Of a stretch of DNA of 64,000 bases, positions 1 to 64,000 are shown one piece after another (the first letter of the stretch is position 1; each line of letters opens with the position of its first letter). Origin of the DNA: an uncultured Hyphomonadaceae bacterium. Its GTDB lineage: Bacteria; Pseudomonadota; Alphaproteobacteria; Caulobacterales; Hyphomonadaceae. The translations under genes were made by a program, and so were the position numbers. The DNA is taken from NCBI GenBank assembly GCA_938084575.1, contig CALKFG010000006.1:124001-188000 (forward strand), given 5' to 3'. The notes under the pieces are model-generated. The model was not told the origin of the DNA and did no database searches. It was given only the letters and a program-made list of their open reading frames with translations.

Positions 1-185
1 TCGACATAGGTCAGCGCAGACAGCCCGGCGACGAGGCCGGCAACGACAAAACTCAATGGCGCACCCCGGCCGGCAACCCGGACCGCTTCGCCAATCAGAA
101 CGAAAATACCGGCGCCAATGGTGACGCCTATGCCGTAAAGTGACAGCGCCAGAGGGCCGATAGAGCGGCGCAGTCCGTTTGACAC
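1..185 (-). CDS. APC-family amino acid permease, N-terminal part (runs off left edge)
   Basis: Only the first 61 codons are inside the window. Reading the minus strand, a GTG start at 183-185 follows a GGAGG ribosome site, and the protein opens with a short basic stretch and a hydrophobic helix containing GVTIGAGIFVLIGE. That glycine-rich broken helix is the TM1 signature of APC-superfamily amino acid permeases, where it helps bind the substrate backbone. A second hydrophobic helix (LSFVVAGLVAGLSALTYV) begins before the edge. The protein would sit in the inner membrane. The substrate cannot be told from this fragment. The start is a judgement from the SD site, as no ATG lies in frame. Confidence 0.8.
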   Translation of the reverse strand, partial: MSNGLRRSIGPLALSLYGIGVTIGAGIFVLIGEAVRVAGRGAPLSFVVAGLVAGLSALTYV

Positions 186-278
186 ATCTGGCCTCCGATC
201 CCTTGTGTGTCGCTCATCTCACACACTCTAGGAACCGCGACCGGCTGTCGTTATCCGGTCATCTACCTAAACCCGCGG

Positions 279-1058
279 TCAGAGTTTGGCTGTCAGGCCA
301 CCGTCGACCATATAGGCGCCGCCATTCAGGAAACTGGCTGTGGGCCCGGCCAGGTAGGTGACAAGATTGGCGACCTCCTCAGGCTGCGCGTAACGCTGCA
401 TCGGGTTATTGGCCTCGCCGGCCGCGCGGGCAGCGGCGGGATCTTCCGGCATGAAACCGGTCTCAAGCGAGGTGATCATGCGCCCGGTGACGGGCGCCGG
501 ACAGACCGCATTGACCCGGATCCCCACCGCACCGAGCTGAGCCGCGGCAGACCGGGTCAGCCCGATGACCGCATGCTTGCTGGCATTATATGCGCAGACC
601 CCGGCCGATCCGGACACACCGGCGACCGAGGCAAGGTTGATGATCGCCCCCCCGCCGCGCGCCTGGATCGCTGGAACAGCATGTTTCATGCCCAGAAAGA
701 CGCCTTTGACATTGATGGCCATGACCCGGTCAAAAACATCGTCCGGATAAGATTCAATGGGCTCCACCACGCCTTCCACCCCGGCATTGTTGACCAGGAT
801 GTCGACGCCGCCAAAAGCGCGTCTGGCCTGATCGACGACATGGGCCATGTCGGCGGTGGCGCTGACGTCTGCGGTCAGTCCGAGGACGTCATGCCCGTCA
901 CGGGTCAGGGCATCTGTAAGCGTGGTCAGACCCCTGCCATCTAGGTCGACAGCCACGAGTCGGGCCCCGCCTTCGCAGAATTGCCGTGCTGTGACAGCGC
1001 CAATTTCGCCGGCGGCGCCGGTGACGATGGCGACCTTGCCTTCAAAGACCGTGCTCAT
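279..1058 (-). CDS. SDR family NAD(P)-dependent oxidoreductase
   Basis: A 259-residue classical short-chain dehydrogenase/reductase. The Rossmann glycine motif TGAAGEIG is at residues 13-20, NNAG at 90-93, catalytic Ser at about 144 and the YNASK active site at 157-161 (Tyr157, Lys161). The acidic residues after beta2 (VAVDLD) favour NAD(H) over NADP(H), by family knowledge. The C-terminus (GGAYMVDGGLTAKL) is the usual substrate-loop end. It resembles 3-oxoacyl-ACP reductase or 3-hydroxyacyl-CoA/2,5-diketo dehydrogenase types, but the substrate is not readable from sequence. It stands alone between the permease and pgeF. Confidence 0.9.
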   Translation of the reverse strand: MSTVFEGKVAIVTGAAGEIGAVTARQFCEGGARLVAVDLDGRGLTTLTDALTRDGHDVLGLTADVSATADMAHVVDQARRAFGGVDILVNNAGVEGVVEPIESYPDDVFDRVMAINVKGVFLGMKHAVPAIQARGGGAIINLASVAGVSGSAGVCAYNASKHAVIGLTRSAAAQLGAVGIRVNAVCPAPVTGRMITSLETGFMPEDPAAARAAGEANNPMQRYAQPEEVANLVTYLAGPTASFLNGGAYMVDGGLTAKL

Positions 1059-1122
1059 GTATTTTCCCTTCCTCGCGGATTTTGACCAAGTCTGGCATCG
1101 CTTTGTCGGGAACGAAAGGGGG

Positions 1123-1887
1123 TCAGTCGCCGGCGAGCATAATCAGGCTGCCATTGCGGCCATAATCGGCCTCTCCCTGCCTGTGGCGGCGCCGGTTCGA
1201 AAAATAAGCCTGTGTCTCGTCACAGGTGTCACCACCGTGATTGTCAATTGCGCCGACGCCTTCACGCAGCAGGAGGGCCCGGACAAATCCAGGAAGGTCA
1301 AAATGTAGCCGATCGCCCCGGCCGGGGCGAAACAGCCCTTCGCTCCAGTCCGCGACCGCCAGGACGCTGTCACGCAGATCCGGGCCGACCTCGTAGCTGC
1401 CCTGCTGGATTGCCGGGCCGATCGATGCCGTGATGCGACCCCGGTCGCCCCCCAGGGCCTCCATCTGCGCCAGGGTGGCTTCACAGATTCCGGCCAGCGC
1501 GCCTTTCCAGCCGGCATGGGCGGCGCCAACAATCCGGGCGTCTGCATCCGCGAACAGGACGGGCACACAGTCCGCGGTCAGGATGCACAGTGCCAGGCCG
1601 GGGGTTTGGGTCACCATCGCATCGGCCTCGGCACGCTCGTCGTGTGCTGTGGTGACCTGCAGACAGGTCGCGCCGTGAACCTGATAGCAGGACTGGATCG
1701 CGGTGGCGCCGATGGCCTCGCGAACCCGGTCACGATTGGTCAGGATCGCCGGGGCATGGTCGCCCGATCCGAGTCCCAAATTCAGACTGTCATAAATCCC
1801 GGTCGACACGCCGCCGCGACGCCCGAAAAAGCCATGGCGGATATTGCCAAGGGTCGACATCTGATGGGTGGTCGAAAAGGGGGCCAT
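1123..1887 (-). CDS. pgeF: Peptidoglycan editing factor PgeF (laccase-domain / polyphenol oxidase family)
   Basis: A 254-residue protein of the YfiH/PgeF family. The three metal-site residues typical of the fold are visible: His71 in QVHG, Cys107 in LTADC and His124 in GAAHAGWKG. The family hydrolyses mis-incorporated amino acids from UDP-MurNAc precursors in E. coli; purine nucleoside phosphorylase/adenosine deaminase activity and laccase activity have also been reported for relatives. It follows midA with a 2-base gap, and lgt-midA-pgeF reads as one minus-strand operon, an order common in Alphaproteobacteria. The role is inferred from the family. Confidence 0.9.
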   Translation of the reverse strand: MAPFSTTHQMSTLGNIRHGFFGRRGGVSTGIYDSLNLGLGSGDHAPAILTNRDRVREAIGATAIQSCYQVHGATCLQVTTAHDERAEADAMVTQTPGLALCILTADCVPVLFADADARIVGAAHAGWKGALAGICEATLAQMEALGGDRGRITASIGPAIQQGSYEVGPDLRDSVLAVADWSEGLFRPGRGDRLHFDLPGFVRALLLREGVGAIDNHGGDTCDETQAYFSNRRRHRQGEADYGRNGSLIMLAGD

Positions 1888-1889
1888 GG

Positions 1890-2948
1890 TCAGAATCCCG
1901 TCGGCTTGAAAGGCAGGGCGTGGCTTATGCAGACAAATTTGAATCGGGTGCCCATCTCTGCGGGATCAATCAGCATTCGGGTTCCGTGATACAGGGCGGC
2001 GCCGCCATCTGAGGCAGACCCGGCAAGCCGGTTGAGATGGGCCTCGGCACCAAGCGCGAGAAGGAACTGGCCCTGCGGAACCGGCCCGTGGACCTGCAGC
2101 CCGGCCTGTTTTGCCAGTCTGACCAGGCGTCCGAAATCGACATCGACGGTGAGGTCGCTCTCGCCGGGGCGGGCCAGGGGATCAATTTGAGTGCCGTCAT
2201 AATAGGCGCGCAGCGTATCTTCGGGACAGGCTTCCGACGGGCCGTAATCAATCAACAGGGCGGCGAAGGGATGTCCGAGACGGGCCCGCTGTCGGAGGCC
2301 TTCAACCAGGGTTTCAAGGCCGGGCTGTATCTCAAAGCCGCGGGCCTGTGGGGGTGCGCTGGCGGTCCCGTTGGGATCAGAAAGGTCATCGGTCAGACCG
2401 AAAGCCAGTTCGCCAGTATCGCTGTATCCGACCACGCGCTCGCGCCAGCGGGGGCCGTCCCTGACGAACTGTCGCGCTGGCAGGCAGTCGAGATATTCAT
2501 TGCCGAGAATCAGGGTGGGGCCGGGGGCGATGTCTGACGGATCGCTGATCCAGGTGGGCGCATAGCGCGCAAGCCGGCTGGCCTGAATGTCGCGGAGAGG
2601 CGGGCTCGCCTCGACCAGGCTCAGGGTGAGGGCCTCGTGAAAGCCGTCAATCGGACCGGTTGCCCGCAACGCATCCTGCATCAGGGTCCCACGCCCGGGT
2701 CCTAGTTCCGCGAGTTGCAGCGGCCTTGGGCGGTCCAGGTCTATCCACGTCTGCGCCAGCCACAGGCCGATCAGGTCGCCGAACACCTGGCTGGTTTCCG
2801 GGGCGGTTACGAAGTCCCGTCCGAGGCCTGGGCGCGTGGCATAATAACCGTGGGCGCTGTGGTGCAGGCACAAGGTCATATAAGTGCTGACCGGCATGGG
2901 GCCATCGGTCTGGATCAGACGGGTGAGCAGGTCCTTGAGCGCCGCCAT
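1890..2948 (-). CDS. Class I SAM-dependent methyltransferase, MidA/NDUFAF7 family
   Basis: The chosen start gives 352 residues (MAALKDLL...), 8 bases after the lgt stop. An upstream in-frame start at 3023 would lie inside lgt and encodes unconserved sequence. The family signature is clear: GYY at residues 34-36, DFVTAPE at 45-51 and the SAM-binding ELGPGRGTLM at 81-90. The eukaryotic relative NDUFAF7 dimethylates an arginine of complex I subunit NDUFS2; bacterial members are presumed protein arginine methyltransferases. It is coupled to lgt upstream and pgeF downstream. The substrate is not known from sequence. Confidence 0.88.
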   Translation of the reverse strand: MAALKDLLTRLIQTDGPMPVSTYMTLCLHHSAHGYYATRPGLGRDFVTAPETSQVFGDLIGLWLAQTWIDLDRPRPLQLAELGPGRGTLMQDALRATGPIDGFHEALTLSLVEASPPLRDIQASRLARYAPTWISDPSDIAPGPTLILGNEYLDCLPARQFVRDGPRWRERVVGYSDTGELAFGLTDDLSDPNGTASAPPQARGFEIQPGLETLVEGLRQRARLGHPFAALLIDYGPSEACPEDTLRAYYDGTQIDPLARPGESDLTVDVDFGRLVRLAKQAGLQVHGPVPQGQFLLALGAEAHLNRLAGSASDGGAALYHGTRMLIDPAEMGTRFKFVCISHALPFKPTGF

Positions 2949-2956
2949 AGCGTCGC

Positions 2957-3889
2957 CTATTGCGTGACCTGAGGCATCGGGCGCTGCAGGGCCCGCCAGA
3001 CCATCCAGACCCCGGCAACCCACATCGGGATCGACAGCATCTGCCCCATCGTGATCCAGTCGGGCAGGCCCTGTACAAAGGCGTCAGGCTCCCGGAACCG
3101 CTCGGCGACCGACCGGCCGACACCATACAGCAGAAGAAACAGGCCGGCGATCAGGCCGGGCCGTTTCAGGGCTCTGAAACGCCAGACCAGAAGGCTGGTG
3201 ACCAATGCCGGGATGGCGCCTTCCAGAACCGCTTCATAAAGCTGGCTTGGGTAACGCGGCAGTTCATTTCCGGTATAAACCCACTGATTGGCGCCCCAGT
3301 CATAGGCAGAGGGAGTGCCTCCGGCATAGCCTTCCGGAAAGACCATGCCCCAGCTGGACTCGGTATGGCGTCCATACAGCTCGGCATTGATAAAATTGGC
3401 AATGCGGACAAAGAAAATCCCGAAACCGGCCGTCACCCCGCCAAGATCGGCGACCTGAAGCAGGTTCAGCCTGTACTGACGGGCCACCAGAACCACGGCC
3501 ACACACACACCCAGCATGCCGCCATGGAAACTCATGCCGCCTTCCCAGATGCGCAGAAGCTGCCAGGGGTCAGCCAGGGTCTGGTCCCAGTGATGCGGCA
3601 GCTGATAGAACAGAATATAGCCGAGCCGGCCACCGAGGATGACGCCAAGGGTTGCATAGAAAAGCAGGTCGTCAATGCCGACACGGCTGGCGGGCGCAGC
3701 GCCGCCCCACAAACCGGGCCGGTCGATCAGGCTGAGGGCATATCGCCAGGCCAGGAGCAGACCGGCAATATAGCCCAGAGCGTACCAGCGCAGAGGGAAC
3801 TCACCGAGACCGAGAAAGCCCAGATCGATTTCGATCAGCGCCGGGCTCCATTCCGGAAACGTCAAAGCGGTCGCAGCAATAAGGTGCAT
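2957..3889 (-). CDS. lgt: Prolipoprotein diacylglyceryl transferase
   Basis: Lgt transfers diacylglycerol from phosphatidylglycerol to the lipobox cysteine of prolipoproteins in the inner membrane. The chosen ATG at 3887-3889 gives 310 residues and is preceded by GGGAAGAG; the open frame extends to 3991 but that part is not Lgt-like. Several hydrophobic helices are present. Conserved blocks include GGRLGY at residues 86-91, WEGGMSFHGG at 115-124 and RIANFINAELYGR at 162-174, which carry residues of the Lgt signature. It heads the lgt-midA-pgeF operon and is divergent from the ubiK-like gene. Lipoprotein clients in this window include BamD and the protein at 58019. Confidence 0.97.
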   Translation of the reverse strand: MHLIAATALTFPEWSPALIEIDLGFLGLGEFPLRWYALGYIAGLLLAWRYALSLIDRPGLWGGAAPASRVGIDDLLFYATLGVILGGRLGYILFYQLPHHWDQTLADPWQLLRIWEGGMSFHGGMLGVCVAVVLVARQYRLNLLQVADLGGVTAGFGIFFVRIANFINAELYGRHTESSWGMVFPEGYAGGTPSAYDWGANQWVYTGNELPRYPSQLYEAVLEGAIPALVTSLLVWRFRALKRPGLIAGLFLLLYGVGRSVAERFREPDAFVQGLPDWITMGQMLSIPMWVAGVWMVWRALQRPMPQVTQ

Positions 3890-3972
3890 GGGGGGCTCTT
3901 CCCTTTCAGCGCCGGTGGCCCCATTTGGACCGGTAAGACCGACGAACTGATACTGGGTGAAGGAGTAGCGCC

Positions 3973-4218
3973 ATGACTGCAAAGAATCCACTGCTTGATG
4001 ACCTTGCGGGGCTAATGACCGGGGCGATGGGCGTGGCCCGCTCGGCCGGAGAGGAAGTGCGGACGGCGACGCAGGGGCGCCTGCAGTCCATTATTGCCGA
4101 TATGGATCTCGCTGGCCGTGAGGAAGTTGAGGCGCTGAAAGCCATAGCGGTCAAGGCGCTGGACCAGGTTGAGGCGCTTGAGGCGCGGGTCGCCGCGCTG
4201 GAGGACGGCAAGGCCTGA
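3973..4218 (+). CDS. Accessory factor UbiK family protein (BMFP / YqiC-like)
   Basis: An 81-residue, largely helical protein beginning MTAKNPLLDDLAGL and ending in an Ala/Glu/Leu-rich coiled coil (VEALEARVAALEDG). This is the layout of the BMFP/UbiK family: an amphipathic N-terminal helix that meets membranes or lipids, and a C-terminal trimeric coiled coil. E. coli UbiK is an accessory factor for aerobic ubiquinone biosynthesis. An SD (GAAGGAG) lies 8-9 bases upstream. It is divergent from lgt and followed by the YbjN gene. Confidence 0.85.
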   Translation: MTAKNPLLDDLAGLMTGAMGVARSAGEEVRTATQGRLQSIIADMDLAGREEVEALKAIAVKALDQVEALEARVAALEDGKA

Positions 4219-4341
4219 TGGGCCTGCCCAAAGGTGACTGACAGACCGTCGACTGTGTTCGGCGGGTGACTTTTGTCTCGTCCCTGCGCCATGATAGGCT
4301 GTCTTCCATGGTGCCGCAGCCAGACTGATTCGGAGAGATGC

Positions 4342-4848
4342 ATGGATTTGAGCGCAGATCGCAATCGGCCCGCTGACGCCGATCCCATGGAGCTCGTCGA
4401 AATCTGCCTGTCGGCGGCGGGCTGGGACTTTCAGCGTGACGAGGATGATGGGGCCCTGCAATGTCTGGCCCATACGCGCTGGGGCGAAATGGGAGGATTG
4501 TTCGCGATTCGGCGCGAGCCTCCGGCCCTGCATTTTTCCCTGACGCTGGATGTCAAACCGACTTCGGCCCGGCGGGCGGCGATTTCTGAACTGGTCCTTA
4601 TGGCGAATGAACGTCTCTGGCTCGGGCATTTTGATTACTGGATCGAAGATGGTGTCCTGATTTTCCGTCATGCACTGCCCTTGCTCGACCGGATCGAACC
4701 GGAGGCCGGCGAAATCCGTGCCATTCTGGCTGCCGGACTGGATGCGGTGAACATGTTCCTGCCGGCCTTCAATTTCGTGATCTGGGCCGGGAAGACACCG
4801 GCAGAGGCCCTTCAGGGCGCATTGTTCGAGACAGCTGGCGAGGCCTGA
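4342..4848 (+). CDS. YbjN domain-containing protein
   Basis: The chosen start gives 168 residues (MDLSADRN...) after a GGAGAG site; the frame opens at 4273 but the extra residues look non-coding. The sequence matches the alphaproteobacterial YbjN pattern: MELVEICLSAAGWDFQRD near the N-terminus, a block RRAAISELVLMANERLWLGHF, then EDGVLIFRHAL and a C-terminal FNFVIWAGKTPAEAL. The fold resembles type III secretion chaperones, but the function is unproven. In several alphaproteobacteria a similar gene precedes proC; here it precedes a YeeE/YedE pair instead. Confidence 0.85.
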   Translation: MDLSADRNRPADADPMELVEICLSAAGWDFQRDEDDGALQCLAHTRWGEMGGLFAIRREPPALHFSLTLDVKPTSARRAAISELVLMANERLWLGHFDYWIEDGVLIFRHALPLLDRIEPEAGEIRAILAAGLDAVNMFLPAFNFVIWAGKTPAEALQGALFETAGEA

Positions 4849-4872
4849 GCCGACGAGAAGAGGATTTTGGAG

Positions 4873-5298
4873 ATGACGGGTTCTGATCTGATCCTGGCGC
4901 TGGCTGGCGGCGGCCTGATCGGTCTGTCTGCCAGCATACTGATGCTGTTCAACGGCCGCATCGCCGGCATTAGCGGTATTTTTTCGGGCATCGTATTTGC
5001 TTCTGGACGGGCCGAGCGCGGCTGGCGGGGCGGCTTCATTCTTGGTCTGATGGCTGCGCCGCTGCTGGTCACGGCCCTCGCCGGACCCTTGGAGATCCGG
5101 ATGACGGGATCGGTCTGGCTTCTGATCGCTGCGGGTCTTCTTGTCGGGTTCGGGACCCGTCTGGGCAGCGGCTGCACCAGTGGACATGGCGTCTGTGGCG
5201 TGTCCCGCCTGTCACCGCGCAGTCTGGTCGCGACCGGGCTGTTCATGGTCAGCGGTATGGCAACGGTGTCGCTTGTGCGGCTTGGCCTGGGAGGCTGA
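4873..5298 (+). CDS. YeeE/YedE family membrane protein (N-terminal half of a split transporter)
   Basis: A 141-residue membrane protein with about four hydrophobic segments. The motif LGSGCTSGHGVCG lies in the C-terminal third; the conserved cysteines in this motif are used by YeeE/YedE proteins, such as the thiosulfate channel TsuA, to pass thiosulfate across the inner membrane. ATG at 4873 is preferred over the in-frame TTG at 4867. Its stop is 1 base before the next gene's ATG, so the two halves are very likely translated together. Sulfur substrate uptake is inferred from the family. Confidence 0.88.
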   Translation: MTGSDLILALAGGGLIGLSASILMLFNGRIAGISGIFSGIVFASGRAERGWRGGFILGLMAAPLLVTALAGPLEIRMTGSVWLLIAAGLLVGFGTRLGSGCTSGHGVCGVSRLSPRSLVATGLFMVSGMATVSLVRLGLGG

Positions 5299-5299
5299 T

Positions 5300-5737
5300 A
5301 TGGCCCGGTTTCTGGTGGCGCTCGTCTCTGGTCTGATTTTCGGACTGGGTCTGACAGTGTCGCAAATGATCAATCCTGCCCGGGTGCGGGGGTTCCTTGA
5401 TGTTTTCGGGGACTGGGATCCCCTGCTGGCATTTGTCATGCTTGGGGCCCTGGGGGTCACCGCGATCGGCTATGGCCTCGCCCGGGGGCGGGCAACACCG
5501 ATCCTGGCGCCGGGCTTCCAGCTGCCAGCCCATCGTGAGATTGATGCCCGGCTGGCTGCCGGTGCGGTCCTGTTTGGCATCGGATGGGGCCTGGTGGGCC
5601 TGTGCCCGGGACCCGCAATCGCCATTCTCCTGATCGGGGGGCCGTCGGTGCTGATTTTCCTGGTCGCCATGGTGGTGGGAATGATCGCCTTCGAAGGTCT
5701 GGGCCGGCCCGATCCGGGACATGCCGGGCCAATTTGA
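5300..5737 (+). CDS. DUF6691 family protein (C-terminal half of the YeeE/YedE-type transporter)
   Basis: A 145-residue membrane protein starting MARFLVALVSGLIFGLGL, the start chosen because it abuts the preceding stop. Features include SQMINPARVRGFLDVFGDWDP after the first helix and GIGWGLVGLCPGPAI in the second half, whose cysteine and Gly-Pro pattern mirrors the GSGCTSG motif of the partner. Two-gene YeeE/YedE plus DUF6691 sets of this kind are common and together match the repeat architecture of full-length YeeE. The tandem suggests a heterodimeric sulfur-compound transporter. Confidence 0.85.
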   Translation: MARFLVALVSGLIFGLGLTVSQMINPARVRGFLDVFGDWDPLLAFVMLGALGVTAIGYGLARGRATPILAPGFQLPAHREIDARLAAGAVLFGIGWGLVGLCPGPAIAILLIGGPSVLIFLVAMVVGMIAFEGLGRPDPGHAGPI

Positions 5738-5797
5738 CATCTTGATTTGGGCGGTAGGGGGGCCACATCCCGCAGAGGAATAGCAATAAAGGACATT

Positions 5798-6403
5798 ATG
5801 GAACGGGACACGATCATACAGGCGGGCCTTGAGGCGGCACTGAAACTGGCTGAAACCCGTCCATGGGGGGAGCTGACCCTGGCCGAAATTGCACGCGAGT
5901 CGGGTCAGAGCCTCGACATGTTTCACGGCATTGCCGACCGGGCCGCGCTGAACGGGTGTCTTGACGGCATGCTGGACAAGGCCATGAGCGAGGGATCTCT
6001 GGATCCGGGTGAAACGCCGCGGACGCGTCTGTTCGACGTGATCATGCTTCGGTTTGAAGCCATGGAGCAGGTGCGCGACGGCCTGTTGTCCTTCCTGCGC
6101 TGGCGGGACGGGTCGCTGGACGGGCTGGCCATTCGGGTCCGCGCGCGCCTGGACACGGCCAGCTGGGCTCTGGCCTGCGCGGGTCTCGATGCCGATCAGG
6201 GACCGCCACGTCAGCTGGAGCGAGCCGGCCTGGCCTGGGTTTATGGCCGGGCAGAGGCGGCCTGGCGCAGTGAGACGAGCTCTGATTTGTCACGCACCAT
6301 GTCGGTGCTTGACGGCGAATTGGTCAAGGCATCGCGACGGATGTCCTGGCTGAACCGAATGCGCCGCAGACCAGGCGCGCAGTATCCTGACACTGGACGT
6401 TAA
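5798..6403 (+). CDS. TetR-like / COQ9-type helical protein
   Basis: A 201-residue protein starting at ATG 5798 behind AAAGGA. The N-terminus (residues 1-50) has a TetR-like HTH: LAETRPWGELTLAEIARESGQS followed by the recognition-helix region. The middle block PRTRLFDVIMLRFEAMEQVRDGLLSF is typical of alphaproteobacterial proteins annotated either as TetR regulators or as COQ9-like. The C-terminal part is helical and Arg-rich. COQ9 has a TetR fold but binds lipid and aids ubiquinone synthesis, so either role is possible. A TetR role might concern the transporter pair just upstream; no operator was identified. Confidence 0.7.
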   Translation: MERDTIIQAGLEAALKLAETRPWGELTLAEIARESGQSLDMFHGIADRAALNGCLDGMLDKAMSEGSLDPGETPRTRLFDVIMLRFEAMEQVRDGLLSFLRWRDGSLDGLAIRVRARLDTASWALACAGLDADQGPPRQLERAGLAWVYGRAEAAWRSETSSDLSRTMSVLDGELVKASRRMSWLNRMRRRPGAQYPDTGR

Positions 6404-7698
6404 TAGGGCAGGCGCAGGCGAACGCGCAGCCCCCCCAACGGGCTGTCCTCAAGCCGGATGTCGCCACCATGGGCATGCGCGAAGTCCCGCGCCAGTGTGA
6501 GCCCGAGGCCGGTCCCGGGAACGTTCTGGGTGCGGGCTTCATCGAGGCGGTGAAACGGCCTGAAGGCCGCTTCGCGGTCTTCCGGCGCAATGCCAGGGCC
6601 ATCATCATCAATCAGGATTTCAGCCCGACGGGGGCCCTTGATCAGGCGCACCTCGCAGCGCTCGCCATATTGCGTGGCATTGCTGATCAGATTGGACAAG
6701 GTGCGCCCCAGGGCCAGGGGCCGCGCCATAAGCGTCATCACCGGCGGGGGGGCCATATGGGCCCGGTCAAACCGTTCCAAAAGTGTGCCAACCATGTGGT
6801 CCAGACGCACCAGATCGGGTTGTTCACCCTCTTCGCCGCTGGCAAAAGCGAGATACTCCTCCAGCATGCGTGACATTTCATCGAGATCGGCCCGCGCGCC
6901 ATCGATCTCATCAGAGGGCTCCATCATTGCCAGCTGCAGCTTGAGACGGGTCAGGGGTGTTCGCAGGTCGTGGCTGACCCCCGCCAGCATGGAGGTTCTC
7001 TGGTCGGCAAAGCTGGTCAGTCTGGCCCGCATGTCGCTCACGGCACGGATGGCATCGCGGACCTCCGTCGCGCCAGACGGGTGAAAGGCGCTGACCTCCC
7101 GTCCCCGGCCATAGGCCTTGGCGGCTTCGGTCAGCGCCAGTATGGACCGGACCTGATTGCGCAGAAACGCGAATGCCATGCCCAGCATGACCAGGCCGCC
7201 AAGCATCACCCAGACAATTGTGAAATGCGTGTTTGCGGCCAGGGCCCGTTTGCGATTGATCAGGATCCGCACAGTGGACGCGTCGTTCACCACGCGGAAG
7301 TCGAGGACCGCGCCCTTTTCAATCGCCCTGAAATCGATGTCGCGTTCGGTTACATTGTCTAATTGTTGACGCAGAATACGGGCATAACCGAACCGGGCTT
7401 CAGCGCCCTCGGGCCAGGACAGGCCGCGAGTATACTGGCAGTCAATGGCCATGCCCAGCCGGTCCTCAAATGTCGCCGTGGCGGCCGCGGTGTAATCGCT
7501 GCTGGCGCAAAGGTCCCCAATCAGGGCAACCTCCCGGGCAATCGACTGTGACAGTTTCTCATTCACGTCGCGGATATGATACTGGTAATAGTACAGGGTT
7601 GTGATGGCGAAAATCGTGACCACCGGAACGGCAACCAGCATGGTCAGCCGGGCATACAGGCCTTTTGGTGTATAATCGCGCAGACGAAAGCTTGGCAT
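6400..7698 (-). CDS. EnvZ-like HAMP sensor histidine kinase
   Basis: A 432-residue membrane kinase. TM1 is at about residues 18-38, a periplasmic domain at about 40-156, TM2 at about 158-180 and HAMP at about 180-232. The HisKA H-box is VSHDLRTPLTR with phospho-acceptor His243, followed by N box NLISNATQYG (336-345), G1 DDDGPGI (364-370) and G2 GTGLGL (395-400). All catalytic boxes look intact. The likely partner is the OmpR-type regulator at 8643-9317, with the FkbM gene lying between them. The stimulus is not evident. The 3' end overlaps the convergent TetR-like gene by 4 bases. Confidence 0.93.
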   Translation of the reverse strand: MPSFRLRDYTPKGLYARLTMLVAVPVVTIFAITTLYYYQYHIRDVNEKLSQSIAREVALIGDLCASSDYTAAATATFEDRLGMAIDCQYTRGLSWPEGAEARFGYARILRQQLDNVTERDIDFRAIEKGAVLDFRVVNDASTVRILINRKRALAANTHFTIVWVMLGGLVMLGMAFAFLRNQVRSILALTEAAKAYGRGREVSAFHPSGATEVRDAIRAVSDMRARLTSFADQRTSMLAGVSHDLRTPLTRLKLQLAMMEPSDEIDGARADLDEMSRMLEEYLAFASGEEGEQPDLVRLDHMVGTLLERFDRAHMAPPPVMTLMARPLALGRTLSNLISNATQYGERCEVRLIKGPRRAEILIDDDGPGIAPEDREAAFRPFHRLDEARTQNVPGTGLGLTLARDFAHAHGGDIRLEDSPLGGLRVRLRLPY

Positions 7699-7703
7699 CT
7701 GCT

Positions 7704-8582
7704 TCAGTCCCGTAACAGCATCATATTGGTCCTGTCCTTGCGCACGACCCTATATCCGCAGGCGTTCAGGAGGGTGTCACAATTCCTTTCCCAGCGCCGG
7801 GCATGGCAACACTCCATAACGATTGCGCGTGGCCAGAGGGCTTCAGGGGCGGTCTCAAAGAAGGGGAAGATCACATTGTCCTCATACCCTTCAACGTCCA
7901 GCTTTAACAGGTCGAGACGGTCGATGCCGGCCTGCTCAAGTGTCGTTTTCATCGGGATGACCGGCACGTCGAGCGTCGGCGCACCGTCGACCGGCCGGGC
8001 CGATGCCTGACCGGCAGATTCAGGGATGGACAGGGTTAGCGTGCCGGGCGTGGTCCCGCCAATGGCGCATTTCAGGACGGAGACATCCAGCCGTTCGCCA
8101 AGCTCCGGGTTCAGGGCCAGATTGGTTTCAAGCCTTTGCACCATGCGGGGTTGGGGTTCTGCGATCAGAATGCGGCCGCTGCGCATGCGGGAGGCGACAT
8201 AGAGGCTGAACACGCCGGCATTTCCGCCAATATCCAGAAAGACGCCATGATCGCGCGGCATGTGGCGTCGGCAGAAAGCATATTCCTCCCGCGCATAGCG
8301 TGCCGGGTTCAGCAGGGCCTTCAGCTCTGATAAATTGCCGGTGTGGTGCAGGCGGGCACGGCCGGCATAGAGGCTGACATCAAGCGGACGATTGGGATTG
8401 AGCGCCCGCACCAGCCGGGCAAATTGCTTGCGCATCTGGCCTCGTCCAAGCGGCGTATGCCGGGTCAGGGCAATGATCAGGCGGGTCACCGGACCCGGCG
8501 CATAGGTGCCGAAGGCGGAAGGAGTCTGCATGACGCTGGTATAGGCGTCACGATCTGAGCTGAACAGGGTCGAGCGAAGCAA
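7704..8582 (-). CDS. FkbM family SAM-dependent methyltransferase
   Basis: A protein of up to 292 residues. The SAM motif FLDIGGNAGVFS is at residues 115-126, an acidic EPQP ribose-binding site at 142-145, and the FkbM block LLKLDVEGYE at 225-234. An alternative start is Met18 (8531). FkbM enzymes O-methylate sugars, polyketides or glycolipids, but many members have no known substrate. It sits between a response regulator (60 bases upstream) and a kinase (5 bases downstream) in the same direction, so it is probably co-transcribed with the two-component system. No glycan cluster is adjacent. The substrate is unknown. Confidence 0.88.
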   Translation of the reverse strand: MLRSTLFSSDRDAYTSVMQTPSAFGTYAPGPVTRLIIALTRHTPLGRGQMRKQFARLVRALNPNRPLDVSLYAGRARLHHTGNLSELKALLNPARYAREEYAFCRRHMPRDHGVFLDIGGNAGVFSLYVASRMRSGRILIAEPQPRMVQRLETNLALNPELGERLDVSVLKCAIGGTTPGTLTLSIPESAGQASARPVDGAPTLDVPVIPMKTTLEQAGIDRLDLLKLDVEGYEDNVIFPFFETAPEALWPRAIVMECCHARRWERNCDTLLNACGYRVVRKDRTNMMLLRD

Positions 8583-8642
8583 AGGTGTGGTCAGGCCTCC
8601 GGGGCAGACTTGGGCCTGGCCGGTCCGGACGCCCGGGATCCC

Positions 8643-9317
8643 TCAGTCCGGCATCAGGCGATAGCCAATGCCGCGGACTGTCTGGATATGAATCGGTGTT
8701 TTGGGATCCGGCTCAATCTTTTTGCGCAGCCGGGTCACCTGCACGTCGATGCTGCGCTCTGTCCCGGAAGAGGCTGAAGCGGCCAGCGTTTCGCGCGATA
8801 CCGGCGTTCCGGCATGCTGTGCCAGAGTGCTGAGCAGCTGCTGTTCGCTTTCGGTTAGCCGGACCAGCCCGGCGGGGCCTTGCAGGCATCCGCGCTTGAT
8901 GTCGAAGACCAGTCCGGACATTTCGACCTCGCTGGGCGCTTCCGGATTATGGCTGCGACGCAGAATCGCCGCGGCTCTGAGCGCCAATTCCTCTGGCTCG
9001 AAGGGCTTTGGCAGATAATCGTCTGCGCCCAGCTTCAAGCCTTCAATCCGGTCGCTGGCCTGTCCGCGGGCTGTGAGCAACAGGACGGGGGTCTGGTCGC
9101 CGGAGTCGCGCAGCGCAGCCAGCAGGCTAAGCCCGTCTTCTCCGGGCATCATCACATCCAGAATTACCAGATCAAATCGCAGAGTGTGTAATAATTTCCG
9201 CGCCATGGCCGAATCTCTGGCCGTGGTGATCGTGTGACCCTGGCGAGCCAGAAACTGCTTGAGCAGGTCACGGATTCGATCATCATCGTCGACGATCAGG
9301 ATGTGCGACGGGGTCAT
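8643..9317 (-). CDS. OmpR-family response regulator
   Basis: A 224-residue regulator. The receiver domain has the acidic pocket VDDDD at residues 9-13, phospho-acceptor Asp54 in LVILDVMMPG, the Thr82 switch and Lys104 (YLPKPF). The C-terminal winged helix ends RKKIEPDPKTPIHIQTVRGIGYRL, the standard OmpR/PhoB DNA-binding end. The start overlaps the MarR gene stop by 4 bases (ATGA), so the two are translationally coupled. A MarR plus OmpR pair like this matches PetP/PetR described in Rhodobacter; that analogy is inference. Confidence 0.93.
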   Translation of the reverse strand: MTPSHILIVDDDDRIRDLLKQFLARQGHTITTARDSAMARKLLHTLRFDLVILDVMMPGEDGLSLLAALRDSGDQTPVLLLTARGQASDRIEGLKLGADDYLPKPFEPEELALRAAAILRRSHNPEAPSEVEMSGLVFDIKRGCLQGPAGLVRLTESEQQLLSTLAQHAGTPVSRETLAASASSGTERSIDVQVTRLRKKIEPDPKTPIHIQTVRGIGYRLMPD

Positions 9318-9787
9318 GCCAGCAGGGCCTTCAGAACAGCGCGTTTGCCGGCGACGGCGCTGGCCCCGGCCGAGCGGTAGGCGTCCCGGAGACGGTCTCG
9401 CATGATGATGGTGGCTTCATCTGTCAGCCGCTTGCCTTCATGGCTGAGGAAGACGGCCCGGGCACGTTTGTCGGATGGCAGTGGCCGCCGGTGGATGAGG
9501 CCCCGCTTGTCGAGTTCGCCCAGGATACGGGCAAGGGTCGGCGTCGTTGTTCCCAAATGTCTGCCCAGAGACCGGACGGTCTGTCCTGGCTGGAAACGGG
9601 CAGCGATCAGAATCCGTGCCGCCAAAGGGGGCATGTCCTTGAGTGAAATCAGCTCATAAGCAAGGTTGATCAGGGCACGCTCTCCGGCCAGCAACATGGC
9701 AATGCCGTCGTCGAGTTCTTCGTCCCGCAGGAAAAGACGCGGGTCAAAGCCTGTGGAGGAGGCACGGTTTATGTTGACATCTGCCAT
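9314..9787 (-). CDS. MarR family transcriptional regulator
   Basis: A 157-residue protein with a MarR-type winged helix: LKDMPPLAARILIAARFQPGQTV, then the recognition region GRHLGTTTPTLARILGELDKRGLI, then the wing HRRPLPSDKRARAVFLSHEGKRL. It is the first gene of the minus-strand group MarR-RR-FkbM-kinase and diverges from ilvE with about 50 bases between starts, so it may control its own operon and possibly ilvE. Comparable MarR/OmpR pairs in Rhodobacter are PetP/PetR. No ligand cysteines stand out. Confidence 0.88.
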   Translation of the reverse strand: MADVNINRASSTGFDPRLFLRDEELDDGIAMLLAGERALINLAYELISLKDMPPLAARILIAARFQPGQTVRSLGRHLGTTTPTLARILGELDKRGLIHRRPLPSDKRARAVFLSHEGKRLTDEATIIMRDRLRDAYRSAGASAVAGKRAVLKALLA

Positions 9788-9839
9788 ATGGGTTTGAGAA
9801 TGAGCGGTCTGGCCAGACTTTTCAAGATAGGAATGCCCA

Positions 9840-10724
9840 ATGGTAGATCAGCCCTTTGATGATCGCGACGGTTATATTTGGATGGATGGAAAGTTTACCG
9901 CCTGGCGGTCAGCGAAAGTCCATGTGCTGACCCATGCGATGCATTACGGGTCCTGTGTGTTTGAGGGCGAGCGAGCCTATGGCGGCCGGATTTTTGAATC
10001 CCTGCGCCATTCTCGGCGCCTGGAAAATTCAGCGAAGATGATGGGGTTCGATCTGCCCGTTACAGTCGATGAGCTGGAAGCAATCAAGACCGAGGCGCTT
10101 GCGAGATCGGGTCTCGACAAGGCTTATATCCGTGCTTTCGCCTGGCGTGGCAGCGAAATGATGGGCGTCTCAGCCCAGAACAATACGATTCATCTGGCCG
10201 TGGCCGTCTGGCCATGGGGCGATTACTTCGCCGATAAGATGAAGGGCATTCACATGACCCGGGCTCAATGGCGTCGCCCGGCGCCTGACACGGCGCCATG
10301 CCATGCCAAGGCGGCCGGCCTCTACATGATCTGCACCCTGTCCAAGCATGCGGCCGAACGCGACGGGTTTGCGGATGCGCTGATGCTTGACTATCGCGGC
10401 CAGGTTGCCGAGAGCACCGGCGCCAATATATTCTTCGTCCGTGACGGAGCGCTGCACACGCCGATTCCCGACTGTTTTCTCAATGGAATTACGCGCCAGA
10501 CGGCGATCAAGCTTGCCGAGGCCCGCCAGATTGAGGTGGTCGAGCGGGTGATCATGCCGGACGAATTGTCAACCTTCTCGGAGTGTTTCATTACCGGATC
10601 AGCCGCCGAGATCACGCCCGTCGCCGAGATTGCTGGCACGATCTACAAGCCGGCTGGTATTTCCGAGGCGCTGGTTAATGACTATTCCGACCTGGTGAAC
10701 CAGCGGATGTCATTGCCGGCCTAG
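9840..10724 (+). CDS. ilvE: Branched-chain amino acid aminotransferase
   Basis: A 294-residue class IV PLP aminotransferase of the fold-type IV family. The Schiff-base lysine is Lys157 in PCHAKAAGLYM, and Glu191 in AESTGANIFF is the conserved PLP pyridine-N ligand. The N-terminus YIWMDGKF and HYGSCVFEGERAYGG are the usual BCAT blocks. The enzyme performs the last step of Leu, Ile and Val synthesis with glutamate as donor. The other ilv genes are about 17 kb away at 27031-30516. The start at 9840 follows AGGA. A D-amino acid or aminodeoxychorismate lyase relative is less likely given the full BCAT blocks. Confidence 0.92.
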   Translation: MVDQPFDDRDGYIWMDGKFTAWRSAKVHVLTHAMHYGSCVFEGERAYGGRIFESLRHSRRLENSAKMMGFDLPVTVDELEAIKTEALARSGLDKAYIRAFAWRGSEMMGVSAQNNTIHLAVAVWPWGDYFADKMKGIHMTRAQWRRPAPDTAPCHAKAAGLYMICTLSKHAAERDGFADALMLDYRGQVAESTGANIFFVRDGALHTPIPDCFLNGITRQTAIKLAEARQIEVVERVIMPDELSTFSECFITGSAAEITPVAEIAGTIYKPAGISEALVNDYSDLVNQRMSLPA

Positions 10725-10725
10725 T

Positions 10726-11376
10726 TCAGCGCCGCTGTGTTCCTCGCGGCTGTGGTGTCAGCCTCAGATAAGGCCGCAGTTGCCTGTGTCCGTCGGGAAA
10801 GAGCCGGGCGATTTCGTCGGGTGATGTCAAGCTCGGGAGGATGATAACGTCGTCACCCTGCTGCCAGTTGACGGGCGTTGCCACCTTGTGGCCGTCGGTT
10901 AGTTGCAGGCTGTCGATCAGGCGGATGACCTCATCGAAATTCCGTCCCGTAGACGGTGGATAGATGATGCTGGCCCTGATTTTCTTGTCAGGGTCGATAA
11001 CGTAGACAGCCCGCACCGTCAGTTTGGCATCTGCGTTCGGATGGATCATGTTGTAGAGCGTGGCCACTTTCCGTCCGGGGTCTGCAATGATCGGAAAGTT
11101 GACCCTGGTGTTCTGGGTGTCTTCAATATCTGCAATCCATTTTTCGTGTTGTTCAAGCGTGTCCACCGATATGACGAGGGCTTTCGCCTGGCGTTTGTCG
11201 AGCGCTTCCTTCAATTTGGAGGTATACCCCAGCTCGGTTGTGCAGACCGGGGTAAAATCAGCGGGGTGCGACAGGAAGACGACCCAGTCCTCCCCGATCC
11301 AGTCGTGAAAGCGGATCCGGCCCTGTGTTGTCTCCGCTTCGAAGTCGGGGGCGATGTCGCCGAGCAAGAGAGTCAT
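10726..11376 (-). CDS. 1-Cys peroxiredoxin (Prx6 subfamily)
   Basis: A 216-residue peroxiredoxin with the peroxidatic site HPADFTPVCTTELG, Cys45. No other cysteine is present in the whole protein, so it must work as a 1-Cys enzyme that needs an external thiol such as glutathione. The long C-terminal domain (VRAVYVIDPDKKIRASIIYPPSTGRNFDE, then NWQQGDDVIILPSL) is typical of Prx6/AhpC-TSA plus C-terminal extension. The cytosolic role is to reduce H2O2 and organic hydroperoxides. It is convergent with ilvE, with a 1-base gap between stops. Confidence 0.93.
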   Translation of the reverse strand: MTLLLGDIAPDFEAETTQGRIRFHDWIGEDWVVFLSHPADFTPVCTTELGYTSKLKEALDKRQAKALVISVDTLEQHEKWIADIEDTQNTRVNFPIIADPGRKVATLYNMIHPNADAKLTVRAVYVIDPDKKIRASIIYPPSTGRNFDEVIRLIDSLQLTDGHKVATPVNWQQGDDVIILPSLTSPDEIARLFPDGHRQLRPYLRLTPQPRGTQRR

Positions 11377-11498
11377 GGTTTTCTCCAGAACAAAGACTTG
11401 ATTTCTGGCTCAAAAGTGGGGCGTATGGTCCAAGGTCTCAACAGGACGGGGCTGACTTGGTTCTTTAGTTTTCCTGCACCGCTTTTCTGGGAGCCCTG

Positions 11499-12014
11499 AT
11501 GAAGCGTCTTATTCTGATGCGTCATGCAAAGACGGAGCCCTGGATCGAGGGGATTGATGATCATGCACGGGCTTTGACACCGTCTGGTCGTCAGGCTGCG
11601 CAGCAGATGGCGGCTGCTCTGAAAAAAATGGGGTGGCGGCCAGACCTGGTGCTCGTGTCCACGGCACGGCGTACCCGCGAAACCTGGGCGCTTCTCAGCG
11701 CCGTGCTGCCCCACTGCGATGTCCGGTTCGAGGACGATCTGTATCTGGCCGGTGACCGGGGCCTGATAGAACTTCTCGATTCAGTCGAGTGTGCTGGGAG
11801 TATCATGGTTTTGGGTCATAATCCTGGTCTTCACGAGCTGTGTGTCCGCCTCAGCCGTGAAGGGGGAAGTGTAGATGATCACGCCGCCAGCCAAGTGTTT
11901 CATAAGCTTCCCACCGGGGCGGCGGCTCTGTTTGAGGCGGATGAGGAAACGTCCTTCGCGACCCATGCCTTTCGCCTCTCGGGTTTTGTCAGGCCGCGTG
12001 ACCTCGCCCCTTAG
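11499..12014 (+). CDS. SixA-like histidine phosphatase
   Basis: A 171-residue histidine-phosphatase-superfamily protein. The catalytic RHG-type motif is MRHAKTEPW with nucleophile His9 near the N-terminus, the second conserved Arg/His region is STARRTRETW, and the C-terminal catalytic His is in VLGHNPGLHEL. Length and the LILMRHAKTE start match SixA, which removes phosphate from phosphohistidine proteins such as PtsO/ArcB in E. coli. The substrate here is uncertain. It is divergent from the peroxiredoxin. Confidence 0.85.
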   Translation: MKRLILMRHAKTEPWIEGIDDHARALTPSGRQAAQQMAAALKKMGWRPDLVLVSTARRTRETWALLSAVLPHCDVRFEDDLYLAGDRGLIELLDSVECAGSIMVLGHNPGLHELCVRLSREGGSVDDHAASQVFHKLPTGAAALFEADEETSFATHAFRLSGFVRPRDLAP

Positions 12015-12032
12015 GCCGGGGAGACCGGGAAA

Positions 12033-12188
12033 TCATGATCCGGCCTGTTTTGCCCCACGCTTGCATCGTTCTGAACAGTATTTGACCTGATCCCAGTCGC
12101 GGGCCCATTTTCGGCGCCAGGAGAATGGTCGCTGGCAGACCGGACAGGTTTTCTCAGCGAGGTCGGCTTTTTTATTGTGACGGGCCAT
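12033..12188 (-). CDS. DUF2256 domain-containing small protein
   Basis: A 51-residue protein, MARHNKKADLAEKTC and onwards, with the four-cysteine knuckle pattern CPVCQRPFSWRRKW followed by YCSERCK. This is the full DUF2256 signature (C-x2-C, a basic tryptophan stretch, then C-x3-C), probably a zinc-binding ribbon. The open frame extends upstream to 12458, but those residues lie antisense to the flavoprotein gene start and are not conserved-looking. The function is unknown. DUF2256 genes are often found near cryptochrome/photolyase or amine-oxidase genes, and here a flavoprotein gene diverges from it. Confidence 0.85.
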   Translation of the reverse strand: MARHNKKADLAEKTCPVCQRPFSWRRKWARDWDQVKYCSERCKRGAKQAGS

Positions 12189-12306
12189 GCTGTCAGCTGT
12201 CACCAGAGCCGACGTCAGGTCAAGCCGGTCGTGCTTGAAATTCCCCTCAGGGGCATAAGTGTCGAACAGCGGCGCCAATGCGTCGGACTGTCGAACGGGA
12301 GAAGGC

Positions 12307-13290
12307 ATGACCATTGCGATAATCGGGGCGGGCATGGCCGGGCTTTCAGCGGCGCGCGACCTGACCGCGCGCGGCCAGTCCAGTGTTCTGTTTGATAAAG
12401 GACGCGGGCCCGGTGGACGGATGTCGTCGCGGCGTATGGAAACCGAGCTGGGGCTCATTCGTTTCGATCATGGGGCGCAATATTTCACCGTCTCCGATCC
12501 GGCTTTTGGTGAGGCGGTTGCCACTTGGGAATGTGACGGCATCGTCGCGCCGTGGCGGGGAAAGCTTGTCACGATTGACCGCGACGGCCTCGCGCGACCT
12601 CTTGGCGTCAGGTCACGCTTTGTCGGACAACCGGGCATGAGCGCCCTGATTCGACACGAGGCCGCCGACCAGGAGGTGCATTGGTCCAGCCGGGTTGTGG
12701 CCATCGATAACGGCCCGAGCGGGGTGGCGCTGAGGCTCGAGAATGGCGTTACGGCCGGTCCGTTTGAGAAGGTGATTGTGGCCACGCCGGCAGAACAGGC
12801 GGCCGAGCTGCTGCACCATGCGGCACCCGAATTGGCGGCGCAGGCGCGCGCCGTGAGGTCGGCAGCCTGTTGGACCCTGATGTGCCTGTTTGATAATCCC
12901 CTTCCCGTCGACTGGGACGGGGCGCGCCTCGAAACCGGCCCGCTTGGCTGGGTTGCCCGGGACGGATCAAAGCCGGGGCGTGTCAGGGTCGAGAGCTGGG
13001 TGCTACACGCGTCGCCGGACTGGTCTCGTCGTTATATTGATTTGCCCCGGGAGGAGATTGGGGCGACACTTTTGACGGCTTTCCAGGCTCTCGCGACAGC
13101 ACCCGCGCCAAACCTTTCCAGCCTGCATCTCTGGCGCTATGCCCGCTCCGGCTGTCACCAGGACGCAGCCCCAGGGTGGAGCCATGATGCACGGTTGGGC
13201 ATTTGCGGTGACTGGTGCGCTGATGGCCGGATCGAGGGGGCATGGAAGAGTGGAAAAGAGGTGGTTCGGGCGGCCTGTCCCGCCCTTTAG
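12307..13290 (+). CDS. FAD-dependent oxidoreductase, renalase-like
   Basis: A 327-residue flavoprotein. The start at ATG 12307 follows GGAGAAGG; residues before it are not flavoprotein-like. The dinucleotide motif IIGAGMAGLSAARDL is at residues 5-19, followed by FDKGRGPGGRMSSRR (29-43), which is the renalase/amine-oxidase second motif. The late block LGICGDWCADGRIEGAWKSG is the FAD-binding C-terminal motif. Bacterial renalases oxidise alpha-NAD(P)H isomers; whether this one does is inference. It is divergent from the DUF2256 gene. Confidence 0.85.
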   Translation: MTIAIIGAGMAGLSAARDLTARGQSSVLFDKGRGPGGRMSSRRMETELGLIRFDHGAQYFTVSDPAFGEAVATWECDGIVAPWRGKLVTIDRDGLARPLGVRSRFVGQPGMSALIRHEAADQEVHWSSRVVAIDNGPSGVALRLENGVTAGPFEKVIVATPAEQAAELLHHAAPELAAQARAVRSAACWTLMCLFDNPLPVDWDGARLETGPLGWVARDGSKPGRVRVESWVLHASPDWSRRYIDLPREEIGATLLTAFQALATAPAPNLSSLHLWRYARSGCHQDAAPGWSHDARLGICGDWCADGRIEGAWKSGKEVVRAACPAL

Positions 13291-13391
13291 GATTCTATAC
13301 CTACCGAGTTGAGCAGGTTGCCGGTGTTCGGAAGCTGGGACACCAAGGTCATGTTGTCTCGCCCTATGTTGAGCCCTGTTCGAGGTCGGTC

Positions 13392-14807
13392 ATGTCGCAC
13401 CCTTCAGAAAGGACCGCTGAGACAGAACTCCCCGCTAAACTGTCGTGCCGGACAGGATTGAGCCGGGCCCAGCTACGGACCGGTCTGGTTGGCAGTGGGC
13501 TTCTCATCGCGGCTGTCGGGATTGTGCCCGGAGTCACGGGACGCGTGATTGGCGTGACCCTGTTTGGGTTGCTCATGGGCATGCTGGTGATGCGTCTGGC
13601 GCTTGCCCTGGGCGGGGTTTATCTGAGACGGCAGCGGCAGCGCAGCGTCCGTCCCGCGCCGCAGGAGACCCTGCCGGTCTATTCGGTCCTGGTGCCGCTG
13701 TATCAGGAAGCCCCGATTGTTGACCAGTTGGCGTGGTCTTTGGGCCGGTTGAACTGGCCGGCTGACCGCCTTGATATCCAGCTTTTGCTGGAACCGGATG
13801 ACCATGCGACCCGAAGCGCGGTCGCCGACGCGTCTTTCCCGGAAGGAACCCGCTTGACCCTTGTTCCCCCGGGGGGGCCGCGAACCAAACCAAATGCCCT
13901 GAATGTGGGGCTCCGGTCCGCGCGGGGCGAATATATATGTATCTTTGATGCGGAAGATGTTCCCGCGCCCGATCAGCTTATCGAATCTTTTGGGCGCTTT
14001 GTGTCCGGTCCGAAAAGCCTTGCTGCCCTGCAGGCCCCCCTGGTTGGGACGGCAAAATCCGGAAACTGGATCGCCGCCCAGTGGCAGCTGGAATATGCGA
14101 TCGATTTTGAACTGGTCAAGCCGGCTATGGCGGCCCTTGGCATCCCCCTGCCGCTGGGGGGCAGCAGCAACCATTTTCGGACTCAAAGTCTGCGCGATGT
14201 TGGTGGGTGGGATGCCTGGAATATGACCGAGGATGCGGACCTTGGTTTGCGGCTTGCTCGATTGGGATACGAGGTCAGTATGATCACCCCATTGACCCGG
14301 GAAATGGCGCCAGATTGTTTCGCCATCTGGCTGCCCCAGCGGACCAGATGGATCAAGGGGTTTCTGATGAGCTGGGCTGTTCTGATGCGCCATCCGCTGA
14401 CTCTTTTCCGCCAGTTGGGCCCCGGCCGGTTCCTGGCCACCCAGCTGACCTTCGGCGCCAGTGTGCTCACCCCCTTTCTCTACGGGCCCGCCGCGCTTGT
14501 GATTATTGTGACGCTTGTGCATGATCGCCTGCGTCTGGGGGCAGCCGGATGGACCCTGCTGGTCTCTGGCGTTGGGGTCGCGACCCTGTCTGCCTGCCTG
14601 GCTCCCCGGCGGGATGGCTTAAGCCGGATACTTGCCATTTTCACCCAGTCGCTCTACTGGCCGCTTCTCACAATCGCCGCGTTTCGGGCGATTTGGGACC
14701 TTTATCGCAGGCCATGGTATTGGGCGAAAACCCCGCACCGGCCGGATGGTGCTGGAGACTGCGCATGCTCGACTGGATCATCAGCTTCTGCGCGGCGCTC
14801 GCATTGA
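13392..14807 (+). CDS. Membrane glycosyltransferase, family 2 (processive type)
   Basis: The chosen ATG at 13392 gives 471 residues; the frame opens at 13242, inside the previous gene. Two hydrophobic helices lie at about residues 30-75. The GT2 catalytic domain follows, with LPVYSVLVPLYQEA, the acidic pair in LLLEPDD, the DxD-like FDAEDVPAP, the TEDADLG site and the QRTRW motif characteristic of cellulose synthase/hyaluronan-type processive enzymes. At least three more helices close the protein. Related proteins make beta-glucans or transfer sugars to lipids; the product is not evident because no other polysaccharide genes adjoin. Confidence 0.88.
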   Translation: MSHPSERTAETELPAKLSCRTGLSRAQLRTGLVGSGLLIAAVGIVPGVTGRVIGVTLFGLLMGMLVMRLALALGGVYLRRQRQRSVRPAPQETLPVYSVLVPLYQEAPIVDQLAWSLGRLNWPADRLDIQLLLEPDDHATRSAVADASFPEGTRLTLVPPGGPRTKPNALNVGLRSARGEYICIFDAEDVPAPDQLIESFGRFVSGPKSLAALQAPLVGTAKSGNWIAAQWQLEYAIDFELVKPAMAALGIPLPLGGSSNHFRTQSLRDVGGWDAWNMTEDADLGLRLARLGYEVSMITPLTREMAPDCFAIWLPQRTRWIKGFLMSWAVLMRHPLTLFRQLGPGRFLATQLTFGASVLTPFLYGPAALVIIVTLVHDRLRLGAAGWTLLVSGVGVATLSACLAPRRDGLSRILAIFTQSLYWPLLTIAAFRAIWDLYRRPWYWAKTPHRPDGAGDCACSTGSSASARRSH

Positions 14808-14992
14808 TGGGGGCGGGCGTCGCCGCGCATAATCGGGCCGGAACGCCACGCAAGGATGGCCGGGCGCATCAGGTGCCGTGGCGCGGGATTATGATTGGGT
14901 GCGTGTTTGGCCTGTTCCTCGTCGTCGTGCACATGGTCAATCTTCTGGGCGTCGAGACCGGGCCTGAAAACAGTCCCTTCGGACGCTACTGA
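14765..14992 (+). CDS. Small two-helix membrane protein downstream of GT2
   Basis: A 75-residue protein of unknown function. The ATG at 14765 lies inside the 3' end of the GT2 gene (43-base overlap, another frame) and is preceded by GGAG at a good distance. Two transmembrane helices are evident, about residues 4-20 and 41-62, separated by a short basic loop (RAGTPRKDGRAHQVPWRG). The overlap means it is probably translated with the GT2 gene and could be an accessory subunit. Such small proteins recur in alphaproteobacteria, but I do not recognise a named family. Confidence 0.72.
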   Translation: MLDWIISFCAALALMGAGVAAHNRAGTPRKDGRAHQVPWRGIMIGCVFGLFLVVVHMVNLLGVETGPENSPFGRY

Positions 14993-15010
14993 GCTGATCT
15001 GTCTCCCCGA

Positions 15011-15036
15011 TGTGACGACTTTTACCCGGCGTCACA
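15011..15036. repeat. Perfect inverted repeat upstream of acyl-CoA dehydrogenase operon (candidate operator)
   Basis: TGTGACG at 15011-15017 is matched by CGTCACA at 15030-15036 with 12 bases between them. It lies about 83 bases upstream of the first acyl-CoA dehydrogenase start, in the only intergenic space of the locus. It is not followed by a T run, so a dimeric-repressor site is as likely as a hairpin. No regulator gene is next to it. Confidence 0.4.
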
Positions 15037-15118
15037 CTTTGCACTGCTGTATCCCCACGTTAAACCCGAGGATGAAACAGGACGGGCCTGTCGGGCCTGA
15101 ATTTTCCGGAGAGATATC

Positions 15119-16333
15119 ATGGCATTTGATGCACCCGAAGCGCTTGACGATTTCAGAAATGAGGTCCGCGACTGGCTTGAGGCAAACTGTCCCGCCAGCA
15201 TGCGCACACCGATGACCGATGATGAGGTGGTCTGGGGAGGGCGTCGCGAGGCGTTCAAAAATCCGGACTCTCGCCTGTGGCTGGAGCGCATGGGCGCCAA
15301 GGGCTGGACGGCACCTGAATGGCCCGCAGAATATGGCGGCGGTGGCCTCAACAAGGCCGAGGCGAAAGTGCTGCAGGAAGAGTTGAGACGGATCAAGGCG
15401 CGGCCACCCCTGTTCTCCTTTGGACTATGGATGTTTGGACCGGCCTTGCTGGAATTCGGTGCGGACGAGCAAAAGAAGCGGTTTATCCCCGACATTGTCA
15501 TGGGGAAGACCCGTTGGTGCCAGGGTTATTCTGAGCCGGGTGCCGGCTCCGATCTCGCTGGCTTGCAGACCAAATGTGAAGACAAGGGCGATCATTGGTT
15601 GCTGAATGGCCAGAAAGTCTGGACATCCTATGCCGATCAGGCGGATTGGATCTTCTGTCTTGTCCGCACAGACAATACGGTAAAGCATGATGGCATTTCC
15701 TTCCTCGTCTTCGATATGCAGAGCGAGGGTGTGGAGGCCAGGCCGATCAAGCTGATCTCTGGCTCGTCGCCGTTCTGCGAGACGTTCTTCAGCGACGTGA
15801 AAGTGCCCAAGGACCAGCTGGTCGGCGAGATCAATAAGGGATGGACGATTGCAAAGCGCCTGTTGCAGTTTGAACGGTCCTCGATCTCCGCAGGCGGTTT
15901 CGGCGGGACGGGCGGCTCCGGTATTCTGCCGCCCCAGGACTATGCCCGCCAGCATGTCGGCGTTGACGAAGCCGGACGGGTCGCGGACGGTGACCTCCGG
16001 GCCCGGCTGGCAGATCATCTGATGTTCTCCAAGGCGTTCGGCCTGACGGTTCAGCGCAGCACGGCAGAAGCCAAGGCCGGGCAGGAGGTCGGCCACACGG
16101 CGTCCATTCTGAAATATGCCGCGGCAAAGATGAATCAGGATAAGTGTGAGTTGTTGGTTGAGGCGCTCGGGACCGATGGTCTGGGCTGGGACGGCGAAGG
16201 AATCCCGGAGGATGCCCGCAAGGCGACTCGGTCGTGGCTGCGCTCCAAGGGCAATTCGATCGAAGGCGGAACCAGCGAAGTTAATCTGAATGTGATCGCG
16301 AAACGCGTTCTTGGCCTTCGGGAGCACCAGTAA
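15119..16333 (+). CDS. Acyl-CoA dehydrogenase family protein (larger partner)
   Basis: A 404-residue flavoprotein with the three acyl-CoA dehydrogenase domains. The N-terminal helical part has EVRDWLEANCP, then WPAEYGGGGL. The central beta domain has CQGYSEPGAGSDLAGLQTK and WTSYADQADWIFCLVRT. The C-terminal helical part ends with SIEGGTSEVNLNVIAKRVLGL. It oxidises an acyl-CoA to the 2,3-enoyl-CoA using FAD and passes electrons to ETF. Its stop and the next gene's ATG share one base (TAATG), so the two dehydrogenases are co-translated and may form an alpha2beta2-type enzyme as in PimC/PimD pairs. The acyl substrate is unknown. Confidence 0.92.
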   Translation: MAFDAPEALDDFRNEVRDWLEANCPASMRTPMTDDEVVWGGRREAFKNPDSRLWLERMGAKGWTAPEWPAEYGGGGLNKAEAKVLQEELRRIKARPPLFSFGLWMFGPALLEFGADEQKKRFIPDIVMGKTRWCQGYSEPGAGSDLAGLQTKCEDKGDHWLLNGQKVWTSYADQADWIFCLVRTDNTVKHDGISFLVFDMQSEGVEARPIKLISGSSPFCETFFSDVKVPKDQLVGEINKGWTIAKRLLQFERSSISAGGFGGTGGSGILPPQDYARQHVGVDEAGRVADGDLRARLADHLMFSKAFGLTVQRSTAEAKAGQEVGHTASILKYAAAKMNQDKCELLVEALGTDGLGWDGEGIPEDARKATRSWLRSKGNSIEGGTSEVNLNVIAKRVLGLREHQ

Positions 16334-17469
16334 TGTCCTTTGTTCTGACAGAAGACCAGCAGATGCTGCGTGACACCGCGATGAGTTTTGCGCGGGATGA
16401 ACTGCCCGTATCCCGCCTGCGATCCTTACGCGATCAGGGCGCTAATGGGGTCGACCCGGACAGCCGGGCAAAATTGGCGGAACTCGGTTTTTTCGGCGTC
16501 CTGGTGCCTGAAGATCACGGTGGGGTCGATATGGGCATGGTGGCAATGGGACAGGTGATGGAAGCGCAGGGGCGGACCCTGGCGGCGACCCCCTTGCTTC
16601 AGTCCGCTGTGCTCGGGGCCAGCCTGATCGGACTGGGTGGCTCTGACAGCCTCAAGGCTGCATGGTTGCCCAAACTGGCTGAGGGCTCATCAACGTTTGC
16701 GCTTGCTGTCGATGAGGGCACCCATCATGCACCGCTAAACATTGCGACAAACGCGGAGCGTAAAGACCAAGGCTACATGTTGTCGGGCTCAAAACGCTAT
16801 GTCGTCGATGGGCATCACGCCGACATGTTTATTATTGTTGCGCGGACATCCGGCGAAGTCGGCCAGGCGGCGGGCCTGTCCCTGTTCCTCGTCCCAAAAA
16901 ATGCTGAGGGCTTGAGTGTTCAGGCCTTGAACACCGTCGACTCTCATGGTGCGGCCCACCTCCATCTCGACGACGTCATGGTGAATGAAGACCAGATCAT
17001 CGGGGCGTTGGATGCGGGCTGGGAGGTGCTGGAAGCGGCGCTTGACCGTGGTCGGATCGCTCTGGCGGCAGAGGCTCTTGGGTCGGCGCAGGCGGCATTT
17101 GAGATCACGCTGGATTATCTTCAGACGCGCAAGCAGTTCGGACAGCTCATTGGATCTTTCCAGGCGCTGCAACACCGCGCGGCCAAAATGTTTACGGCCC
17201 TGGAAATGGCACGCTCTTGTGTCGCGGCAGCTTTGAGTGCCGTTGATGCGCGGAGCAATAACATTCCTGAACTGGCCAGTCTGGCCAAGGCCCAGACGGC
17301 TGAACTGATTCACCTGATTAGCAACGAGACGGTCCAGATGCATGGGGGCATCGGGATGACCGATGCCCATGATTCCGGTCTGTATATGAAGCGGGCCCGT
17401 GTTCAGGAGGCCCTGCTGGGGGGCGCCAGCTATCATCGCGACCGGTATGCCCGGCTGAACGGGTTCTAG
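16333..17469 (+). CDS. Acyl-CoA dehydrogenase family protein (smaller partner)
   Basis: A 378-residue acyl-CoA dehydrogenase. The N-terminus MSFVLTEDQQMLRDTAMSFARDELP is typical. Later blocks are LAELGFFGVLVPEDHGG, RKQFGQLIGSFQALQHRAAKM and NETVQMHGGIGMT, which build the FAD and acyl pocket. The central substrate-binding loop differs from the partner gene, as in heteromeric dehydrogenases of the PimC/PimD, IpdE or Chs type acting on bulky or dicarboxylic acyl-CoAs. It overlaps the upstream gene by one base. The pimeloyl-CoA label is only an analogy. Confidence 0.9.
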   Translation: MSFVLTEDQQMLRDTAMSFARDELPVSRLRSLRDQGANGVDPDSRAKLAELGFFGVLVPEDHGGVDMGMVAMGQVMEAQGRTLAATPLLQSAVLGASLIGLGGSDSLKAAWLPKLAEGSSTFALAVDEGTHHAPLNIATNAERKDQGYMLSGSKRYVVDGHHADMFIIVARTSGEVGQAAGLSLFLVPKNAEGLSVQALNTVDSHGAAHLHLDDVMVNEDQIIGALDAGWEVLEAALDRGRIALAAEALGSAQAAFEITLDYLQTRKQFGQLIGSFQALQHRAAKMFTALEMARSCVAAALSAVDARSNNIPELASLAKAQTAELIHLISNETVQMHGGIGMTDAHDSGLYMKRARVQEALLGGASYHRDRYARLNGF

Positions 17470-17476
17470 CCCGCGG

Positions 17477-18181
17477 CTAGAGCTCGTAAGGGTTGATGTC
17501 GCCGGCGTCTTCGCGGCGCCTGATCGCGGCGGAAACAATCACTGCGCCAGTCATCTTGCCGATGATGAAGACGCTCCAATTGGCAAGATGGAGCATACTG
17601 CCTGGCTCGGCTCCAAGATAAACCTGCTGGGCCAGGTCGGCACCATAGAGGAACATGGTGGTATCTATCGGTGCCGCGACGGCGCTCGAAATCAGGATAC
17701 GCGTCGACAGTCTGTATTTTGTGAAGGTGAACAGCAGCCAGTCAAACATTTCGGATATGGCAAAGGCGATTCCTGAGGCCAGTGCGATCACCGGCCACGC
17801 ATAGAAAAATGACCAGCCAATGGCGAGCGCCATGCAGACAAGGACCCGTTGGCGCATTTCACGCTGGACGAAGTCCCTTACGACGAAGACCAGACCGGTG
17901 ACCACGGTCATGGGGTGCAGAGACACGCCCTTCGAAAACATGTCATTGGCCTGAACAATCTCAAATTCCGGAATAACCCCGAAGGACCAGTTCAGGAACG
18001 GGATCATCGCAACGTAGACAAAGGCCCAATGCCGACCGCCGAGGCGATAGATGATAAAAAGACTCGCGCTGAGCAGCATCACAACAGCTGAAAAGAGGAG
18101 CGGGGTCGAGATGAAGTCGAGATATTCTGGGTGGCCGTTTATGACGACGCTGACAAGGGCGTTAAGGATGGTCTGCAGCAC
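17477..18181 (-). CDS. VUT family (DUF165-like) membrane transporter
   Basis: A membrane protein of 234 residues from the GTG at 18181 or 264 from an ATG at 18271. About six hydrophobic helices are visible. The motif GLVFVVRDFVQRE in the middle and AFAISEMFDWLLFT later are the VUT/YhhQ family marks; relatives import queuosine precursors (preQ0/preQ1). The GTG start is preferred because residues before it look unlike membrane protein and the ATG would leave only 13 bases to the divergent folA gene. It is convergent with the acyl-CoA dehydrogenase pair. The transported molecule is uncertain. Confidence 0.75.
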   Translation of the reverse strand: MLQTILNALVSVVINGHPEYLDFISTPLLFSAVVMLLSASLFIIYRLGGRHWAFVYVAMIPFLNWSFGVIPEFEIVQANDMFSKGVSLHPMTVVTGLVFVVRDFVQREMRQRVLVCMALAIGWSFFYAWPVIALASGIAFAISEMFDWLLFTFTKYRLSTRILISSAVAAPIDTTMFLYGADLAQQVYLGAEPGSMLHLANWSVFIIGKMTGAVIVSAAIRRREDAGDINPYEL

Positions 18182-18284
18182 GATGGCGTGTCCCGTTTGA
18201 CTGTCATGTCTTAATTGAATGGATTGGCGGGCATGGCAATATGAAAGGCTCTGAAGGGAAAAAGATGGCATTGCGAGACAGAGT

Positions 18285-18815
18285 ATGACGGCCAAGGTTT
18301 CGGTGGCGATGATCGTGGCCCGGGCCCGTAATGGCGTGATTGGGCGGGAGGGGGATCTGCCCTGGCGCCTTGGGGATGATCTGGCTTTCTTCAAATCCGT
18401 AACGCTGGGACATCCCATTCTTATGGGACGTAAAACCTGGCAAAGCTTGCCGCGCCGTCCGCTGCCAAAGCGAAGCAATCTTGTCCTGACAAGGGATGGG
18501 GCGTTTCGGGCCCCGGGCGCCCATGTTTTTACTGCGATTACGCCTGCGCTTGAGGCCGCCAAGTCACTGGCCCGTCAGGCCGGCCAGGACCAGATTTTCA
18601 TCATTGGCGGCGAGGCCATTTACACGGCCGCGTTGCCTTATGCGGACCGTCTTCTCATTACAGAGGTCGATGTGACACTTGAGGGTGACGCCTTTTTCCC
18701 AGACTTTTCCGAAGATCTGTTTGAAGAGGTGGACCTCCAGACCTATTCGGCCAACGACCGTAATGATTATGCCTTTTCCATTCGGGAGCTCCGGCGGCGG
18801 GCGCTCCGTCCCTGA
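18285..18815 (+). CDS. folA: Dihydrofolate reductase
   Basis: A 176-residue DHFR. The N-terminal motif SVAMIVARARNGVIGREGDLPWRLGDDLAFFKS holds the catalytic acid (Asp in LGDDL) and the LPWR loop. GHPILMGRKTW and IFIIGGEAIYTAALPYADRL are the NADPH-binding and adenosine-loop segments. The enzyme reduces dihydrofolate to tetrahydrofolate for thymidylate and purine synthesis. No thyA is adjacent within the window. It is divergent from the VUT gene. Confidence 0.95.
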   Translation: MTAKVSVAMIVARARNGVIGREGDLPWRLGDDLAFFKSVTLGHPILMGRKTWQSLPRRPLPKRSNLVLTRDGAFRAPGAHVFTAITPALEAAKSLARQAGQDQIFIIGGEAIYTAALPYADRLLITEVDVTLEGDAFFPDFSEDLFEEVDLQTYSANDRNDYAFSIRELRRRALRP

Positions 18816-18879
18816 GGTTCTGAAGGCTTGCTGGTTTTCGGACGACGCGCCATGATGGTCGCCCATTGGGGAGGTGCGT

Positions 18880-19788
18880 ATGAAGCATGATATTGTGGCC
18901 GAGGGATTGAAATTTCCCGAGGGTCCGGTCTGGATGCAGGATGGCTCGATCATCCTTGTTGAAATCGCCCGGGGGGCTGTGACCCGCATCTGGGGCGAGG
19001 GGAAATCTGAAACCATAGCGGTGCCCGGAGGTGGACCAAATGGCGCCGCGATCGGCCCGGACGGGGCTTTGTGGATCTGTAATAATGGCGGTTTCAAATA
19101 TCACTCGATTGATGGACTTCTGGTGCCGGGGGGATGCCCGGACGATTATTCCGGTGGCCGCATAGAACGCATTGACCTGTCGACGGGGAAAGTCGAACGC
19201 GTTTTGGACGCGGTCGAAGGGCATCCTCTCAAAGGGCCCAACGACCTGGTTTTTGACAAGCATGGCAATCTCTATTTCACCGACCATGGCAAGACGTATC
19301 CGCGGCAACGGGATTTTGGCGGGCTGTTCTTCCTGGCCAATGGCGCCTCAGAGGCGGTAGAGCTTGACCATCATCACACCTCGCCCAATGGGGTTGGCTT
19401 GTCGCCGGATGAAACGGTGGTTTACATGGCCGATACAATGACGGCCCGGCTCTGGGCCTTTGACCTTGATGCGCCAGGTCGCCTCAAGCCGCGGCCGGGT
19501 TTCGAGAAAGGGCGGGTGGTCGCCACAATGCCCGGCCTGCAATATTTTGACAGCCTGGCCGTGACGGCCAGCGGCAATGTTACAGTGGCGACCATACGCG
19601 AGGGCGGCATAACCACCCTCACTCCCGAGGGGGGCGCCAGTCATATCGCCTTTGCGGACCCTTTCGTAACCAATATATGCTTTGGTGGGCCCGACATGCA
19701 GGATGCCTGGATCACCCTGTCCGGTACAGGCCAGCTGGCTCATTGTCGGTGGCCGGAGCCGGGATTGGCTCTGAATTATTATGCCTGA
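18880..19788 (+). CDS. SMP-30/gluconolactonase/LRE family protein
   Basis: A 302-residue six-bladed beta-propeller hydrolase. It starts at ATG 18880 behind GGGGAGG, in preference to the in-frame GTG two codons earlier. Family marks are EGLKFPEGPVWMQDGS at the N-terminus (metal-ligand Glu), PNGAAIGPDGALWICNNGG, GPNDLVFDKHGNLYFTDHG (metal-ligand Asn/Asp) and the SPNGVGLSPDE block with the catalytic Asp region. Members hydrolyse lactones such as gluconolactone using a divalent metal. Substrate unknown. It is convergent with mrp. Confidence 0.88.
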   Translation: MKHDIVAEGLKFPEGPVWMQDGSIILVEIARGAVTRIWGEGKSETIAVPGGGPNGAAIGPDGALWICNNGGFKYHSIDGLLVPGGCPDDYSGGRIERIDLSTGKVERVLDAVEGHPLKGPNDLVFDKHGNLYFTDHGKTYPRQRDFGGLFFLANGASEAVELDHHHTSPNGVGLSPDETVVYMADTMTARLWAFDLDAPGRLKPRPGFEKGRVVATMPGLQYFDSLAVTASGNVTVATIREGGITTLTPEGGASHIAFADPFVTNICFGGPDMQDAWITLSGTGQLAHCRWPEPGLALNYYA

Positions 19789-19838
19789 GCAGACATCTGG
19801 GCCCCCCTTCTGCCTGCGGGTCTGTCTGCCAGGCCGGC

Positions 19839-20996
19839 TTAGTCGGTAAAAATGATCTGCGGAGGCGGCTTGGTCTGCAGCGCGTCGAGTGCAAGAGCGA
19901 CGTCGCGTGCCAACCGGGAAAAGAGGCTGGAGGCGACGTCATCGACCAGAGCAGCGGGTTGCCCGGCATCGCCGCCTTCCCGAATGGCCGGCAAAAGCGG
20001 CAATTGACCAAGCAGGGGCAGACCCAGTGCGCCGGCCACCCGTGCCCCGCCATCTTTGCCAAGCAGGAAATGTCTCTGACCTGAAGGATCATCGAACCAG
20101 CTCATGGTTTCCACAACGCCCAGCACCGGCACATTGGTCCGGGTGAACATGGCGGCGCCGCGCCGGACATCGGCCAGCGCCACGTCCTGTGGTGTCGTGA
20201 CCAGCAAGGCTGCCGTGACCGGCACCTTCTGGGCCAGTGTCAGCTGGGCCTCGCCGGTTCCAGGCGGCATATCAATGATCAGCAAATCCAGCGGGTCCGT
20301 CGCCGCACCCCAGGCCGTATCCTTCAGCATTTGTGTGATCGCGGATTGCACAATCGGACCGCGCCAGATCATGGGGGCGTCGGTATCTGCCAAATATCCA
20401 ATCGAAAGGCTTTGAATGCCATGAGCTGCAACAGGTTCGAGTTTTCCGTCGGCATTACTTGTCGGGCTCGCGTTTTCGGTCCCCAGCATGATAGGAATTG
20501 AAGGACCGTAAATATCGGCATCCAGAAGACCAACGCGCAGGCCCTGTCGTGCGAAAGACGCCGCCAGATTAACCGACAGGGTCGATTTTCCGACTCCACC
20601 CTTTGCGCTCGATACGGCCAGTATGCGTGAAATTCCCGGAATAGGTTCGAGGCTGTTTTGTGCCTCCGGCGCACCCTGCCGAAGGGCCTGATCTGATAAG
20701 CGGGCCCCCTTTCTGAGGCGGGTCCGTTCAGGCGGCGAAGCCGCAGGCGATTTCGGAGCGCGTTCGGCTGTCAGGGCAACATTGACATCCCTGACGCCGT
20801 GCAGGTTTCGCAGGCGGGTCTCGGTTTCTATTCGGCGGGTTTCGCTGAGTTCTTTATTTTTCGGGTCCGCGCTGATGACTGCGGTCACCTTGCCCTCACC
20901 GCCCAGACGTACGCCAAGAAGCCATTCCGGATCGCCCAAAGCATCCCGAATTGTGGCTTCTGAAAGACGTTGGGCGGGTTTCTTGTCCCAAAACAT
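19839..20996 (-). CDS. Mrp/NBP35-family P-loop ATPase, CxxC motif absent
   Basis: A 385-residue protein; ATG 20996 follows AAGGAC and removes 15 non-conserved residues. The N-terminal DUF59-like domain (residues about 10-75) leads to the deviant Walker A KGGVGKST at 132-139 and DLLIIDMPPGTGEAQLTL. Family members (ApbC/Mrp) act as iron-sulfur scaffold/carriers. The usual C-terminal CPxC pair that coordinates the cluster is not present: the matching stretch reads MSWFDDPSGQRHFLLG. Function as a cluster carrier is therefore uncertain; ATP binding looks intact. It is divergent from hflK. Confidence 0.9.
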   Translation of the reverse strand: MFWDKKPAQRLSEATIRDALGDPEWLLGVRLGGEGKVTAVISADPKNKELSETRRIETETRLRNLHGVRDVNVALTAERAPKSPAASPPERTRLRKGARLSDQALRQGAPEAQNSLEPIPGISRILAVSSAKGGVGKSTLSVNLAASFARQGLRVGLLDADIYGPSIPIMLGTENASPTSNADGKLEPVAAHGIQSLSIGYLADTDAPMIWRGPIVQSAITQMLKDTAWGAATDPLDLLIIDMPPGTGEAQLTLAQKVPVTAALLVTTPQDVALADVRRGAAMFTRTNVPVLGVVETMSWFDDPSGQRHFLLGKDGGARVAGALGLPLLGQLPLLPAIREGGDAGQPAALVDDVASSLFSRLARDVALALDALQTKPPPQIIFTD

Positions 20997-21088
20997 GGGC
21001 TTTGTCCTTGATGTCGGCGTGTCTAGACCGCACATAAACAATATGGCGAGAGAAGCTAGACTTCTGGTGAGACCTTAAAGGAGGGGCA

Positions 21089-22213
21089 ATGCCCTGGAAC
21101 GACAAAAATGAGAATGGCGGTGGACCCGACGGTCCACCAAAGGCCAATGGCGGCCCATGGGGGTCTGGTGGCGGCAATGGGGGGTCGCCCTGGAACCGCC
21201 CCGGTGGCAATCCGGGCGGTGGAAAAGGCGGGCCGGACCTCGAAGAGCAGATGCGCAAAATGCAGGAGCGGTTTTCCCGGCGTGGTCGCGGCGGTGGTGG
21301 CGGCGGCGGCGGACGGGGGCCCTCTTTTGGACCGGGCGGATTTGCCCTTATGGGTGTGGTCGCTCTGGTCGCCTGGCTGGCAACGGGTATAGTTGTTGTC
21401 GATGAAGGTGAGCGCGCCGCCGTGTTCCGGTTTGGTGCTTATGAAACCAATTTCACACCCGGATTTCATGTTCACTTGCCGGCCCCGATTGAAACCCACG
21501 AAATTCTGCAGTCGGAAACCCAGCAGGAAGCAATTATCGGCCTGAACTCAGATGAGAGCCTCATGCTGACCGGTGATGAGAACATCGTTGATGTGCAGTT
21601 TCGTATCTTCTGGTTCTATGATGGCGACCACCCTGAGAATTTCATCTTGAACATTGATAACGGCGAACCCCTGGTCAAGGCCGCGGCTGAGAGCGTGATG
21701 CGGGAAGTGGTCGGCAAGTCGGCCCTGAACGCTGTCCTCACCGACGGCCGTGTCGAAATTCAAAACCTGGTCCGGATAGAGCTACAGCGTTTGCTGAATG
21801 ATTACGGCGCGGGTGTTCAGGTCGAGAACGTCGAGATCCAGGATGCGCGTGCACCTGCGCCTGTGCGCGACGCCTTTATCGACGTGATCAATGCCGGGCA
21901 GGATGCGGAACGTGCGGTGCAGGAAGCTATTCGCTTTCGGAACGATATCGTCCCGCGGTCCCGCGGTGAGGCCCAGCGTATTCTTCAGGATGCTCAGGCT
22001 TATCGTGACCAGGTGATTGCAGATGCGACCGGTCAGGCAGACCGCTTCTTACGCATTTTGTCGGAATATCTCAAAGCGCCGCAAGTGACCCGCGAAAGAA
22101 TGTACCTCGAAACGATGGAACGGGTGCTCGGCGGGGCGGACAAATTGATCCTCGACAGCGATTCAGGCGCCGTGCCCTACCTGCCGCTAGAGCGCACGAG
22201 ACAAGGAAACTGA
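21089..22213 (+). CDS. hflK: FtsH protease modulator HflK
   Basis: A 374-residue inner-membrane protein. Residues 1-85 are Gly/Pro/Asn-rich, then one membrane helix follows (GFALMGVVALVAWLATGIVVV), then the SPFH/prohibitin domain with EGERAAVFRFGAYE and RAPAPVRDAFIDVINAGQDAERAVQEA. The ribosome site AAGGAGGGGCA is strong. HflK pairs with HflC in a large cage around FtsH and tunes membrane protein turnover. hflC starts 3 bases after its stop. FtsH itself is not in the window. Confidence 0.95.
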   Translation: MPWNDKNENGGGPDGPPKANGGPWGSGGGNGGSPWNRPGGNPGGGKGGPDLEEQMRKMQERFSRRGRGGGGGGGGRGPSFGPGGFALMGVVALVAWLATGIVVVDEGERAAVFRFGAYETNFTPGFHVHLPAPIETHEILQSETQQEAIIGLNSDESLMLTGDENIVDVQFRIFWFYDGDHPENFILNIDNGEPLVKAAAESVMREVVGKSALNAVLTDGRVEIQNLVRIELQRLLNDYGAGVQVENVEIQDARAPAPVRDAFIDVINAGQDAERAVQEAIRFRNDIVPRSRGEAQRILQDAQAYRDQVIADATGQADRFLRILSEYLKAPQVTRERMYLETMERVLGGADKLILDSDSGAVPYLPLERTRQGN

Positions 22214-22216
22214 GCT

Positions 22217-23116
22217 ATGAAACCCTTTGGAATTATTGGAATTGGCATCATCGTGCTTGGCCTGATCGCTGCAGCCAATGCCGTCTTTATCGTCGACCAG
22301 CGCCAACAGTCGCTTGTCTTGCAGGTTGGCCGGTCGGTTCAGTCGTATAATGAGCCGGGAACAGACGAAGCAGGGCTCAAATTCAAGATCCCCTTTATTC
22401 AGAGCGTCATTTCCTATGACCGTCGAAATCTTGGCCTCGATGTGCCGGATATTGAGATCTTCGCCTCGAACCAGGAACAGTTGATTGTAGATGCCTTTGT
22501 CCGCTGGCGAATTTCACAGCCTCTGGCCTTTTATCAGAGACTGGGCACCCAACGTGAAGCTGAACGCCAGTTGTTGCGCTTTACCGATACGGCGATCCGA
22601 AACGCTTTGGGTACCCAGTTGCCGGAGGAAATTATTTCCGGCCAGCGGTCTGAGCTGATGGATCAGATCCGAGAGAATCTCGGCGCATCAATCGACGGGC
22701 GGGGGATCGATATCATTGATGTGCGTATCAAGCGCGTCGACTTGCCGAGCGATGTCTCACAGCGCGTTTTCGACCGGATGGCGGCCACCCGAAGTCAGGA
22801 AGCTGAACAGATTCGGTCGCGGGGCGACGAACGCGCCAAGCTTGTCCGTGCTGAAGCCGAGCGTGAGCGCACGGTTCTGCTGGCGGAGGCGCGCCGGGAA
22901 TCCGAACAGATTCGGGGGGAAGGTGACGCCAGGCGGAATGAAATCTACGCGCAGGCTTATCAGCAGGATCCTGAGTTTTTCAGGTTTCAGCGCGCCTTGA
23001 TTTCTTGCGAACAGTCCCTGACCAAAGGCACACAAATTGTCGTTGGACCGGACAAGCTGGGCCTGTGCGACGAGTTCATTGAGAGTGCACGTCAGAATGG
23101 GCGCCCTGGCCGATGA
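22217..23116 (+). CDS. hflC: FtsH protease modulator HflC
   Basis: A 299-residue partner of HflK. An N-terminal membrane anchor (IIGIGIIVLGLIAAANAVFIV) is followed by the SPFH domain, with VDQRQQSLVLQVGRSVQSYNEPG near the start and VRIKRVDLPSDVSQRVFDRMAATR before a charged coiled coil rich in Arg/Glu (EQIRSRGDERAKLVRAEAERERT). HflC and HflK form a hetero-oligomeric cage with FtsH at the inner membrane. It is followed by a perfect hairpin and the DUF2065 gene. Confidence 0.95.
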   Translation: MKPFGIIGIGIIVLGLIAAANAVFIVDQRQQSLVLQVGRSVQSYNEPGTDEAGLKFKIPFIQSVISYDRRNLGLDVPDIEIFASNQEQLIVDAFVRWRISQPLAFYQRLGTQREAERQLLRFTDTAIRNALGTQLPEEIISGQRSELMDQIRENLGASIDGRGIDIIDVRIKRVDLPSDVSQRVFDRMAATRSQEAEQIRSRGDERAKLVRAEAERERTVLLAEARRESEQIRGEGDARRNEIYAQAYQQDPEFFRFQRALISCEQSLTKGTQIVVGPDKLGLCDEFIESARQNGRPGR

Positions 23117-23137
23117 TGGTTTCGCCTTGCTAATGTC

Positions 23138-23170
23138 ATCCCGTCCGGCGACCCCGTCTCCGGACGGGAT
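23138..23170 (+). repeat. 11-bp perfect inverted repeat (hairpin) after hflC
   Basis: ATCCCGTCCGG at 23138-23148 is matched by CCGGACGGGAT at 23160-23170 with an 11-base loop. It lies between hflC and the DUF2065 gene. No T run follows, so it is not a textbook intrinsic terminator; a transcript-stabilising or processing stem, or a rho-dependent stop, is possible. Confidence 0.6.
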
Positions 23171-23189
23171 ACGCTGCCGTGACAGCTGA

Positions 23190-23393
23190 ATGCTGACACA
23201 TATTCTTATCGGCCTGGCGCTCTGGTTCTTGATCGAAGGCTTGCTTTATGCAGCAGCACCGGACGCGATGAAGCGCTTTGCGCGGTACATAGCCGAACTG
23301 CCGGAGGCGGCCATCCGGCAGGCCGGGTTTCTCACTATGGTGCTTGGCATCGTTTTCTTCTGGGTCGTTTTGCGGTTTTCTGGGGCAGGCTGA
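23190..23393 (+). CDS. DUF2065 (YjeT-like) membrane protein
   Basis: A 67-residue protein with two hydrophobic helices (residues about 5-22 and 45-63) separated by a loop with APDAMKRFARYIAELPEAAIRQAG, the DUF2065 pattern. Small proteins of this family are often found right after hflC, as E. coli YjeT is near hflKC. The function is not established. It lies between hflC and degP, likely in the same transcription unit, although the hairpin at 23138-23170 intervenes. Confidence 0.85.
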   Translation: MLTHILIGLALWFLIEGLLYAAAPDAMKRFARYIAELPEAAIRQAGFLTMVLGIVFFWVVLRFSGAG

Positions 23394-23460
23394 GGGTGGC
23401 GTGCCCATGAAACGCCATAGTTTCGCGGCAAGAGCCAACAGGACAGGATAAGAGGTCATC

Positions 23461-24912
23461 ATGCGTTGGGTCGGATTTCTGATGACACTGATTATGGCAG
23501 CGGGGCTGCCCGCTTTTGCTCAGGCTTCCTTTGCCGGACGGTCCGGACACCATGATGTCGGTCCGGCCCAGCCCGACCGCCTGGCCGCTTTGTCGCGCGA
23601 GCTTATGCCGGCTGTGGTGAACATTACGACTCAACAGACTATTGCGCCGCAAGGGTTACCCTCTTTTCCGGAGGGATCGCCCCTCGAGCAGTTCAATGAG
23701 TTCTTTGGGCGCGATCCGGAGGGATTACGACGAGAAGGGTCTCTGGGGTCGGGTTTCGTGATTTCATCCGATGGCCTGATTGTAACCAACAATCATGTGA
23801 TCGCGGGAGCGGATGAAATCAATGCTGTGTTTTCAGATGGGCGTACGCTTCGCGCCGAGCTGGTCGGGACAGATGAGGCGACCGATATTGCCGTGCTGAG
23901 AGTTCGTCAGGCCGACCCCTTCGTCTTTGTTGAGTGGGCCGATAGCGACACGGCAGAGGTCGGTGACTGGGTCATCGCGATCGGAAACCCTTTCGGGTTT
24001 GGGGGGTCGGTCTCGGTTGGCATTGTCTCCGCCCGTAACCGCGACATTCAGTCCGGCAATTACGACGATTACATTCAAACCGATGCGGCCATTAATCGGG
24101 GCAATAGTGGCGGGCCGCTGTTTAACCTCTCTGGCGAGGTGCTGGGAGTGAACACGGCGATTATTTCACCAACGGGCGGATCGGTCGGATTGGGCTTTGC
24201 CATTCCCGCGAATCTTGCGCGGCGAATATCTCGGCAGATTGTTGATTATGGTGTTGCGCGTCGCGGTTGGTTCGGTGTCAATGTGCAGGACGCTGATCCC
24301 GACATTGCCACCGCGTACGGTGCCGCCGGCAGCTCGGGTGTCCTGATTACGCGGATTGATACCGAAGGCCCCGCCGCCAAAGCCGATTTTCAGATCGGTG
24401 ATTTCATCCAGCGCTTCGATGGTCAAAGTGTTGGGTCGGTGCGCGCGCTCAGCAGGATCGTTGCGGAGACTGAAATAGGCAAACGTGTCGAGGTCGAGCT
24501 GATCCGAGACCGGCGTGTTCGGCGTGTGCCGGTCACTCTGGGCGAATTACCCGGAAGCGCCGCGCCTCAGGAGCCGGCAATCATCCTGCCTGAAAGCCGG
24601 CTAGCACAGAATGCGCTCGGGGTTGAACTGATCAATCTGACCGAAGAGGGCCGCCGCCGCCATGGGATTTCAGGAGATGTGGACGGGGTTCTTATTGCCG
24701 CCGTCTCTTCAAACGGCCCAAGCTTTGGGAAGCTTCAGAAGGGCGACGTCATTATCGAACTCGGCTTTGAGGTCGTGACAGATCCGGCTGAAATTCTGGC
24801 CAAGCTGGACCGTGTCCGGGAGCGTGGCGAGGATCTGATGCTGGTGCGAATTGTCCGGAACGGTCAGACCATGTTCTTCCCAGTGACGCTCGATCTTACC
24901 GGGGGGCCTTGA
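23461..24912 (+). CDS. degP: Do/DegP-family periplasmic serine endoprotease
   Basis: A 483-residue HtrA protease. A signal peptide (about residues 1-22, MRWVGFLMTLIMAAGLPAFAQA) precedes the mature protein. The catalytic triad reads His112 (TNNHVI), Asp142 (ATDIAVL) and Ser216 (RGNSGGPL). Two PDZ domains follow, around residues 260-350 (GWFGVNVQD...) and 390-480 (LGVELINLTEEGRRRHG...). It works in the periplasm as a protease/chaperone for misfolded envelope proteins. It follows hflKC and DUF2065, so the region groups membrane and periplasmic quality control. It could be called DegQ-like; the symbol reflects family membership only. Confidence 0.92.
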   Translation: MRWVGFLMTLIMAAGLPAFAQASFAGRSGHHDVGPAQPDRLAALSRELMPAVVNITTQQTIAPQGLPSFPEGSPLEQFNEFFGRDPEGLRREGSLGSGFVISSDGLIVTNNHVIAGADEINAVFSDGRTLRAELVGTDEATDIAVLRVRQADPFVFVEWADSDTAEVGDWVIAIGNPFGFGGSVSVGIVSARNRDIQSGNYDDYIQTDAAINRGNSGGPLFNLSGEVLGVNTAIISPTGGSVGLGFAIPANLARRISRQIVDYGVARRGWFGVNVQDADPDIATAYGAAGSSGVLITRIDTEGPAAKADFQIGDFIQRFDGQSVGSVRALSRIVAETEIGKRVEVELIRDRRVRRVPVTLGELPGSAAPQEPAIILPESRLAQNALGVELINLTEEGRRRHGISGDVDGVLIAAVSSNGPSFGKLQKGDVIIELGFEVVTDPAEILAKLDRVRERGEDLMLVRIVRNGQTMFFPVTLDLTGGP

Positions 24913-24917
24913 CCGGT

Positions 24918-25847
24918 TTAATCCCAGACGATCTCATCATCTGTATAGCCCTGAAAATAAAGCGCGGCTGTCAGGTCCGTATGCCGAATTGCAGCATCTG
25001 ACGCCTCTGCGACAACGGGCTTGGCATGAACCGCCAAACCCAATCCGGCCGCCATGATCATGGCCAGGTCATTTGCCCCGTCGCCCATAGCCAGACAGTC
25101 TTCCGGTCCCAGCCCCTGTTCGCGTGCTGTGTTCACAAGCGCATCACGCTTTGCTTCCCGTCCCAGAATGGGCTGTCCGACCGCCCCGGTCAGCCGCGTC
25201 CCGTCATCCAGCAGCCGGTTTCCCTGATCGGCATGGAAGCCAATGGTTTCGGCCACGCGCGAGGTAAAATAGGTAAAGCCACCTGAGACGAGAAGGCAGT
25301 GTGCGCCATGGCGTGCCATGGTCGCAACCAGGGCCCGTGCGCCGGGCATGATGGTAATTCGTTCCTCATAGCACTGGCTCAGCGCGTCCAGGGACAAGCC
25401 GTTCAAACGCGCAACACGCTCTGTCAGAGCGCCCTCAAAATCGAGATCTCCAGCCATGGCTCTTGCGGTAATCGCCGCGATTTCATCCTTTATGCCGGCA
25501 TAGCCGGCGAGTTCGTCCAGACACTCCTGTTCGATCATCGTGGAGTCCATGTCCGATACCAGAAGGCGCTTACGTCGGTTCGTGGTGTCCAGCAAAGCGA
25601 CATCAACCCCGGCTGGCATGTTTTGCTCCAGCGTTTCACGGACACCAATAGTTGTGTCAGTCAGACTTACGTTCCGTTCGATCGCAACCCAGCCTCCCGA
25701 CTGTCCGAGAATATGTGGCGCCCCGCTGGGGGTGAGCCGGGCCAGCTTGCTGGCGGCCTCCAGCGCGTTATTCAAGGCATGCGCACCCATGCTGACCGGT
25801 GCTACGCCGACAAGGATTTTCGGTCGTGGCGAAAGATTTCGTGTCAT
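24918..25847 (-). CDS. serB: Phosphoserine phosphatase SerB
   Basis: A 309-residue HAD-superfamily enzyme. The nucleophile motif is DMDSTMIEQECLDEL at residues 99-113 (Asp99, Asp101). The motif II serine is in LLVSGGFTYF and the motif III/IV region is MGDGANDLAMI near residue 260, giving the Mg2+ site. A divergent N-terminal domain of about 90 residues precedes the phosphatase, as in SerB proteins with ACT-like extensions. The enzyme dephosphorylates O-phosphoserine to serine in the last step of serine synthesis. It is convergent with degP and divergent from miaA. Confidence 0.94.
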   Translation of the reverse strand: MTRNLSPRPKILVGVAPVSMGAHALNNALEAASKLARLTPSGAPHILGQSGGWVAIERNVSLTDTTIGVRETLEQNMPAGVDVALLDTTNRRKRLLVSDMDSTMIEQECLDELAGYAGIKDEIAAITARAMAGDLDFEGALTERVARLNGLSLDALSQCYEERITIMPGARALVATMARHGAHCLLVSGGFTYFTSRVAETIGFHADQGNRLLDDGTRLTGAVGQPILGREAKRDALVNTAREQGLGPEDCLAMGDGANDLAMIMAAGLGLAVHAKPVVAEASDAAIRHTDLTAALYFQGYTDDEIVWD

Positions 25848-25899
25848 CGGGAGGATCTCTGTCTTTACGCGGGCGGAGGCTCTTCTTACGACTACAAGG

Positions 25900-26832
25900 A
25901 TGCAGACTGCAATCTTGATTTACGGACCGACGGCGAGCGGAAAGACGGAATTGTCGCTCGATTTGGCCGAACGTCTGAACGGCGAAGTTGTAAACGCCGA
26001 TTCCATGCAGGTCTATCGGGATCTCAAAGTGGTATCAGCGCGTCCCGGGCAAGATGAAACTGGCGATATACCACATCATCTTTTTGGACATCTGCCCGCT
26101 TCTGAACGCTACTCGACCGGGCGGTGGCTGCGCGATGCCAGCCAGATCATTGAGGATATTTGGAAGCGTGGGAAATTGCCCATCGTTACAGGCGGAACAG
26201 GTCTGTATCATCTGGCTCTGGTCGAAGGTCTGTCGGAAATTCCGCCTATTCCGGACGAGGTTCGCCATGATGTTGCCAGCTGGCTGCGCGACAGGGGGGT
26301 CGAGGGCTTGTATGCCCAGTTGAAACAAAGGGATGCCGATGCGGCAGCGATTTTGAATCCCTCCGACCGCCAGCGTATTGCGCGCGCGCTGGAGGTGTTT
26401 ACCGCCACCGGACAATCCATCACCAGCTTTCGGGGGAAACGTAAGCCCCCCATCATGACTTCGGGACAATGGCTTGGCATCGCTCTAACGCCGCCGCGCG
26501 CGCGTCTTTACGCCCGGATTGATAAACGATTTGAGGGGATGCTGATGGAAGGTGCCATGGAAGAAGCGCGCGGATTATTGGCGCAGGACCTGGCAGAAGA
26601 TCTGCCGGCTATGAAGGCCGCCGGAATCCCATGGCTTTTGGCGTATCTTCGAAAAGAGATCAGTGCCGAGCTTGCGGCTCAGAATGCCAAGCGGGACACA
26701 CGGCGTTATGCGAAACGGCAATTCACCTGGATTGGACGGCAGTTTCCTTTTTGGGTTCGTTTGCCCGGTTTGCAGCTTGAGGCGCGCCGAAGGGTAATTC
26801 TTGCTTTACACAAGGAACTTGACGGGGGTTAG
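25900..26832 (+). CDS. miaA: tRNA dimethylallyltransferase MiaA
   Basis: A 310-residue enzyme from the ATG at 25900. The frame is open from 25540, but that region is antisense to serB. The P-loop GPTASGKT is at residues 9-16; then come NADSMQVYRDLKVVSARP, TGGTGLYHLALVEGL and the C-terminal KRQFTWIGRQ, all typical of MiaA. It transfers a dimethylallyl group to N6 of A37 in tRNAs that read UNN codons. Its 3' end overlaps a plausible promoter for the following ilv operon. It is divergent from serB. Confidence 0.95.
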   Translation: MQTAILIYGPTASGKTELSLDLAERLNGEVVNADSMQVYRDLKVVSARPGQDETGDIPHHLFGHLPASERYSTGRWLRDASQIIEDIWKRGKLPIVTGGTGLYHLALVEGLSEIPPIPDEVRHDVASWLRDRGVEGLYAQLKQRDADAAAILNPSDRQRIARALEVFTATGQSITSFRGKRKPPIMTSGQWLGIALTPPRARLYARIDKRFEGMLMEGAMEEARGLLAQDLAEDLPAMKAAGIPWLLAYLRKEISAELAAQNAKRDTRRYAKRQFTWIGRQFPFWVRLPGLQLEARRRVILALHKELDGG

Positions 26833-26847
26833 GGGGTCAGTTATTCC
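26819..26847 (+). promoter_or_regulatory. Candidate promoter for the ilvB leader
   Basis: TTGACG at 26819-26824 is followed after 17 bases by TATTCC at 26842-26847. The -35 is close to consensus and the -10 only partly so. It overlaps the last codons of miaA and would start transcription just before the leader peptide ribosome site. Support is by position and spacing only. Confidence 0.4.
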
Positions 26848-26878
26848 CCGCCGCAACGGTTTTTGGAGGAAACGCCCA

Positions 26879-26917
26879 ATGCGATCCATGCTCGGTGTGG
26901 TGATGTTGCACGTGTAG
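26879..26917 (+). CDS. ilv operon leader peptide
   Basis: A 12-residue reading frame, MRSMLGVVMLHV and a TAG stop. A strong GGAGGA ribosome site sits about 9 bases before the ATG. Five of the 12 codons encode leucine or valine (CTC, GTG, GTG, TTG, GTG), exactly the kind of control codons used for branched-chain amino acid attenuation. It ends 35 bases before a terminator hairpin that precedes ilvB. The frame is far below usual gene-length cut-offs. Function is inferred from position, codon content and the hairpin. Confidence 0.7.
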   Translation: MRSMLGVVMLHV

Positions 26918-26951
26918 CTGGTGTTTTGCCAGCTGCAGGTGCTTGCCGTCG

Positions 26952-26977
26952 GGGTCTCTGAAAAGGGGCCCTTTTTT
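26952..26977 (+). terminator. Attenuator terminator upstream of ilvB
   Basis: A stem GGGTCTC (26952-26958) pairs with GGGGCCC (26965-26971) as seven pairs including two G-U, around a six-base loop, followed by six T residues (26972-26977). The site lies between the leader peptide and ilvB, so it fits an intrinsic terminator that is relieved when the ribosome stalls on the leader Leu/Val codons. Another small hairpin (GCTGG/CCAGC) sits just after the leader stop. Confidence 0.65.
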
Positions 26978-27030
26978 ATTACTCGCCCTGTTCCGTATTT
27001 ATAGTAACCAAAACACCAAAGGACCCTGTT

Positions 27031-28809
27031 ATGGAAACGCAGACCCCGACAGAGACAACCGCCTCAACCCGCATGATGACCGGAGCCGAGATTGTGATCG
27101 AGGCCTTCAAGGAACATGGCGTCGATGTCATTTTCGGGTATCCGGGCGGTGCTGTGCTGCCCATCTATGACGCCTTGTTCGAAGCCGAGGAGGTTCATCA
27201 TGTCCTGGTTCGCCACGAACAGGGGGCAGGTCATGCGGCTGAAGGATATGCCCGCTCGACGGGGCGACCAGGAGTTGCTTTGGTAACATCCGGTCCTGGT
27301 GCGACCAATATGGTCACGCCAATTACCGACGCGATGATGGATTCGATCCCCATGGTGGTGATCACGGGCCAGGTTCCGACGCATCTTATCGGCACGGATG
27401 CATTTCAGGAGTGTGATACGGTTGGCATCACCCGGGGGTGTGCCAAGCACAATTACCTCGTGATGCATGTCGATGATTTAGCCCGGACACTGCATGAGGC
27501 ATTTCTGATCGCGACAACCGGTCGTCCAGGCCCTGTCGTGGTTGATATTCCCAAGGACGTCCAGTTCGCGACCGGGGCCTATGTCCGCCATGAGGGGATC
27601 AGGAAGGCAACCTACAAACCTCAAACCGAGCCGCATCCGGTGGTGATCGAAGAAGCGGTTGCCCTGATGCGCAAGGCGCAGCGTCCAGTGTTCTACACCG
27701 GGGGAGGCGTGATCAATTCGGGCCCGGCGGCGTCAGAGGCTTTGCGTGCCTTGCAGGCGGAAACCGGGATCCCTGTGACCAGTACCCTGATGGGCCTCGG
27801 TGCGTTTCCTGCGTCTCATCCGGACTGGCTTGGAATGCTTGGCATGCATGGTTCTTATCAGGCCAATCATGCGATGCATGACTGTGATCTGATGATTTGT
27901 GTGGGGGCCCGGTTCGACGATCGTGTGACCGGTCGGATCGACGCCTTTTCTCCGGGTTCAAAGAAAATCCACATCGATATTGACCCGAGCTCAATCAATA
28001 AAGTGATCCGGGTCGACCTTCCGATCATTGCCGATTGTGGCCGCGCGCTGGAGGCCCTCTTGACGGCCTGGAAAGGCAGCCGCGCCGTCGCGCCGGATCT
28101 CTCTCACTGGAAAGACGAGATCAATGTCTGGCGTGCCCGGAATTGTTTTGCCTATGAGCCCAGCGATACAGTGATTAAACCGCAATATGCGGTCGAGCGG
28201 CTCTACGAGCTGACCAAATCGTATAACCCGTATATTTCGACCGAGGTTGGCCAACATCAGATGTGGGCCGCACAGCACTTTCATTTCGAAGATCCCAATC
28301 ACTGGATGACATCTGGAGGTCTCGGGACCATGGGATATGGTCTCCCAGCCGCGGTGGGCATTCAGGCCGCGCATCCGGGTGCGCTGGTCATCGATATTGC
28401 GGGAGAAGCGAGTGTGCAGATGGTGATGCAGGAGCTTTCGACCGCGGTTCAGCACGAGTTCCCAATCAAGATTTTCATCCTGAACAATGAGTGGATGGGA
28501 ATGGTCCGCCAATGGCAGGAATTGCTGCATGGCGAACGCTATTCACATTCCTATTCGGAAAGCCTTCCCGATTTTGTCAAACTGGCCGAGGCTTATGGCG
28601 CAAAGGGACTTTCCTGTTCTGACCCGAAAAAACTGGATGCCGCGATATTGGACATGATCAACCATGATGGCCCCGTGGTTTTTGACTGCCGGGTTGCCAA
28701 GGAAGAAAATTGCCTGCCGATGATTCCTTCAGGCGCGGCACACAATGAGATGATCCTGTCCAAGATTTCAGGTGATGAGATTAGTGAAGCTGGCCGCAAG
28801 CTGGTGTGA
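27031..28809 (+). CDS. ilvB: Acetolactate synthase large subunit
   Basis: A 592-residue thiamine diphosphate enzyme. The N-terminal PYR-type domain has FGYPGGAVLPIYDAL and catalytic Glu63 in VRHEQGAGHAAEGYARS. The central FAD/Rossmann-like domain carries VGARFDDRVTGR. The C-terminal TPP motif reads IDIAGEASVQM...NNEWMGMVRQWQELL, the form common in alphaproteobacterial AHAS. The enzyme condenses two pyruvates, or pyruvate with 2-oxobutyrate, at the start of Val/Leu/Ile synthesis. The SD is AAAGGA. The regulatory subunit follows at 28909 and ilvC at 29500, behind the attenuator at 26879-26977. Confidence 0.96.
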   Translation: METQTPTETTASTRMMTGAEIVIEAFKEHGVDVIFGYPGGAVLPIYDALFEAEEVHHVLVRHEQGAGHAAEGYARSTGRPGVALVTSGPGATNMVTPITDAMMDSIPMVVITGQVPTHLIGTDAFQECDTVGITRGCAKHNYLVMHVDDLARTLHEAFLIATTGRPGPVVVDIPKDVQFATGAYVRHEGIRKATYKPQTEPHPVVIEEAVALMRKAQRPVFYTGGGVINSGPAASEALRALQAETGIPVTSTLMGLGAFPASHPDWLGMLGMHGSYQANHAMHDCDLMICVGARFDDRVTGRIDAFSPGSKKIHIDIDPSSINKVIRVDLPIIADCGRALEALLTAWKGSRAVAPDLSHWKDEINVWRARNCFAYEPSDTVIKPQYAVERLYELTKSYNPYISTEVGQHQMWAAQHFHFEDPNHWMTSGGLGTMGYGLPAAVGIQAAHPGALVIDIAGEASVQMVMQELSTAVQHEFPIKIFILNNEWMGMVRQWQELLHGERYSHSYSESLPDFVKLAEAYGAKGLSCSDPKKLDAAILDMINHDGPVVFDCRVAKEENCLPMIPSGAAHNEMILSKISGDEISEAGRKLV

Positions 28810-28908
28810 GTGGAATAGAAGCCATGCGTCCAGGGGCCTTTCCGAAACCTGCCGCGTCTGGCATGGGAGAGCTGATGGGCCGGATAGGTCCTGGGGAGTG
28901 GCTAAGAA

Positions 28909-29451
28909 ATGGATGATCCAGCAAGCGCTTATGATATGAGCCACATCGATGAGCAGGCGGAAAAGTGTACCCTTGCCATCCTGGTAGATAACGAGCCCGG
29001 GGTTCTTGGCCGGGTTGTCGGGCTGTTTTCAGCGCGCGGCTATAATATTGAAAGCCTGACGGTTGCAGAGGTTGACCAAAGGCGGCATCGATCCCGCATT
29101 ACGATCGTCACCATCGGCACGCCGGCCATGCTGACGCAAATCAAGGCCCAGCTTCTTCGCCTCGTGCCTGTCGCCACTGTAACGGATATCAGCAAGTCGC
29201 GGCTTGGACTTGAGCGTGAACTGACGCTCCTTAAAGTCGCGGGGAAAGGCGAGAAGCGGGTCGAAGCGCTGCGCATTGCCGAAATTTTCCGTGCACGCGT
29301 CGTCGACACGACCAATGAGAGCTTTATTTTTGAGTTGACCGGCTCCAGCGAGAAGATTGATGAGTTCCGGAACCTGATGAAGCCTCTGGGGTTGATCGAA
29401 ATCAGCCGCACCGGCGTTCTTTCCATCAAGCGTGGCGCCGAAGCCAGCTAA
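28909..29451 (+). CDS. ilvN: Acetolactate synthase small (regulatory) subunit
   Basis: A 180-residue regulatory subunit. The first ACT domain begins CTLAILVDNEPGVLGRVVGLFSARGYNIESL, where valine binds in homologues; a second half-domain covers roughly residues 95-175 (LTLLKVAGKGEKRVEALRIAEIFRARVVD). It binds the catalytic subunit and confers valine feedback. The gap to ilvB is 99 bases and to ilvC 48 bases, so one transcript is likely. The symbol ilvH is also used for this protein. Confidence 0.95.
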   Translation: MDDPASAYDMSHIDEQAEKCTLAILVDNEPGVLGRVVGLFSARGYNIESLTVAEVDQRRHRSRITIVTIGTPAMLTQIKAQLLRLVPVATVTDISKSRLGLERELTLLKVAGKGEKRVEALRIAEIFRARVVDTTNESFIFELTGSSEKIDEFRNLMKPLGLIEISRTGVLSIKRGAEAS

Positions 29452-29466
29452 AAATTGACCAATTAA

Positions 29467-30516
<1,050 letters not shown>

Positions 30517-30527
30517 GGCGGTCAAAC

Positions 30528-31928
30528 ATGGTCGGATTACATGCAACGTCCCGGCTGCGTGGCCGCAAGGCGAAGATTGTTGCGACGCTGGGCCCGGGCA
30601 GTTCTGCTCCGGGGACGATACGCTTGCTTGCAGAGGCCGGCGTTGATGTTTTCCGGTTGAATTTTAGTCATGGCAGTCATGATCAGCATGCCGCGACCTA
30701 TGCGGCTATTCGCGACGCAGAGCTGACGCTCGGCCGGCCTCTCGCTGTTTTGGCGGATCTCCAGGGGCCCAAGATCCGGGTCGGACAGTTTCCGGGGGGT
30801 GCTCTGAAACTCGGCTTCCGTTCTGAATATGACCTGGTCGTCGGTGAGGCGACCGATCAGCCTGACACCATTCCTGTACCGCGGGCGGAGATCCTGTCGG
30901 TTCTGGAAGTCGGTGATGTGGTGCTTGCGGATGATGGTCTGCTGATTTTTACCGTCATTCAGGCAGGTCATGCGCCAAAAGTCCGGTCGGAGTTTCCCGG
31001 GACGCTGAAGGACCGCAAAGGCTTCACAATAAGGGGCAAGACTTTGCCGGTCCCTGCGCTCTCGACCAAGGACCGGACGGATCTGGCTTTCGCCCTTGAT
31101 CTGGGGGCTGATTTGATGGCGCTGAGCTTTGTGCAGACGGCTGACGATGTCTTTGAGGCGCGCGAGCTGATTGGCGAGCGCGCCATGATCGTTTCAAAAA
31201 TCGAAAAACCCGGTGCCATTTCAGAGATCGACAAGATTGTTGCGGCTACCGATGCAATTATGATTGCGCGGGGCGATCTTGGAGTCGAGTTTCCCCCGGA
31301 GGATGTTCCCATCATCCAGCGCGATATTGTGCGCAGGTCGCGCGAGGCGGGTAAGCCGGTCATTGTCGCGACCCAGATGCTGGAGAGCATGGTTGAGAAT
31401 GCGGCGCCCACGCGGGCGGAATCCTCTGACGTCGCCACGGCGATCTATCAGGGGTGTGATGCTGTGATGTTGTCGGCGGAGACAGCCGTCGGGCGGCATC
31501 CTGCCACGGCCGTTGCGATTATGAGCCGGATCATCAAGGCTGTTGAGGCTGCGGGCGACTTCCGGCAAGCGCTCGACCAGTTTCATGGCGGCGGCGCAGC
31601 GCGGGATGACATTGACACTATTGGAGAGGCCGCTCACGCTATCGCCGCGCGGAATAACGCCCCTTTGGCGCTCCGCACAGGCGATATTATGCGTTTGGCA
31701 CAATTTTCCCGGATCCGGGGCGAGCAACCGATTCTTTACGGGTCGCTGGATGATCGAAGGCTCCGCCAGGCTCAGCTGCTTTGGGGGGTTCATGCTGCCC
31801 GTATGGCTCCAGGGGATGACTGGGCACGGCGCTTAATGCAGGCGACCGACCTGACCGGCCCCGTCGCCTATGCCGCCTGGCAGGGTGGAGACGGTCACTG
31901 GGCCTGGGCTGTCGGCGTTGAATCCTAG
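30528..31928 (+). CDS. pyk: Pyruvate kinase
   Basis: A 466-residue glycolytic enzyme. The N-terminal RGRKAKIVATLGPGSSAPGTI and VFRLNFSHGSHD hold substrate- and K+/Mg2+-site residues. LADLQGPKIRVG, the catalytic-lysine block MIVSKIEKPGAI, the metal-site IARGDLGVEFP and MLESMVENAAPTRAESSDVA are all present. The C-terminal domain ends near residue 466. It makes pyruvate and ATP from phosphoenolpyruvate; pyruvate feeds IlvB encoded just upstream. It starts 11 bases after ilvC, so it may ride on the ilv transcript. Confidence 0.95.
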   Translation: MVGLHATSRLRGRKAKIVATLGPGSSAPGTIRLLAEAGVDVFRLNFSHGSHDQHAATYAAIRDAELTLGRPLAVLADLQGPKIRVGQFPGGALKLGFRSEYDLVVGEATDQPDTIPVPRAEILSVLEVGDVVLADDGLLIFTVIQAGHAPKVRSEFPGTLKDRKGFTIRGKTLPVPALSTKDRTDLAFALDLGADLMALSFVQTADDVFEARELIGERAMIVSKIEKPGAISEIDKIVAATDAIMIARGDLGVEFPPEDVPIIQRDIVRRSREAGKPVIVATQMLESMVENAAPTRAESSDVATAIYQGCDAVMLSAETAVGRHPATAVAIMSRIIKAVEAAGDFRQALDQFHGGGAARDDIDTIGEAAHAIAARNNAPLALRTGDIMRLAQFSRIRGEQPILYGSLDDRRLRQAQLLWGVHAARMAPGDDWARRLMQATDLTGPVAYAAWQGGDGHWAWAVGVES

Positions 31929-32036
31929 CGGAGCCCGGCGATATCGCTTCGTCTTCTCTCTTTTTTCTGTGCCGGCGAATCCCCATACGACCTGACCGGT
32001 GTCCTTGTCCTGCCTGACTGATTTCTGGAGATCCTT

Positions 32037-33014
32037 ATGGCTGATACTCAAACCACTACTCGCCATGCCGAGGTCCTGATCATCGGATCGGGCCCAGCCG
32101 GCTGGACAGCAGCCGTCTATGCCGCGCGCGCGATGCGCAAAACTCTGGTCGTCGCGGGCATGCAGCCAGGAGGGCAGCTGACCATTACGACCGACGTGGA
32201 GAATTATCCCGGCTTTGCAGAGATTCAAGGCCCTGAGCTGATGGAGAAGATGCAGGACCATGCCCTGAAAATGGGTGCGGAGATGGCCGAGGATCACATT
32301 GCGGAGGTCGACTTTGACAGCCGGCCGTTTCGCGCCATTGGTGAGAGTGGGACCGTCTACACTGGCGATAGTCTGATTATTTCGACGGGTGCACAGGCGA
32401 AATGGCTGGGCCTGGCCAGCGAGCGTAAATTTCAGGGATTTGGAGTCTCCGCCTGTGCGACATGTGATGGCTTCTTTTATCGTGGAAAAGAGGTCGCGGT
32501 GGTCGGCGGGGGCAATACAGCGGTTGAGGAAGCTCTTTTTCTCACCAATTTTGCCTCCAAGGTCACACTCATTCATCGTCGGGACAGCCTGAGGGCGGAG
32601 AAAATCCTGCAGCATCGCCTGCTGAACCATCCCAAGGTTGATGTCCGCTGGAACGCAGAACTGGACGAGGTCCTGGGCGATGATGACCCTCTGGGCGTCA
32701 CCGGTATCCGGCTTAAGGACCGGACGTCCGGTCAGATGGAAACACTTGCTGTGCATGGTGTTTTCATTGCGATCGGGCACGCACCAGCGACCGAGCTTTT
32801 TGTCGGTAAACTCGACATGCAGGACAATGGCTATCTGATCACCGCGCCCGATTCGACGGCGACGAATATTCCGGGGGTGTTTGCCGCGGGTGACGTGACC
32901 GACGAGACGTATCGCCAGGCCGTGACCGCTGCGGGTATGGGCTGCATGGCCGCACTGGAGGCCGAGCGATACCTGGATGAGCAGGGCGCGTTGCAAGCGG
33001 TTTCGACAGCTTAG
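32037..33014 (+). CDS. trxB: Thioredoxin-disulfide reductase
   Basis: A 325-residue low-molecular-weight thioredoxin reductase. The FAD motif is IIGSGPAGWTAAVYAARA at residues 15-32, the redox-active site is CATC at 140-143 in SACATCDGFFYRG, and the NADPH motif is VVGGGNTAVEEALFL. The C-terminal FAD motif GVFAAGDVTDETYRQAVTAAGMGCMAA is intact. It reduces thioredoxin in the cytosol with NADPH. No thioredoxin gene adjoins. Confidence 0.96.
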   Translation: MADTQTTTRHAEVLIIGSGPAGWTAAVYAARAMRKTLVVAGMQPGGQLTITTDVENYPGFAEIQGPELMEKMQDHALKMGAEMAEDHIAEVDFDSRPFRAIGESGTVYTGDSLIISTGAQAKWLGLASERKFQGFGVSACATCDGFFYRGKEVAVVGGGNTAVEEALFLTNFASKVTLIHRRDSLRAEKILQHRLLNHPKVDVRWNAELDEVLGDDDPLGVTGIRLKDRTSGQMETLAVHGVFIAIGHAPATELFVGKLDMQDNGYLITAPDSTATNIPGVFAAGDVTDETYRQAVTAAGMGCMAALEAERYLDEQGALQAVSTA

Positions 33015-33065
33015 CCCGACGGTCGTCTTCCCCGCCTGTGATGTCCTCGAAGCGGCCTGGCTCGG

Positions 33066-33821
33066 TCACAGCAGGGTATTGGCCAGTCGGCGTACTTCCG
33101 TTGCAGGCTCCTGGTTCAGCGCCTCCAGCAGAAGACCGGCGCGTGCCCGCATGGTCGCTTCCAGAGATGTGTCGCTTTGTGCCGCCAGGGCACGGTCCAG
33201 CGCGGTACGAATGTCACGGCTGTGACGCTGCGGGTTGAGGGCAGCCAGTGCCCGCGCATATTGCCAGTGGATCGCTGCGTCGTCCGGCTCAATGTCAATT
33301 GCATGATGGTAGTGATCCTGCGCAGACGCCAGCGATGCACCCATCAGTGCGGCGCCGAAGCGGCCGCCTCGTCGAACCACCTCAATATGCCAGACCGCCA
33401 GGAAGCTGTGCGAATATGGATTGTCGGGGTCATCGGAGAGCACGCTGAGAACGAGATCACGGGCGGTCTCGCCATAACCTGACCGCAAAGCCTCCCGTGC
33501 GCTCAGGGGCCGGGCTTTGAGTGACAGGGCGATGGCCAGCTGTAATCGACCCTCAATATGGTCTGGTTCCCGGTCGAGGGCTGAGCGGGCCAGAGATTCA
33601 GCCTGCTCAACGTCCGTTAAGGGAACGCGCACAGGAGACGATATGACGATCGCAGCCAGCTGGCTGCGCGCCGCAAAGGCGAGGCTGTCGGCGGTATCTT
33701 CTGCCTGCGCCAACCGGGCCGCTTCGCGGAAATTTCCGGCAAGGAAGGCGTCATGGGAGGGCGCTGTATCGGCAAAGGCACAGGGTGCACAAAGCAGACA
33801 GAAGGCGACAAAGCGGTTCAT
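33066..33821 (-). CDS. TPR-containing protein with signal peptide
   Basis: A 251-residue protein; the start at 33821 yields a clear signal peptide (MNRFVAFCLLCAPCAFADTA), whereas the upstream frame to 33875 would bury it. The mature protein is all-helical with Ala/Leu-rich tetratricopeptide-like repeats, such as AESLARSALDREPDHIEGRLQLAIALS and HYHHAIDIEPDDAAIHWQYARALAAL. It is exported to the periplasm. Partners are unknown; TPR domains usually scaffold proteins. It is convergent with trxB and divergent from the oxidase gene. Confidence 0.82.
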   Translation of the reverse strand: MNRFVAFCLLCAPCAFADTAPSHDAFLAGNFREAARLAQAEDTADSLAFAARSQLAAIVISSPVRVPLTDVEQAESLARSALDREPDHIEGRLQLAIALSLKARPLSAREALRSGYGETARDLVLSVLSDDPDNPYSHSFLAVWHIEVVRRGGRFGAALMGASLASAQDHYHHAIDIEPDDAAIHWQYARALAALNPQRHSRDIRTALDRALAAQSDTSLEATMRARAGLLLEALNQEPATEVRRLANTLL

Positions 33822-33883
33822 TTCGGACACTATAGCGTGAAGCGGTAAGACACCCAAACCCGGCGCCGGAGGCACATCGTATT

Positions 33884-34996
33884 ATGGACCGAGTAGACGC
33901 GGATTTCATTGTCATCGGTGCCGGTGTGATCGGCCTCGCCATCGCGCGTGCCGCCGCATTGAAGGGGCGAGACGTGATCGTGCTGGAGGCTGAATCACTG
34001 ATTGCATCGCACACGTCCTCGCGGAATTCCGAGGTCATCCATGCCGGCCTGTACTATGCCGCCGGCTCGCTTAAGGCCCGGCACAGTGTCCTTGGGCGTC
34101 GGGCATTGTATGCCTATCTCGACACCCACGCCATCGATTTTCGAAAGTGCGGAAAGCTGGTCGTGGCCGAACCGGATCAGCTCCAGCAGCTGTCCGACCT
34201 TCACCGCAGCGGCGTGGCGAACGGGGTTGAAAACCTTCACCTTCTCGACGGCGACGAGGCCCGGGCCCTGGAACCGGCCTTGCATCCCGGGCTGGCGGCA
34301 GCGTTAAGTTCGCCTGAAACCGGGATTTTCGACAGCCATGCCTTTTTCCTGGCGCTGCAGGGTGAGCTTGAGGATCATGGCGGGTCCGTCGCGTTCCGCA
34401 CCCCGCTGATCAGGGGGGCGGTGGCGGCAGAAGGTATGGTCCTGGAGACCGGCGGAGCGGCACCGGCGCGGATCCATGCCGGAACCGTGGTGAACGCGGC
34501 GGGGCATCACGCCATCGCGGTGGCCAGGGCGATTGACGGACCGCATATCGCCGCCCTGCCCACGCCACGTTTTGTCAAAGGAAGCTATTTCAGTATTGCC
34601 GGCCGGACTCCGTTTTCGCGCCTGATTTATCCCATGCCCGGGACCGCCAGCCTCGGCTTGCACCTGACGGTTGATTTGGGTGGACGGGGCAAGCTTGGAC
34701 CGGATGCCGAATGGTTGCCCGAGGACGCCGCGCCGCCATTCGATTACGAGGTCGACCCGTCGCGAAGCGACGCTTTCTATGCCGCAGCACGCCGCTATTG
34801 GCCGGGCCTGCCAGATCATGCCCTGTCGCCGGACTATGCCGGGGTTCGGCCAAAGCTTGTCGGTCCCGGCGACCCTTCAGGCGATTTCCGGATTGACCTG
34901 GTGGAAAATAAACTGGTCAACCTCCTCGGCATGGAGAGCCCGGGTCTGACCTCATCCCTGTCGGTCGCCGACCATGTCATGGCGCTGCTGGAATGA
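33884..34996 (+). CDS. FAD-dependent oxidoreductase, LhgO (L-2-hydroxyglutarate oxidase)-like
   Basis: A 370-residue DAO-fold flavoenzyme. The motif VIGAGVIGLAIARAAALKG is at residues 10-28, and the LhgO/DadA family block SRNSEVIHAGLYYAAGSLKARHSVLGRRALYAYL follows at about residues 46-79. FVKGSYFSIAGRTPFSRLIYPMP and the C-terminal GMESPGLTSSLSVADHVMALL match L-2-hydroxyglutarate oxidase relatives. It would oxidise an alpha-hydroxy acid, possibly L-2-hydroxyglutarate, feeding electrons to the respiratory chain. The exact substrate is inference. Confidence 0.85.
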   Translation: MDRVDADFIVIGAGVIGLAIARAAALKGRDVIVLEAESLIASHTSSRNSEVIHAGLYYAAGSLKARHSVLGRRALYAYLDTHAIDFRKCGKLVVAEPDQLQQLSDLHRSGVANGVENLHLLDGDEARALEPALHPGLAAALSSPETGIFDSHAFFLALQGELEDHGGSVAFRTPLIRGAVAAEGMVLETGGAAPARIHAGTVVNAAGHHAIAVARAIDGPHIAALPTPRFVKGSYFSIAGRTPFSRLIYPMPGTASLGLHLTVDLGGRGKLGPDAEWLPEDAAPPFDYEVDPSRSDAFYAAARRYWPGLPDHALSPDYAGVRPKLVGPGDPSGDFRIDLVENKLVNLLGMESPGLTSSLSVADHVMALLE

Positions 34997-35001
34997 AGGA
35001 G

Positions 35002-35030
35002 TTGCCTGCAGCGAACACGCCGTGTAAGGG
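35002..35030 (+). promoter_or_regulatory. Candidate tRNA promoter
   Basis: TTGCCT (35002-35007), a spacer of about 17 bases and TAAGGG (35025-35030) would place the start point about 8 bases before the tRNA 5' end. The -10 box is weak, so this is only positional support. Confidence 0.3.
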
Positions 35031-35044
35031 ACATCGCTTCCCGT

Positions 35045-35121
35045 GGTTCGGTAGCTCAGCTGGTTAGAGCGCACGACTCATAATCGTGAGGTCGGGAGTT
35101 CAAGTCTCCCCCGAACCACCA
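35045..35121 (+). tRNA. tRNA-Met (anticodon CAT)
   Basis: A 77-base cloverleaf. The acceptor arms GGTTCGG (35045-35051) and CCGAACC (35111-35117) pair perfectly, the D arm is GCTC/GAGC, the anticodon stem CACGA/TCGTG encloses the loop CTCATAA with anticodon CAT, the T arm is GGGAG/CTCCC, the discriminator base is A and the CCA end is encoded (35119-35121). Elongator Met and the lysidine-modified Ile2 tRNA share this anticodon, so Met is the likelier but not proven call. An integrase remnant begins right after the 3' end. Confidence 0.93.
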
Positions 35122-35668
35122 TCCCCTGAATAAGCCCCTGAATTCGCACAACCTTGCCCCGGCGGGACACTTCTGACCCGTAAGGTGGGACACTTTCTTC
35201 CGGATTTGTTCCCGCCAGTCTGGCAAAACCGGCATCGGCCAGGCGGCGTTTTTCGGCGCCCTTGATACAGATTTCTGCGGTGCGTGTGCCGCGATGGCCG
35301 AACGCAGCTGCAATTTCTTCCAGGGTGGCACCGGCTTCAGCCCGGCGGGCGCCGGGCGCTTTTCGGATCCCGTGCAGGCTGAGATCGTCGGGCAGGTTGG
35401 CCTCCTGGCACCATGTCTTGAAGCGGGCGCCGAGGCCCTTCACCGAGAAGGGCTCGCCATATGCGGTTTGCACAAAGTGCATGCCCTTCATGGGCGCGGC
35501 ATCGAGCGCCGCGCGCAGCCGGGCGGGTTCAACGAAGGACAGCCAGGCGCCCGTTTCTGTTTGCGGCATTTCGAATCGCCCTGGCCGCTGTGCATGGCCG
35601 CTTTGCCCGCGTCTGCCGAAATGTGTCATAAGGTCAGGGACCCTCGCGGCCGGGGGCGCAGGTGACAC
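35078..35668 (-). pseudogene. Decayed tyrosine recombinase (phage-type integrase) C-terminal remnant
   Basis: A minus-strand reading frame of 196 residues resembles the C-terminal catalytic domain of phage/island integrases: GAWLSFVEPARLRAALDAAP, GEPFSVKGLGARFKTWCQEANLP, LHGIRKAPGARRAEAGATLEEIAAAFGHRGT. The HxxR and the second His are kept, but the N-terminal half with the first catalytic Arg is missing and the Tyr site reads EICIKGAEKRRLADAG, so the nucleophile Tyr is replaced. The frame then reads into the antisense tRNA. It is a truncated, catalytically dead relic of an element that used this tRNA 3' end as attachment site. The exact limits are uncertain. Confidence 0.8.
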
Positions 35669-35679
35669 GAAGGACGGGC

Positions 35680-36426
35680 ATGGCAGGGCAGATAGATCTC
35701 AATGCCGATCTCGGAGAGGGGTATGGTCAGGATGCAGCGCTGATGCGGCTTGTCAGCAGTTGCAATATTGCCTGTGGCGGGCATGCCGGTGACCGCACCT
35801 CCATGCGGGCGGCCCTGATCGCCGCGCGGGAAGCCTGTGTCGCGGCCGGGGCGCATCCGTCTTATCCTGATCGCGCCGGCTTCGGGCGGCGTGCGGTTGA
35901 TCTGGAGCCGGGCCACCTCCTGGAGCAGCTGGTGGAGCAGGTCGACACACTGAAAGATCTGGCCCGGCAGGAGGGCGTCGCGCTCACCCATATCAAGCCG
36001 CACGGGGCGCTCTATCACGCCGCGGCGTCGGAGGCCGGCACGGCTGGGATGATGGTCGAGCTGATGCGGACAAGCCTGCCCTCCGGTCGGCTTATTGGTC
36101 CCCCCCAAGGCGCGATGCGGACGGCGGCGGCCAAGAGCGGTGTTGCCTATCTGTCAGAGGGGTTCGCCGACCGGGCCTATCTTGACAGGGGCACCCTCGT
36201 CCCGCGTGACCAGGACGGCGCCGTGCTGGACACGCATGACGCCCGGACCCAGCAGGCACTGGACCTGGCCCGGCTTGGCACGGTGCTGGCGACGTCCGGC
36301 AGACGCATCCCCCTGTCGGTGCAGACGGTCTGTCTGCACGGCGACACGCCCGGCGCACTTGAGTCAGCCCGGGCGGTCCGGCAGGCTCTTTTGCAGGCCG
36401 GGATCGCGATCAGGGCGCCACAATGA
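35680..36426 (+). CDS. pxpA: 5-oxoprolinase subunit PxpA (LamB/YcsF family)
   Basis: A 248-residue protein from ATG 35680 behind AAGGAC. The N-terminus IDLNADLGEGYGQDAALMRLVSSCNIACGGHAGD is the LamB/YcsF signature and AHPSYPDRAGFGRR and HIKPHGALYH follow. PxpA with PxpB and PxpC forms an ATP-dependent 5-oxoprolinase that opens pyroglutamate to glutamate. It overlaps pxpB by 4 bases. It starts just after the integrase relic, in the opposite direction. Confidence 0.95.
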   Translation: MAGQIDLNADLGEGYGQDAALMRLVSSCNIACGGHAGDRTSMRAALIAAREACVAAGAHPSYPDRAGFGRRAVDLEPGHLLEQLVEQVDTLKDLARQEGVALTHIKPHGALYHAAASEAGTAGMMVELMRTSLPSGRLIGPPQGAMRTAAAKSGVAYLSEGFADRAYLDRGTLVPRDQDGAVLDTHDARTQQALDLARLGTVLATSGRRIPLSVQTVCLHGDTPGALESARAVRQALLQAGIAIRAPQ

Positions 36427-37046
36427 CCCGCGTTCAGCCTCGACTTCTTGCCGAAGACTGTGTTGAGTTTGACCTTGACGATCTTGCGCAGATCCACCGG
36501 GTTGCCGACCAGCTGCGCGAGACAGGCGTTTTTGAGGAGGTTGTCCCCGGCCTTGCGGGGGTTTCGGTGCGCTACACCCCCGCACATACCACGCCCGCGG
36601 ATATTGCCGCGGCCGTCGAGACGGCGATGTCGGATCGGCCACTGGCCGGGATCGTCGCGGATCAGCTGAACATCTGCATGCGCTATGGCGGCGAAGACGG
36701 GCCCGACCTGGCAGAGGTCTGCGAGACCCTGAAGCTGAGCGAGGACGAGTTTATAGATCGTCATGCGCAAAAGCTGTACCCGGTTGAAATCATCGGGTTT
36801 ACGCCGGGTTTTGCCTATCTGGGCGGATTGTCGGAAGAGCTTTCTGTTGCCCGACGGCCGACCCCGCGGACCCGCCTTCCGGTGGGATCGGTTGGGATCG
36901 CGGCAGGCTATACAGGGATCTATGCCCTGTCGGGTCCGGGGGGGTGGGCGATTATCGGCCGGACGGATGTCACCCTGTTCGACCGCGACCAGGCCGATCC
37001 GTTTCGGATCCGGCCCGGCATGCAGGTGCGGTTTTCTCCGGCATGA
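36423..37046 (+). CDS. pxpB: 5-oxoprolinase subunit PxpB (KipI family)
   Basis: A 207-residue protein of the KipI/carboxyltransferase-C family. Key blocks are VSVRYTPAHTTPADI, ICMRYGGEDGPDLAEV and the long conserved IIGFTPGFAYLGGLSEEL followed by PRTRLPVGSVGIAAGYTGIYALSGPGGW. It pairs with PxpC; together with PxpA they cleave 5-oxoproline using ATP. Start and stop overlap neighbours by ATGA junctions (36423-36426 and 37043-37046), so the three genes are tightly coupled. Confidence 0.95.
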   Translation: MTRVQPRLLAEDCVEFDLDDLAQIHRVADQLRETGVFEEVVPGLAGVSVRYTPAHTTPADIAAAVETAMSDRPLAGIVADQLNICMRYGGEDGPDLAEVCETLKLSEDEFIDRHAQKLYPVEIIGFTPGFAYLGGLSEELSVARRPTPRTRLPVGSVGIAAGYTGIYALSGPGGWAIIGRTDVTLFDRDQADPFRIRPGMQVRFSPA

Positions 37047-37987
37047 AGGCGACCATTCTCAAACCGGGCCTGCAGACAAGTCTGCAGGCCCGCCCAAGAC
37101 GGGGCTTCCGTCATCAGGGTATGCCCTGGGCAGGCGCTGCGGACCCGGTCGCCATGGCTGCCGCCAACTGGCTGGTGGGTAACCCGGCTTCGGCGCCGGT
37201 CCTCGAGCAGACCTATGGAGGCCTGACCCTGCGGTTTGACCAGCCGGCCCTGGTCGGGCTGGCGGGCGCGCCCTGTGCGCTGACCCTGGACGGCCAGGGC
37301 GTGGCCTTCGCCCGCAGCTTTCAGGTTTCCGGCGGCCAGGTCCTCGAGACCGGCGCACCGAAGACCGGGCTTCGGACCTATTTGGCCGTTGCGGGCGGCT
37401 GGCAGGCTGCGGCGCTGCTCGGCTCCGTTTCGACTTATATGCCGGCAGGGATCGGGGGGCTGTGGGGTCGTGCATGCCAGGCCGGGGACGTGCTGGGCTG
37501 GGCCGGGACCGGGTCACATCCCGGCGCGCGGGCCCTGCCTGACCGGTTGCGGCCATACTTTTCCGATAGCTGGACACTGCGGGCGACGGTTTCGGCCGAA
37601 ACCGACTGGCTGGACCCCTGTTCCAGAGCGGCTCTGTTCAGCCAGGTTTTCGGTGTCAGCCGCCATAGCGATCGGATGGGGTTGAGACTGACCGGCTCCG
37701 CACTGGTCCTTCGGCGTCGCGCCGAGATTCCAAGCGCAGCCATGTTTCCCGGCATGCTGCAATGCCCACCGGATGGGGCACCCATTGTTTTGATGGCGGA
37801 CGCGCAAACCACAGGCGGATATCCGCGGATCGCCCAGATTGCCCGCTGTGACCGCCACCTCCTTGGCCAGATCAGGCCGACCGACCGGCTGCGCCTGTTG
37901 CTGCGGTCCCCGGATCAGGCCGTGTCAGCATGGACAGCGAAACAGGACCTGCTGCGCCAATGGATGCCGGATTTGGATTTGTACTGA
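37043..37987 (+). CDS. pxpC: 5-oxoprolinase subunit PxpC (biotin-dependent carboxyltransferase-like, KipA family)
   Basis: A 314-residue protein starting MKATILKPGLQTSLQARPRRGFRHQGMPWAGAADPVAMAAANWLVGNP, the KipA/AHS2 start. GLRLTGSALVLRRRAEIPSAAMFPGMLQCPPDGAPIVLMADAQTTGGYPRIAQIARCD is the typical C-terminal part. The gene overlaps pxpB by ATGA. The three Pxp genes are complete and in the usual A-B-C order, so the 5-oxoproline salvage route looks functional. No transporter for 5-oxoproline is adjacent. Confidence 0.95.
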   Translation: MKATILKPGLQTSLQARPRRGFRHQGMPWAGAADPVAMAAANWLVGNPASAPVLEQTYGGLTLRFDQPALVGLAGAPCALTLDGQGVAFARSFQVSGGQVLETGAPKTGLRTYLAVAGGWQAAALLGSVSTYMPAGIGGLWGRACQAGDVLGWAGTGSHPGARALPDRLRPYFSDSWTLRATVSAETDWLDPCSRAALFSQVFGVSRHSDRMGLRLTGSALVLRRRAEIPSAAMFPGMLQCPPDGAPIVLMADAQTTGGYPRIAQIARCDRHLLGQIRPTDRLRLLLRSPDQAVSAWTAKQDLLRQWMPDLDLY

Positions 37988-38034
37988 GATGGCGTATGCT
38001 GACCGGCGCGGAACAGCCTGTCGGGAGTGTGGCC

Positions 38035-38535
38035 ATGGCCAAAAAAGCAAAGAAAGACAAATCCGAAAAACGGAAATCCAAAGACTCCGGGGTTAAAAAG
38101 AAGAAGGTCGAGGGCAAGCGACCGGGGGCACGCACGCATGTCTCGGAACCGGCGGCGCGCACGGATAAATTACGTCAAAAGCTGAAAGTTCTGACGGCCC
38201 GGGTCACGCAACTGGGCGAGGAAGTTGCGGCACTGCGCAAACAGTCGGCCCAGACACAGGGCCAGGACGACTCAGCGCTGACCGACACCGGGCGTCTTGA
38301 ACGCCCCGCCGGCCCACCCGATGACCTCCGGTTGATTACCGGCGTCGGGCCGACTCTGGCTGCCCGCATGCAGGCGGCTGGTATTTTTCATTTCTGGCAG
38401 CTCGGCACCATGACGGATCACGACATTGCCATGTTGGAACAAGACCTGCTGATCGCGGGACGAATTGTCCGCGATGACTGGAGGGGGCAGGCCAAAAGAC
38501 TGATGTCTGGGGCCCCGTCAAAGGCGTCCGGATGA
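38035..38535 (+). CDS. Lysine-rich helix-hairpin-helix protein
   Basis: A 166-residue protein of unknown function from ATG 38035 behind GGGAG. Residues 1-30 are strongly basic (MAKKAKKDKSEKRKSKDSG, then VKKKK), residues about 52-75 look like a short coiled coil (LRQKLKVLTARVTQLGEEVAALRKQ), and the C-terminal part has an HhH segment DDLRLITGVGPTLAARMQAAGI followed by FHFWQLGTMTDHDIAMLE. This is the DNA-binding HhH type seen in proteins called flap-endonuclease-like. A nucleoid or DNA-repair role is possible but unproven. It follows pxpC by about 48 bases and ends at a strong terminator. Confidence 0.72.
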   Translation: MAKKAKKDKSEKRKSKDSGVKKKKVEGKRPGARTHVSEPAARTDKLRQKLKVLTARVTQLGEEVAALRKQSAQTQGQDDSALTDTGRLERPAGPPDDLRLITGVGPTLAARMQAAGIFHFWQLGTMTDHDIAMLEQDLLIAGRIVRDDWRGQAKRLMSGAPSKASG

Positions 38536-38609
38536 CGAGTTTAAAATTAGAGATTGCAGAATCAGGTCAATTCTGTACACTCGTTTGCAGTAGAGTAGTG
38601 TAGCGTGTC

Positions 38610-38638
38610 AAAGGGAGGCTTGTTTGGCCTCCCTTTTT
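38610..38638 (+). terminator. Rho-independent terminator after the HhH gene
   Basis: GGGAGGC (38613-38619) pairs with GCCTCCC (38627-38633) around a 7-base loop, seven perfect pairs, followed by TTTTT (38634-38638) and preceded by AA. This is a textbook intrinsic terminator. It sits between the HhH gene and the convergent CDF gene, so it may stop both directions. Confidence 0.88.
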
Positions 38639-38647
38639 CATTGGTCG

Positions 38648-39565
38648 TCAGGCGACGTCAGAGCCCTTAGACGTTGTGACGGGTCCAACCAGCTCGACCG
38701 TGGCATGATCAATCTTGAATTTCGAAGCAAGACGGGCTTTGACGGCCTGTCTGACCGTGTCAGGATCGGCGCTGCGGTCCGCTTCGACTTCCAGAGTGAT
38801 CAGCGATTTCGATTCATTGAGCGCCCAGGCATGGATGTGATCGACCCTCAGCGTGCCGGCCACGTTCTGCATCAGGTCGGCCTGGATGGTTTGCAGCGAC
38901 AGGCCGGATGGCACGCCCTCGATCAGAATGTGTCCGGTCTGGCGAACCAGCCGGATGCCGCCATACGAAATGATCAGGGCGATGACCACGGAGAGAATGG
39001 GATCGATCAGGACCCAGCCCGTCGCGAGAATGACAAGGGCGGCGGTAATGGCGGCGACTGATCCCAACAGATCTCCGGCAACATGCCACAAGGCACCCTG
39101 CATGTTGAGATCATGCTTGCTGCCGCCTCTCAGGATCAGGAAGGCGATGACATTGATCACGAGACCCGCAGTGGCGATGACGAGGAGCAGGTCACCTATG
39201 ACGGGCTGCGGATCGGCGATGCGCTTGAGGGATTCCGCGACGATCCAGACGGCAAGGACGAGCAGGGCCAGACCATTGGTGAAGGCGGCCAGGACTTTAA
39301 ACCGGGCCCAGCCGAATGACCGGGTGTCATCTGCCGGCAGTTCTGAAAGACGAAATCCGACCCAGGCGAGGAGCAGCGAGCTGGCATCTGTCAGCATATG
39401 AGCGGCATCGGCAAGCAGGGCGAGAGAGCCGGAAATGATGCCACCGGCAATTTCCACCAGCATGAAGCTGAACGTCAGGACAATCGCGATGGCGACCCGG
39501 CGCCGGTCGGCGTGGGTATCAAATGTCGCGTGATGATGCGCGTGGTCGTGATGATCGTGTGGCAT
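38648..39565 (-). CDS. Cation diffusion facilitator (CzcD/ZitB-like zinc exporter)
   Basis: A 305-residue CDF transporter. The N-terminus is His-rich (MPHDHHDHAHHHATFDTHADRRR), the usual metal-collecting stretch. Six hydrophobic helices follow; the TM2 motif ALLADAAHMLTDASSL carries the metal-site His/Asp and the TM5 block AGDLLGSVAAI the second pair. The C-terminal cytosolic domain contains VDHIHAWALNESKSLITLEV. It should export Zn2+ or a related ion in exchange for protons. It is not an operon with a visible metal regulator; the XRE gene upstream is not a metal-sensing family. Confidence 0.92.
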   Translation of the reverse strand: MPHDHHDHAHHHATFDTHADRRRVAIAIVLTFSFMLVEIAGGIISGSLALLADAAHMLTDASSLLLAWVGFRLSELPADDTRSFGWARFKVLAAFTNGLALLVLAVWIVAESLKRIADPQPVIGDLLLVIATAGLVINVIAFLILRGGSKHDLNMQGALWHVAGDLLGSVAAITAALVILATGWVLIDPILSVVIALIISYGGIRLVRQTGHILIEGVPSGLSLQTIQADLMQNVAGTLRVDHIHAWALNESKSLITLEVEADRSADPDTVRQAVKARLASKFKIDHATVELVGPVTTSKGSDVA

Positions 39566-39616
39566 GCTGATCGGCTTCTTACAGGAGCTGCCGGCTCAGT
39601 AAAAGCCTTTGCGCCC

Positions 39617-40054
39617 CTATGAAGAGGGACGGGTTTCGACCTCTGAGTCGGTGTCTCGGTCTGACGCTTCAACTTCGGACAGGACACGCACCAGGTTGAG
39701 CAGGATTGATTTCAGCCGGTCATCATCAATCCGCCCGAAGTGGCGGACGAATTCGATCAGGTTCCGGGACGAATTCGAATCTCCCAGATTGATGCCATTC
39801 AGCCCTGTGGCCACCGGATCAAAGAACCAGCCTGGACGGACTTCCAGTCTTTGCGCAATCAGGTAGAGCCGTCCGGCGCTGACCCGGTTCGCACCGGTTT
39901 CGTATTTCTGAACCTGCTGGTAGGAAATGCCCAGTGCGGCACCGAGCTGGTCCTGGGTCAGGCCCATGAGAATGCGTCTTTGTCGAATTCGGTCGCCGAC
40001 CAGCTGGTCGATTTCGCTGGCGGTGACATCACCCCGGCCGATATCTGAAGGCAT
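39617..40054 (-). CDS. XRE family transcriptional regulator
   Basis: A 145-residue protein from ATG 40054; the longer frame to 40105 spans the promoter. The HTH_3 domain covers about residues 24-80: IRQRRILMGLTQDQLGAALGISYQQVQKYETGANRVSAGRLYLIAQRLEV. The C-terminal part is helical with an acidic/hydrophobic stretch (EFVRHFGRIDDDRLKSILLNLVRVLSE), a design common in Caulobacterales/Rhodobacterales cell-cycle or stress regulators. It lies divergent from bamD and is probably self-regulated. The target is unknown. Confidence 0.85.
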   Translation of the reverse strand: MPSDIGRGDVTASEIDQLVGDRIRQRRILMGLTQDQLGAALGISYQQVQKYETGANRVSAGRLYLIAQRLEVRPGWFFDPVATGLNGINLGDSNSSRNLIEFVRHFGRIDDDRLKSILLNLVRVLSEVEASDRDTDSEVETRPSS

Positions 40055-40082
40055 GTGCTGGTCCGATCCAAGGTTAAAAAAT

Positions 40083-40088
40083 ATTATA
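40083..40088 (-). promoter_or_regulatory. -10 element for the XRE gene
   Basis: Read on the minus strand, the hexamer is a perfect TATAAT about 29 bases before the XRE ATG at 40054. No good -35 sits at 17 bases, so it may need an activator or be weak. Support is the hexamer and its position. Confidence 0.4.
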
Positions 40089-40218
40089 GTCGACAGTAAA
40101 TACATTAAACCGCGGCAAAGGCAAGATTTTGCGGTTTCTGCCGTCTCCGCCGCAGCTTCCGTCTTTACAAACCACCGGCGATGATGAGATTGGCCCTGTG
40201 CAGATCAAGTGCGGACCG

Positions 40219-41052
40219 ATGAAAATTTCAAGATTGGCCTTGTTGATATTCCTGTCTTCAACCTTGGGCCTCACGGCATGCCAGGGGGCACGGCGGGCCA
40301 AAGAACTGGCCTATGTCGAACGCCCGGTGGAGAATCTGTACACGCTGGCCACCGATGAGCTCGACGCGCGCGATTATGACAATGCGATTCTGCTGTTTAA
40401 CGAAGTCGAACGTCAGCATCCCTATTCGGAATGGGCGCGCCGGTCGGCCATCATGTCGGCTTATGCCTCCTATCAGGCCCGCGACTATGAAGCCGCCATC
40501 TTAACGGCCCAGCGTTACCTTGCCGTCAATCCTGCGGGGGAAGCAGCCCCTTATGCGCATTATCTGATCGCGGTGTGTTACTTTGACCAGATCATTGATG
40601 TCGGCCGGGACCAGAAGACAACGCAGCTGGCCCAGGGGGCTCTGCTGGACATTGTGCGCCGGTATCCGGAGTCGGACTATGCCCGGGATGCGGCGTTGAA
40701 GCTGGATATGGTTCAGGACCATCTGGCCGGGAAAGAAATGGAGATCGGCCGCTGGTACCTGCGCCGCAACCAGCACCTGCCCGCCCTGAACCGGTTCAAG
40801 ACCGTGGTTGAAAATTTCGACACGACCGCGCACGTTCCCGAAGCCCTGCACCGGCTGGTCGAAACCTATTTGTCGCTCGGTTTGCGTCAGGAGGCGGTGA
40901 CGGCCGCCGCGGTGCTCGGCTATAATTATCCGGCAAGCCCATGGTACCGCGACAGTTACCGTCTCCTCAGTGGTGAGGGAATGGAGGCCGATCTGGTGGC
41001 GGCGCCGCAGAGCCGTACCTGGCTGAACCGGCTCATTCCCGGCGGAAAATAG
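40219..41052 (+). CDS. bamD: Outer membrane assembly lipoprotein BamD
   Basis: A 277-residue lipoprotein from ATG 40219. The signal peptide ends in a lipobox LTAC with lipidated Cys21, so it depends on Lgt. The mature protein is made of TPR-like repeats: ENLYTLATDELDARDYDNAILLFNEVERQHPYSEWARRSAIMSAYASYQARDYEAAILTAQRYL and RYPESDYARDAALKLDMV. It is part of the BAM complex that folds outer-membrane beta-barrels. It precedes recN and ligA, an alphaproteobacterial order usually with lpxC upstream; lpxC is not here. Confidence 0.94.
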   Translation: MKISRLALLIFLSSTLGLTACQGARRAKELAYVERPVENLYTLATDELDARDYDNAILLFNEVERQHPYSEWARRSAIMSAYASYQARDYEAAILTAQRYLAVNPAGEAAPYAHYLIAVCYFDQIIDVGRDQKTTQLAQGALLDIVRRYPESDYARDAALKLDMVQDHLAGKEMEIGRWYLRRNQHLPALNRFKTVVENFDTTAHVPEALHRLVETYLSLGLRQEAVTAAAVLGYNYPASPWYRDSYRLLSGEGMEADLVAAPQSRTWLNRLIPGGK

Positions 41053-41092
41053 ACGCTTGTTCCGTTTTTGTTCCTAGTGTATGCTATCAGGC

Positions 41093-46715
<5,623 letters not shown>

Positions 46716-46747
46716 CGGGTCAGGATAAGCCGTTCCCGTCTCCACGC

Positions 46748-47623
46748 CTAGTCCTTACTTCGACTAGCCGGACGCTGGAACACCAGCGTCGACCACCCAT
46801 CCCTGCGGATCCGTCGGACCAGGCATGTCCCGCGGGCCTGATAGGCGAGGCGCACGAGCGGTTCCTGCCGGGTCAGCAGGCCGGACAGGATGATATGCCC
46901 CCCCGGCGCCAGAAGGCGCAGCATGCTGGGGGCCAGGCGGGTCAGGGGGCGCGCCAGAATGTTGGCGAAGATCAGGTCATAGGGGCTGCCGGCCTGAGCT
47001 GCGGCAAGGCGGACACCCTGGCCAATGCGCATGCGGGCGGCGAAGCTGACATGGTTTTTCCGCAGATTGTCGTCGGCCACGCGGACGCTCTCGGCATCAA
47101 TGTCGATCCCGAGGGCCTGGCGGGCGCCGCTCTTCAGCGCCGCAATGGCCAGGACGCCCGAGCCGGTTCCGACATCCAGGACCCGGCGGGGCCGGTGCTG
47201 ACGCAGCACATATTCATACCCGAGAAGACAGCCCAGCGTGGTACCGTGATGGCCGGTCCCAAAGGCCACGGCGGCCTCGATCAGGATCGCGGTTTTGCCT
47301 GGGGCGGCACGGGTCAGAACATGGCTGCCGGCGACAATGAACCGTCCTGCCTCGACGGCCGGAAGGCCTTCGAGAGACAGGGTGACCCAGTTGCGGTCTG
47401 CCAGAAAGGCGACGCTGGGGGACAGGCCCGGTGCAACCTGCCGGATAATTTCAACACAGGCCCGGGCCGCTGCGTCGGTCTGGGTATAGGCATTCAGCTG
47501 CCAGGTCAGCCGTGTGTCTTCGGTGCCGTCGACGGCATCGGCTGGCGAGGGGTCGGTCCAGGCCAGAGCATCCCAGGCGGTTTCAACATCCTGACGCGGG
47601 CCACGTGCGCTTATCTGATACAT
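46748..47623 (-). CDS. prmA: 50S ribosomal protein L11 methyltransferase
   Basis: A 291-residue PrmA. The SAM motif LDVGTGSGVLAIAALKSGA follows the N-terminal recognition domain. AFGTGHHGTTLGCL is the conserved PrmA loop and DLIFANILARPLTRLAPSM holds the NxPx-like catalytic region. It trimethylates L11. It reads into the aminopeptidase gene and diverges from dapB. Symbol by family. Confidence 0.92.
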   Translation of the reverse strand: MYQISARGPRQDVETAWDALAWTDPSPADAVDGTEDTRLTWQLNAYTQTDAAARACVEIIRQVAPGLSPSVAFLADRNWVTLSLEGLPAVEAGRFIVAGSHVLTRAAPGKTAILIEAAVAFGTGHHGTTLGCLLGYEYVLRQHRPRRVLDVGTGSGVLAIAALKSGARQALGIDIDAESVRVADDNLRKNHVSFAARMRIGQGVRLAAAQAGSPYDLIFANILARPLTRLAPSMLRLLAPGGHIILSGLLTRQEPLVRLAYQARGTCLVRRIRRDGWSTLVFQRPASRSKD

Positions 47624-47696
47624 GCCGGCGGCATAGCACCCGTCCCGCCTCAGCGATAGCGCTGGTCACACCGGGCCAGCGCGCTATAACACGGCC

Positions 47697-48506
47697 ATGG
47701 CTCAGTCACTCAATCTCGCAATCAATGGAATCGCCGGCCGGATGGGACGTCAGCTGGTGCACGCTGCGGTCGCCCGCGGACACTGCGTGTCCGGCGGAAA
47801 AGAAGCTGACAGATCGCCGGACATCGGGCGGACCATTGCGGATCTGGCCGGCCTTGGCGCGGTTTCCGGCACGGTCTCGGGCCGGATTGAAGACGCCCTG
47901 GCCGGGGCCGGGGTCTGGATCGACTTCACTGTGCCGGAGGCGACGCTGGATGCACTGGTTTGCGTAGCCCGTCAGGGTGGAGTCGCCATGGTGATCGGAA
48001 CCACGGGATTTAGTCCCGAGCAGGAAACGCAGATTGCACGTGCGGCGGACCAGGTTGCCATCGTCAAGGCGGGGAATTTTTCACTCGGCGTGAATCTGTT
48101 GCAGGGGCTGGTCCGACAGGCTGCGGCCGCGCTCGGCGATGACTGGGATATCGAAATTTCAGAGACCCATCACCGGCATAAGCAGGATGCACCCTCCGGT
48201 ACGGCCCTGATGCTTGGCGCAGCGGCTGCACAGGGCCGGGGCCAGCCGCTCGAGCGGCTCCGCGCGGCGCCCTATGACGGTCCGGCGGCGGCCCGGCAGG
48301 CTGGCCAGATCGGCTTTTCCGTGCAGCGCCTTGGCGGTGTGATCGGCGAACATGATGTCCGGTTTGGCGCGCCGCAGGAGGTGGTCAGCCTGTCCCACAC
48401 CGCGCTCGACCGGTCGGTCTTTGCGCATGGTGCGATCCGGGCGGCGGAATGGGTGGCCGGGCGACCCGCCGGCCTGTACTCCATGAGTGATGTGCTGGGG
48501 CTTTGA
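47697..48506 (+). CDS. dapB: 4-hydroxy-tetrahydrodipicolinate reductase
   Basis: A 269-residue DapB. The NAD(P)H motif NGIAGRMGRQL is at residues 10-20, then GTTGFSPEQE. The catalytic His pair is in ETHHRHKQDAPSGTALMLG, and LGGVIGEHDVRFGAP follows. It reduces the dihydrodipicolinate precursor in lysine and meso-diaminopimelate synthesis. It is divergent from prmA; no other dap gene is next to it. Confidence 0.96.
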   Translation: MAQSLNLAINGIAGRMGRQLVHAAVARGHCVSGGKEADRSPDIGRTIADLAGLGAVSGTVSGRIEDALAGAGVWIDFTVPEATLDALVCVARQGGVAMVIGTTGFSPEQETQIARAADQVAIVKAGNFSLGVNLLQGLVRQAAAALGDDWDIEISETHHRHKQDAPSGTALMLGAAAAQGRGQPLERLRAAPYDGPAAARQAGQIGFSVQRLGGVIGEHDVRFGAPQEVVSLSHTALDRSVFAHGAIRAAEWVAGRPAGLYSMSDVLGL

Positions 48507-48575
48507 CCCGGCGAGAGCGTTGCCATTGCAGCGCGCCTGTACCAATGGTGACGTGGATGATGAGGGAGGTCCGCT

Positions 48576-49754
48576 GTGGCGAGAGACCGTGAATTCGATG
48601 TGATTGTATATGGGGCGACGGGCTATACCGGGCGTCTCGTGGCCGAGTATCTGGTGCGTCAGTACGGGCCGGGTTCGGGTGTCCGGTGGGCTATGGCCGG
48701 GCGCAATGCTGACAAGCTGGCTGAGGTGCGCGACGAGATCGGCGCGCCGGCCGACACCGTCCTGATTACGGCCAATTCGGACGATCCTGACAGCCTGTCG
48801 GCCCTGGCATCCCGCGCGGCCTGCGTGGCGACGACCGTCGGTCCTTATCAGCTGTACGGTGAACCGTTGCTGGCGGCCTGTGCCGCGTCGGGAACCGACT
48901 ATGTCGACCTGTGTGGCGAACCGGCCTGGATGCACCAGATGATCGCCAAATATCAGGACACCGCCAAGGCCAGCGGTGCCCGGCTGGTATTTTCCTGTGG
49001 TTTCGACTCCATTCCCTTCGACCTCGGTGTCTGGTTCCTCGAACAGGAGGCGGTCAGGCGCTTTGGCCAGCCGGCCAGTCGGGTCAAGGGACGGGTCCGG
49101 GCGATGCAAGGCAAATTCTCCGGTGGGACCGCCTATTCGATGCGGGCGACGATGGAGTCGGTTGCCCGCGACAAGTCGCTGATCGCCCTTCTGATCAATC
49201 CCTTTAGCCTCGCGGACGGGTTCGAAGGCCCGCCGCAACCGTCCGGCAACAGCCCGGTCGAGGATACCGATCTGGGATCCTGGTCGGCCCCTTTTGTCAT
49301 GGCTGCGATCAACACCAAGAATATCCACCGCTCCAATGCCCTGCTTGGCCACGCCTATGGCGAGGACTTTGTGTATGATGAAATGATGCTGACCGGGCCC
49401 GGCGAGGCCGGCAAGGCGATGGCCGAGGCGCTGACCGGTGTCGACATGATCGGTGGCGAGGATGCGCCCAGGCCAGGCGAGGGCCCGACCCGGGACGAAC
49501 GCGAGGCGGGCCATTATGACGTGCTGTTCCATGGCACGACGGCGGCCGGGGATGTTATTCAGGTCGGGGTCAAGGGGGACAAGGATCCCGGCTATGGATC
49601 GACCAGCAAGATGCTGGCGGAAGCGGCCCTGACGCTGGCCAAAGACGCGCTCGACACGCCGGGCGGTGTCTGGACACCGGCGCCGGCGCTGGGCGGTGCC
49701 CTGCTGGCGCGGCTGCAGGCGCATGCCGGCCTCAGCTTTGATGTTGAAACCTGA
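48576..49754 (+). CDS. Saccharopine dehydrogenase-like / trans-acting enoyl reductase family protein
   Basis: A 392-residue protein. The N-terminal Rossmann motif is VIVYGATGYTGRLVAEYLVRQYG, followed by WAMAGRNADKL. FSCGFDSIPFDLGVWF and RAMQGKFSGGTAYSMRATMESV mark the saccharopine-dehydrogenase-like family that includes mycobacterial trans-acting enoyl reductases of phthiocerol/phenolic lipids. No PKS is nearby, so the substrate here is open; the next gene is a thiolase, so a lipid or acyl-CoA job is possible. Confidence 0.82.
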   Translation: MARDREFDVIVYGATGYTGRLVAEYLVRQYGPGSGVRWAMAGRNADKLAEVRDEIGAPADTVLITANSDDPDSLSALASRAACVATTVGPYQLYGEPLLAACAASGTDYVDLCGEPAWMHQMIAKYQDTAKASGARLVFSCGFDSIPFDLGVWFLEQEAVRRFGQPASRVKGRVRAMQGKFSGGTAYSMRATMESVARDKSLIALLINPFSLADGFEGPPQPSGNSPVEDTDLGSWSAPFVMAAINTKNIHRSNALLGHAYGEDFVYDEMMLTGPGEAGKAMAEALTGVDMIGGEDAPRPGEGPTRDEREAGHYDVLFHGTTAAGDVIQVGVKGDKDPGYGSTSKMLAEAALTLAKDALDTPGGVWTPAPALGGALLARLQAHAGLSFDVET

Positions 49755-49793
49755 ACACAGACAATCCGCAAGCTGCTGAAACGGAGACATGAC

Positions 49794-51038
49794 ATGGCAG
49801 AAGCTTTTATTATCGACGCGTGCCGCACACCCCGCGGCATTGGCAAGGTGGGCAAGGGATCATTGGCCCATCTCCACCCCCAGCATCTCGCAGCCACCGT
49901 TCTGGCGGGTCTGCGTGATCGCAACGCGCTGGACACGTCGAGGGTGGATGACATCATCTGGGGCACGTCCAGCCAGCGCGGTGCCCAGGGCGCCGACCTT
50001 GGCCGCATGGCGGCGCTTGATGCCGGGTATGATATCAAGGCGTCCGGCGTCACGCTGGACCGCTTCTGCGGTTCGGGCATTACCTCTGTCAGCCTCGCCG
50101 CGGCGCAGGTCATGTCGGGCATGGAAGATACGGTGATTGCCGGTGGCACGGAGATGATGAGTTACACCGCCGCGACGGCCGATCCGACGACGCCGCCGAT
50201 GATGGACGCCGGCAATTTGCACCTGCGTGAGCTGCATCCCCAGAGCCAGCAGGGCTGCTGTGCCGACGCCATTGCAACCCTGGAAGGGATTGACCGGGAG
50301 GCGGTCGACCAGCTGGCGGTGACCAGCCAGATCCGGGCCGCACGCGCGATTGCGGAAGGGCGCTTTGATAAGGCGCTGGTCCCGGTCTATAATCGTGACG
50401 GCTCGCTCGCTCTTGACCGGGAAGAGTTTCCCCGTCCCGGAACGACACTGGACAGCCTGGGTGGCCTGAAAACCGTGTTCAACATGTTCTGGGGCATCCC
50501 GGTGGATGAGCAGGGCATGACCTATGGCAACATGATCGAAAAGAAGTATCCGCAGCTCGCGGGCCAGATCCAGCATGTCCACCATGCTGGCAATTCCTCC
50601 GGTGTCGTCGACGGCGCCGCGGCCCTGCTGCTGGCCTCTGAGGCCGCCGTCAGCGCCAATGGCTGGACGCCGCGTGCCCGGATCGTGGCGACGGCGAATA
50701 TGGGCGATTGTCCGACCCTGATGCTGAACGCACCGGTGCCGGCGGCGCGCAAGGTTCTGGAGAAGGCCGGCCTGACCACCAGCGACATTGATGTCTACGA
50801 GATCAATGAGGCCTTTTCTGTCGTCGCCGAGAAGTTCATTCGTGATCTCGACCTCGACCGGGAAAAGGTCAACATCAATGGGGGCGCCATGGCGCTTGGC
50901 CATCCCATCGGGGCGACCGGGTCGATTCTGATCGGCACCGCCCTCGACGAACTCGAGCGGTCCGGCGGACGCTATGGCCTGATCACCATGTGTGCAGCCG
51001 GCGGTATGGCTCCGGCGATTATCATCGAGCGGATCTGA
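49794..51038 (+). CDS. Acetyl-CoA C-acetyltransferase / thiolase
   Basis: A 414-residue thiolase. The acyl-enzyme Cys92 is in [13 protein letters not shown]. The second site His370 is in [15 protein letters not shown] and Cys400 is in [13 protein letters not shown] near the C-terminus. All three catalytic residues are intact. It interconverts acetyl-CoA and 3-oxoacyl-CoA, in beta-oxidation or synthesis. It lies 39 bases after the enoyl-reductase-like gene in the same direction, and a hairpin follows its stop. Confidence 0.92.
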
Positions 51039-51048
51039 TCTGCTGATC

Positions 51049-51074
51049 GGGGCGGGCCTGACAGGGCCTGCCCC
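51049..51074 (+). terminator. Hairpin after the thiolase gene, possible terminator
   Basis: GGGGCGGGCC (51049-51058) pairs with GGCCTGCCCC (51065-51074), ten pairs with one G-U and a six-base loop. It starts ten bases after the thiolase stop. No T run follows, so it may be a rho-dependent end or only an mRNA-stabilising stem. Confidence 0.45.
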
Positions 51075-51251
51075 AGTCCTGTCTCCTGACATCGCAAAGC
51101 CCTGGGGGCTGGCCGGCCGACTGCGCCGCGGATCCCGCCAATTTGCGTGAAATTTGCCTGACCCGTTCAACCCTACTCTCATTTCGCTGTGCCATTACGG
51201 GGCGTAACAGAATGAACCATGCCGCAGGTCGGCGGTTCTGAGCACAGGGTG

Positions 51252-52697
51252 ATGATGATGGCCAAGACCGTACTGATTATTGATGATGATCCGACCCAGA
51301 GACGCCTGCTGACCGGTGCCGTGGAACGCGCCGGCTTTGCCGTGCGCACCGCCCCGGATGGTGAAACCGGCATCGCCATCGCAACCGACCGGAATGCCGG
51401 TGCCGACGTCATCCTGCTTGACCTGACCATGCCCGGCCTGTCCGGTCTCGAGACGCTGGAACGGCTCGCTGAACGTCAGCCTGACACCCCGGTGATCATG
51501 CTGACCGCGACCAGCGGCATCGACACGATTGTGTCAACCATGCGGGCCGGCGCGGTGGATTTCATCGTCAAGCCGGCCAATCCCGAGCGCGTCGTGGTGT
51601 CGATCCGGAATGCGCTGAAGCTGTCTTCCCTGACCGGCGAAGTCCAGCGGCTGACGCGCAAGGCCAAGGGGGGCATGGGCTTCGAGGACATGATTGCCAG
51701 CGCGCCGGCAATGCGGCAGGTGATGCGGCTGGGCGAACGCGCCGCGGCCTCGGATATTCCGGTCCTGATCCTCGGCGAAAGCGGCGTCGGCAAGGAAGTC
51801 ATTGCCCGCTGTATCCAGGGGGCGTCGGCCCGGGCGGGTAAGCCCTTCATCTCGGTGAATTGCGGCGCCATCCCTGAAAACCTGGTTGAATCCATCCTGT
51901 TCGGACATGAGAAGGGCGCCTTTACCGGGGCTGTGTCGCGCTCGCCGGGCAAGTTTGTTGAGGCCGACGGCGGAACGCTGTTTCTCGATGAGGTCGGGGA
52001 ATTGCCGCTGGATACCCAGGTCAAGCTTCTCCGCGCGCTGCAAGAGGGCGAGGTCGACCCGGTGGGGGCACGGCGCCCTGTGAAGGTCGATGTCCGGATC
52101 ATTTCCGCGACCAATCGTGACCTCGCCTTACGGGTGCGCGAAGGCGGCTTCCGGGAAGACCTGTTTTACCGGCTCAACGTGTTTCCCGTTGAGATGCCCG
52201 CCTTGCGCAGCCGGCTTGAGGACGTGCCCAGCCTGGTTCAGCATTTCATCGACCGGTTCAATGCCTCCGAAGGCACCAAGATCATGGATGCCTCTGCCGA
52301 TGCGCTCAAGCTGCTCAGCGCCTTCGACTGGCCAGGCAATGTGCGTCAGCTGGAAAATGCGGTCTTCCGGGCTGTCGTCCTGTGTGAGGGCGACACGCTG
52401 GAACCGGTCGACTTTCCCCAGATTCTCGGCCAGGTCGACCCGGTTGACAGTCTTCCCGCACCCAGGGCCAGCGAGATCACGTCGCCGACAAGTACCGGGC
52501 GTGGACCGGTCCCGGTCTTCGACGGGCAGGACTTGCGCTCTCTGGCGGATGTCGAGCGCGATCTGATTGCCTTCGCAATTGATCATTATGCCGGGCACAT
52601 GTCTGAAATCAGCCGACGGCTCGGTATTGGCCGGTCCACTCTGTACCGCAAGGTCCGCGAATACGGCCTGGATGAGGATGAGCGTCAGGCCGGCTAG
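51252..52697 (+). CDS. Sigma-54-dependent response regulator (NtrC type)
   Basis: A 481-residue activator; three Met codons in a row at 51252-51260 leave the start ambiguous by two codons, after CAGGG. Receiver domain with phospho-acceptor Asp57 (VILLDLTMPG) and FIVKPANP. AAA+ domain with Walker A GESGVGKE (175-182), the sigma-54-contacting GAFTGA (222-227) and GGTLFLDEVGELPL (Walker B). C-terminal Fis-type HTH with EISRRLGIGRSTLYRKVREYG. It activates sigma-54 promoters. No histidine kinase is adjacent, so it is an orphan here. Confidence 0.93.
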   Translation: MMMAKTVLIIDDDPTQRRLLTGAVERAGFAVRTAPDGETGIAIATDRNAGADVILLDLTMPGLSGLETLERLAERQPDTPVIMLTATSGIDTIVSTMRAGAVDFIVKPANPERVVVSIRNALKLSSLTGEVQRLTRKAKGGMGFEDMIASAPAMRQVMRLGERAAASDIPVLILGESGVGKEVIARCIQGASARAGKPFISVNCGAIPENLVESILFGHEKGAFTGAVSRSPGKFVEADGGTLFLDEVGELPLDTQVKLLRALQEGEVDPVGARRPVKVDVRIISATNRDLALRVREGGFREDLFYRLNVFPVEMPALRSRLEDVPSLVQHFIDRFNASEGTKIMDASADALKLLSAFDWPGNVRQLENAVFRAVVLCEGDTLEPVDFPQILGQVDPVDSLPAPRASEITSPTSTGRGPVPVFDGQDLRSLADVERDLIAFAIDHYAGHMSEISRRLGIGRSTLYRKVREYGLDEDERQAG

Positions 52698-53548
52698 TGT
52701 TTCGGCTTGCGGTCACGAATACGGCCAAAGGCGGCCTTTATCGCGTCGAAGCGCATCTCGATCAGGGGCTCAAATTCAGTGTCGGTGAAAATGTAGTCCC
52801 AGTTTTCTTCGATGCCTTCGCGCACCAGCTCGCCGACATAAAGCGGGTCGATACCGGCTTCGATCCGGGCTCGGAAATCCTGCATGAACGCTTGCTGGTC
52901 GGGGTCGCCGGACAGGGTCAGGTCGAGTTTCTCGTCGCCATAGCGGGCCTGCATGTTGCGGGTGGAGTCCATGATCGCGGTGCGGATGAGGCCGGGGCAC
53001 AGCACAGACACCCCGATATTGCGGGGAGCGAGTTCTGCGCGCAGGCCCTCTGACAGGGCGACAACACCATATTTGGACACATTGTAGGGTGCGCCGCTGG
53101 CCGATAACAGGCCGGCAATCGATGCGGTCGAGACAATGTGCCCGCCTTCGCCATGGCGTTCGAGCAGCGGGCCAAAAATCTCCACGCCCCAGACCACCGC
53201 CATGACGTTGACATCGAGCGTCCAGCGCCAGACGGAATCCTTCCAGCTGCCATAGCTGCCACCGCCGCCAACGCCGGCATTGTTGACCACGATATGGACT
53301 TTGCCGAACCGGTCGAGTGTCGCCTGTGCGGCATTCTGCAGCTCTTCCTTGATGGACACATCAGCCTGGACCCCGGCAACATCGGCATTGGTCGCGCTGA
53401 GCTGTGCCACGGCAGACTCCAGCGTGTCACCTTCAATGTCGCACAGCATGACTTTGACACCGGCCTGTGCGAGGGCGCTGGCAATGCCAAACCCGATGCC
53501 GGAACCGGCCCCTGTGACAAAGGCAACGCGTCCTTCGAGATGCTTCAT
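52694..53548 (-). CDS. SDR family oxidoreductase
   Basis: A 284-residue short-chain dehydrogenase. TGAGSGIG at residues 12-19, then NNAG, then the serine and YNVSKYGV active site (Tyr/Lys). A longer C-terminal tail (about residues 215-284, ending DAIKAAFGRIRDRKPKH) exceeds the usual 250 residues. The substrate is unknown. It overlaps the sigma-54 activator gene by 4 bases at its 3' end (convergent) and is divergent from the HTH-MGMT gene. Confidence 0.88.
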   Translation of the reverse strand: MKHLEGRVAFVTGAGSGIGFGIASALAQAGVKVMLCDIEGDTLESAVAQLSATNADVAGVQADVSIKEELQNAAQATLDRFGKVHIVVNNAGVGGGGSYGSWKDSVWRWTLDVNVMAVVWGVEIFGPLLERHGEGGHIVSTASIAGLLSASGAPYNVSKYGVVALSEGLRAELAPRNIGVSVLCPGLIRTAIMDSTRNMQARYGDEKLDLTLSGDPDQQAFMQDFRARIEAGIDPLYVGELVREGIEENWDYIFTDTEFEPLIEMRFDAIKAAFGRIRDRKPKH

Positions 53549-53646
53549 ATTTTGTACTCCCTGCTGTGCCGGACCTGTGTGCTATGTCATGGTCGCAATG
53601 GCAAGAATCGGGTGGCGGCGACGTCGCGTCAGGGGCATTGTGGCGG

Positions 53647-54528
53647 ATGATGACACAGGACACCTATCTGCAGCGTTGCGCGGCATATGATCGGATCGCA
53701 CGCGCGCTCGATCATCTCGGCACGAGCTGGCGGGACTGGCCGGACCTGGCATCATGTGCGGCACGCAGTGGCCTTTCGGCGCGGCATTTTCAGCGGGAAT
53801 TCAGCCATTGGGCCGGGATCAGTCCGCGGCAGTATCAGGCCATGCTGGCCCATGCCGAGGCCGGCGCGCTTCTGCGTGCGGGCGCCAGCCTGCTGGACAC
53901 CACGCTTGAAACCGGCCTGTCATCGCCCGGGCGCCTGCATGACCTGTTCATCGCGCATGAGGGGCTGTCGCCCGGCCAGGCCAAAACCGGCGGCGGCGGC
54001 GCCGTGCTGCACCTGGGACGGGCGCGGACACCATTTGGACTGGGTGTGTTCCTGATCTCCCGGCATGGGCTTTGCGGCCTGGGCTTCGCGGATCCCGAGG
54101 CGGCGGCGCGAACCGGGCTGACGCATCCGGGTTATTGCGAATCGACCGTTACCGCGGACCTGGCGGGGCGTTATCCGGAGGCGGAAATCCGACGCGACGA
54201 TGCGCTGGCCGAAAGCTGGGCCCGGCGCGTTTTCGAGACCGCAGAGCCTTTGCCGCTGGCGCTGTATGGCAGTGCGTTTCGCCGTCAGATCTGGCGGGCC
54301 CTGCTGGCCATTCCGGCCGGAGAAACCCGCACTTACGGGGAGGTTGCCGCCCGTGCCGGCCGACGGGGCGCGGCGCGCGCCGCCGGTCGCGCCATCGGGG
54401 CCAACGCCCTGGCCTGGCTTATCCCCTGCCATCGGGCGCTGGCGGCCGACCGGCGGCTGCATAACTACCATTGGGGCCTGGGACGAAAACGTGCCATGCT
54501 GGCCTTCGAACGTGCCCGGCTGGCCTGA
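53647..54528 (+). CDS. AraC-type HTH fused to O6-methylguanine-DNA methyltransferase (Ada-like, without N-terminal Zn domain)
   Basis: A 293-residue protein. Residues about 20-110 form an AraC-type double HTH (LASCAARSGLSARHFQREFSHWAGISPRQYQAML...). The C-terminal part is an MGMT domain with FRRQIWRALLAIPAGETRTYGEVA and the methyl-acceptor Cys261 in WLIPCHRAL. E. coli Ada carries an extra N-terminal methylphosphotriester domain with four Zn cysteines; that part is absent here. It repairs O6-methylguanine by suicide transfer and may act on DNA as a regulator. It diverges from an SDR gene with about 100 bases between starts. Confidence 0.9.
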   Translation: MMTQDTYLQRCAAYDRIARALDHLGTSWRDWPDLASCAARSGLSARHFQREFSHWAGISPRQYQAMLAHAEAGALLRAGASLLDTTLETGLSSPGRLHDLFIAHEGLSPGQAKTGGGGAVLHLGRARTPFGLGVFLISRHGLCGLGFADPEAAARTGLTHPGYCESTVTADLAGRYPEAEIRRDDALAESWARRVFETAEPLPLALYGSAFRRQIWRALLAIPAGETRTYGEVAARAGRRGAARAAGRAIGANALAWLIPCHRALAADRRLHNYHWGLGRKRAMLAFERARLA

Positions 54529-54564
54529 ACCATCCGGGGCTTACCGCGGGGGAGAAAGAGGCGC

Positions 54565-55038
54565 ATGGATCTGATCATGTTGAGCTATCTGGGCATGCTT
54601 GCCAGCCTGTTTGCCTGGGCCCTGGCGCTGGCCTGGCGCTGGCGCACGCTGCCGGCCTTTGCCCGGCAGGTCTATGATTCCAATGTCGAAAAGGGTCTTC
54701 TCGATGGCGGCATCAACCGGGAGGATTATGCCCGCAGCTATGTTCGTGTCGAGGGTCCGCGGGCCGCCAGCTATCGCTGCGCCACCGGCTTCGTCGCCCT
54801 GCTCAGCCTGCCGCTTCTGGTCGATCTGTTCAACCGGATCTGGGACATGGCCTGGCGCCTTCTGGGTGCGGTTGAGGGTCCCTATGAACGTGGCTTCATG
54901 CTGCACACGTTCATGACCTTTGTCTTCGTCATGGCGGTGATGGTTGGCCTGCTGTATCTGGTTACCGCCTATTATTACCATACCCGGCCACCGACACTGG
55001 TGGAGGAAATTGAACGGCTTCAGGGAGACCGGAAATGA
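54565..55038 (+). CDS. Three-helix membrane protein, unknown function
   Basis: A 157-residue protein I do not recognise. Hydrophobic helices are visible at about residues 3-23, 72-93 and 111-139. The loop between the first two (FARQVYDSNVEKGLLDGGINREDYARSYVRVEGPR) is charged and the C-terminus is acidic/basic and cytosolic-looking. Its last bases overlap the next gene (ATGA), so it is translated with the VOC gene. No family assignment. Confidence 0.75.
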   Translation: MDLIMLSYLGMLASLFAWALALAWRWRTLPAFARQVYDSNVEKGLLDGGINREDYARSYVRVEGPRAASYRCATGFVALLSLPLLVDLFNRIWDMAWRLLGAVEGPYERGFMLHTFMTFVFVMAVMVGLLYLVTAYYYHTRPPTLVEEIERLQGDRK

Positions 55039-55508
55039 GCGTGGAATTCTTGCACACCATGGTGCGTGTCAGCGATATTGAGTCCTCGGTCAGGTTTTTC
55101 GGTGACGGGCTCGGCTTGCAGGAGGTGGCCCGTTATGACAGCGAGCAGGGACGCTTCACGCTGGTCTTCCTCGCCGCGCCGGAGGATATTGCCCGTAATG
55201 GGGGCCTGCCGGAGGGCGTTGGCCCGACCCAGATGCAGATCCCGATGATTGAGCTGACGCATAACTGGGACCCTGAAGTGTATGAGGGCGGCCGGAATTT
55301 CGGCCATCTTGCCTATCGGGTTGACGATATTTATGCCGCCTGTGCCCGTTTCCAGGCGCTTGGCGTCACGATCAATCGTCCGCCGCGCGATGGCCGCATG
55401 GCCTTTGTCCGCTCCCCGGACGGGATTTCCGTTGAATTGCTGCAAAAGGGCAAGCCCATGGCCCTCGCAGAGCCGTGGCTGAGCATGGACAATACCGGGA
55501 GCTGGTAG
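55035..55508 (+). CDS. VOC family protein (glyoxalase I-like)
   Basis: A 157-residue glyoxalase/bleomycin-resistance fold protein. The first beta-alpha-beta unit is VEFLHTMVRVSDIESSVRFFGDGLGL with the metal-site His; a Glu or His site follows in FGHLAYRVDDIYAACARFQALG, and FVRSPDGISVELLQKG holds the last Glu. The order resembles lactoylglutathione lyase, which isomerises the methylglyoxal-glutathione adduct. It overlaps the preceding membrane-protein gene by 4 bases. Confidence 0.85.
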   Translation: MSVEFLHTMVRVSDIESSVRFFGDGLGLQEVARYDSEQGRFTLVFLAAPEDIARNGGLPEGVGPTQMQIPMIELTHNWDPEVYEGGRNFGHLAYRVDDIYAACARFQALGVTINRPPRDGRMAFVRSPDGISVELLQKGKPMALAEPWLSMDNTGSW

Positions 55509-55558
55509 ATCGGGGGCCTGACCTGAAGCGGCCCGAACCTGTCCCTGGTCAAAAGGAC

Positions 55559-56437
55559 TTAAAGTGCCTCAACCCGGGCCTTGCGGGCCTCGAGAAGGGG
55601 CTTCATCTGCCAGTAGGCCATCGGCGTGCGATACAGCGGTATGCGCGGATGCAGGTGGTGGACAATGTGGTATTGCATGCCCAGAGAGCCGATATTCCCG
55701 ACCCGGGACCGGAAGCTGCGGGTGTTGCGATATCGGCCGGTTTCCGTTCCGGGATGATGCGGCGCCCAGCTCAGATAATACTGAATATAAGTCAGGGCGA
55801 TGTGACGCGGCAGCCACCACAAAAGTGCGGCTTCCAGCGCAAAGCCGGTCCAGGCCAGGCTGAACAGGATGCCATAGAAAATCAGGTCATATATCACCCC
55901 ATCAAGGATGATGTCGGAGCGACCGATCCGGGTCAGTGCAGCGCCATAAGCAGACAGGCCCCGGTTTCCCCGGGGCTGGCGATTGGCAATGGAGGCCCAG
56001 ATCGCGGCCAGCGGCCCGGCCGCCCGGGTGCCATAGTCCGGGTCGAGATCCGGATCATTGGTGTGCTTGTGATGTTCGAGATGGGTGAAGCGCAGCACGC
56101 GGTAAGGGGTGGCCAGCGGCACGGGGGAGAGGTGACCGACCAGCTCATTCAGCCAGCGCAGAGGCTCTCCCGGGCGGGCAATAATGTCATGCTGGGCTTC
56201 ATGTGAGGGCAGGTAGGACAGGGAAATGCAGACCGTTGCGACGACAAAGCCCATCCAGAGGGGCAGGAGCCCGGTCATCACCAGCGGCCACAGGGACAGC
56301 CATATGGCGAGATTGCCAAAGGCCCAGATCACCGCAAACCAGGGAAACTTGCCGATATGCTGGCGGGCGATGGCTCGCTCTGCCCGCATCAGTTCGGCTT
56401 CGCTCATGTCGGCCACAGCGGGCTCTGGAGATGTCAT
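55559..56437 (-). CDS. Fatty acid desaturase family membrane enzyme
   Basis: A 292-residue membrane di-iron enzyme. The ATG at 56437 overlaps the upstream stop by ATGA. The three His boxes are SHEAQHD, HLEHHKHTND and QYHIVHHLHPRIP, which bind the two irons. Several hydrophobic helices lie between them. Members desaturate or hydroxylate lipids or carotenoids; beta-carotene hydroxylase-like is also possible. It is co-translated with a 63-residue membrane protein, and a palindrome lies upstream of that pair. Confidence 0.85.
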   Translation of the reverse strand: MTSPEPAVADMSEAELMRAERAIARQHIGKFPWFAVIWAFGNLAIWLSLWPLVMTGLLPLWMGFVVATVCISLSYLPSHEAQHDIIARPGEPLRWLNELVGHLSPVPLATPYRVLRFTHLEHHKHTNDPDLDPDYGTRAAGPLAAIWASIANRQPRGNRGLSAYGAALTRIGRSDIILDGVIYDLIFYGILFSLAWTGFALEAALLWWLPRHIALTYIQYYLSWAPHHPGTETGRYRNTRSFRSRVGNIGSLGMQYHIVHHLHPRIPLYRTPMAYWQMKPLLEARKARVEAL

Positions 56438-56625
56438 ATCCAGCGCCCCCGCCATTGTGCGACGCCGCCCAGAAGCCCCGCCAGGATCAGGGCCGCCGTC
56501 ATCGGGGTCAGGTCATGGGGCAGGGGCAGGCCGGCCATGCGGATCAGGGCTGCAAATAACGGCGTCAGGAAACCGAAAGCAAACAGCAGGGGGCCGACAT
56601 AAAACAGGGCTTTGATCAGGACCAT
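56434..56625 (-). CDS. Small two-helix membrane protein upstream of the desaturase
   Basis: A 63-residue protein with two hydrophobic helices (about residues 4-30 and 42-58), unknown function. Its stop codon overlaps the desaturase start codon (ATGA), and a GGAGGT ribosome site precedes its start. A role with the desaturase, such as an anchor or partner, is inferred from coupling alone. Confidence 0.68.
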   Translation of the reverse strand: MVLIKALFYVGPLLFAFGFLTPLFAALIRMAGLPLPHDLTPMTAALILAGLLGGVAQWRGRWI

Positions 56626-56650
56626 TACATCGCACCTCCAGCCAAAAAGA

Positions 56651-56664
56651 TGACACAGGTGTCA
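56651..56664. promoter_or_regulatory. Palindromic candidate operator upstream of the desaturase pair
   Basis: The arms TGACAC and GTGTCA are separated by two bases. On the minus strand the site forms part of TTGACA, a -35-like hexamer. It lies 26 bases before the small membrane protein start, where a repressor such as a TetR protein could act. No regulator is adjacent. Confidence 0.4.
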
Positions 56665-56704
56665 ACTTTTGTAAAGATCTGCGGTGAGCGGCCTGGCGAC
56701 CGGC

Positions 56705-57817
56705 TTAGTAGAGGGTCGCCAGCGCCTTGGCGTCATAATCCATCAGCTCATCGGTCCGGCCCTCGCGGATTTTCTGGGCCCAGTAAGGATCCTGCAACAG
56801 GGCCCGGCCGACGGCGACCATGTCGAATTCGCCCTTGTCGAGGCGTTCAACCAGGTCGGTAATCGGATGGGTCGTTGAATCCTCGCCCCGGAAGGCGCCG
56901 ATAAAGTCAGACGACAGGCCGACAGAGCCAACTGTCACGGACGTCAGGCCGGTCAGTTTCTTACACCAGGCGGCCAGGTTGAGCCCAGTCTCCCCATCAA
57001 TTTCGGGGAATTCGGGTTCCCACCACCGCCTCTGCGAGGCATGCAGCACATCGACGCCGGCATCGGCAAAAACACGCAAAAAGGCCTCGAGTTCTTGCGG
57101 TGTTTCAGCCAGGCGGGCGGTATAGTCCTGTTGTTTCCATTGGGAAAATCGCAGGATGATGGGCATGTCGTCCCCGACTTGCCGGCGGCACTCGGAAATG
57201 ATTTCACCGGCGAAGGTCGCCCGCGCGGCCAGGTCGCCGCCATATTTGTCACTCCGGGTGTTCATCATGCCCCAGAAGAATTCGTCGACCAGATAGCCAT
57301 GCGCGCCGTGGATCTCGATGCTGTCAAAGCCAAGACGGGCGGCCTCTCCGGCGGCATTGGCATAGGCCATGACCATGTCTGCGACCTCCGAATCGGTCGG
57401 TTCGTCCTGGATTTGTTTGCCCTTATGGGTACGTCCGGACGGGCTGTCTGACACCGCATCGGGGTCTGGCCCGGTGCCGGGTTTGCGCATCATGCCCATG
57501 TGCCAGATCTGGGGGGCAATCTTGCCGGGTCCCGCATGCACGGCATCCACCACGGTCTTCCAGCCCTCAAGGGCAGCCTCGGCATGGAAGTTGGGCACGC
57601 GGGGGTCATTCGAGGCGCCCCCTCGGTCGACGGTGGTCCCCTCGGTGATAATCAGGCCGACATCGGCCGCGGCGCGGCGGGCATAATAATCGGCGACATC
57701 CTGTCCCGGAATTCCACCAGGTGAAAAAGACCGGGTCATCGGCGCCATGACGATCCTGTTGGGCACGTGCATGCCCCGGATCTGGATCGGGTCGAACAGG
57801 GGGGAGGTTGGCGACAT
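56705..57817 (-). CDS. Old yellow enzyme family NADH:flavin oxidoreductase
   Basis: A 370-residue FMN enzyme from ATG 57817 after AAGGAG. NRIVMAPMTRSFSPGG is the N-terminal FMN-binding motif, GFDSIEIHGAHGYLVDEFFWGMMNTRSDKYGGDLAARATF holds the active-site His and Tyr region, and DMVAVGRALLQDPYW is the phosphate-binding end. The family reduces activated C=C bonds or nitro-esters with NAD(P)H. Function in this cell is unknown. Confidence 0.92.
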   Translation of the reverse strand: MSPTSPLFDPIQIRGMHVPNRIVMAPMTRSFSPGGIPGQDVADYYARRAAADVGLIITEGTTVDRGGASNDPRVPNFHAEAALEGWKTVVDAVHAGPGKIAPQIWHMGMMRKPGTGPDPDAVSDSPSGRTHKGKQIQDEPTDSEVADMVMAYANAAGEAARLGFDSIEIHGAHGYLVDEFFWGMMNTRSDKYGGDLAARATFAGEIISECRRQVGDDMPIILRFSQWKQQDYTARLAETPQELEAFLRVFADAGVDVLHASQRRWWEPEFPEIDGETGLNLAAWCKKLTGLTSVTVGSVGLSSDFIGAFRGEDSTTHPITDLVERLDKGEFDMVAVGRALLQDPYWAQKIREGRTDELMDYDAKALATLY

Positions 57818-58018
57818 AAATAGACTCCTTGATCTTTTCATGGCTTATCTGCCGTTCGCACCGGACCTTCGCAAGCCTGTCCCCGCGTTAGTATCGCCGG
57901 CGCTCGATCGGGGATGGGAGCGGCGGGTGGCGGGCGGCATCGGCATGAAACCGGCTGGGCCCTGTGTTCAGGCGCAATTCATCCGGTGTTTGACAGGGTC
58001 GGCCGGGAGGAGACGCAA

Positions 58019-59071
58019 ATGATCAGACCATATGTGCTATTGGGAGTTCTGGGGACAGTGGCGGCCTGCGCGACGCCGGGCCTGAACTACGACACCACCG
58101 TGATGGCCAGCAGTCCGGCTGCGGCTGAGACCCGCAATGTCACGGTGTCACGCTTTCACGGTCCGGCCGGACGCTGGTACGCACGGCAGTTCGAAGCCAT
58201 GCTGGCCAATGCGACGCTGGACGGACAGGCCTGGTTTGCGCTGGCCGACTATGACTACCTTGGGGGCTATCCGGTTGGGGTCTATTCCGGCGATATCGAT
58301 GTTCTGCGCTACGACATTTATGATTATACCCGGACCGACAAGAAATGTGTCGAGTGGGACGGCCCCTTTGACTGCGAGCGGCGTGAGGAGGTCCTGGAAT
58401 ATTGCGTCGAGGAGACGCTGGCGGTTGAGGTTCAGCCCCGGCTGGTTGACCGGGCCACGGGCGCGGTTGTCTTTACCGGGGTTTATTCCGGTCAGGCGGG
58501 ACAGACGCGTTGCCAGATCGAACCCCATTATGGCGCGTCTCATGGTGTCGGGCATTATTCCGGGTATGGCGACCTGATTGACGGCCGCGGTGTGCTTCTG
58601 CGGGAGGCCCTGTCTGATACGCTGGCCCCGGTCCGGCGGGACATCGCGCCACGCAATGCCACCGTCAAGGCCGTGTTTGCTGCCAAGGCCATTGATCCCG
58701 AGGTCCGGGCGGATCCGCGTTTTACCCAGGCGGTCAAGGCGGGTCTGTCCGACCCTGTCCTGTCCTGTTCCCTGTGGTCGGACCTGATCGCAGCCTATCC
58801 CGCGGCGCCGGCAGTGATCCACAATCGCGGCGCCTGTGCCGAAGCAGAGGCGGATTTTGGCACCGCCCAGCGGCTTTATGCCGAGGCGGCGGCGCAGGCG
58901 GACACCTATACCGGTCTCGAGGATGCATTGCTCCGTCCGATCCTGACCTCGCTCGCGCGGGTATCCGGCCAGCGTTATGATCTGGAATTGCTGGAAGACA
59001 TGACAGGGGCGGGCCCTGACGCCAGCGCCGCAGACATGTCGACGCCGGCCCCCTCCGAGCCCGGCGCCTGA
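58019..59071 (+). CDS. Lipoprotein of unknown function
   Basis: A 350-residue protein. The start at 58019 yields a signal peptide with lipobox VAAC (Cys17). The middle is rich in Tyr and Asp (YDYLGGYPVGVYSGDIDVLRYDIYDYTR) and has several cysteines (KKCVEWDGPFDCERREEVLEYC). The C-terminal third is helical, with a TPR-like segment (NRGACAEAEADFGTAQRLYAEAAAQADT). It is exported and lipid-anchored. I do not recognise a family; a beta-rich envelope protein is the most that can be said. Confidence 0.75.
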   Translation: MIRPYVLLGVLGTVAACATPGLNYDTTVMASSPAAAETRNVTVSRFHGPAGRWYARQFEAMLANATLDGQAWFALADYDYLGGYPVGVYSGDIDVLRYDIYDYTRTDKKCVEWDGPFDCERREEVLEYCVEETLAVEVQPRLVDRATGAVVFTGVYSGQAGQTRCQIEPHYGASHGVGHYSGYGDLIDGRGVLLREALSDTLAPVRRDIAPRNATVKAVFAAKAIDPEVRADPRFTQAVKAGLSDPVLSCSLWSDLIAAYPAAPAVIHNRGACAEAEADFGTAQRLYAEAAAQADTYTGLEDALLRPILTSLARVSGQRYDLELLEDMTGAGPDASAADMSTPAPSEPGA

Positions 59072-59085
59072 ATGCCTGACGGGGC

Positions 59086-59101
59086 GCCCGGGTGCCCGGG
59101 C
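59086..59101. repeat. GC-rich palindrome between convergent genes
   Basis: GCCCGGG at 59086-59092 and CCCGGGC at 59095-59101, two bases apart, lie between the lipoprotein stop and the convergent DUF4169 stop. The two-base spacer is tight for a hairpin; it may be part of a shared transcription end. Confidence 0.35.
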
Positions 59102-59281
59102 CTAGTCGGTGTCCCGCCGGTGCGCATCGAGGGCAGTTTCCTGCCTTTTCGCCTGCGCCTGATCGGTCCGCTTCTCTGACTTGGTGCGGCCATGCCGCAG
59201 GCGGTTCTCGTCGGCCTGACGGGCTTTCTCGGCCCGGGCGCGTTGCTTGCGGGCCTTGTTGAGATTGATCGGCGTCGTCAT
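59102..59281 (-). CDS. DUF4169 family small protein
   Basis: A 59-residue, strongly basic protein (MTTPINLNKARKQRARAEKARQADENRLRHGRTKSEKRTD...), the DUF4169 pattern N-L-x-x-A-R-K followed by ENR-x-x-x-GRTKxEK. The start shares one base (TGATG) with the stop of the upstream gene, so the two are coupled. The function is unknown; the family is often found near fumC in alphaproteobacteria. Confidence 0.8.
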   Translation of the reverse strand: MTTPINLNKARKQRARAEKARQADENRLRHGRTKSEKRTDQAQAKRQETALDAHRRDTD

Positions 59282-59577
59282 CAGCTCTGCTGGGCGTTGC
59301 GCCATTGTTCCATGGCCAGCGAAATGGCGAAGGTCTCGCGATATTTCGGGCTGGAGGCGGGGCGCGGTGCCCGTACCGCCGTCAGCGCCATGATTTCGGC
59401 CAGTTTATTATGTGCCGCGCCGGACTGGCCCGCACCAATATAGGCGTGCAGCTCGACCAGCGCGCTGGACAGCGGGTCATTGGCCCGGATGACAAAATAG
59501 GGCTCGTCCTCGCCAAGGCGGGACAGGACATCGAATTCGGACGGATTGGCCTTGGAGCCGATGGGCGCGTTGGTCAT
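59281..59577 (-). CDS. Conserved-looking hypothetical protein in the fumC cluster
   Basis: A 98-residue protein from ATG 59577 after AAGGA. The sequence is compact and soluble (FDVLSRLGEDEPYFVIRANDPLSSALVELHAYIG, then MALTAVRAPRPASSPKYRETFAISLAMEQWRN). I do not recognise it. It lies between fumC upstream and the DUF4169 gene, with which it is translationally coupled. Confidence 0.72.
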   Translation of the reverse strand: MTNAPIGSKANPSEFDVLSRLGEDEPYFVIRANDPLSSALVELHAYIGAGQSGAAHNKLAEIMALTAVRAPRPASSPKYRETFAISLAMEQWRNAQQS

Positions 59578-59657
59578 GGGAAGAGTCCTTCTGAAACGTG
59601 GCGACAATGCCCTCGAAGCCTGCGATTCTGCAAGCCTGACAGCCGTGATCGTGGCAA

Positions 59658-61067
59658 TCAGCCCGGATGGATCATGTTCTCCGGGCGAACAATGGCGTCG
59701 AAATCCTCTGCCGGAATACCGTCCTTGACCGCTTCCTCACGCAGGGTGGTGCCATTTTTATGTGCCAGCTTGGCGATTTTGGCCGCCCGGTCGTAGCCAT
59801 ATTTTTCCTTCAGGGGCGTCACCAGCATCAGGGAATTGTCGAGGCCGCGCTTGATATTGTCGAGACGGGGCTCGATGCCGACAATGCAGTTGTCCGTAAA
59901 AGATATGGCGGCGTCGGCCAGCAGGCGGATCGACTGGAGCAGATTGTAACTCATCATCGGGTTGAAGACGTTGAGTTCGAAATGGCCCTGGCTGCCGGCG
60001 AAGCCGACCGCCGCATTGTTGCCGTGAATATGGGCACAGACCTGGGTCAGGGCTTCGCATTGGGTCGGGTTGACCTTGCCGGGCATGATAGAGCTGCCCG
60101 GCTCATTTTCGGGCAGCGCCAGCTCGCCAAGGCCGGAGCGCGGGCCGGAACCGAGGAACCGGATATCATTGGCAATCTTGAAACAGGCCATGGCGGCGGT
60201 GGTGATCGCGCCATGGGCAAACACCATGGCGTCATGCGCGGCGAGCGCTTCGAACTTGTTTGGCGCGGTGATAAAATTCAACGCCGTAATCTGGGCGATC
60301 TTGTCGGCCACGCCCTCGGCGAAGCCCAGCGGGGCCGACAGGCCTGTTCCCACGGCCGTGCCGCCCTGGGCAATTTCCAGCAGACCCGGCAGCGCAGCTT
60401 CGATCCGGTCAATGCCGCGGCGGACCTGGTGGGCGTAACCGGAGAATTCCTGACCGAGCGTCACTGGCGTGGCGTCCTGCGTGTGGGTTCGGCCGATCTT
60501 GATAATGTCCGCCCAGGCCTGCGCCTTGTCATTCAGGGCATTCTGTAATTGCTGCAGGGCGGGCACAAGGCGGTGGGTGATTTCTTCCGCGGCCGCGATA
60601 TGCATGGCGGTCGGAAACGTGTCATTTGAGCTTTGCGACATGTTGCAGTGGTCATTCGGATGCACGGGTGTCTTCGACCCCATCTGACCACCAAGCAGCT
60701 CGATGGCGCGATTGGAAATGACCTCATTGGCATTCATATTCGACTGCGTGCCCGAGCCTGTCTGCCAGACCACCAGCGGGAAATGCGCGTCGAGCTTGCC
60801 TTCAATGACTTCATTGGCCGCGGTTATGATGGCGTCGCCGCGGGTCCTATCCAGCTTGCCAAGGGCCATGTTGGTTTCCGCCGCAGCGCGTTTGACGATA
60901 CCAAGGGCGCGTATGACCGGCTGCGGCTGGGTTTCCCAGCCAATCTTGAAATTTCCAAGGCTGCGCTGGGCCTGAGCGCCCCAGTATCGGTCACCGGGGA
61001 CGCTGACAGGTCCCATCGTGTCGCTTTCAATTCGCGGTGCTGTCTTAGACTGCCCGTCCTGGCCCAT
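59658..61067 (-). CDS. fumC: Class II fumarate hydratase
   Basis: A 469-residue enzyme. [18 protein letters not shown] and [25 protein letters not shown] hold catalytic-site residues, TVGTG-like [12 protein letters not shown] follows, and the signature loop [17 protein letters not shown] is intact. A GAGGAGG ribosome site precedes the start. It hydrates fumarate to malate in the TCA cycle. It heads a minus-strand cluster with the hypothetical gene and DUF4169. Confidence 0.96.
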
Positions 61068-61294
61068 ATTCGCCTCCTCATATCAAGATCTCGACCGGGC
61101 TTTAGCATGTCGTGACGCGCCGGCAAGCCTGCATGCGGACCCGCCATCGGCGGCAGGCCGGCCGGGTGGTATGGCAGGGTCGGCTTGGTGTGCATTCACA
61201 CCCAAAAGCGGGTATGGCTTTTGCAGGACGCTGACCGCGCGTTTCGAGAAGGGCGTCGGTGCCCGCCGGTGGCAGAGGATAAAGGCGACAAGAG

Positions 61295-62242
61295 ATGGCA
61301 GTGCTACAAATCTCAGCCTGTACGTATCGCCGGCCAGAAGGTCTTCGGGCGCTGTTTGCTTCCCTGGCGGCGATGCATCTGCCCGCAGGTGTCGCCGTGT
61401 CGTTGTGTATTGTCGACAATGACACTCTGCCCTCGGCGCAGGCCCTTGTCGGGACGCTGGGTGCGTCACTGGATTTTGAGGTGCGCTATGTGCATGAGGC
61501 CCGCCCCGGCATCCCCATGGCCCGGAACCGGGCGCTGGCGCTGGCCGGCGACGCCGACTATGTTGCCTTCATTGACGATGATGAGACGGTGGAGCCCGAC
61601 TGGCTGGTCGAGCTCTGGGCCATGGCCCGCTGCAGCGGCGCCCATTTCGTCCAGGGCCCTGTGATCATGCAGGTGAAGTCGCCCCATGACCAATGGTGGC
61701 TGGAAACTGTCTTTTTTCGTCTGCGTTCATTTCCCGACGGCGCCCCGCGGTCCGAAAGCTGGACCAACAATGTGCTGATCGACATGGCCTTCGTCCGGGA
61801 AAAGGGCCTGTGCTTCGATGAGCGCCTGGCGCTGGACGGGGGCGAGGACACGCTGTTCTTTCAGGATATGGTGCGCAGTGGCGGACGCGGCGTGTTCGCT
61901 CTCAAGGCGCGGGTGCGGGAGTGTCAGCCACCTGCCCGGCTAAACTGGTCCTGGGGAATGCAGCGCCAGTATCGCACCGGCGTGACGCGGGCCAATACCG
62001 TCCGGTTACGTCGCTCGCGCCCGGTCGCCCTGGCCTATTGCCTGGTGCGCAGCGCCGCCATGGCGGCGGTTGGCTGCAGCCACCTCCTGACCTGTCCGCT
62101 GCGCGGGCGACGGGGCCTGGCCAATGGGATCGCCCTGCTGTGTCGCAGCGCCGGGATCCTGTTGGGGGCGTTCGGGGCCCGCCACCTTGAATATGGCCGC
62201 GGACCAGGCGCGCCGGCCGGCGACAAAAGTACCGCGGGTTGA
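61295..62242 (+). CDS. Glycosyltransferase family 2 protein
   Basis: A 315-residue GT2. ISACTYRRPEGLRALFASL is the N-terminal Rossmann-like start, IVDNDTLP gives the UDP-binding Asp, and AFIDDDETVEPDWL the DxD site. WTNNVLIDMAFVREKGLCFDERLALDGGEDTLFFQDM carries the acidic catalytic region. There are hydrophobic segments in the last 80 residues (AYCLVRSAAMAAVGCSHLLT), which may give membrane contact. The acceptor is unknown. It diverges from fumC. Confidence 0.85.
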   Translation: MAVLQISACTYRRPEGLRALFASLAAMHLPAGVAVSLCIVDNDTLPSAQALVGTLGASLDFEVRYVHEARPGIPMARNRALALAGDADYVAFIDDDETVEPDWLVELWAMARCSGAHFVQGPVIMQVKSPHDQWWLETVFFRLRSFPDGAPRSESWTNNVLIDMAFVREKGLCFDERLALDGGEDTLFFQDMVRSGGRGVFALKARVRECQPPARLNWSWGMQRQYRTGVTRANTVRLRRSRPVALAYCLVRSAAMAAVGCSHLLTCPLRGRRGLANGIALLCRSAGILLGAFGARHLEYGRGPGAPAGDKSTAG

Positions 62243-62250
62243 GCCGTCCC

Positions 62251-63039
62251 TCAGGGGGCGGCAAAGACGTCGTTGAGATAGGCCGCGGTGCGGACGCCCG
62301 CCTGTTTCAGGCGGGTGCGATATGTGGCCCGGTGCTGAAAGACATAATCCCAGGCCAGGTCAGCCGTGTCGGGATACAGGCCATCGCGGAGAGTGGCGCT
62401 CTCCGCCATCCAGACCGCGGGATCGGTCTGCGCCCATGCGGTGACGTCTTCCGGCCGCATGTCCTGCAGCAACCAGGTCGTCAGCTCGGTATAGGACAGC
62501 TGCTCATGATCGATCATCCGGCTGTCCCAGACCGCGTGGAGATTTGTTGGCTCCCGGAAGAAGGTCACCCGGACATCGTTGCCGCCACGATCGGTGCCGT
62601 TGCCGACATGTAGCGGCTGATGCAGATCGCCGATAATGTGGATGATGAAGCGCAGGGCGAGGATCTTCTCTTCACGATCGGCCGTCTCGCTGGTCAGGCT
62701 TTGGCGGAACCCGTTCAGCGCGGTGACGGCGTCGCCGTCCTCCGGGGGGATTGTCTCGCTGTAGCTCAGGCCTTCCGGAACGGTCACATAATGCCAGGGA
62801 TTGGCCTCGCGCTGCCAGAACTCGCCCGGACTGGCCCGCATGAAATCTGGCCAGGTCGAGGCCTCAGCCAGACCTTCTCGCCCCAGTAGGTCTGCAATCG
62901 CGGCTTCGGCATGCGGGCTGAGTTGAGTTTGAGCAATTGCACCGGCAACCCGGTGACCGGTCTTTCCCCAGGCCTGGGCTGGCCCCGCCAGCAGGGAGGG
63001 CAGACAAAACAAAGCGAACAGGCTGGTCAGGCGTGGCAT
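62251..63039 (-). CDS. S1/P1 nuclease family protein
   Basis: A 262-residue exported enzyme. The signal peptide ends AQA, giving a mature N-terminus WGKTGHR, whose Trp is the usual N-terminal zinc ligand of S1/P1 nucleases. HIIGDLHQPLHVGNGTDRGGNDVRV carries further zinc ligands. It would cut single-stranded DNA/RNA or 3'-nucleotides in the periplasm or outside the cell with three zinc ions. It is convergent with the GT2 gene. Confidence 0.9.
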   Translation of the reverse strand: MPRLTSLFALFCLPSLLAGPAQAWGKTGHRVAGAIAQTQLSPHAEAAIADLLGREGLAEASTWPDFMRASPGEFWQREANPWHYVTVPEGLSYSETIPPEDGDAVTALNGFRQSLTSETADREEKILALRFIIHIIGDLHQPLHVGNGTDRGGNDVRVTFFREPTNLHAVWDSRMIDHEQLSYTELTTWLLQDMRPEDVTAWAQTDPAVWMAESATLRDGLYPDTADLAWDYVFQHRATYRTRLKQAGVRTAAYLNDVFAAP

Positions 63040-63146
63040 GCGGCGTCCCCGAATGTGAGTTAAGTACGAAAGTGTACCATGATCACATCAATTAGCCATG
63101 CCGGGACACAGCCCGGTGCCGGCACATGAACCTCCGGCGCAAGGGT

Positions 63147-63764
63147 TCAGTACACGGTATCAAGGCCGCGAATGCCGGCGAGACCGGCCACATGGCTGAT
63201 CCGGCGGGCTGTATGGGCGGTGATGCCGCCAAGGGCATAGACGGGCAGCCCGGCCCGACGGGCCATTTGGCGGAAGCGGGTCGCGCCTAGGGCCGGACCT
63301 GCGCTCGGGCTGGCGGAGGCAAAGACGGTCGAGACCAGAGCGGCATCGACTCCGGCCCATGCCGCCCGGGCCAGTGCGGCATGGCTATGGGCGCTGACGG
63401 TCTGGAGGCCAAAGGCTCCGGCCCAGTGGCGGGCTTCGGCGCCGCGCGCTTCCGGCCAGTGCACGCCATCTGCCCCGATCGCCCGGGCCAGTTCCGGATC
63501 TCCCCCGATGAGCAGGACAAGGTCCCGTCGGGTCGAAAGATCGGCCAGGGCCCGGGCCATCTGTTGCCGCTCGGGTGCTCCGAAATGGCGATAGATGACG
63601 CCGCTGCCAGGGGGCAGTTTGGCGGCCGTGGCGAGGGGATCAGGGCTGCGGTCCGGATCGGTCAGATAAAGCAGGGGAGGCAAACCGTGCGGCAAGTGCC
63701 GCACCGCGCAGCGCGCTGCATGGCGCAACTTGCGGCGCGCGGTCCGGATGTGGTTCATAGTCAT
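63147..63764 (-). CDS. Thiamine phosphate synthase-like protein (ThiE/TenI family)
   Basis: A 205-residue TIM-barrel protein from ATG 63764 (63758 is also possible). PPLLYLTDPDRSPDP, GVIYRHFG, LVLLIGGDPELARAIGADGVHWPE, VSAHSHAALARAAWAGVDAALVSTVFAS and VYALGGITAHTARRI match the ThiE/TenI fold of alphaproteobacteria. ThiE joins HMP-PP and thiazole phosphate; TenI-like members may lack that activity. The N-terminal 25 basic residues are unusual. Its start overlaps the divergent YggS gene. Confidence 0.78.
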   Translation of the reverse strand: MTMNHIRTARRKLRHAARCAVRHLPHGLPPLLYLTDPDRSPDPLATAAKLPPGSGVIYRHFGAPERQQMARALADLSTRRDLVLLIGGDPELARAIGADGVHWPEARGAEARHWAGAFGLQTVSAHSHAALARAAWAGVDAALVSTVFASASPSAGPALGATRFRQMARRAGLPVYALGGITAHTARRISHVAGLAGIRGLDTVY

Positions 63765-64000
63765 GATGGACAGGGATACAGATTCCACGATGATTGGCGA
63801 GACCCGTGCCCGGATCCTCGAGGATATCGGGCCGGGTGTCACCCTTGTGGCGGCGTCCAAACGCCAGCCGGACGACCGGATAGACGCGGCGCTTGCCGCC
63901 GGTCAGCGCGTGTTTGGTGAGAATCGGGTTCAGGAAGCCGAGACACGCTGGGGGCACCGGCGGGACAAGATTGACGGGGTCGAGTTGCGCCTGATCGGCC
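63763..64000 (+). CDS. YggS family PLP-binding protein (PLPBP), N-terminal part (runs off right edge)
   Basis: The first 79 codons are inside the window. GVTLVAASKRQPDDRIDAALAAGQRVFGENRVQEAE is the YggS/PROSC signature, with the PLP lysine in ASKRQ. The family controls intracellular PLP and is a single-domain alanine-racemase-fold protein. The start may be 63763, 63766 or, after the overlap with the divergent ThiE-like gene, ATG 63790. Confidence 0.85.
   Translation, partial: MMDRDTDSTMIGETRARILEDIGPGVTLVAASKRQPDDRIDAALAAGQRVFGENRVQEAETRWGHRRDKIDGVELRLIG

Follow-up and report, generated by a model that had tools for sequence, protein, structure and literature searches.

A predicted ribosome-mediated transcription attenuator with an isoleucine-free leader peptide upstream of ilvBNC in a Hyphomonadaceae bacterium

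The branched-chain amino acid operon ilvBNC of an uncultured Hyphomonadaceae bacterium is preceded by a very short open reading frame and a hairpin followed by a T-run, which raises the question of whether the region between miaA and ilvB senses the supply of the pathway's products through translation of a leader peptide, as was proposed in the initial annotation. We addressed this question in a 64,000-nucleotide stretch of the genome (the window) and in the ilvB upstream regions of related bacteria. The genome of the window comprises 2.33 Mb in 16 contigs at 96% completeness and was compared with 28 congeners. Based on the sequence, its conservation and the predicted folds, we consider it probable (about 0.86) that positions 26819-27030 form a ribosome-mediated transcription attenuator of ilvBNC.

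The downstream genes are those named in the initial annotation, all three scoring above their NCBIfam cut-offs on the forward strand: ilvB for the large subunit of acetolactate synthase (27031-28809; NF006581, 1054.4 bits against a cut-off of 974), ilvN for its small subunit (28909-29451; NF008864, 206.7 bits against 119), and ilvC for ketol-acid reductoisomerase (29500-30516; NF004017, 548.1 bits against 336). A pyruvate kinase gene follows ilvC, and miaA, with its stop codon at 26830-26832, lies upstream of the leader; both were assigned with NCBIfam. From miaA to ilvB, the elements are arranged in the order of a promoter-like block, a GGAGGA motif, the leader frame, a hairpin that we call P1, and a terminator. 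The promoter-like block (26819-26845, forward strand) overlaps the 3' end of miaA and consists of TTGACG at 26819-26824 and GTTATT at 26840-26845 (TTAT at 26841-26844). When 58 regions, the window among them, are aligned, its TTGAC and TTAt rank among the best-conserved bases 5' of the leader, and a consensus scan returned no sigma-70-type promoter match at the block; judged from its sequence, it may act as the promoter. The left boundary of the initially annotated feature, 26819, is the first base of the TTGAC block conserved in relatives.

Direct reading of the forward strand places a 12-codon frame encoding MRSMLGVVMLHV at 26879-26917, with an ATG start at 26879 and a TAG stop at 26915-26917. 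Leucine or valine is specified by codons 5, 7, 8, 10, and 12 (five of the 12), isoleucine by none, and two internal methionine codons are present. The Shine-Dalgarno motif GGAGGA occupies 26865-26870, 8 nt 5' of the ATG. Hairpin P1 (26908-26942, forward strand), recognized by folding and covariation, takes the end of the leader and its stop codon into its 5' arm, while its 3' arm is non-coding. The predicted terminator (26951-26977, forward strand), found by folding and by a terminator scan, has nine pairs (26951-26959 with 26964-26972), a four-base loop, and six T residues at 26972-26977; the distance from the stop codon to the stem is 33 nt. The initial annotation was accurate in its description of the frame, its five Leu/Val codons, the lack of Ile, the ribosome site, and a stem-loop with six T residues within 35 bases. 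Four hallmarks of an attenuator are found at this locus as sequence features, namely a short reading frame led by a Shine-Dalgarno motif, codons of the pathway (although not those for Ile, which the pathway makes as well), a hairpin containing the stop codon, and a terminator before the first gene.

This arrangement was not reproduced by chance. When 26833-27030 was shuffled 4,000 times with its dinucleotides preserved, no shuffle produced a Shine-Dalgarno-led frame with at least five Leu, Ile, or Val codons followed by a terminator, and 18 produced the frame alone. Across the 64-kb window, both strands considered, two frames pass the frame criteria, and a terminator follows only the one encoding MRSMLGVVMLHV. 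The predicted fold of 26850-26982 reaches -58.4 kcal/mol (z = -4.39; none of 200 shuffles as good); the terminator stretch at 26945-26980 is less extreme (z = -2.07; 9 of 200 shuffles as good).

The ilvB upstream regions of relatives were then compared, the best named ilvB matches being Henriciella, Hyphomonas, and Hyphomonadaceae. The 106 usable ilvB loci gave 89 distinct regions, from which 62 at 71.6% or higher ilvB identity were retained, the window included, with the identity cut chosen after inspection of the list; L007, L019, L036, L043, and L107 had been dropped for short upstream sequence. Leader frames were picked by a motif list written after the upstream regions had been viewed, and shuffle tests served as controls. 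A leader at the same position was found in 58 of the 62 distinct regions, that is, in the window and in 57 of 61 Hyphomonadaceae-like relatives, which bears out the leader-peptide reading of the initial annotation, for which an unconserved frame had been named as the refutation. Under a stricter test (Shine-Dalgarno motif, at least four Leu, Ile, or Val codons, and a terminator), 54 of 62 regions passed, whereas none of the 62 did so in any of five rounds of shuffling. GAGG lies within 20 nt 5' of the start codon in 47 of the 58 leader regions, window included, and a terminator is present in 56 of them, 33-38 nt 3' of the stop codon in 44 of these 56. The 58 leaders, which start with ATG (25), GTG (19), or TTG (14), encode 39 distinct peptides, MRPTVVLVIRHLR and MRKYVVLVIKHP being frequent forms among the relatives. 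The four loci L080, L081, L082, and L083, with 72-74% ilvB identity, had no leader by the criteria used. At E <= 0.001, a DNA search with 26819-27030 matched 7 of the 28 congeners, and in four the match spanned query bases 1-159. In an alignment of 45 leaders (A1), the anatomy and the position upstream of the orthologous ilvB match those of Caulobacterales ilvB leaders. Neither the usual GAGG site nor the Arg codon common at the second position is found in the leader MFLTKVLVIKHS of L004, in a metagenome-assembled genome titled Hyphomonas sp. TMED17, though P1 and the terminator are retained. The leader of the nearest relative (G024, represented by L019/L043 with 92% ilvB identity) is unreadable because its contig begins within ilvB, and searches of this genome with the miaA frame and with the leader DNA gave no match; the Ile-free peptide MRSMLGVVMLHV therefore rests on one assembly.

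The codons available for sensing vary among these leaders. At least one Ile codon occurs in 49 of the 58, and the nine Ile-free cases are the window, L014, L046, L068, L070, L072, L074, L075, and L077, with L072, L074, L075, and L077 labelled as Ponticaulis. The Leu/Val-only code pointed out in the initial annotation is thus correct for this genome without being unique to it. Loss of isoleucine synthesis as the cause of the Ile-free code was rejected as far as ilvA goes, since this gene is present above its family cut-off in the genome of the window. The common leader pattern is M-R-x-x-x-V-L-V-I-R/K-H-P/L, and 47 of the 58 leaders start with M-R. Judged by eye on the alignment, the window leader retains the His codon and a CTC codon for Leu; ATG stands at the position of the Ile codon of most relatives, and the Val codons are shifted. 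An in-frame GTA is found in 55 of the 58 leaders and is absent from the window leader, L066, and L070. The window leader uses GTG three times, a codon common there (28% of the valine codons of five genes in the window), and its sensitivity may be reduced because it has no in-frame GTA, which makes up 4% of Val codons in the same five genes.

The missing Ile and GTA codons, the two internal Met codons, and the ATG at most relatives' Ile codon are also what would be seen if the attenuator were conserved in the family but had decayed in this lineage, with most sensing codons lost and the terminator left as a fixed brake. Such decay is improbable in our judgment, given that the leader still has its Shine-Dalgarno motif, its reading frame, its length, and five Leu/Val codons, that P1 and the terminator persist, and that Ile is likewise absent from 8 of the 57 other leaders. 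A considerably more remote explanation is that the frame is there by accident, with the hairpins terminating miaA and ilvB being transcribed from a promoter of its own further downstream. The end of miaA is indeed close by (26832), and some miaA transcripts would be expected to end at the terminator, but an incidental frame is at odds with the finding that 58 of 62 regions share the leader frame, its type of codons, and its spacing while the shuffles do not, and with the position of the conserved promoter-like block ahead of the leader. Control of the operon by a T-box, riboswitch, or protein-binding RNA instead of a translated leader would fit the strong structure of the region but is the least credible of all, since what is conserved is an open reading frame that has a ribosome site and pathway codons, and no Rfam family scored above its cut-off at the locus (the only model above its gathering score in the whole window was a tRNA at 35045-35118), on which ground a riboswitch or T-box at this site was rejected.

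Returning to the attenuator, we assessed its helices across the leaders. A list of 48 leaders was obtained from the 58 by removing L070 and L072 (no terminator detected), L055, L066, L076, and L078 (by hand), and four identical ones; alignment A1 holds 45 of the 48, with L074, L075, and L077 left out. With RNAalifold, the MAFFT alignment yielded just six pairs, all within P1, and so pairs named from the folds were counted instead, a choice that favours those pairs. By this count, both partners had changed in 12 of the 16 P1 pairs, and the paired share of cells was 83.5%. For P1 together with a six-pair start-codon helix, 82.8% of cells were paired versus 77.4% in column shuffles and 25-49% when the pairs were slid, although further pair types in the two helices were no better than in shuffled alignments (155 of 500 as high). 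Ten rows of VVVL/VIVL type had just 7-8 of the 16 P1 positions paired, and L065 had 9, which probably reflects alignment shifts. The 5' arm of P1 contains the leader stop codon, so that a ribosome at the stop would cover this arm.

The start-codon helix joins the start and Arg codons to the strand directly 3' of P1. Of the 45 rows, 30 allow at least five of its six pairs and 15 no more than four; in the window leader four of the six pairs can form and are unused in its minimum-energy fold. At L044, L058, L062, and others, GUGCGC (the start and Arg codons) is complementary to GCGCAC between P1 and the terminator. The minimum-energy fold of 26880-26955 in the window contains instead a candidate outer helix (26891-26954, forward strand), one strand of which is the control-codon region (CUCGG, UGGUGA) and the other the spacer together with the beginning of the terminator arm, several of the pairs being G-U. 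This helix has an ensemble frequency of 0.13 and is not in the centroid; a comparable one in 11 sister sequences had 98 of 99 cells paired, with one pair changed on both sides. As a weak candidate for further pairing, it would be predicted to compete weakly with the terminator.

Three equilibrium-folding tests on 41-45 leaders did not reveal a convincing antiterminator released by a stalled ribosome, and the antiterminator for which folding had been suggested in the initial annotation was accordingly not found. The full-length terminator and opening-cost tests used 41 of the 48 leaders (all but L074, L075, L077, L017, L025, L065, and L062). In the former, the median of the lowest terminator probabilities was 0.97; pairing fell to lowest values of 0.64-0.80 in three leaders (L045, L024, and L027) and was never at 0.80 or below in the other 38, whatever the ribosome position, under equilibrium rather than co-transcriptional folding. 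For the window leader, predicted terminator pairing stayed at 0.94-0.98 at every ribosome position tried. Mean pairing of the terminator 5' arm before its 3' arm is made, calculated for 45 leaders, was approximately 0.3-0.5 with the ribosome at early codons and approximately 0.55-0.6 at later codons, at the stop, and without a ribosome. The cost of opening this arm, for which only sequence downstream of the ribosome was counted, was lowest in the 14 leaders of 13 codons during stalls at codons 5-7 (0.2-0.4 kcal/mol) and peaked at 2.6 kcal/mol with the ribosome at codon 2 or absent; in the window leader it amounted to 2.7 kcal/mol at codons 7-8 and 2.8 kcal/mol at the stop. The terminator 5' arm was thus no harder to reach during control-codon stalls in the 41 leaders, and the modelled trend in opening cost in the 13-codon leaders is the opposite of that of a classical antiterminator. 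This leaves two options, namely that co-transcriptional folding is decisive or that the switch operates by some other means.

The frame, its Shine-Dalgarno motif, the terminator, the operon, and P1 are observed in the window, as is their conservation in the relatives; from them we infer leader translation, termination, and a response to starvation. Transcription would start near 26850, and a ribosome would begin the 12-codon leader. With charged Leu- and Val-tRNAs at hand, it would reach the TAG quickly and cover the 5' arm of P1, whereupon RNA polymerase would halt at the 26951-26977 terminator. When Val or Leu is scarce, the ribosome would stall on codons 5-10, P1 could form, and more polymerases would continue into ilvB. 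Against an attenuator we counted the steady predicted pairing of the terminator, its unblocked 5' arm, the null result for pair types, the absence of GTA, and the single assembly. Classical attenuation is nevertheless kept as the likeliest mechanism, since the leader codons and the terminator show joint conservation and the Caulobacter system has been described in these terms.

A more tentative and on balance unlikely proposal is that Caulobacterales ilvB leaders switch without a classical antiterminator, the position of the first ribosome deciding both whether P1 forms and whether the leader start is closed; as part of the same proposal, and with the same reserve, the clade of the window would have a weaker start-codon helix and control codons that can pair with the spacer and the foot of the terminator. 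Across the 58 regions and their 39 distinct peptides, the sensed code shifts among mixes of Ile, Val, and Leu, with nine lacking Ile. This leader set could be used to test how codon choice sets the sensed amino acid and whether the start-codon helix is part of the switch.

In the open-licence collection searched, Hyphomonas does not occur in one paper with "leader peptide", nor Henriciella with "attenuation", and among the titles listed none reports such an amino-acid sensor for the genus of the window. The text of PMC2965389, on premature terminators, does not contain "ilv", and a search of PMC4833913 for ilv terms gave no match. PMC4117421 (citing Tarleton, Malakooti and Ely 1994) describes transcription attenuation of Caulobacter crescentus ilvBN that depends on a leader carrying Ile and Val codons in tandem, in agreement with the earlier description of attenuation there to which the initial annotation had referred. 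As far as that account goes, our locus resembles it in the same operon start, a short leader of branched-chain codons, and a terminator hairpin, whereas the code there comprises Ile and Val, that of the window only Leu and Val, and the peptide sequence differs. At two Caulobacter/Caulobacterales loci with ilvB identity lower than that of the 62-region set (L099 and L091), a P1-like hairpin and then a terminator come after the leaders MRNTIIVLTKRPTAA and MRNTIVVLTKRPTAA. PMC1273637, with reference to Vitreschak et al. 2004, lists a leader peptide of ilvB in alphaproteobacteria as having been described before; by that mention, the resemblance consists in a peptide encoded ahead of ilvB in this class. 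The Corynebacterium glutamicum system likewise places an attenuator ahead of an ilvBNC operon, and is credited in PMC11857589 with three hairpins, whereas the window has P1, the terminator, and a weak candidate for further pairing. The window leader is therefore a sensor of a kind already known, to which it adds a case in this genus and a recurrent Ile-free variant.
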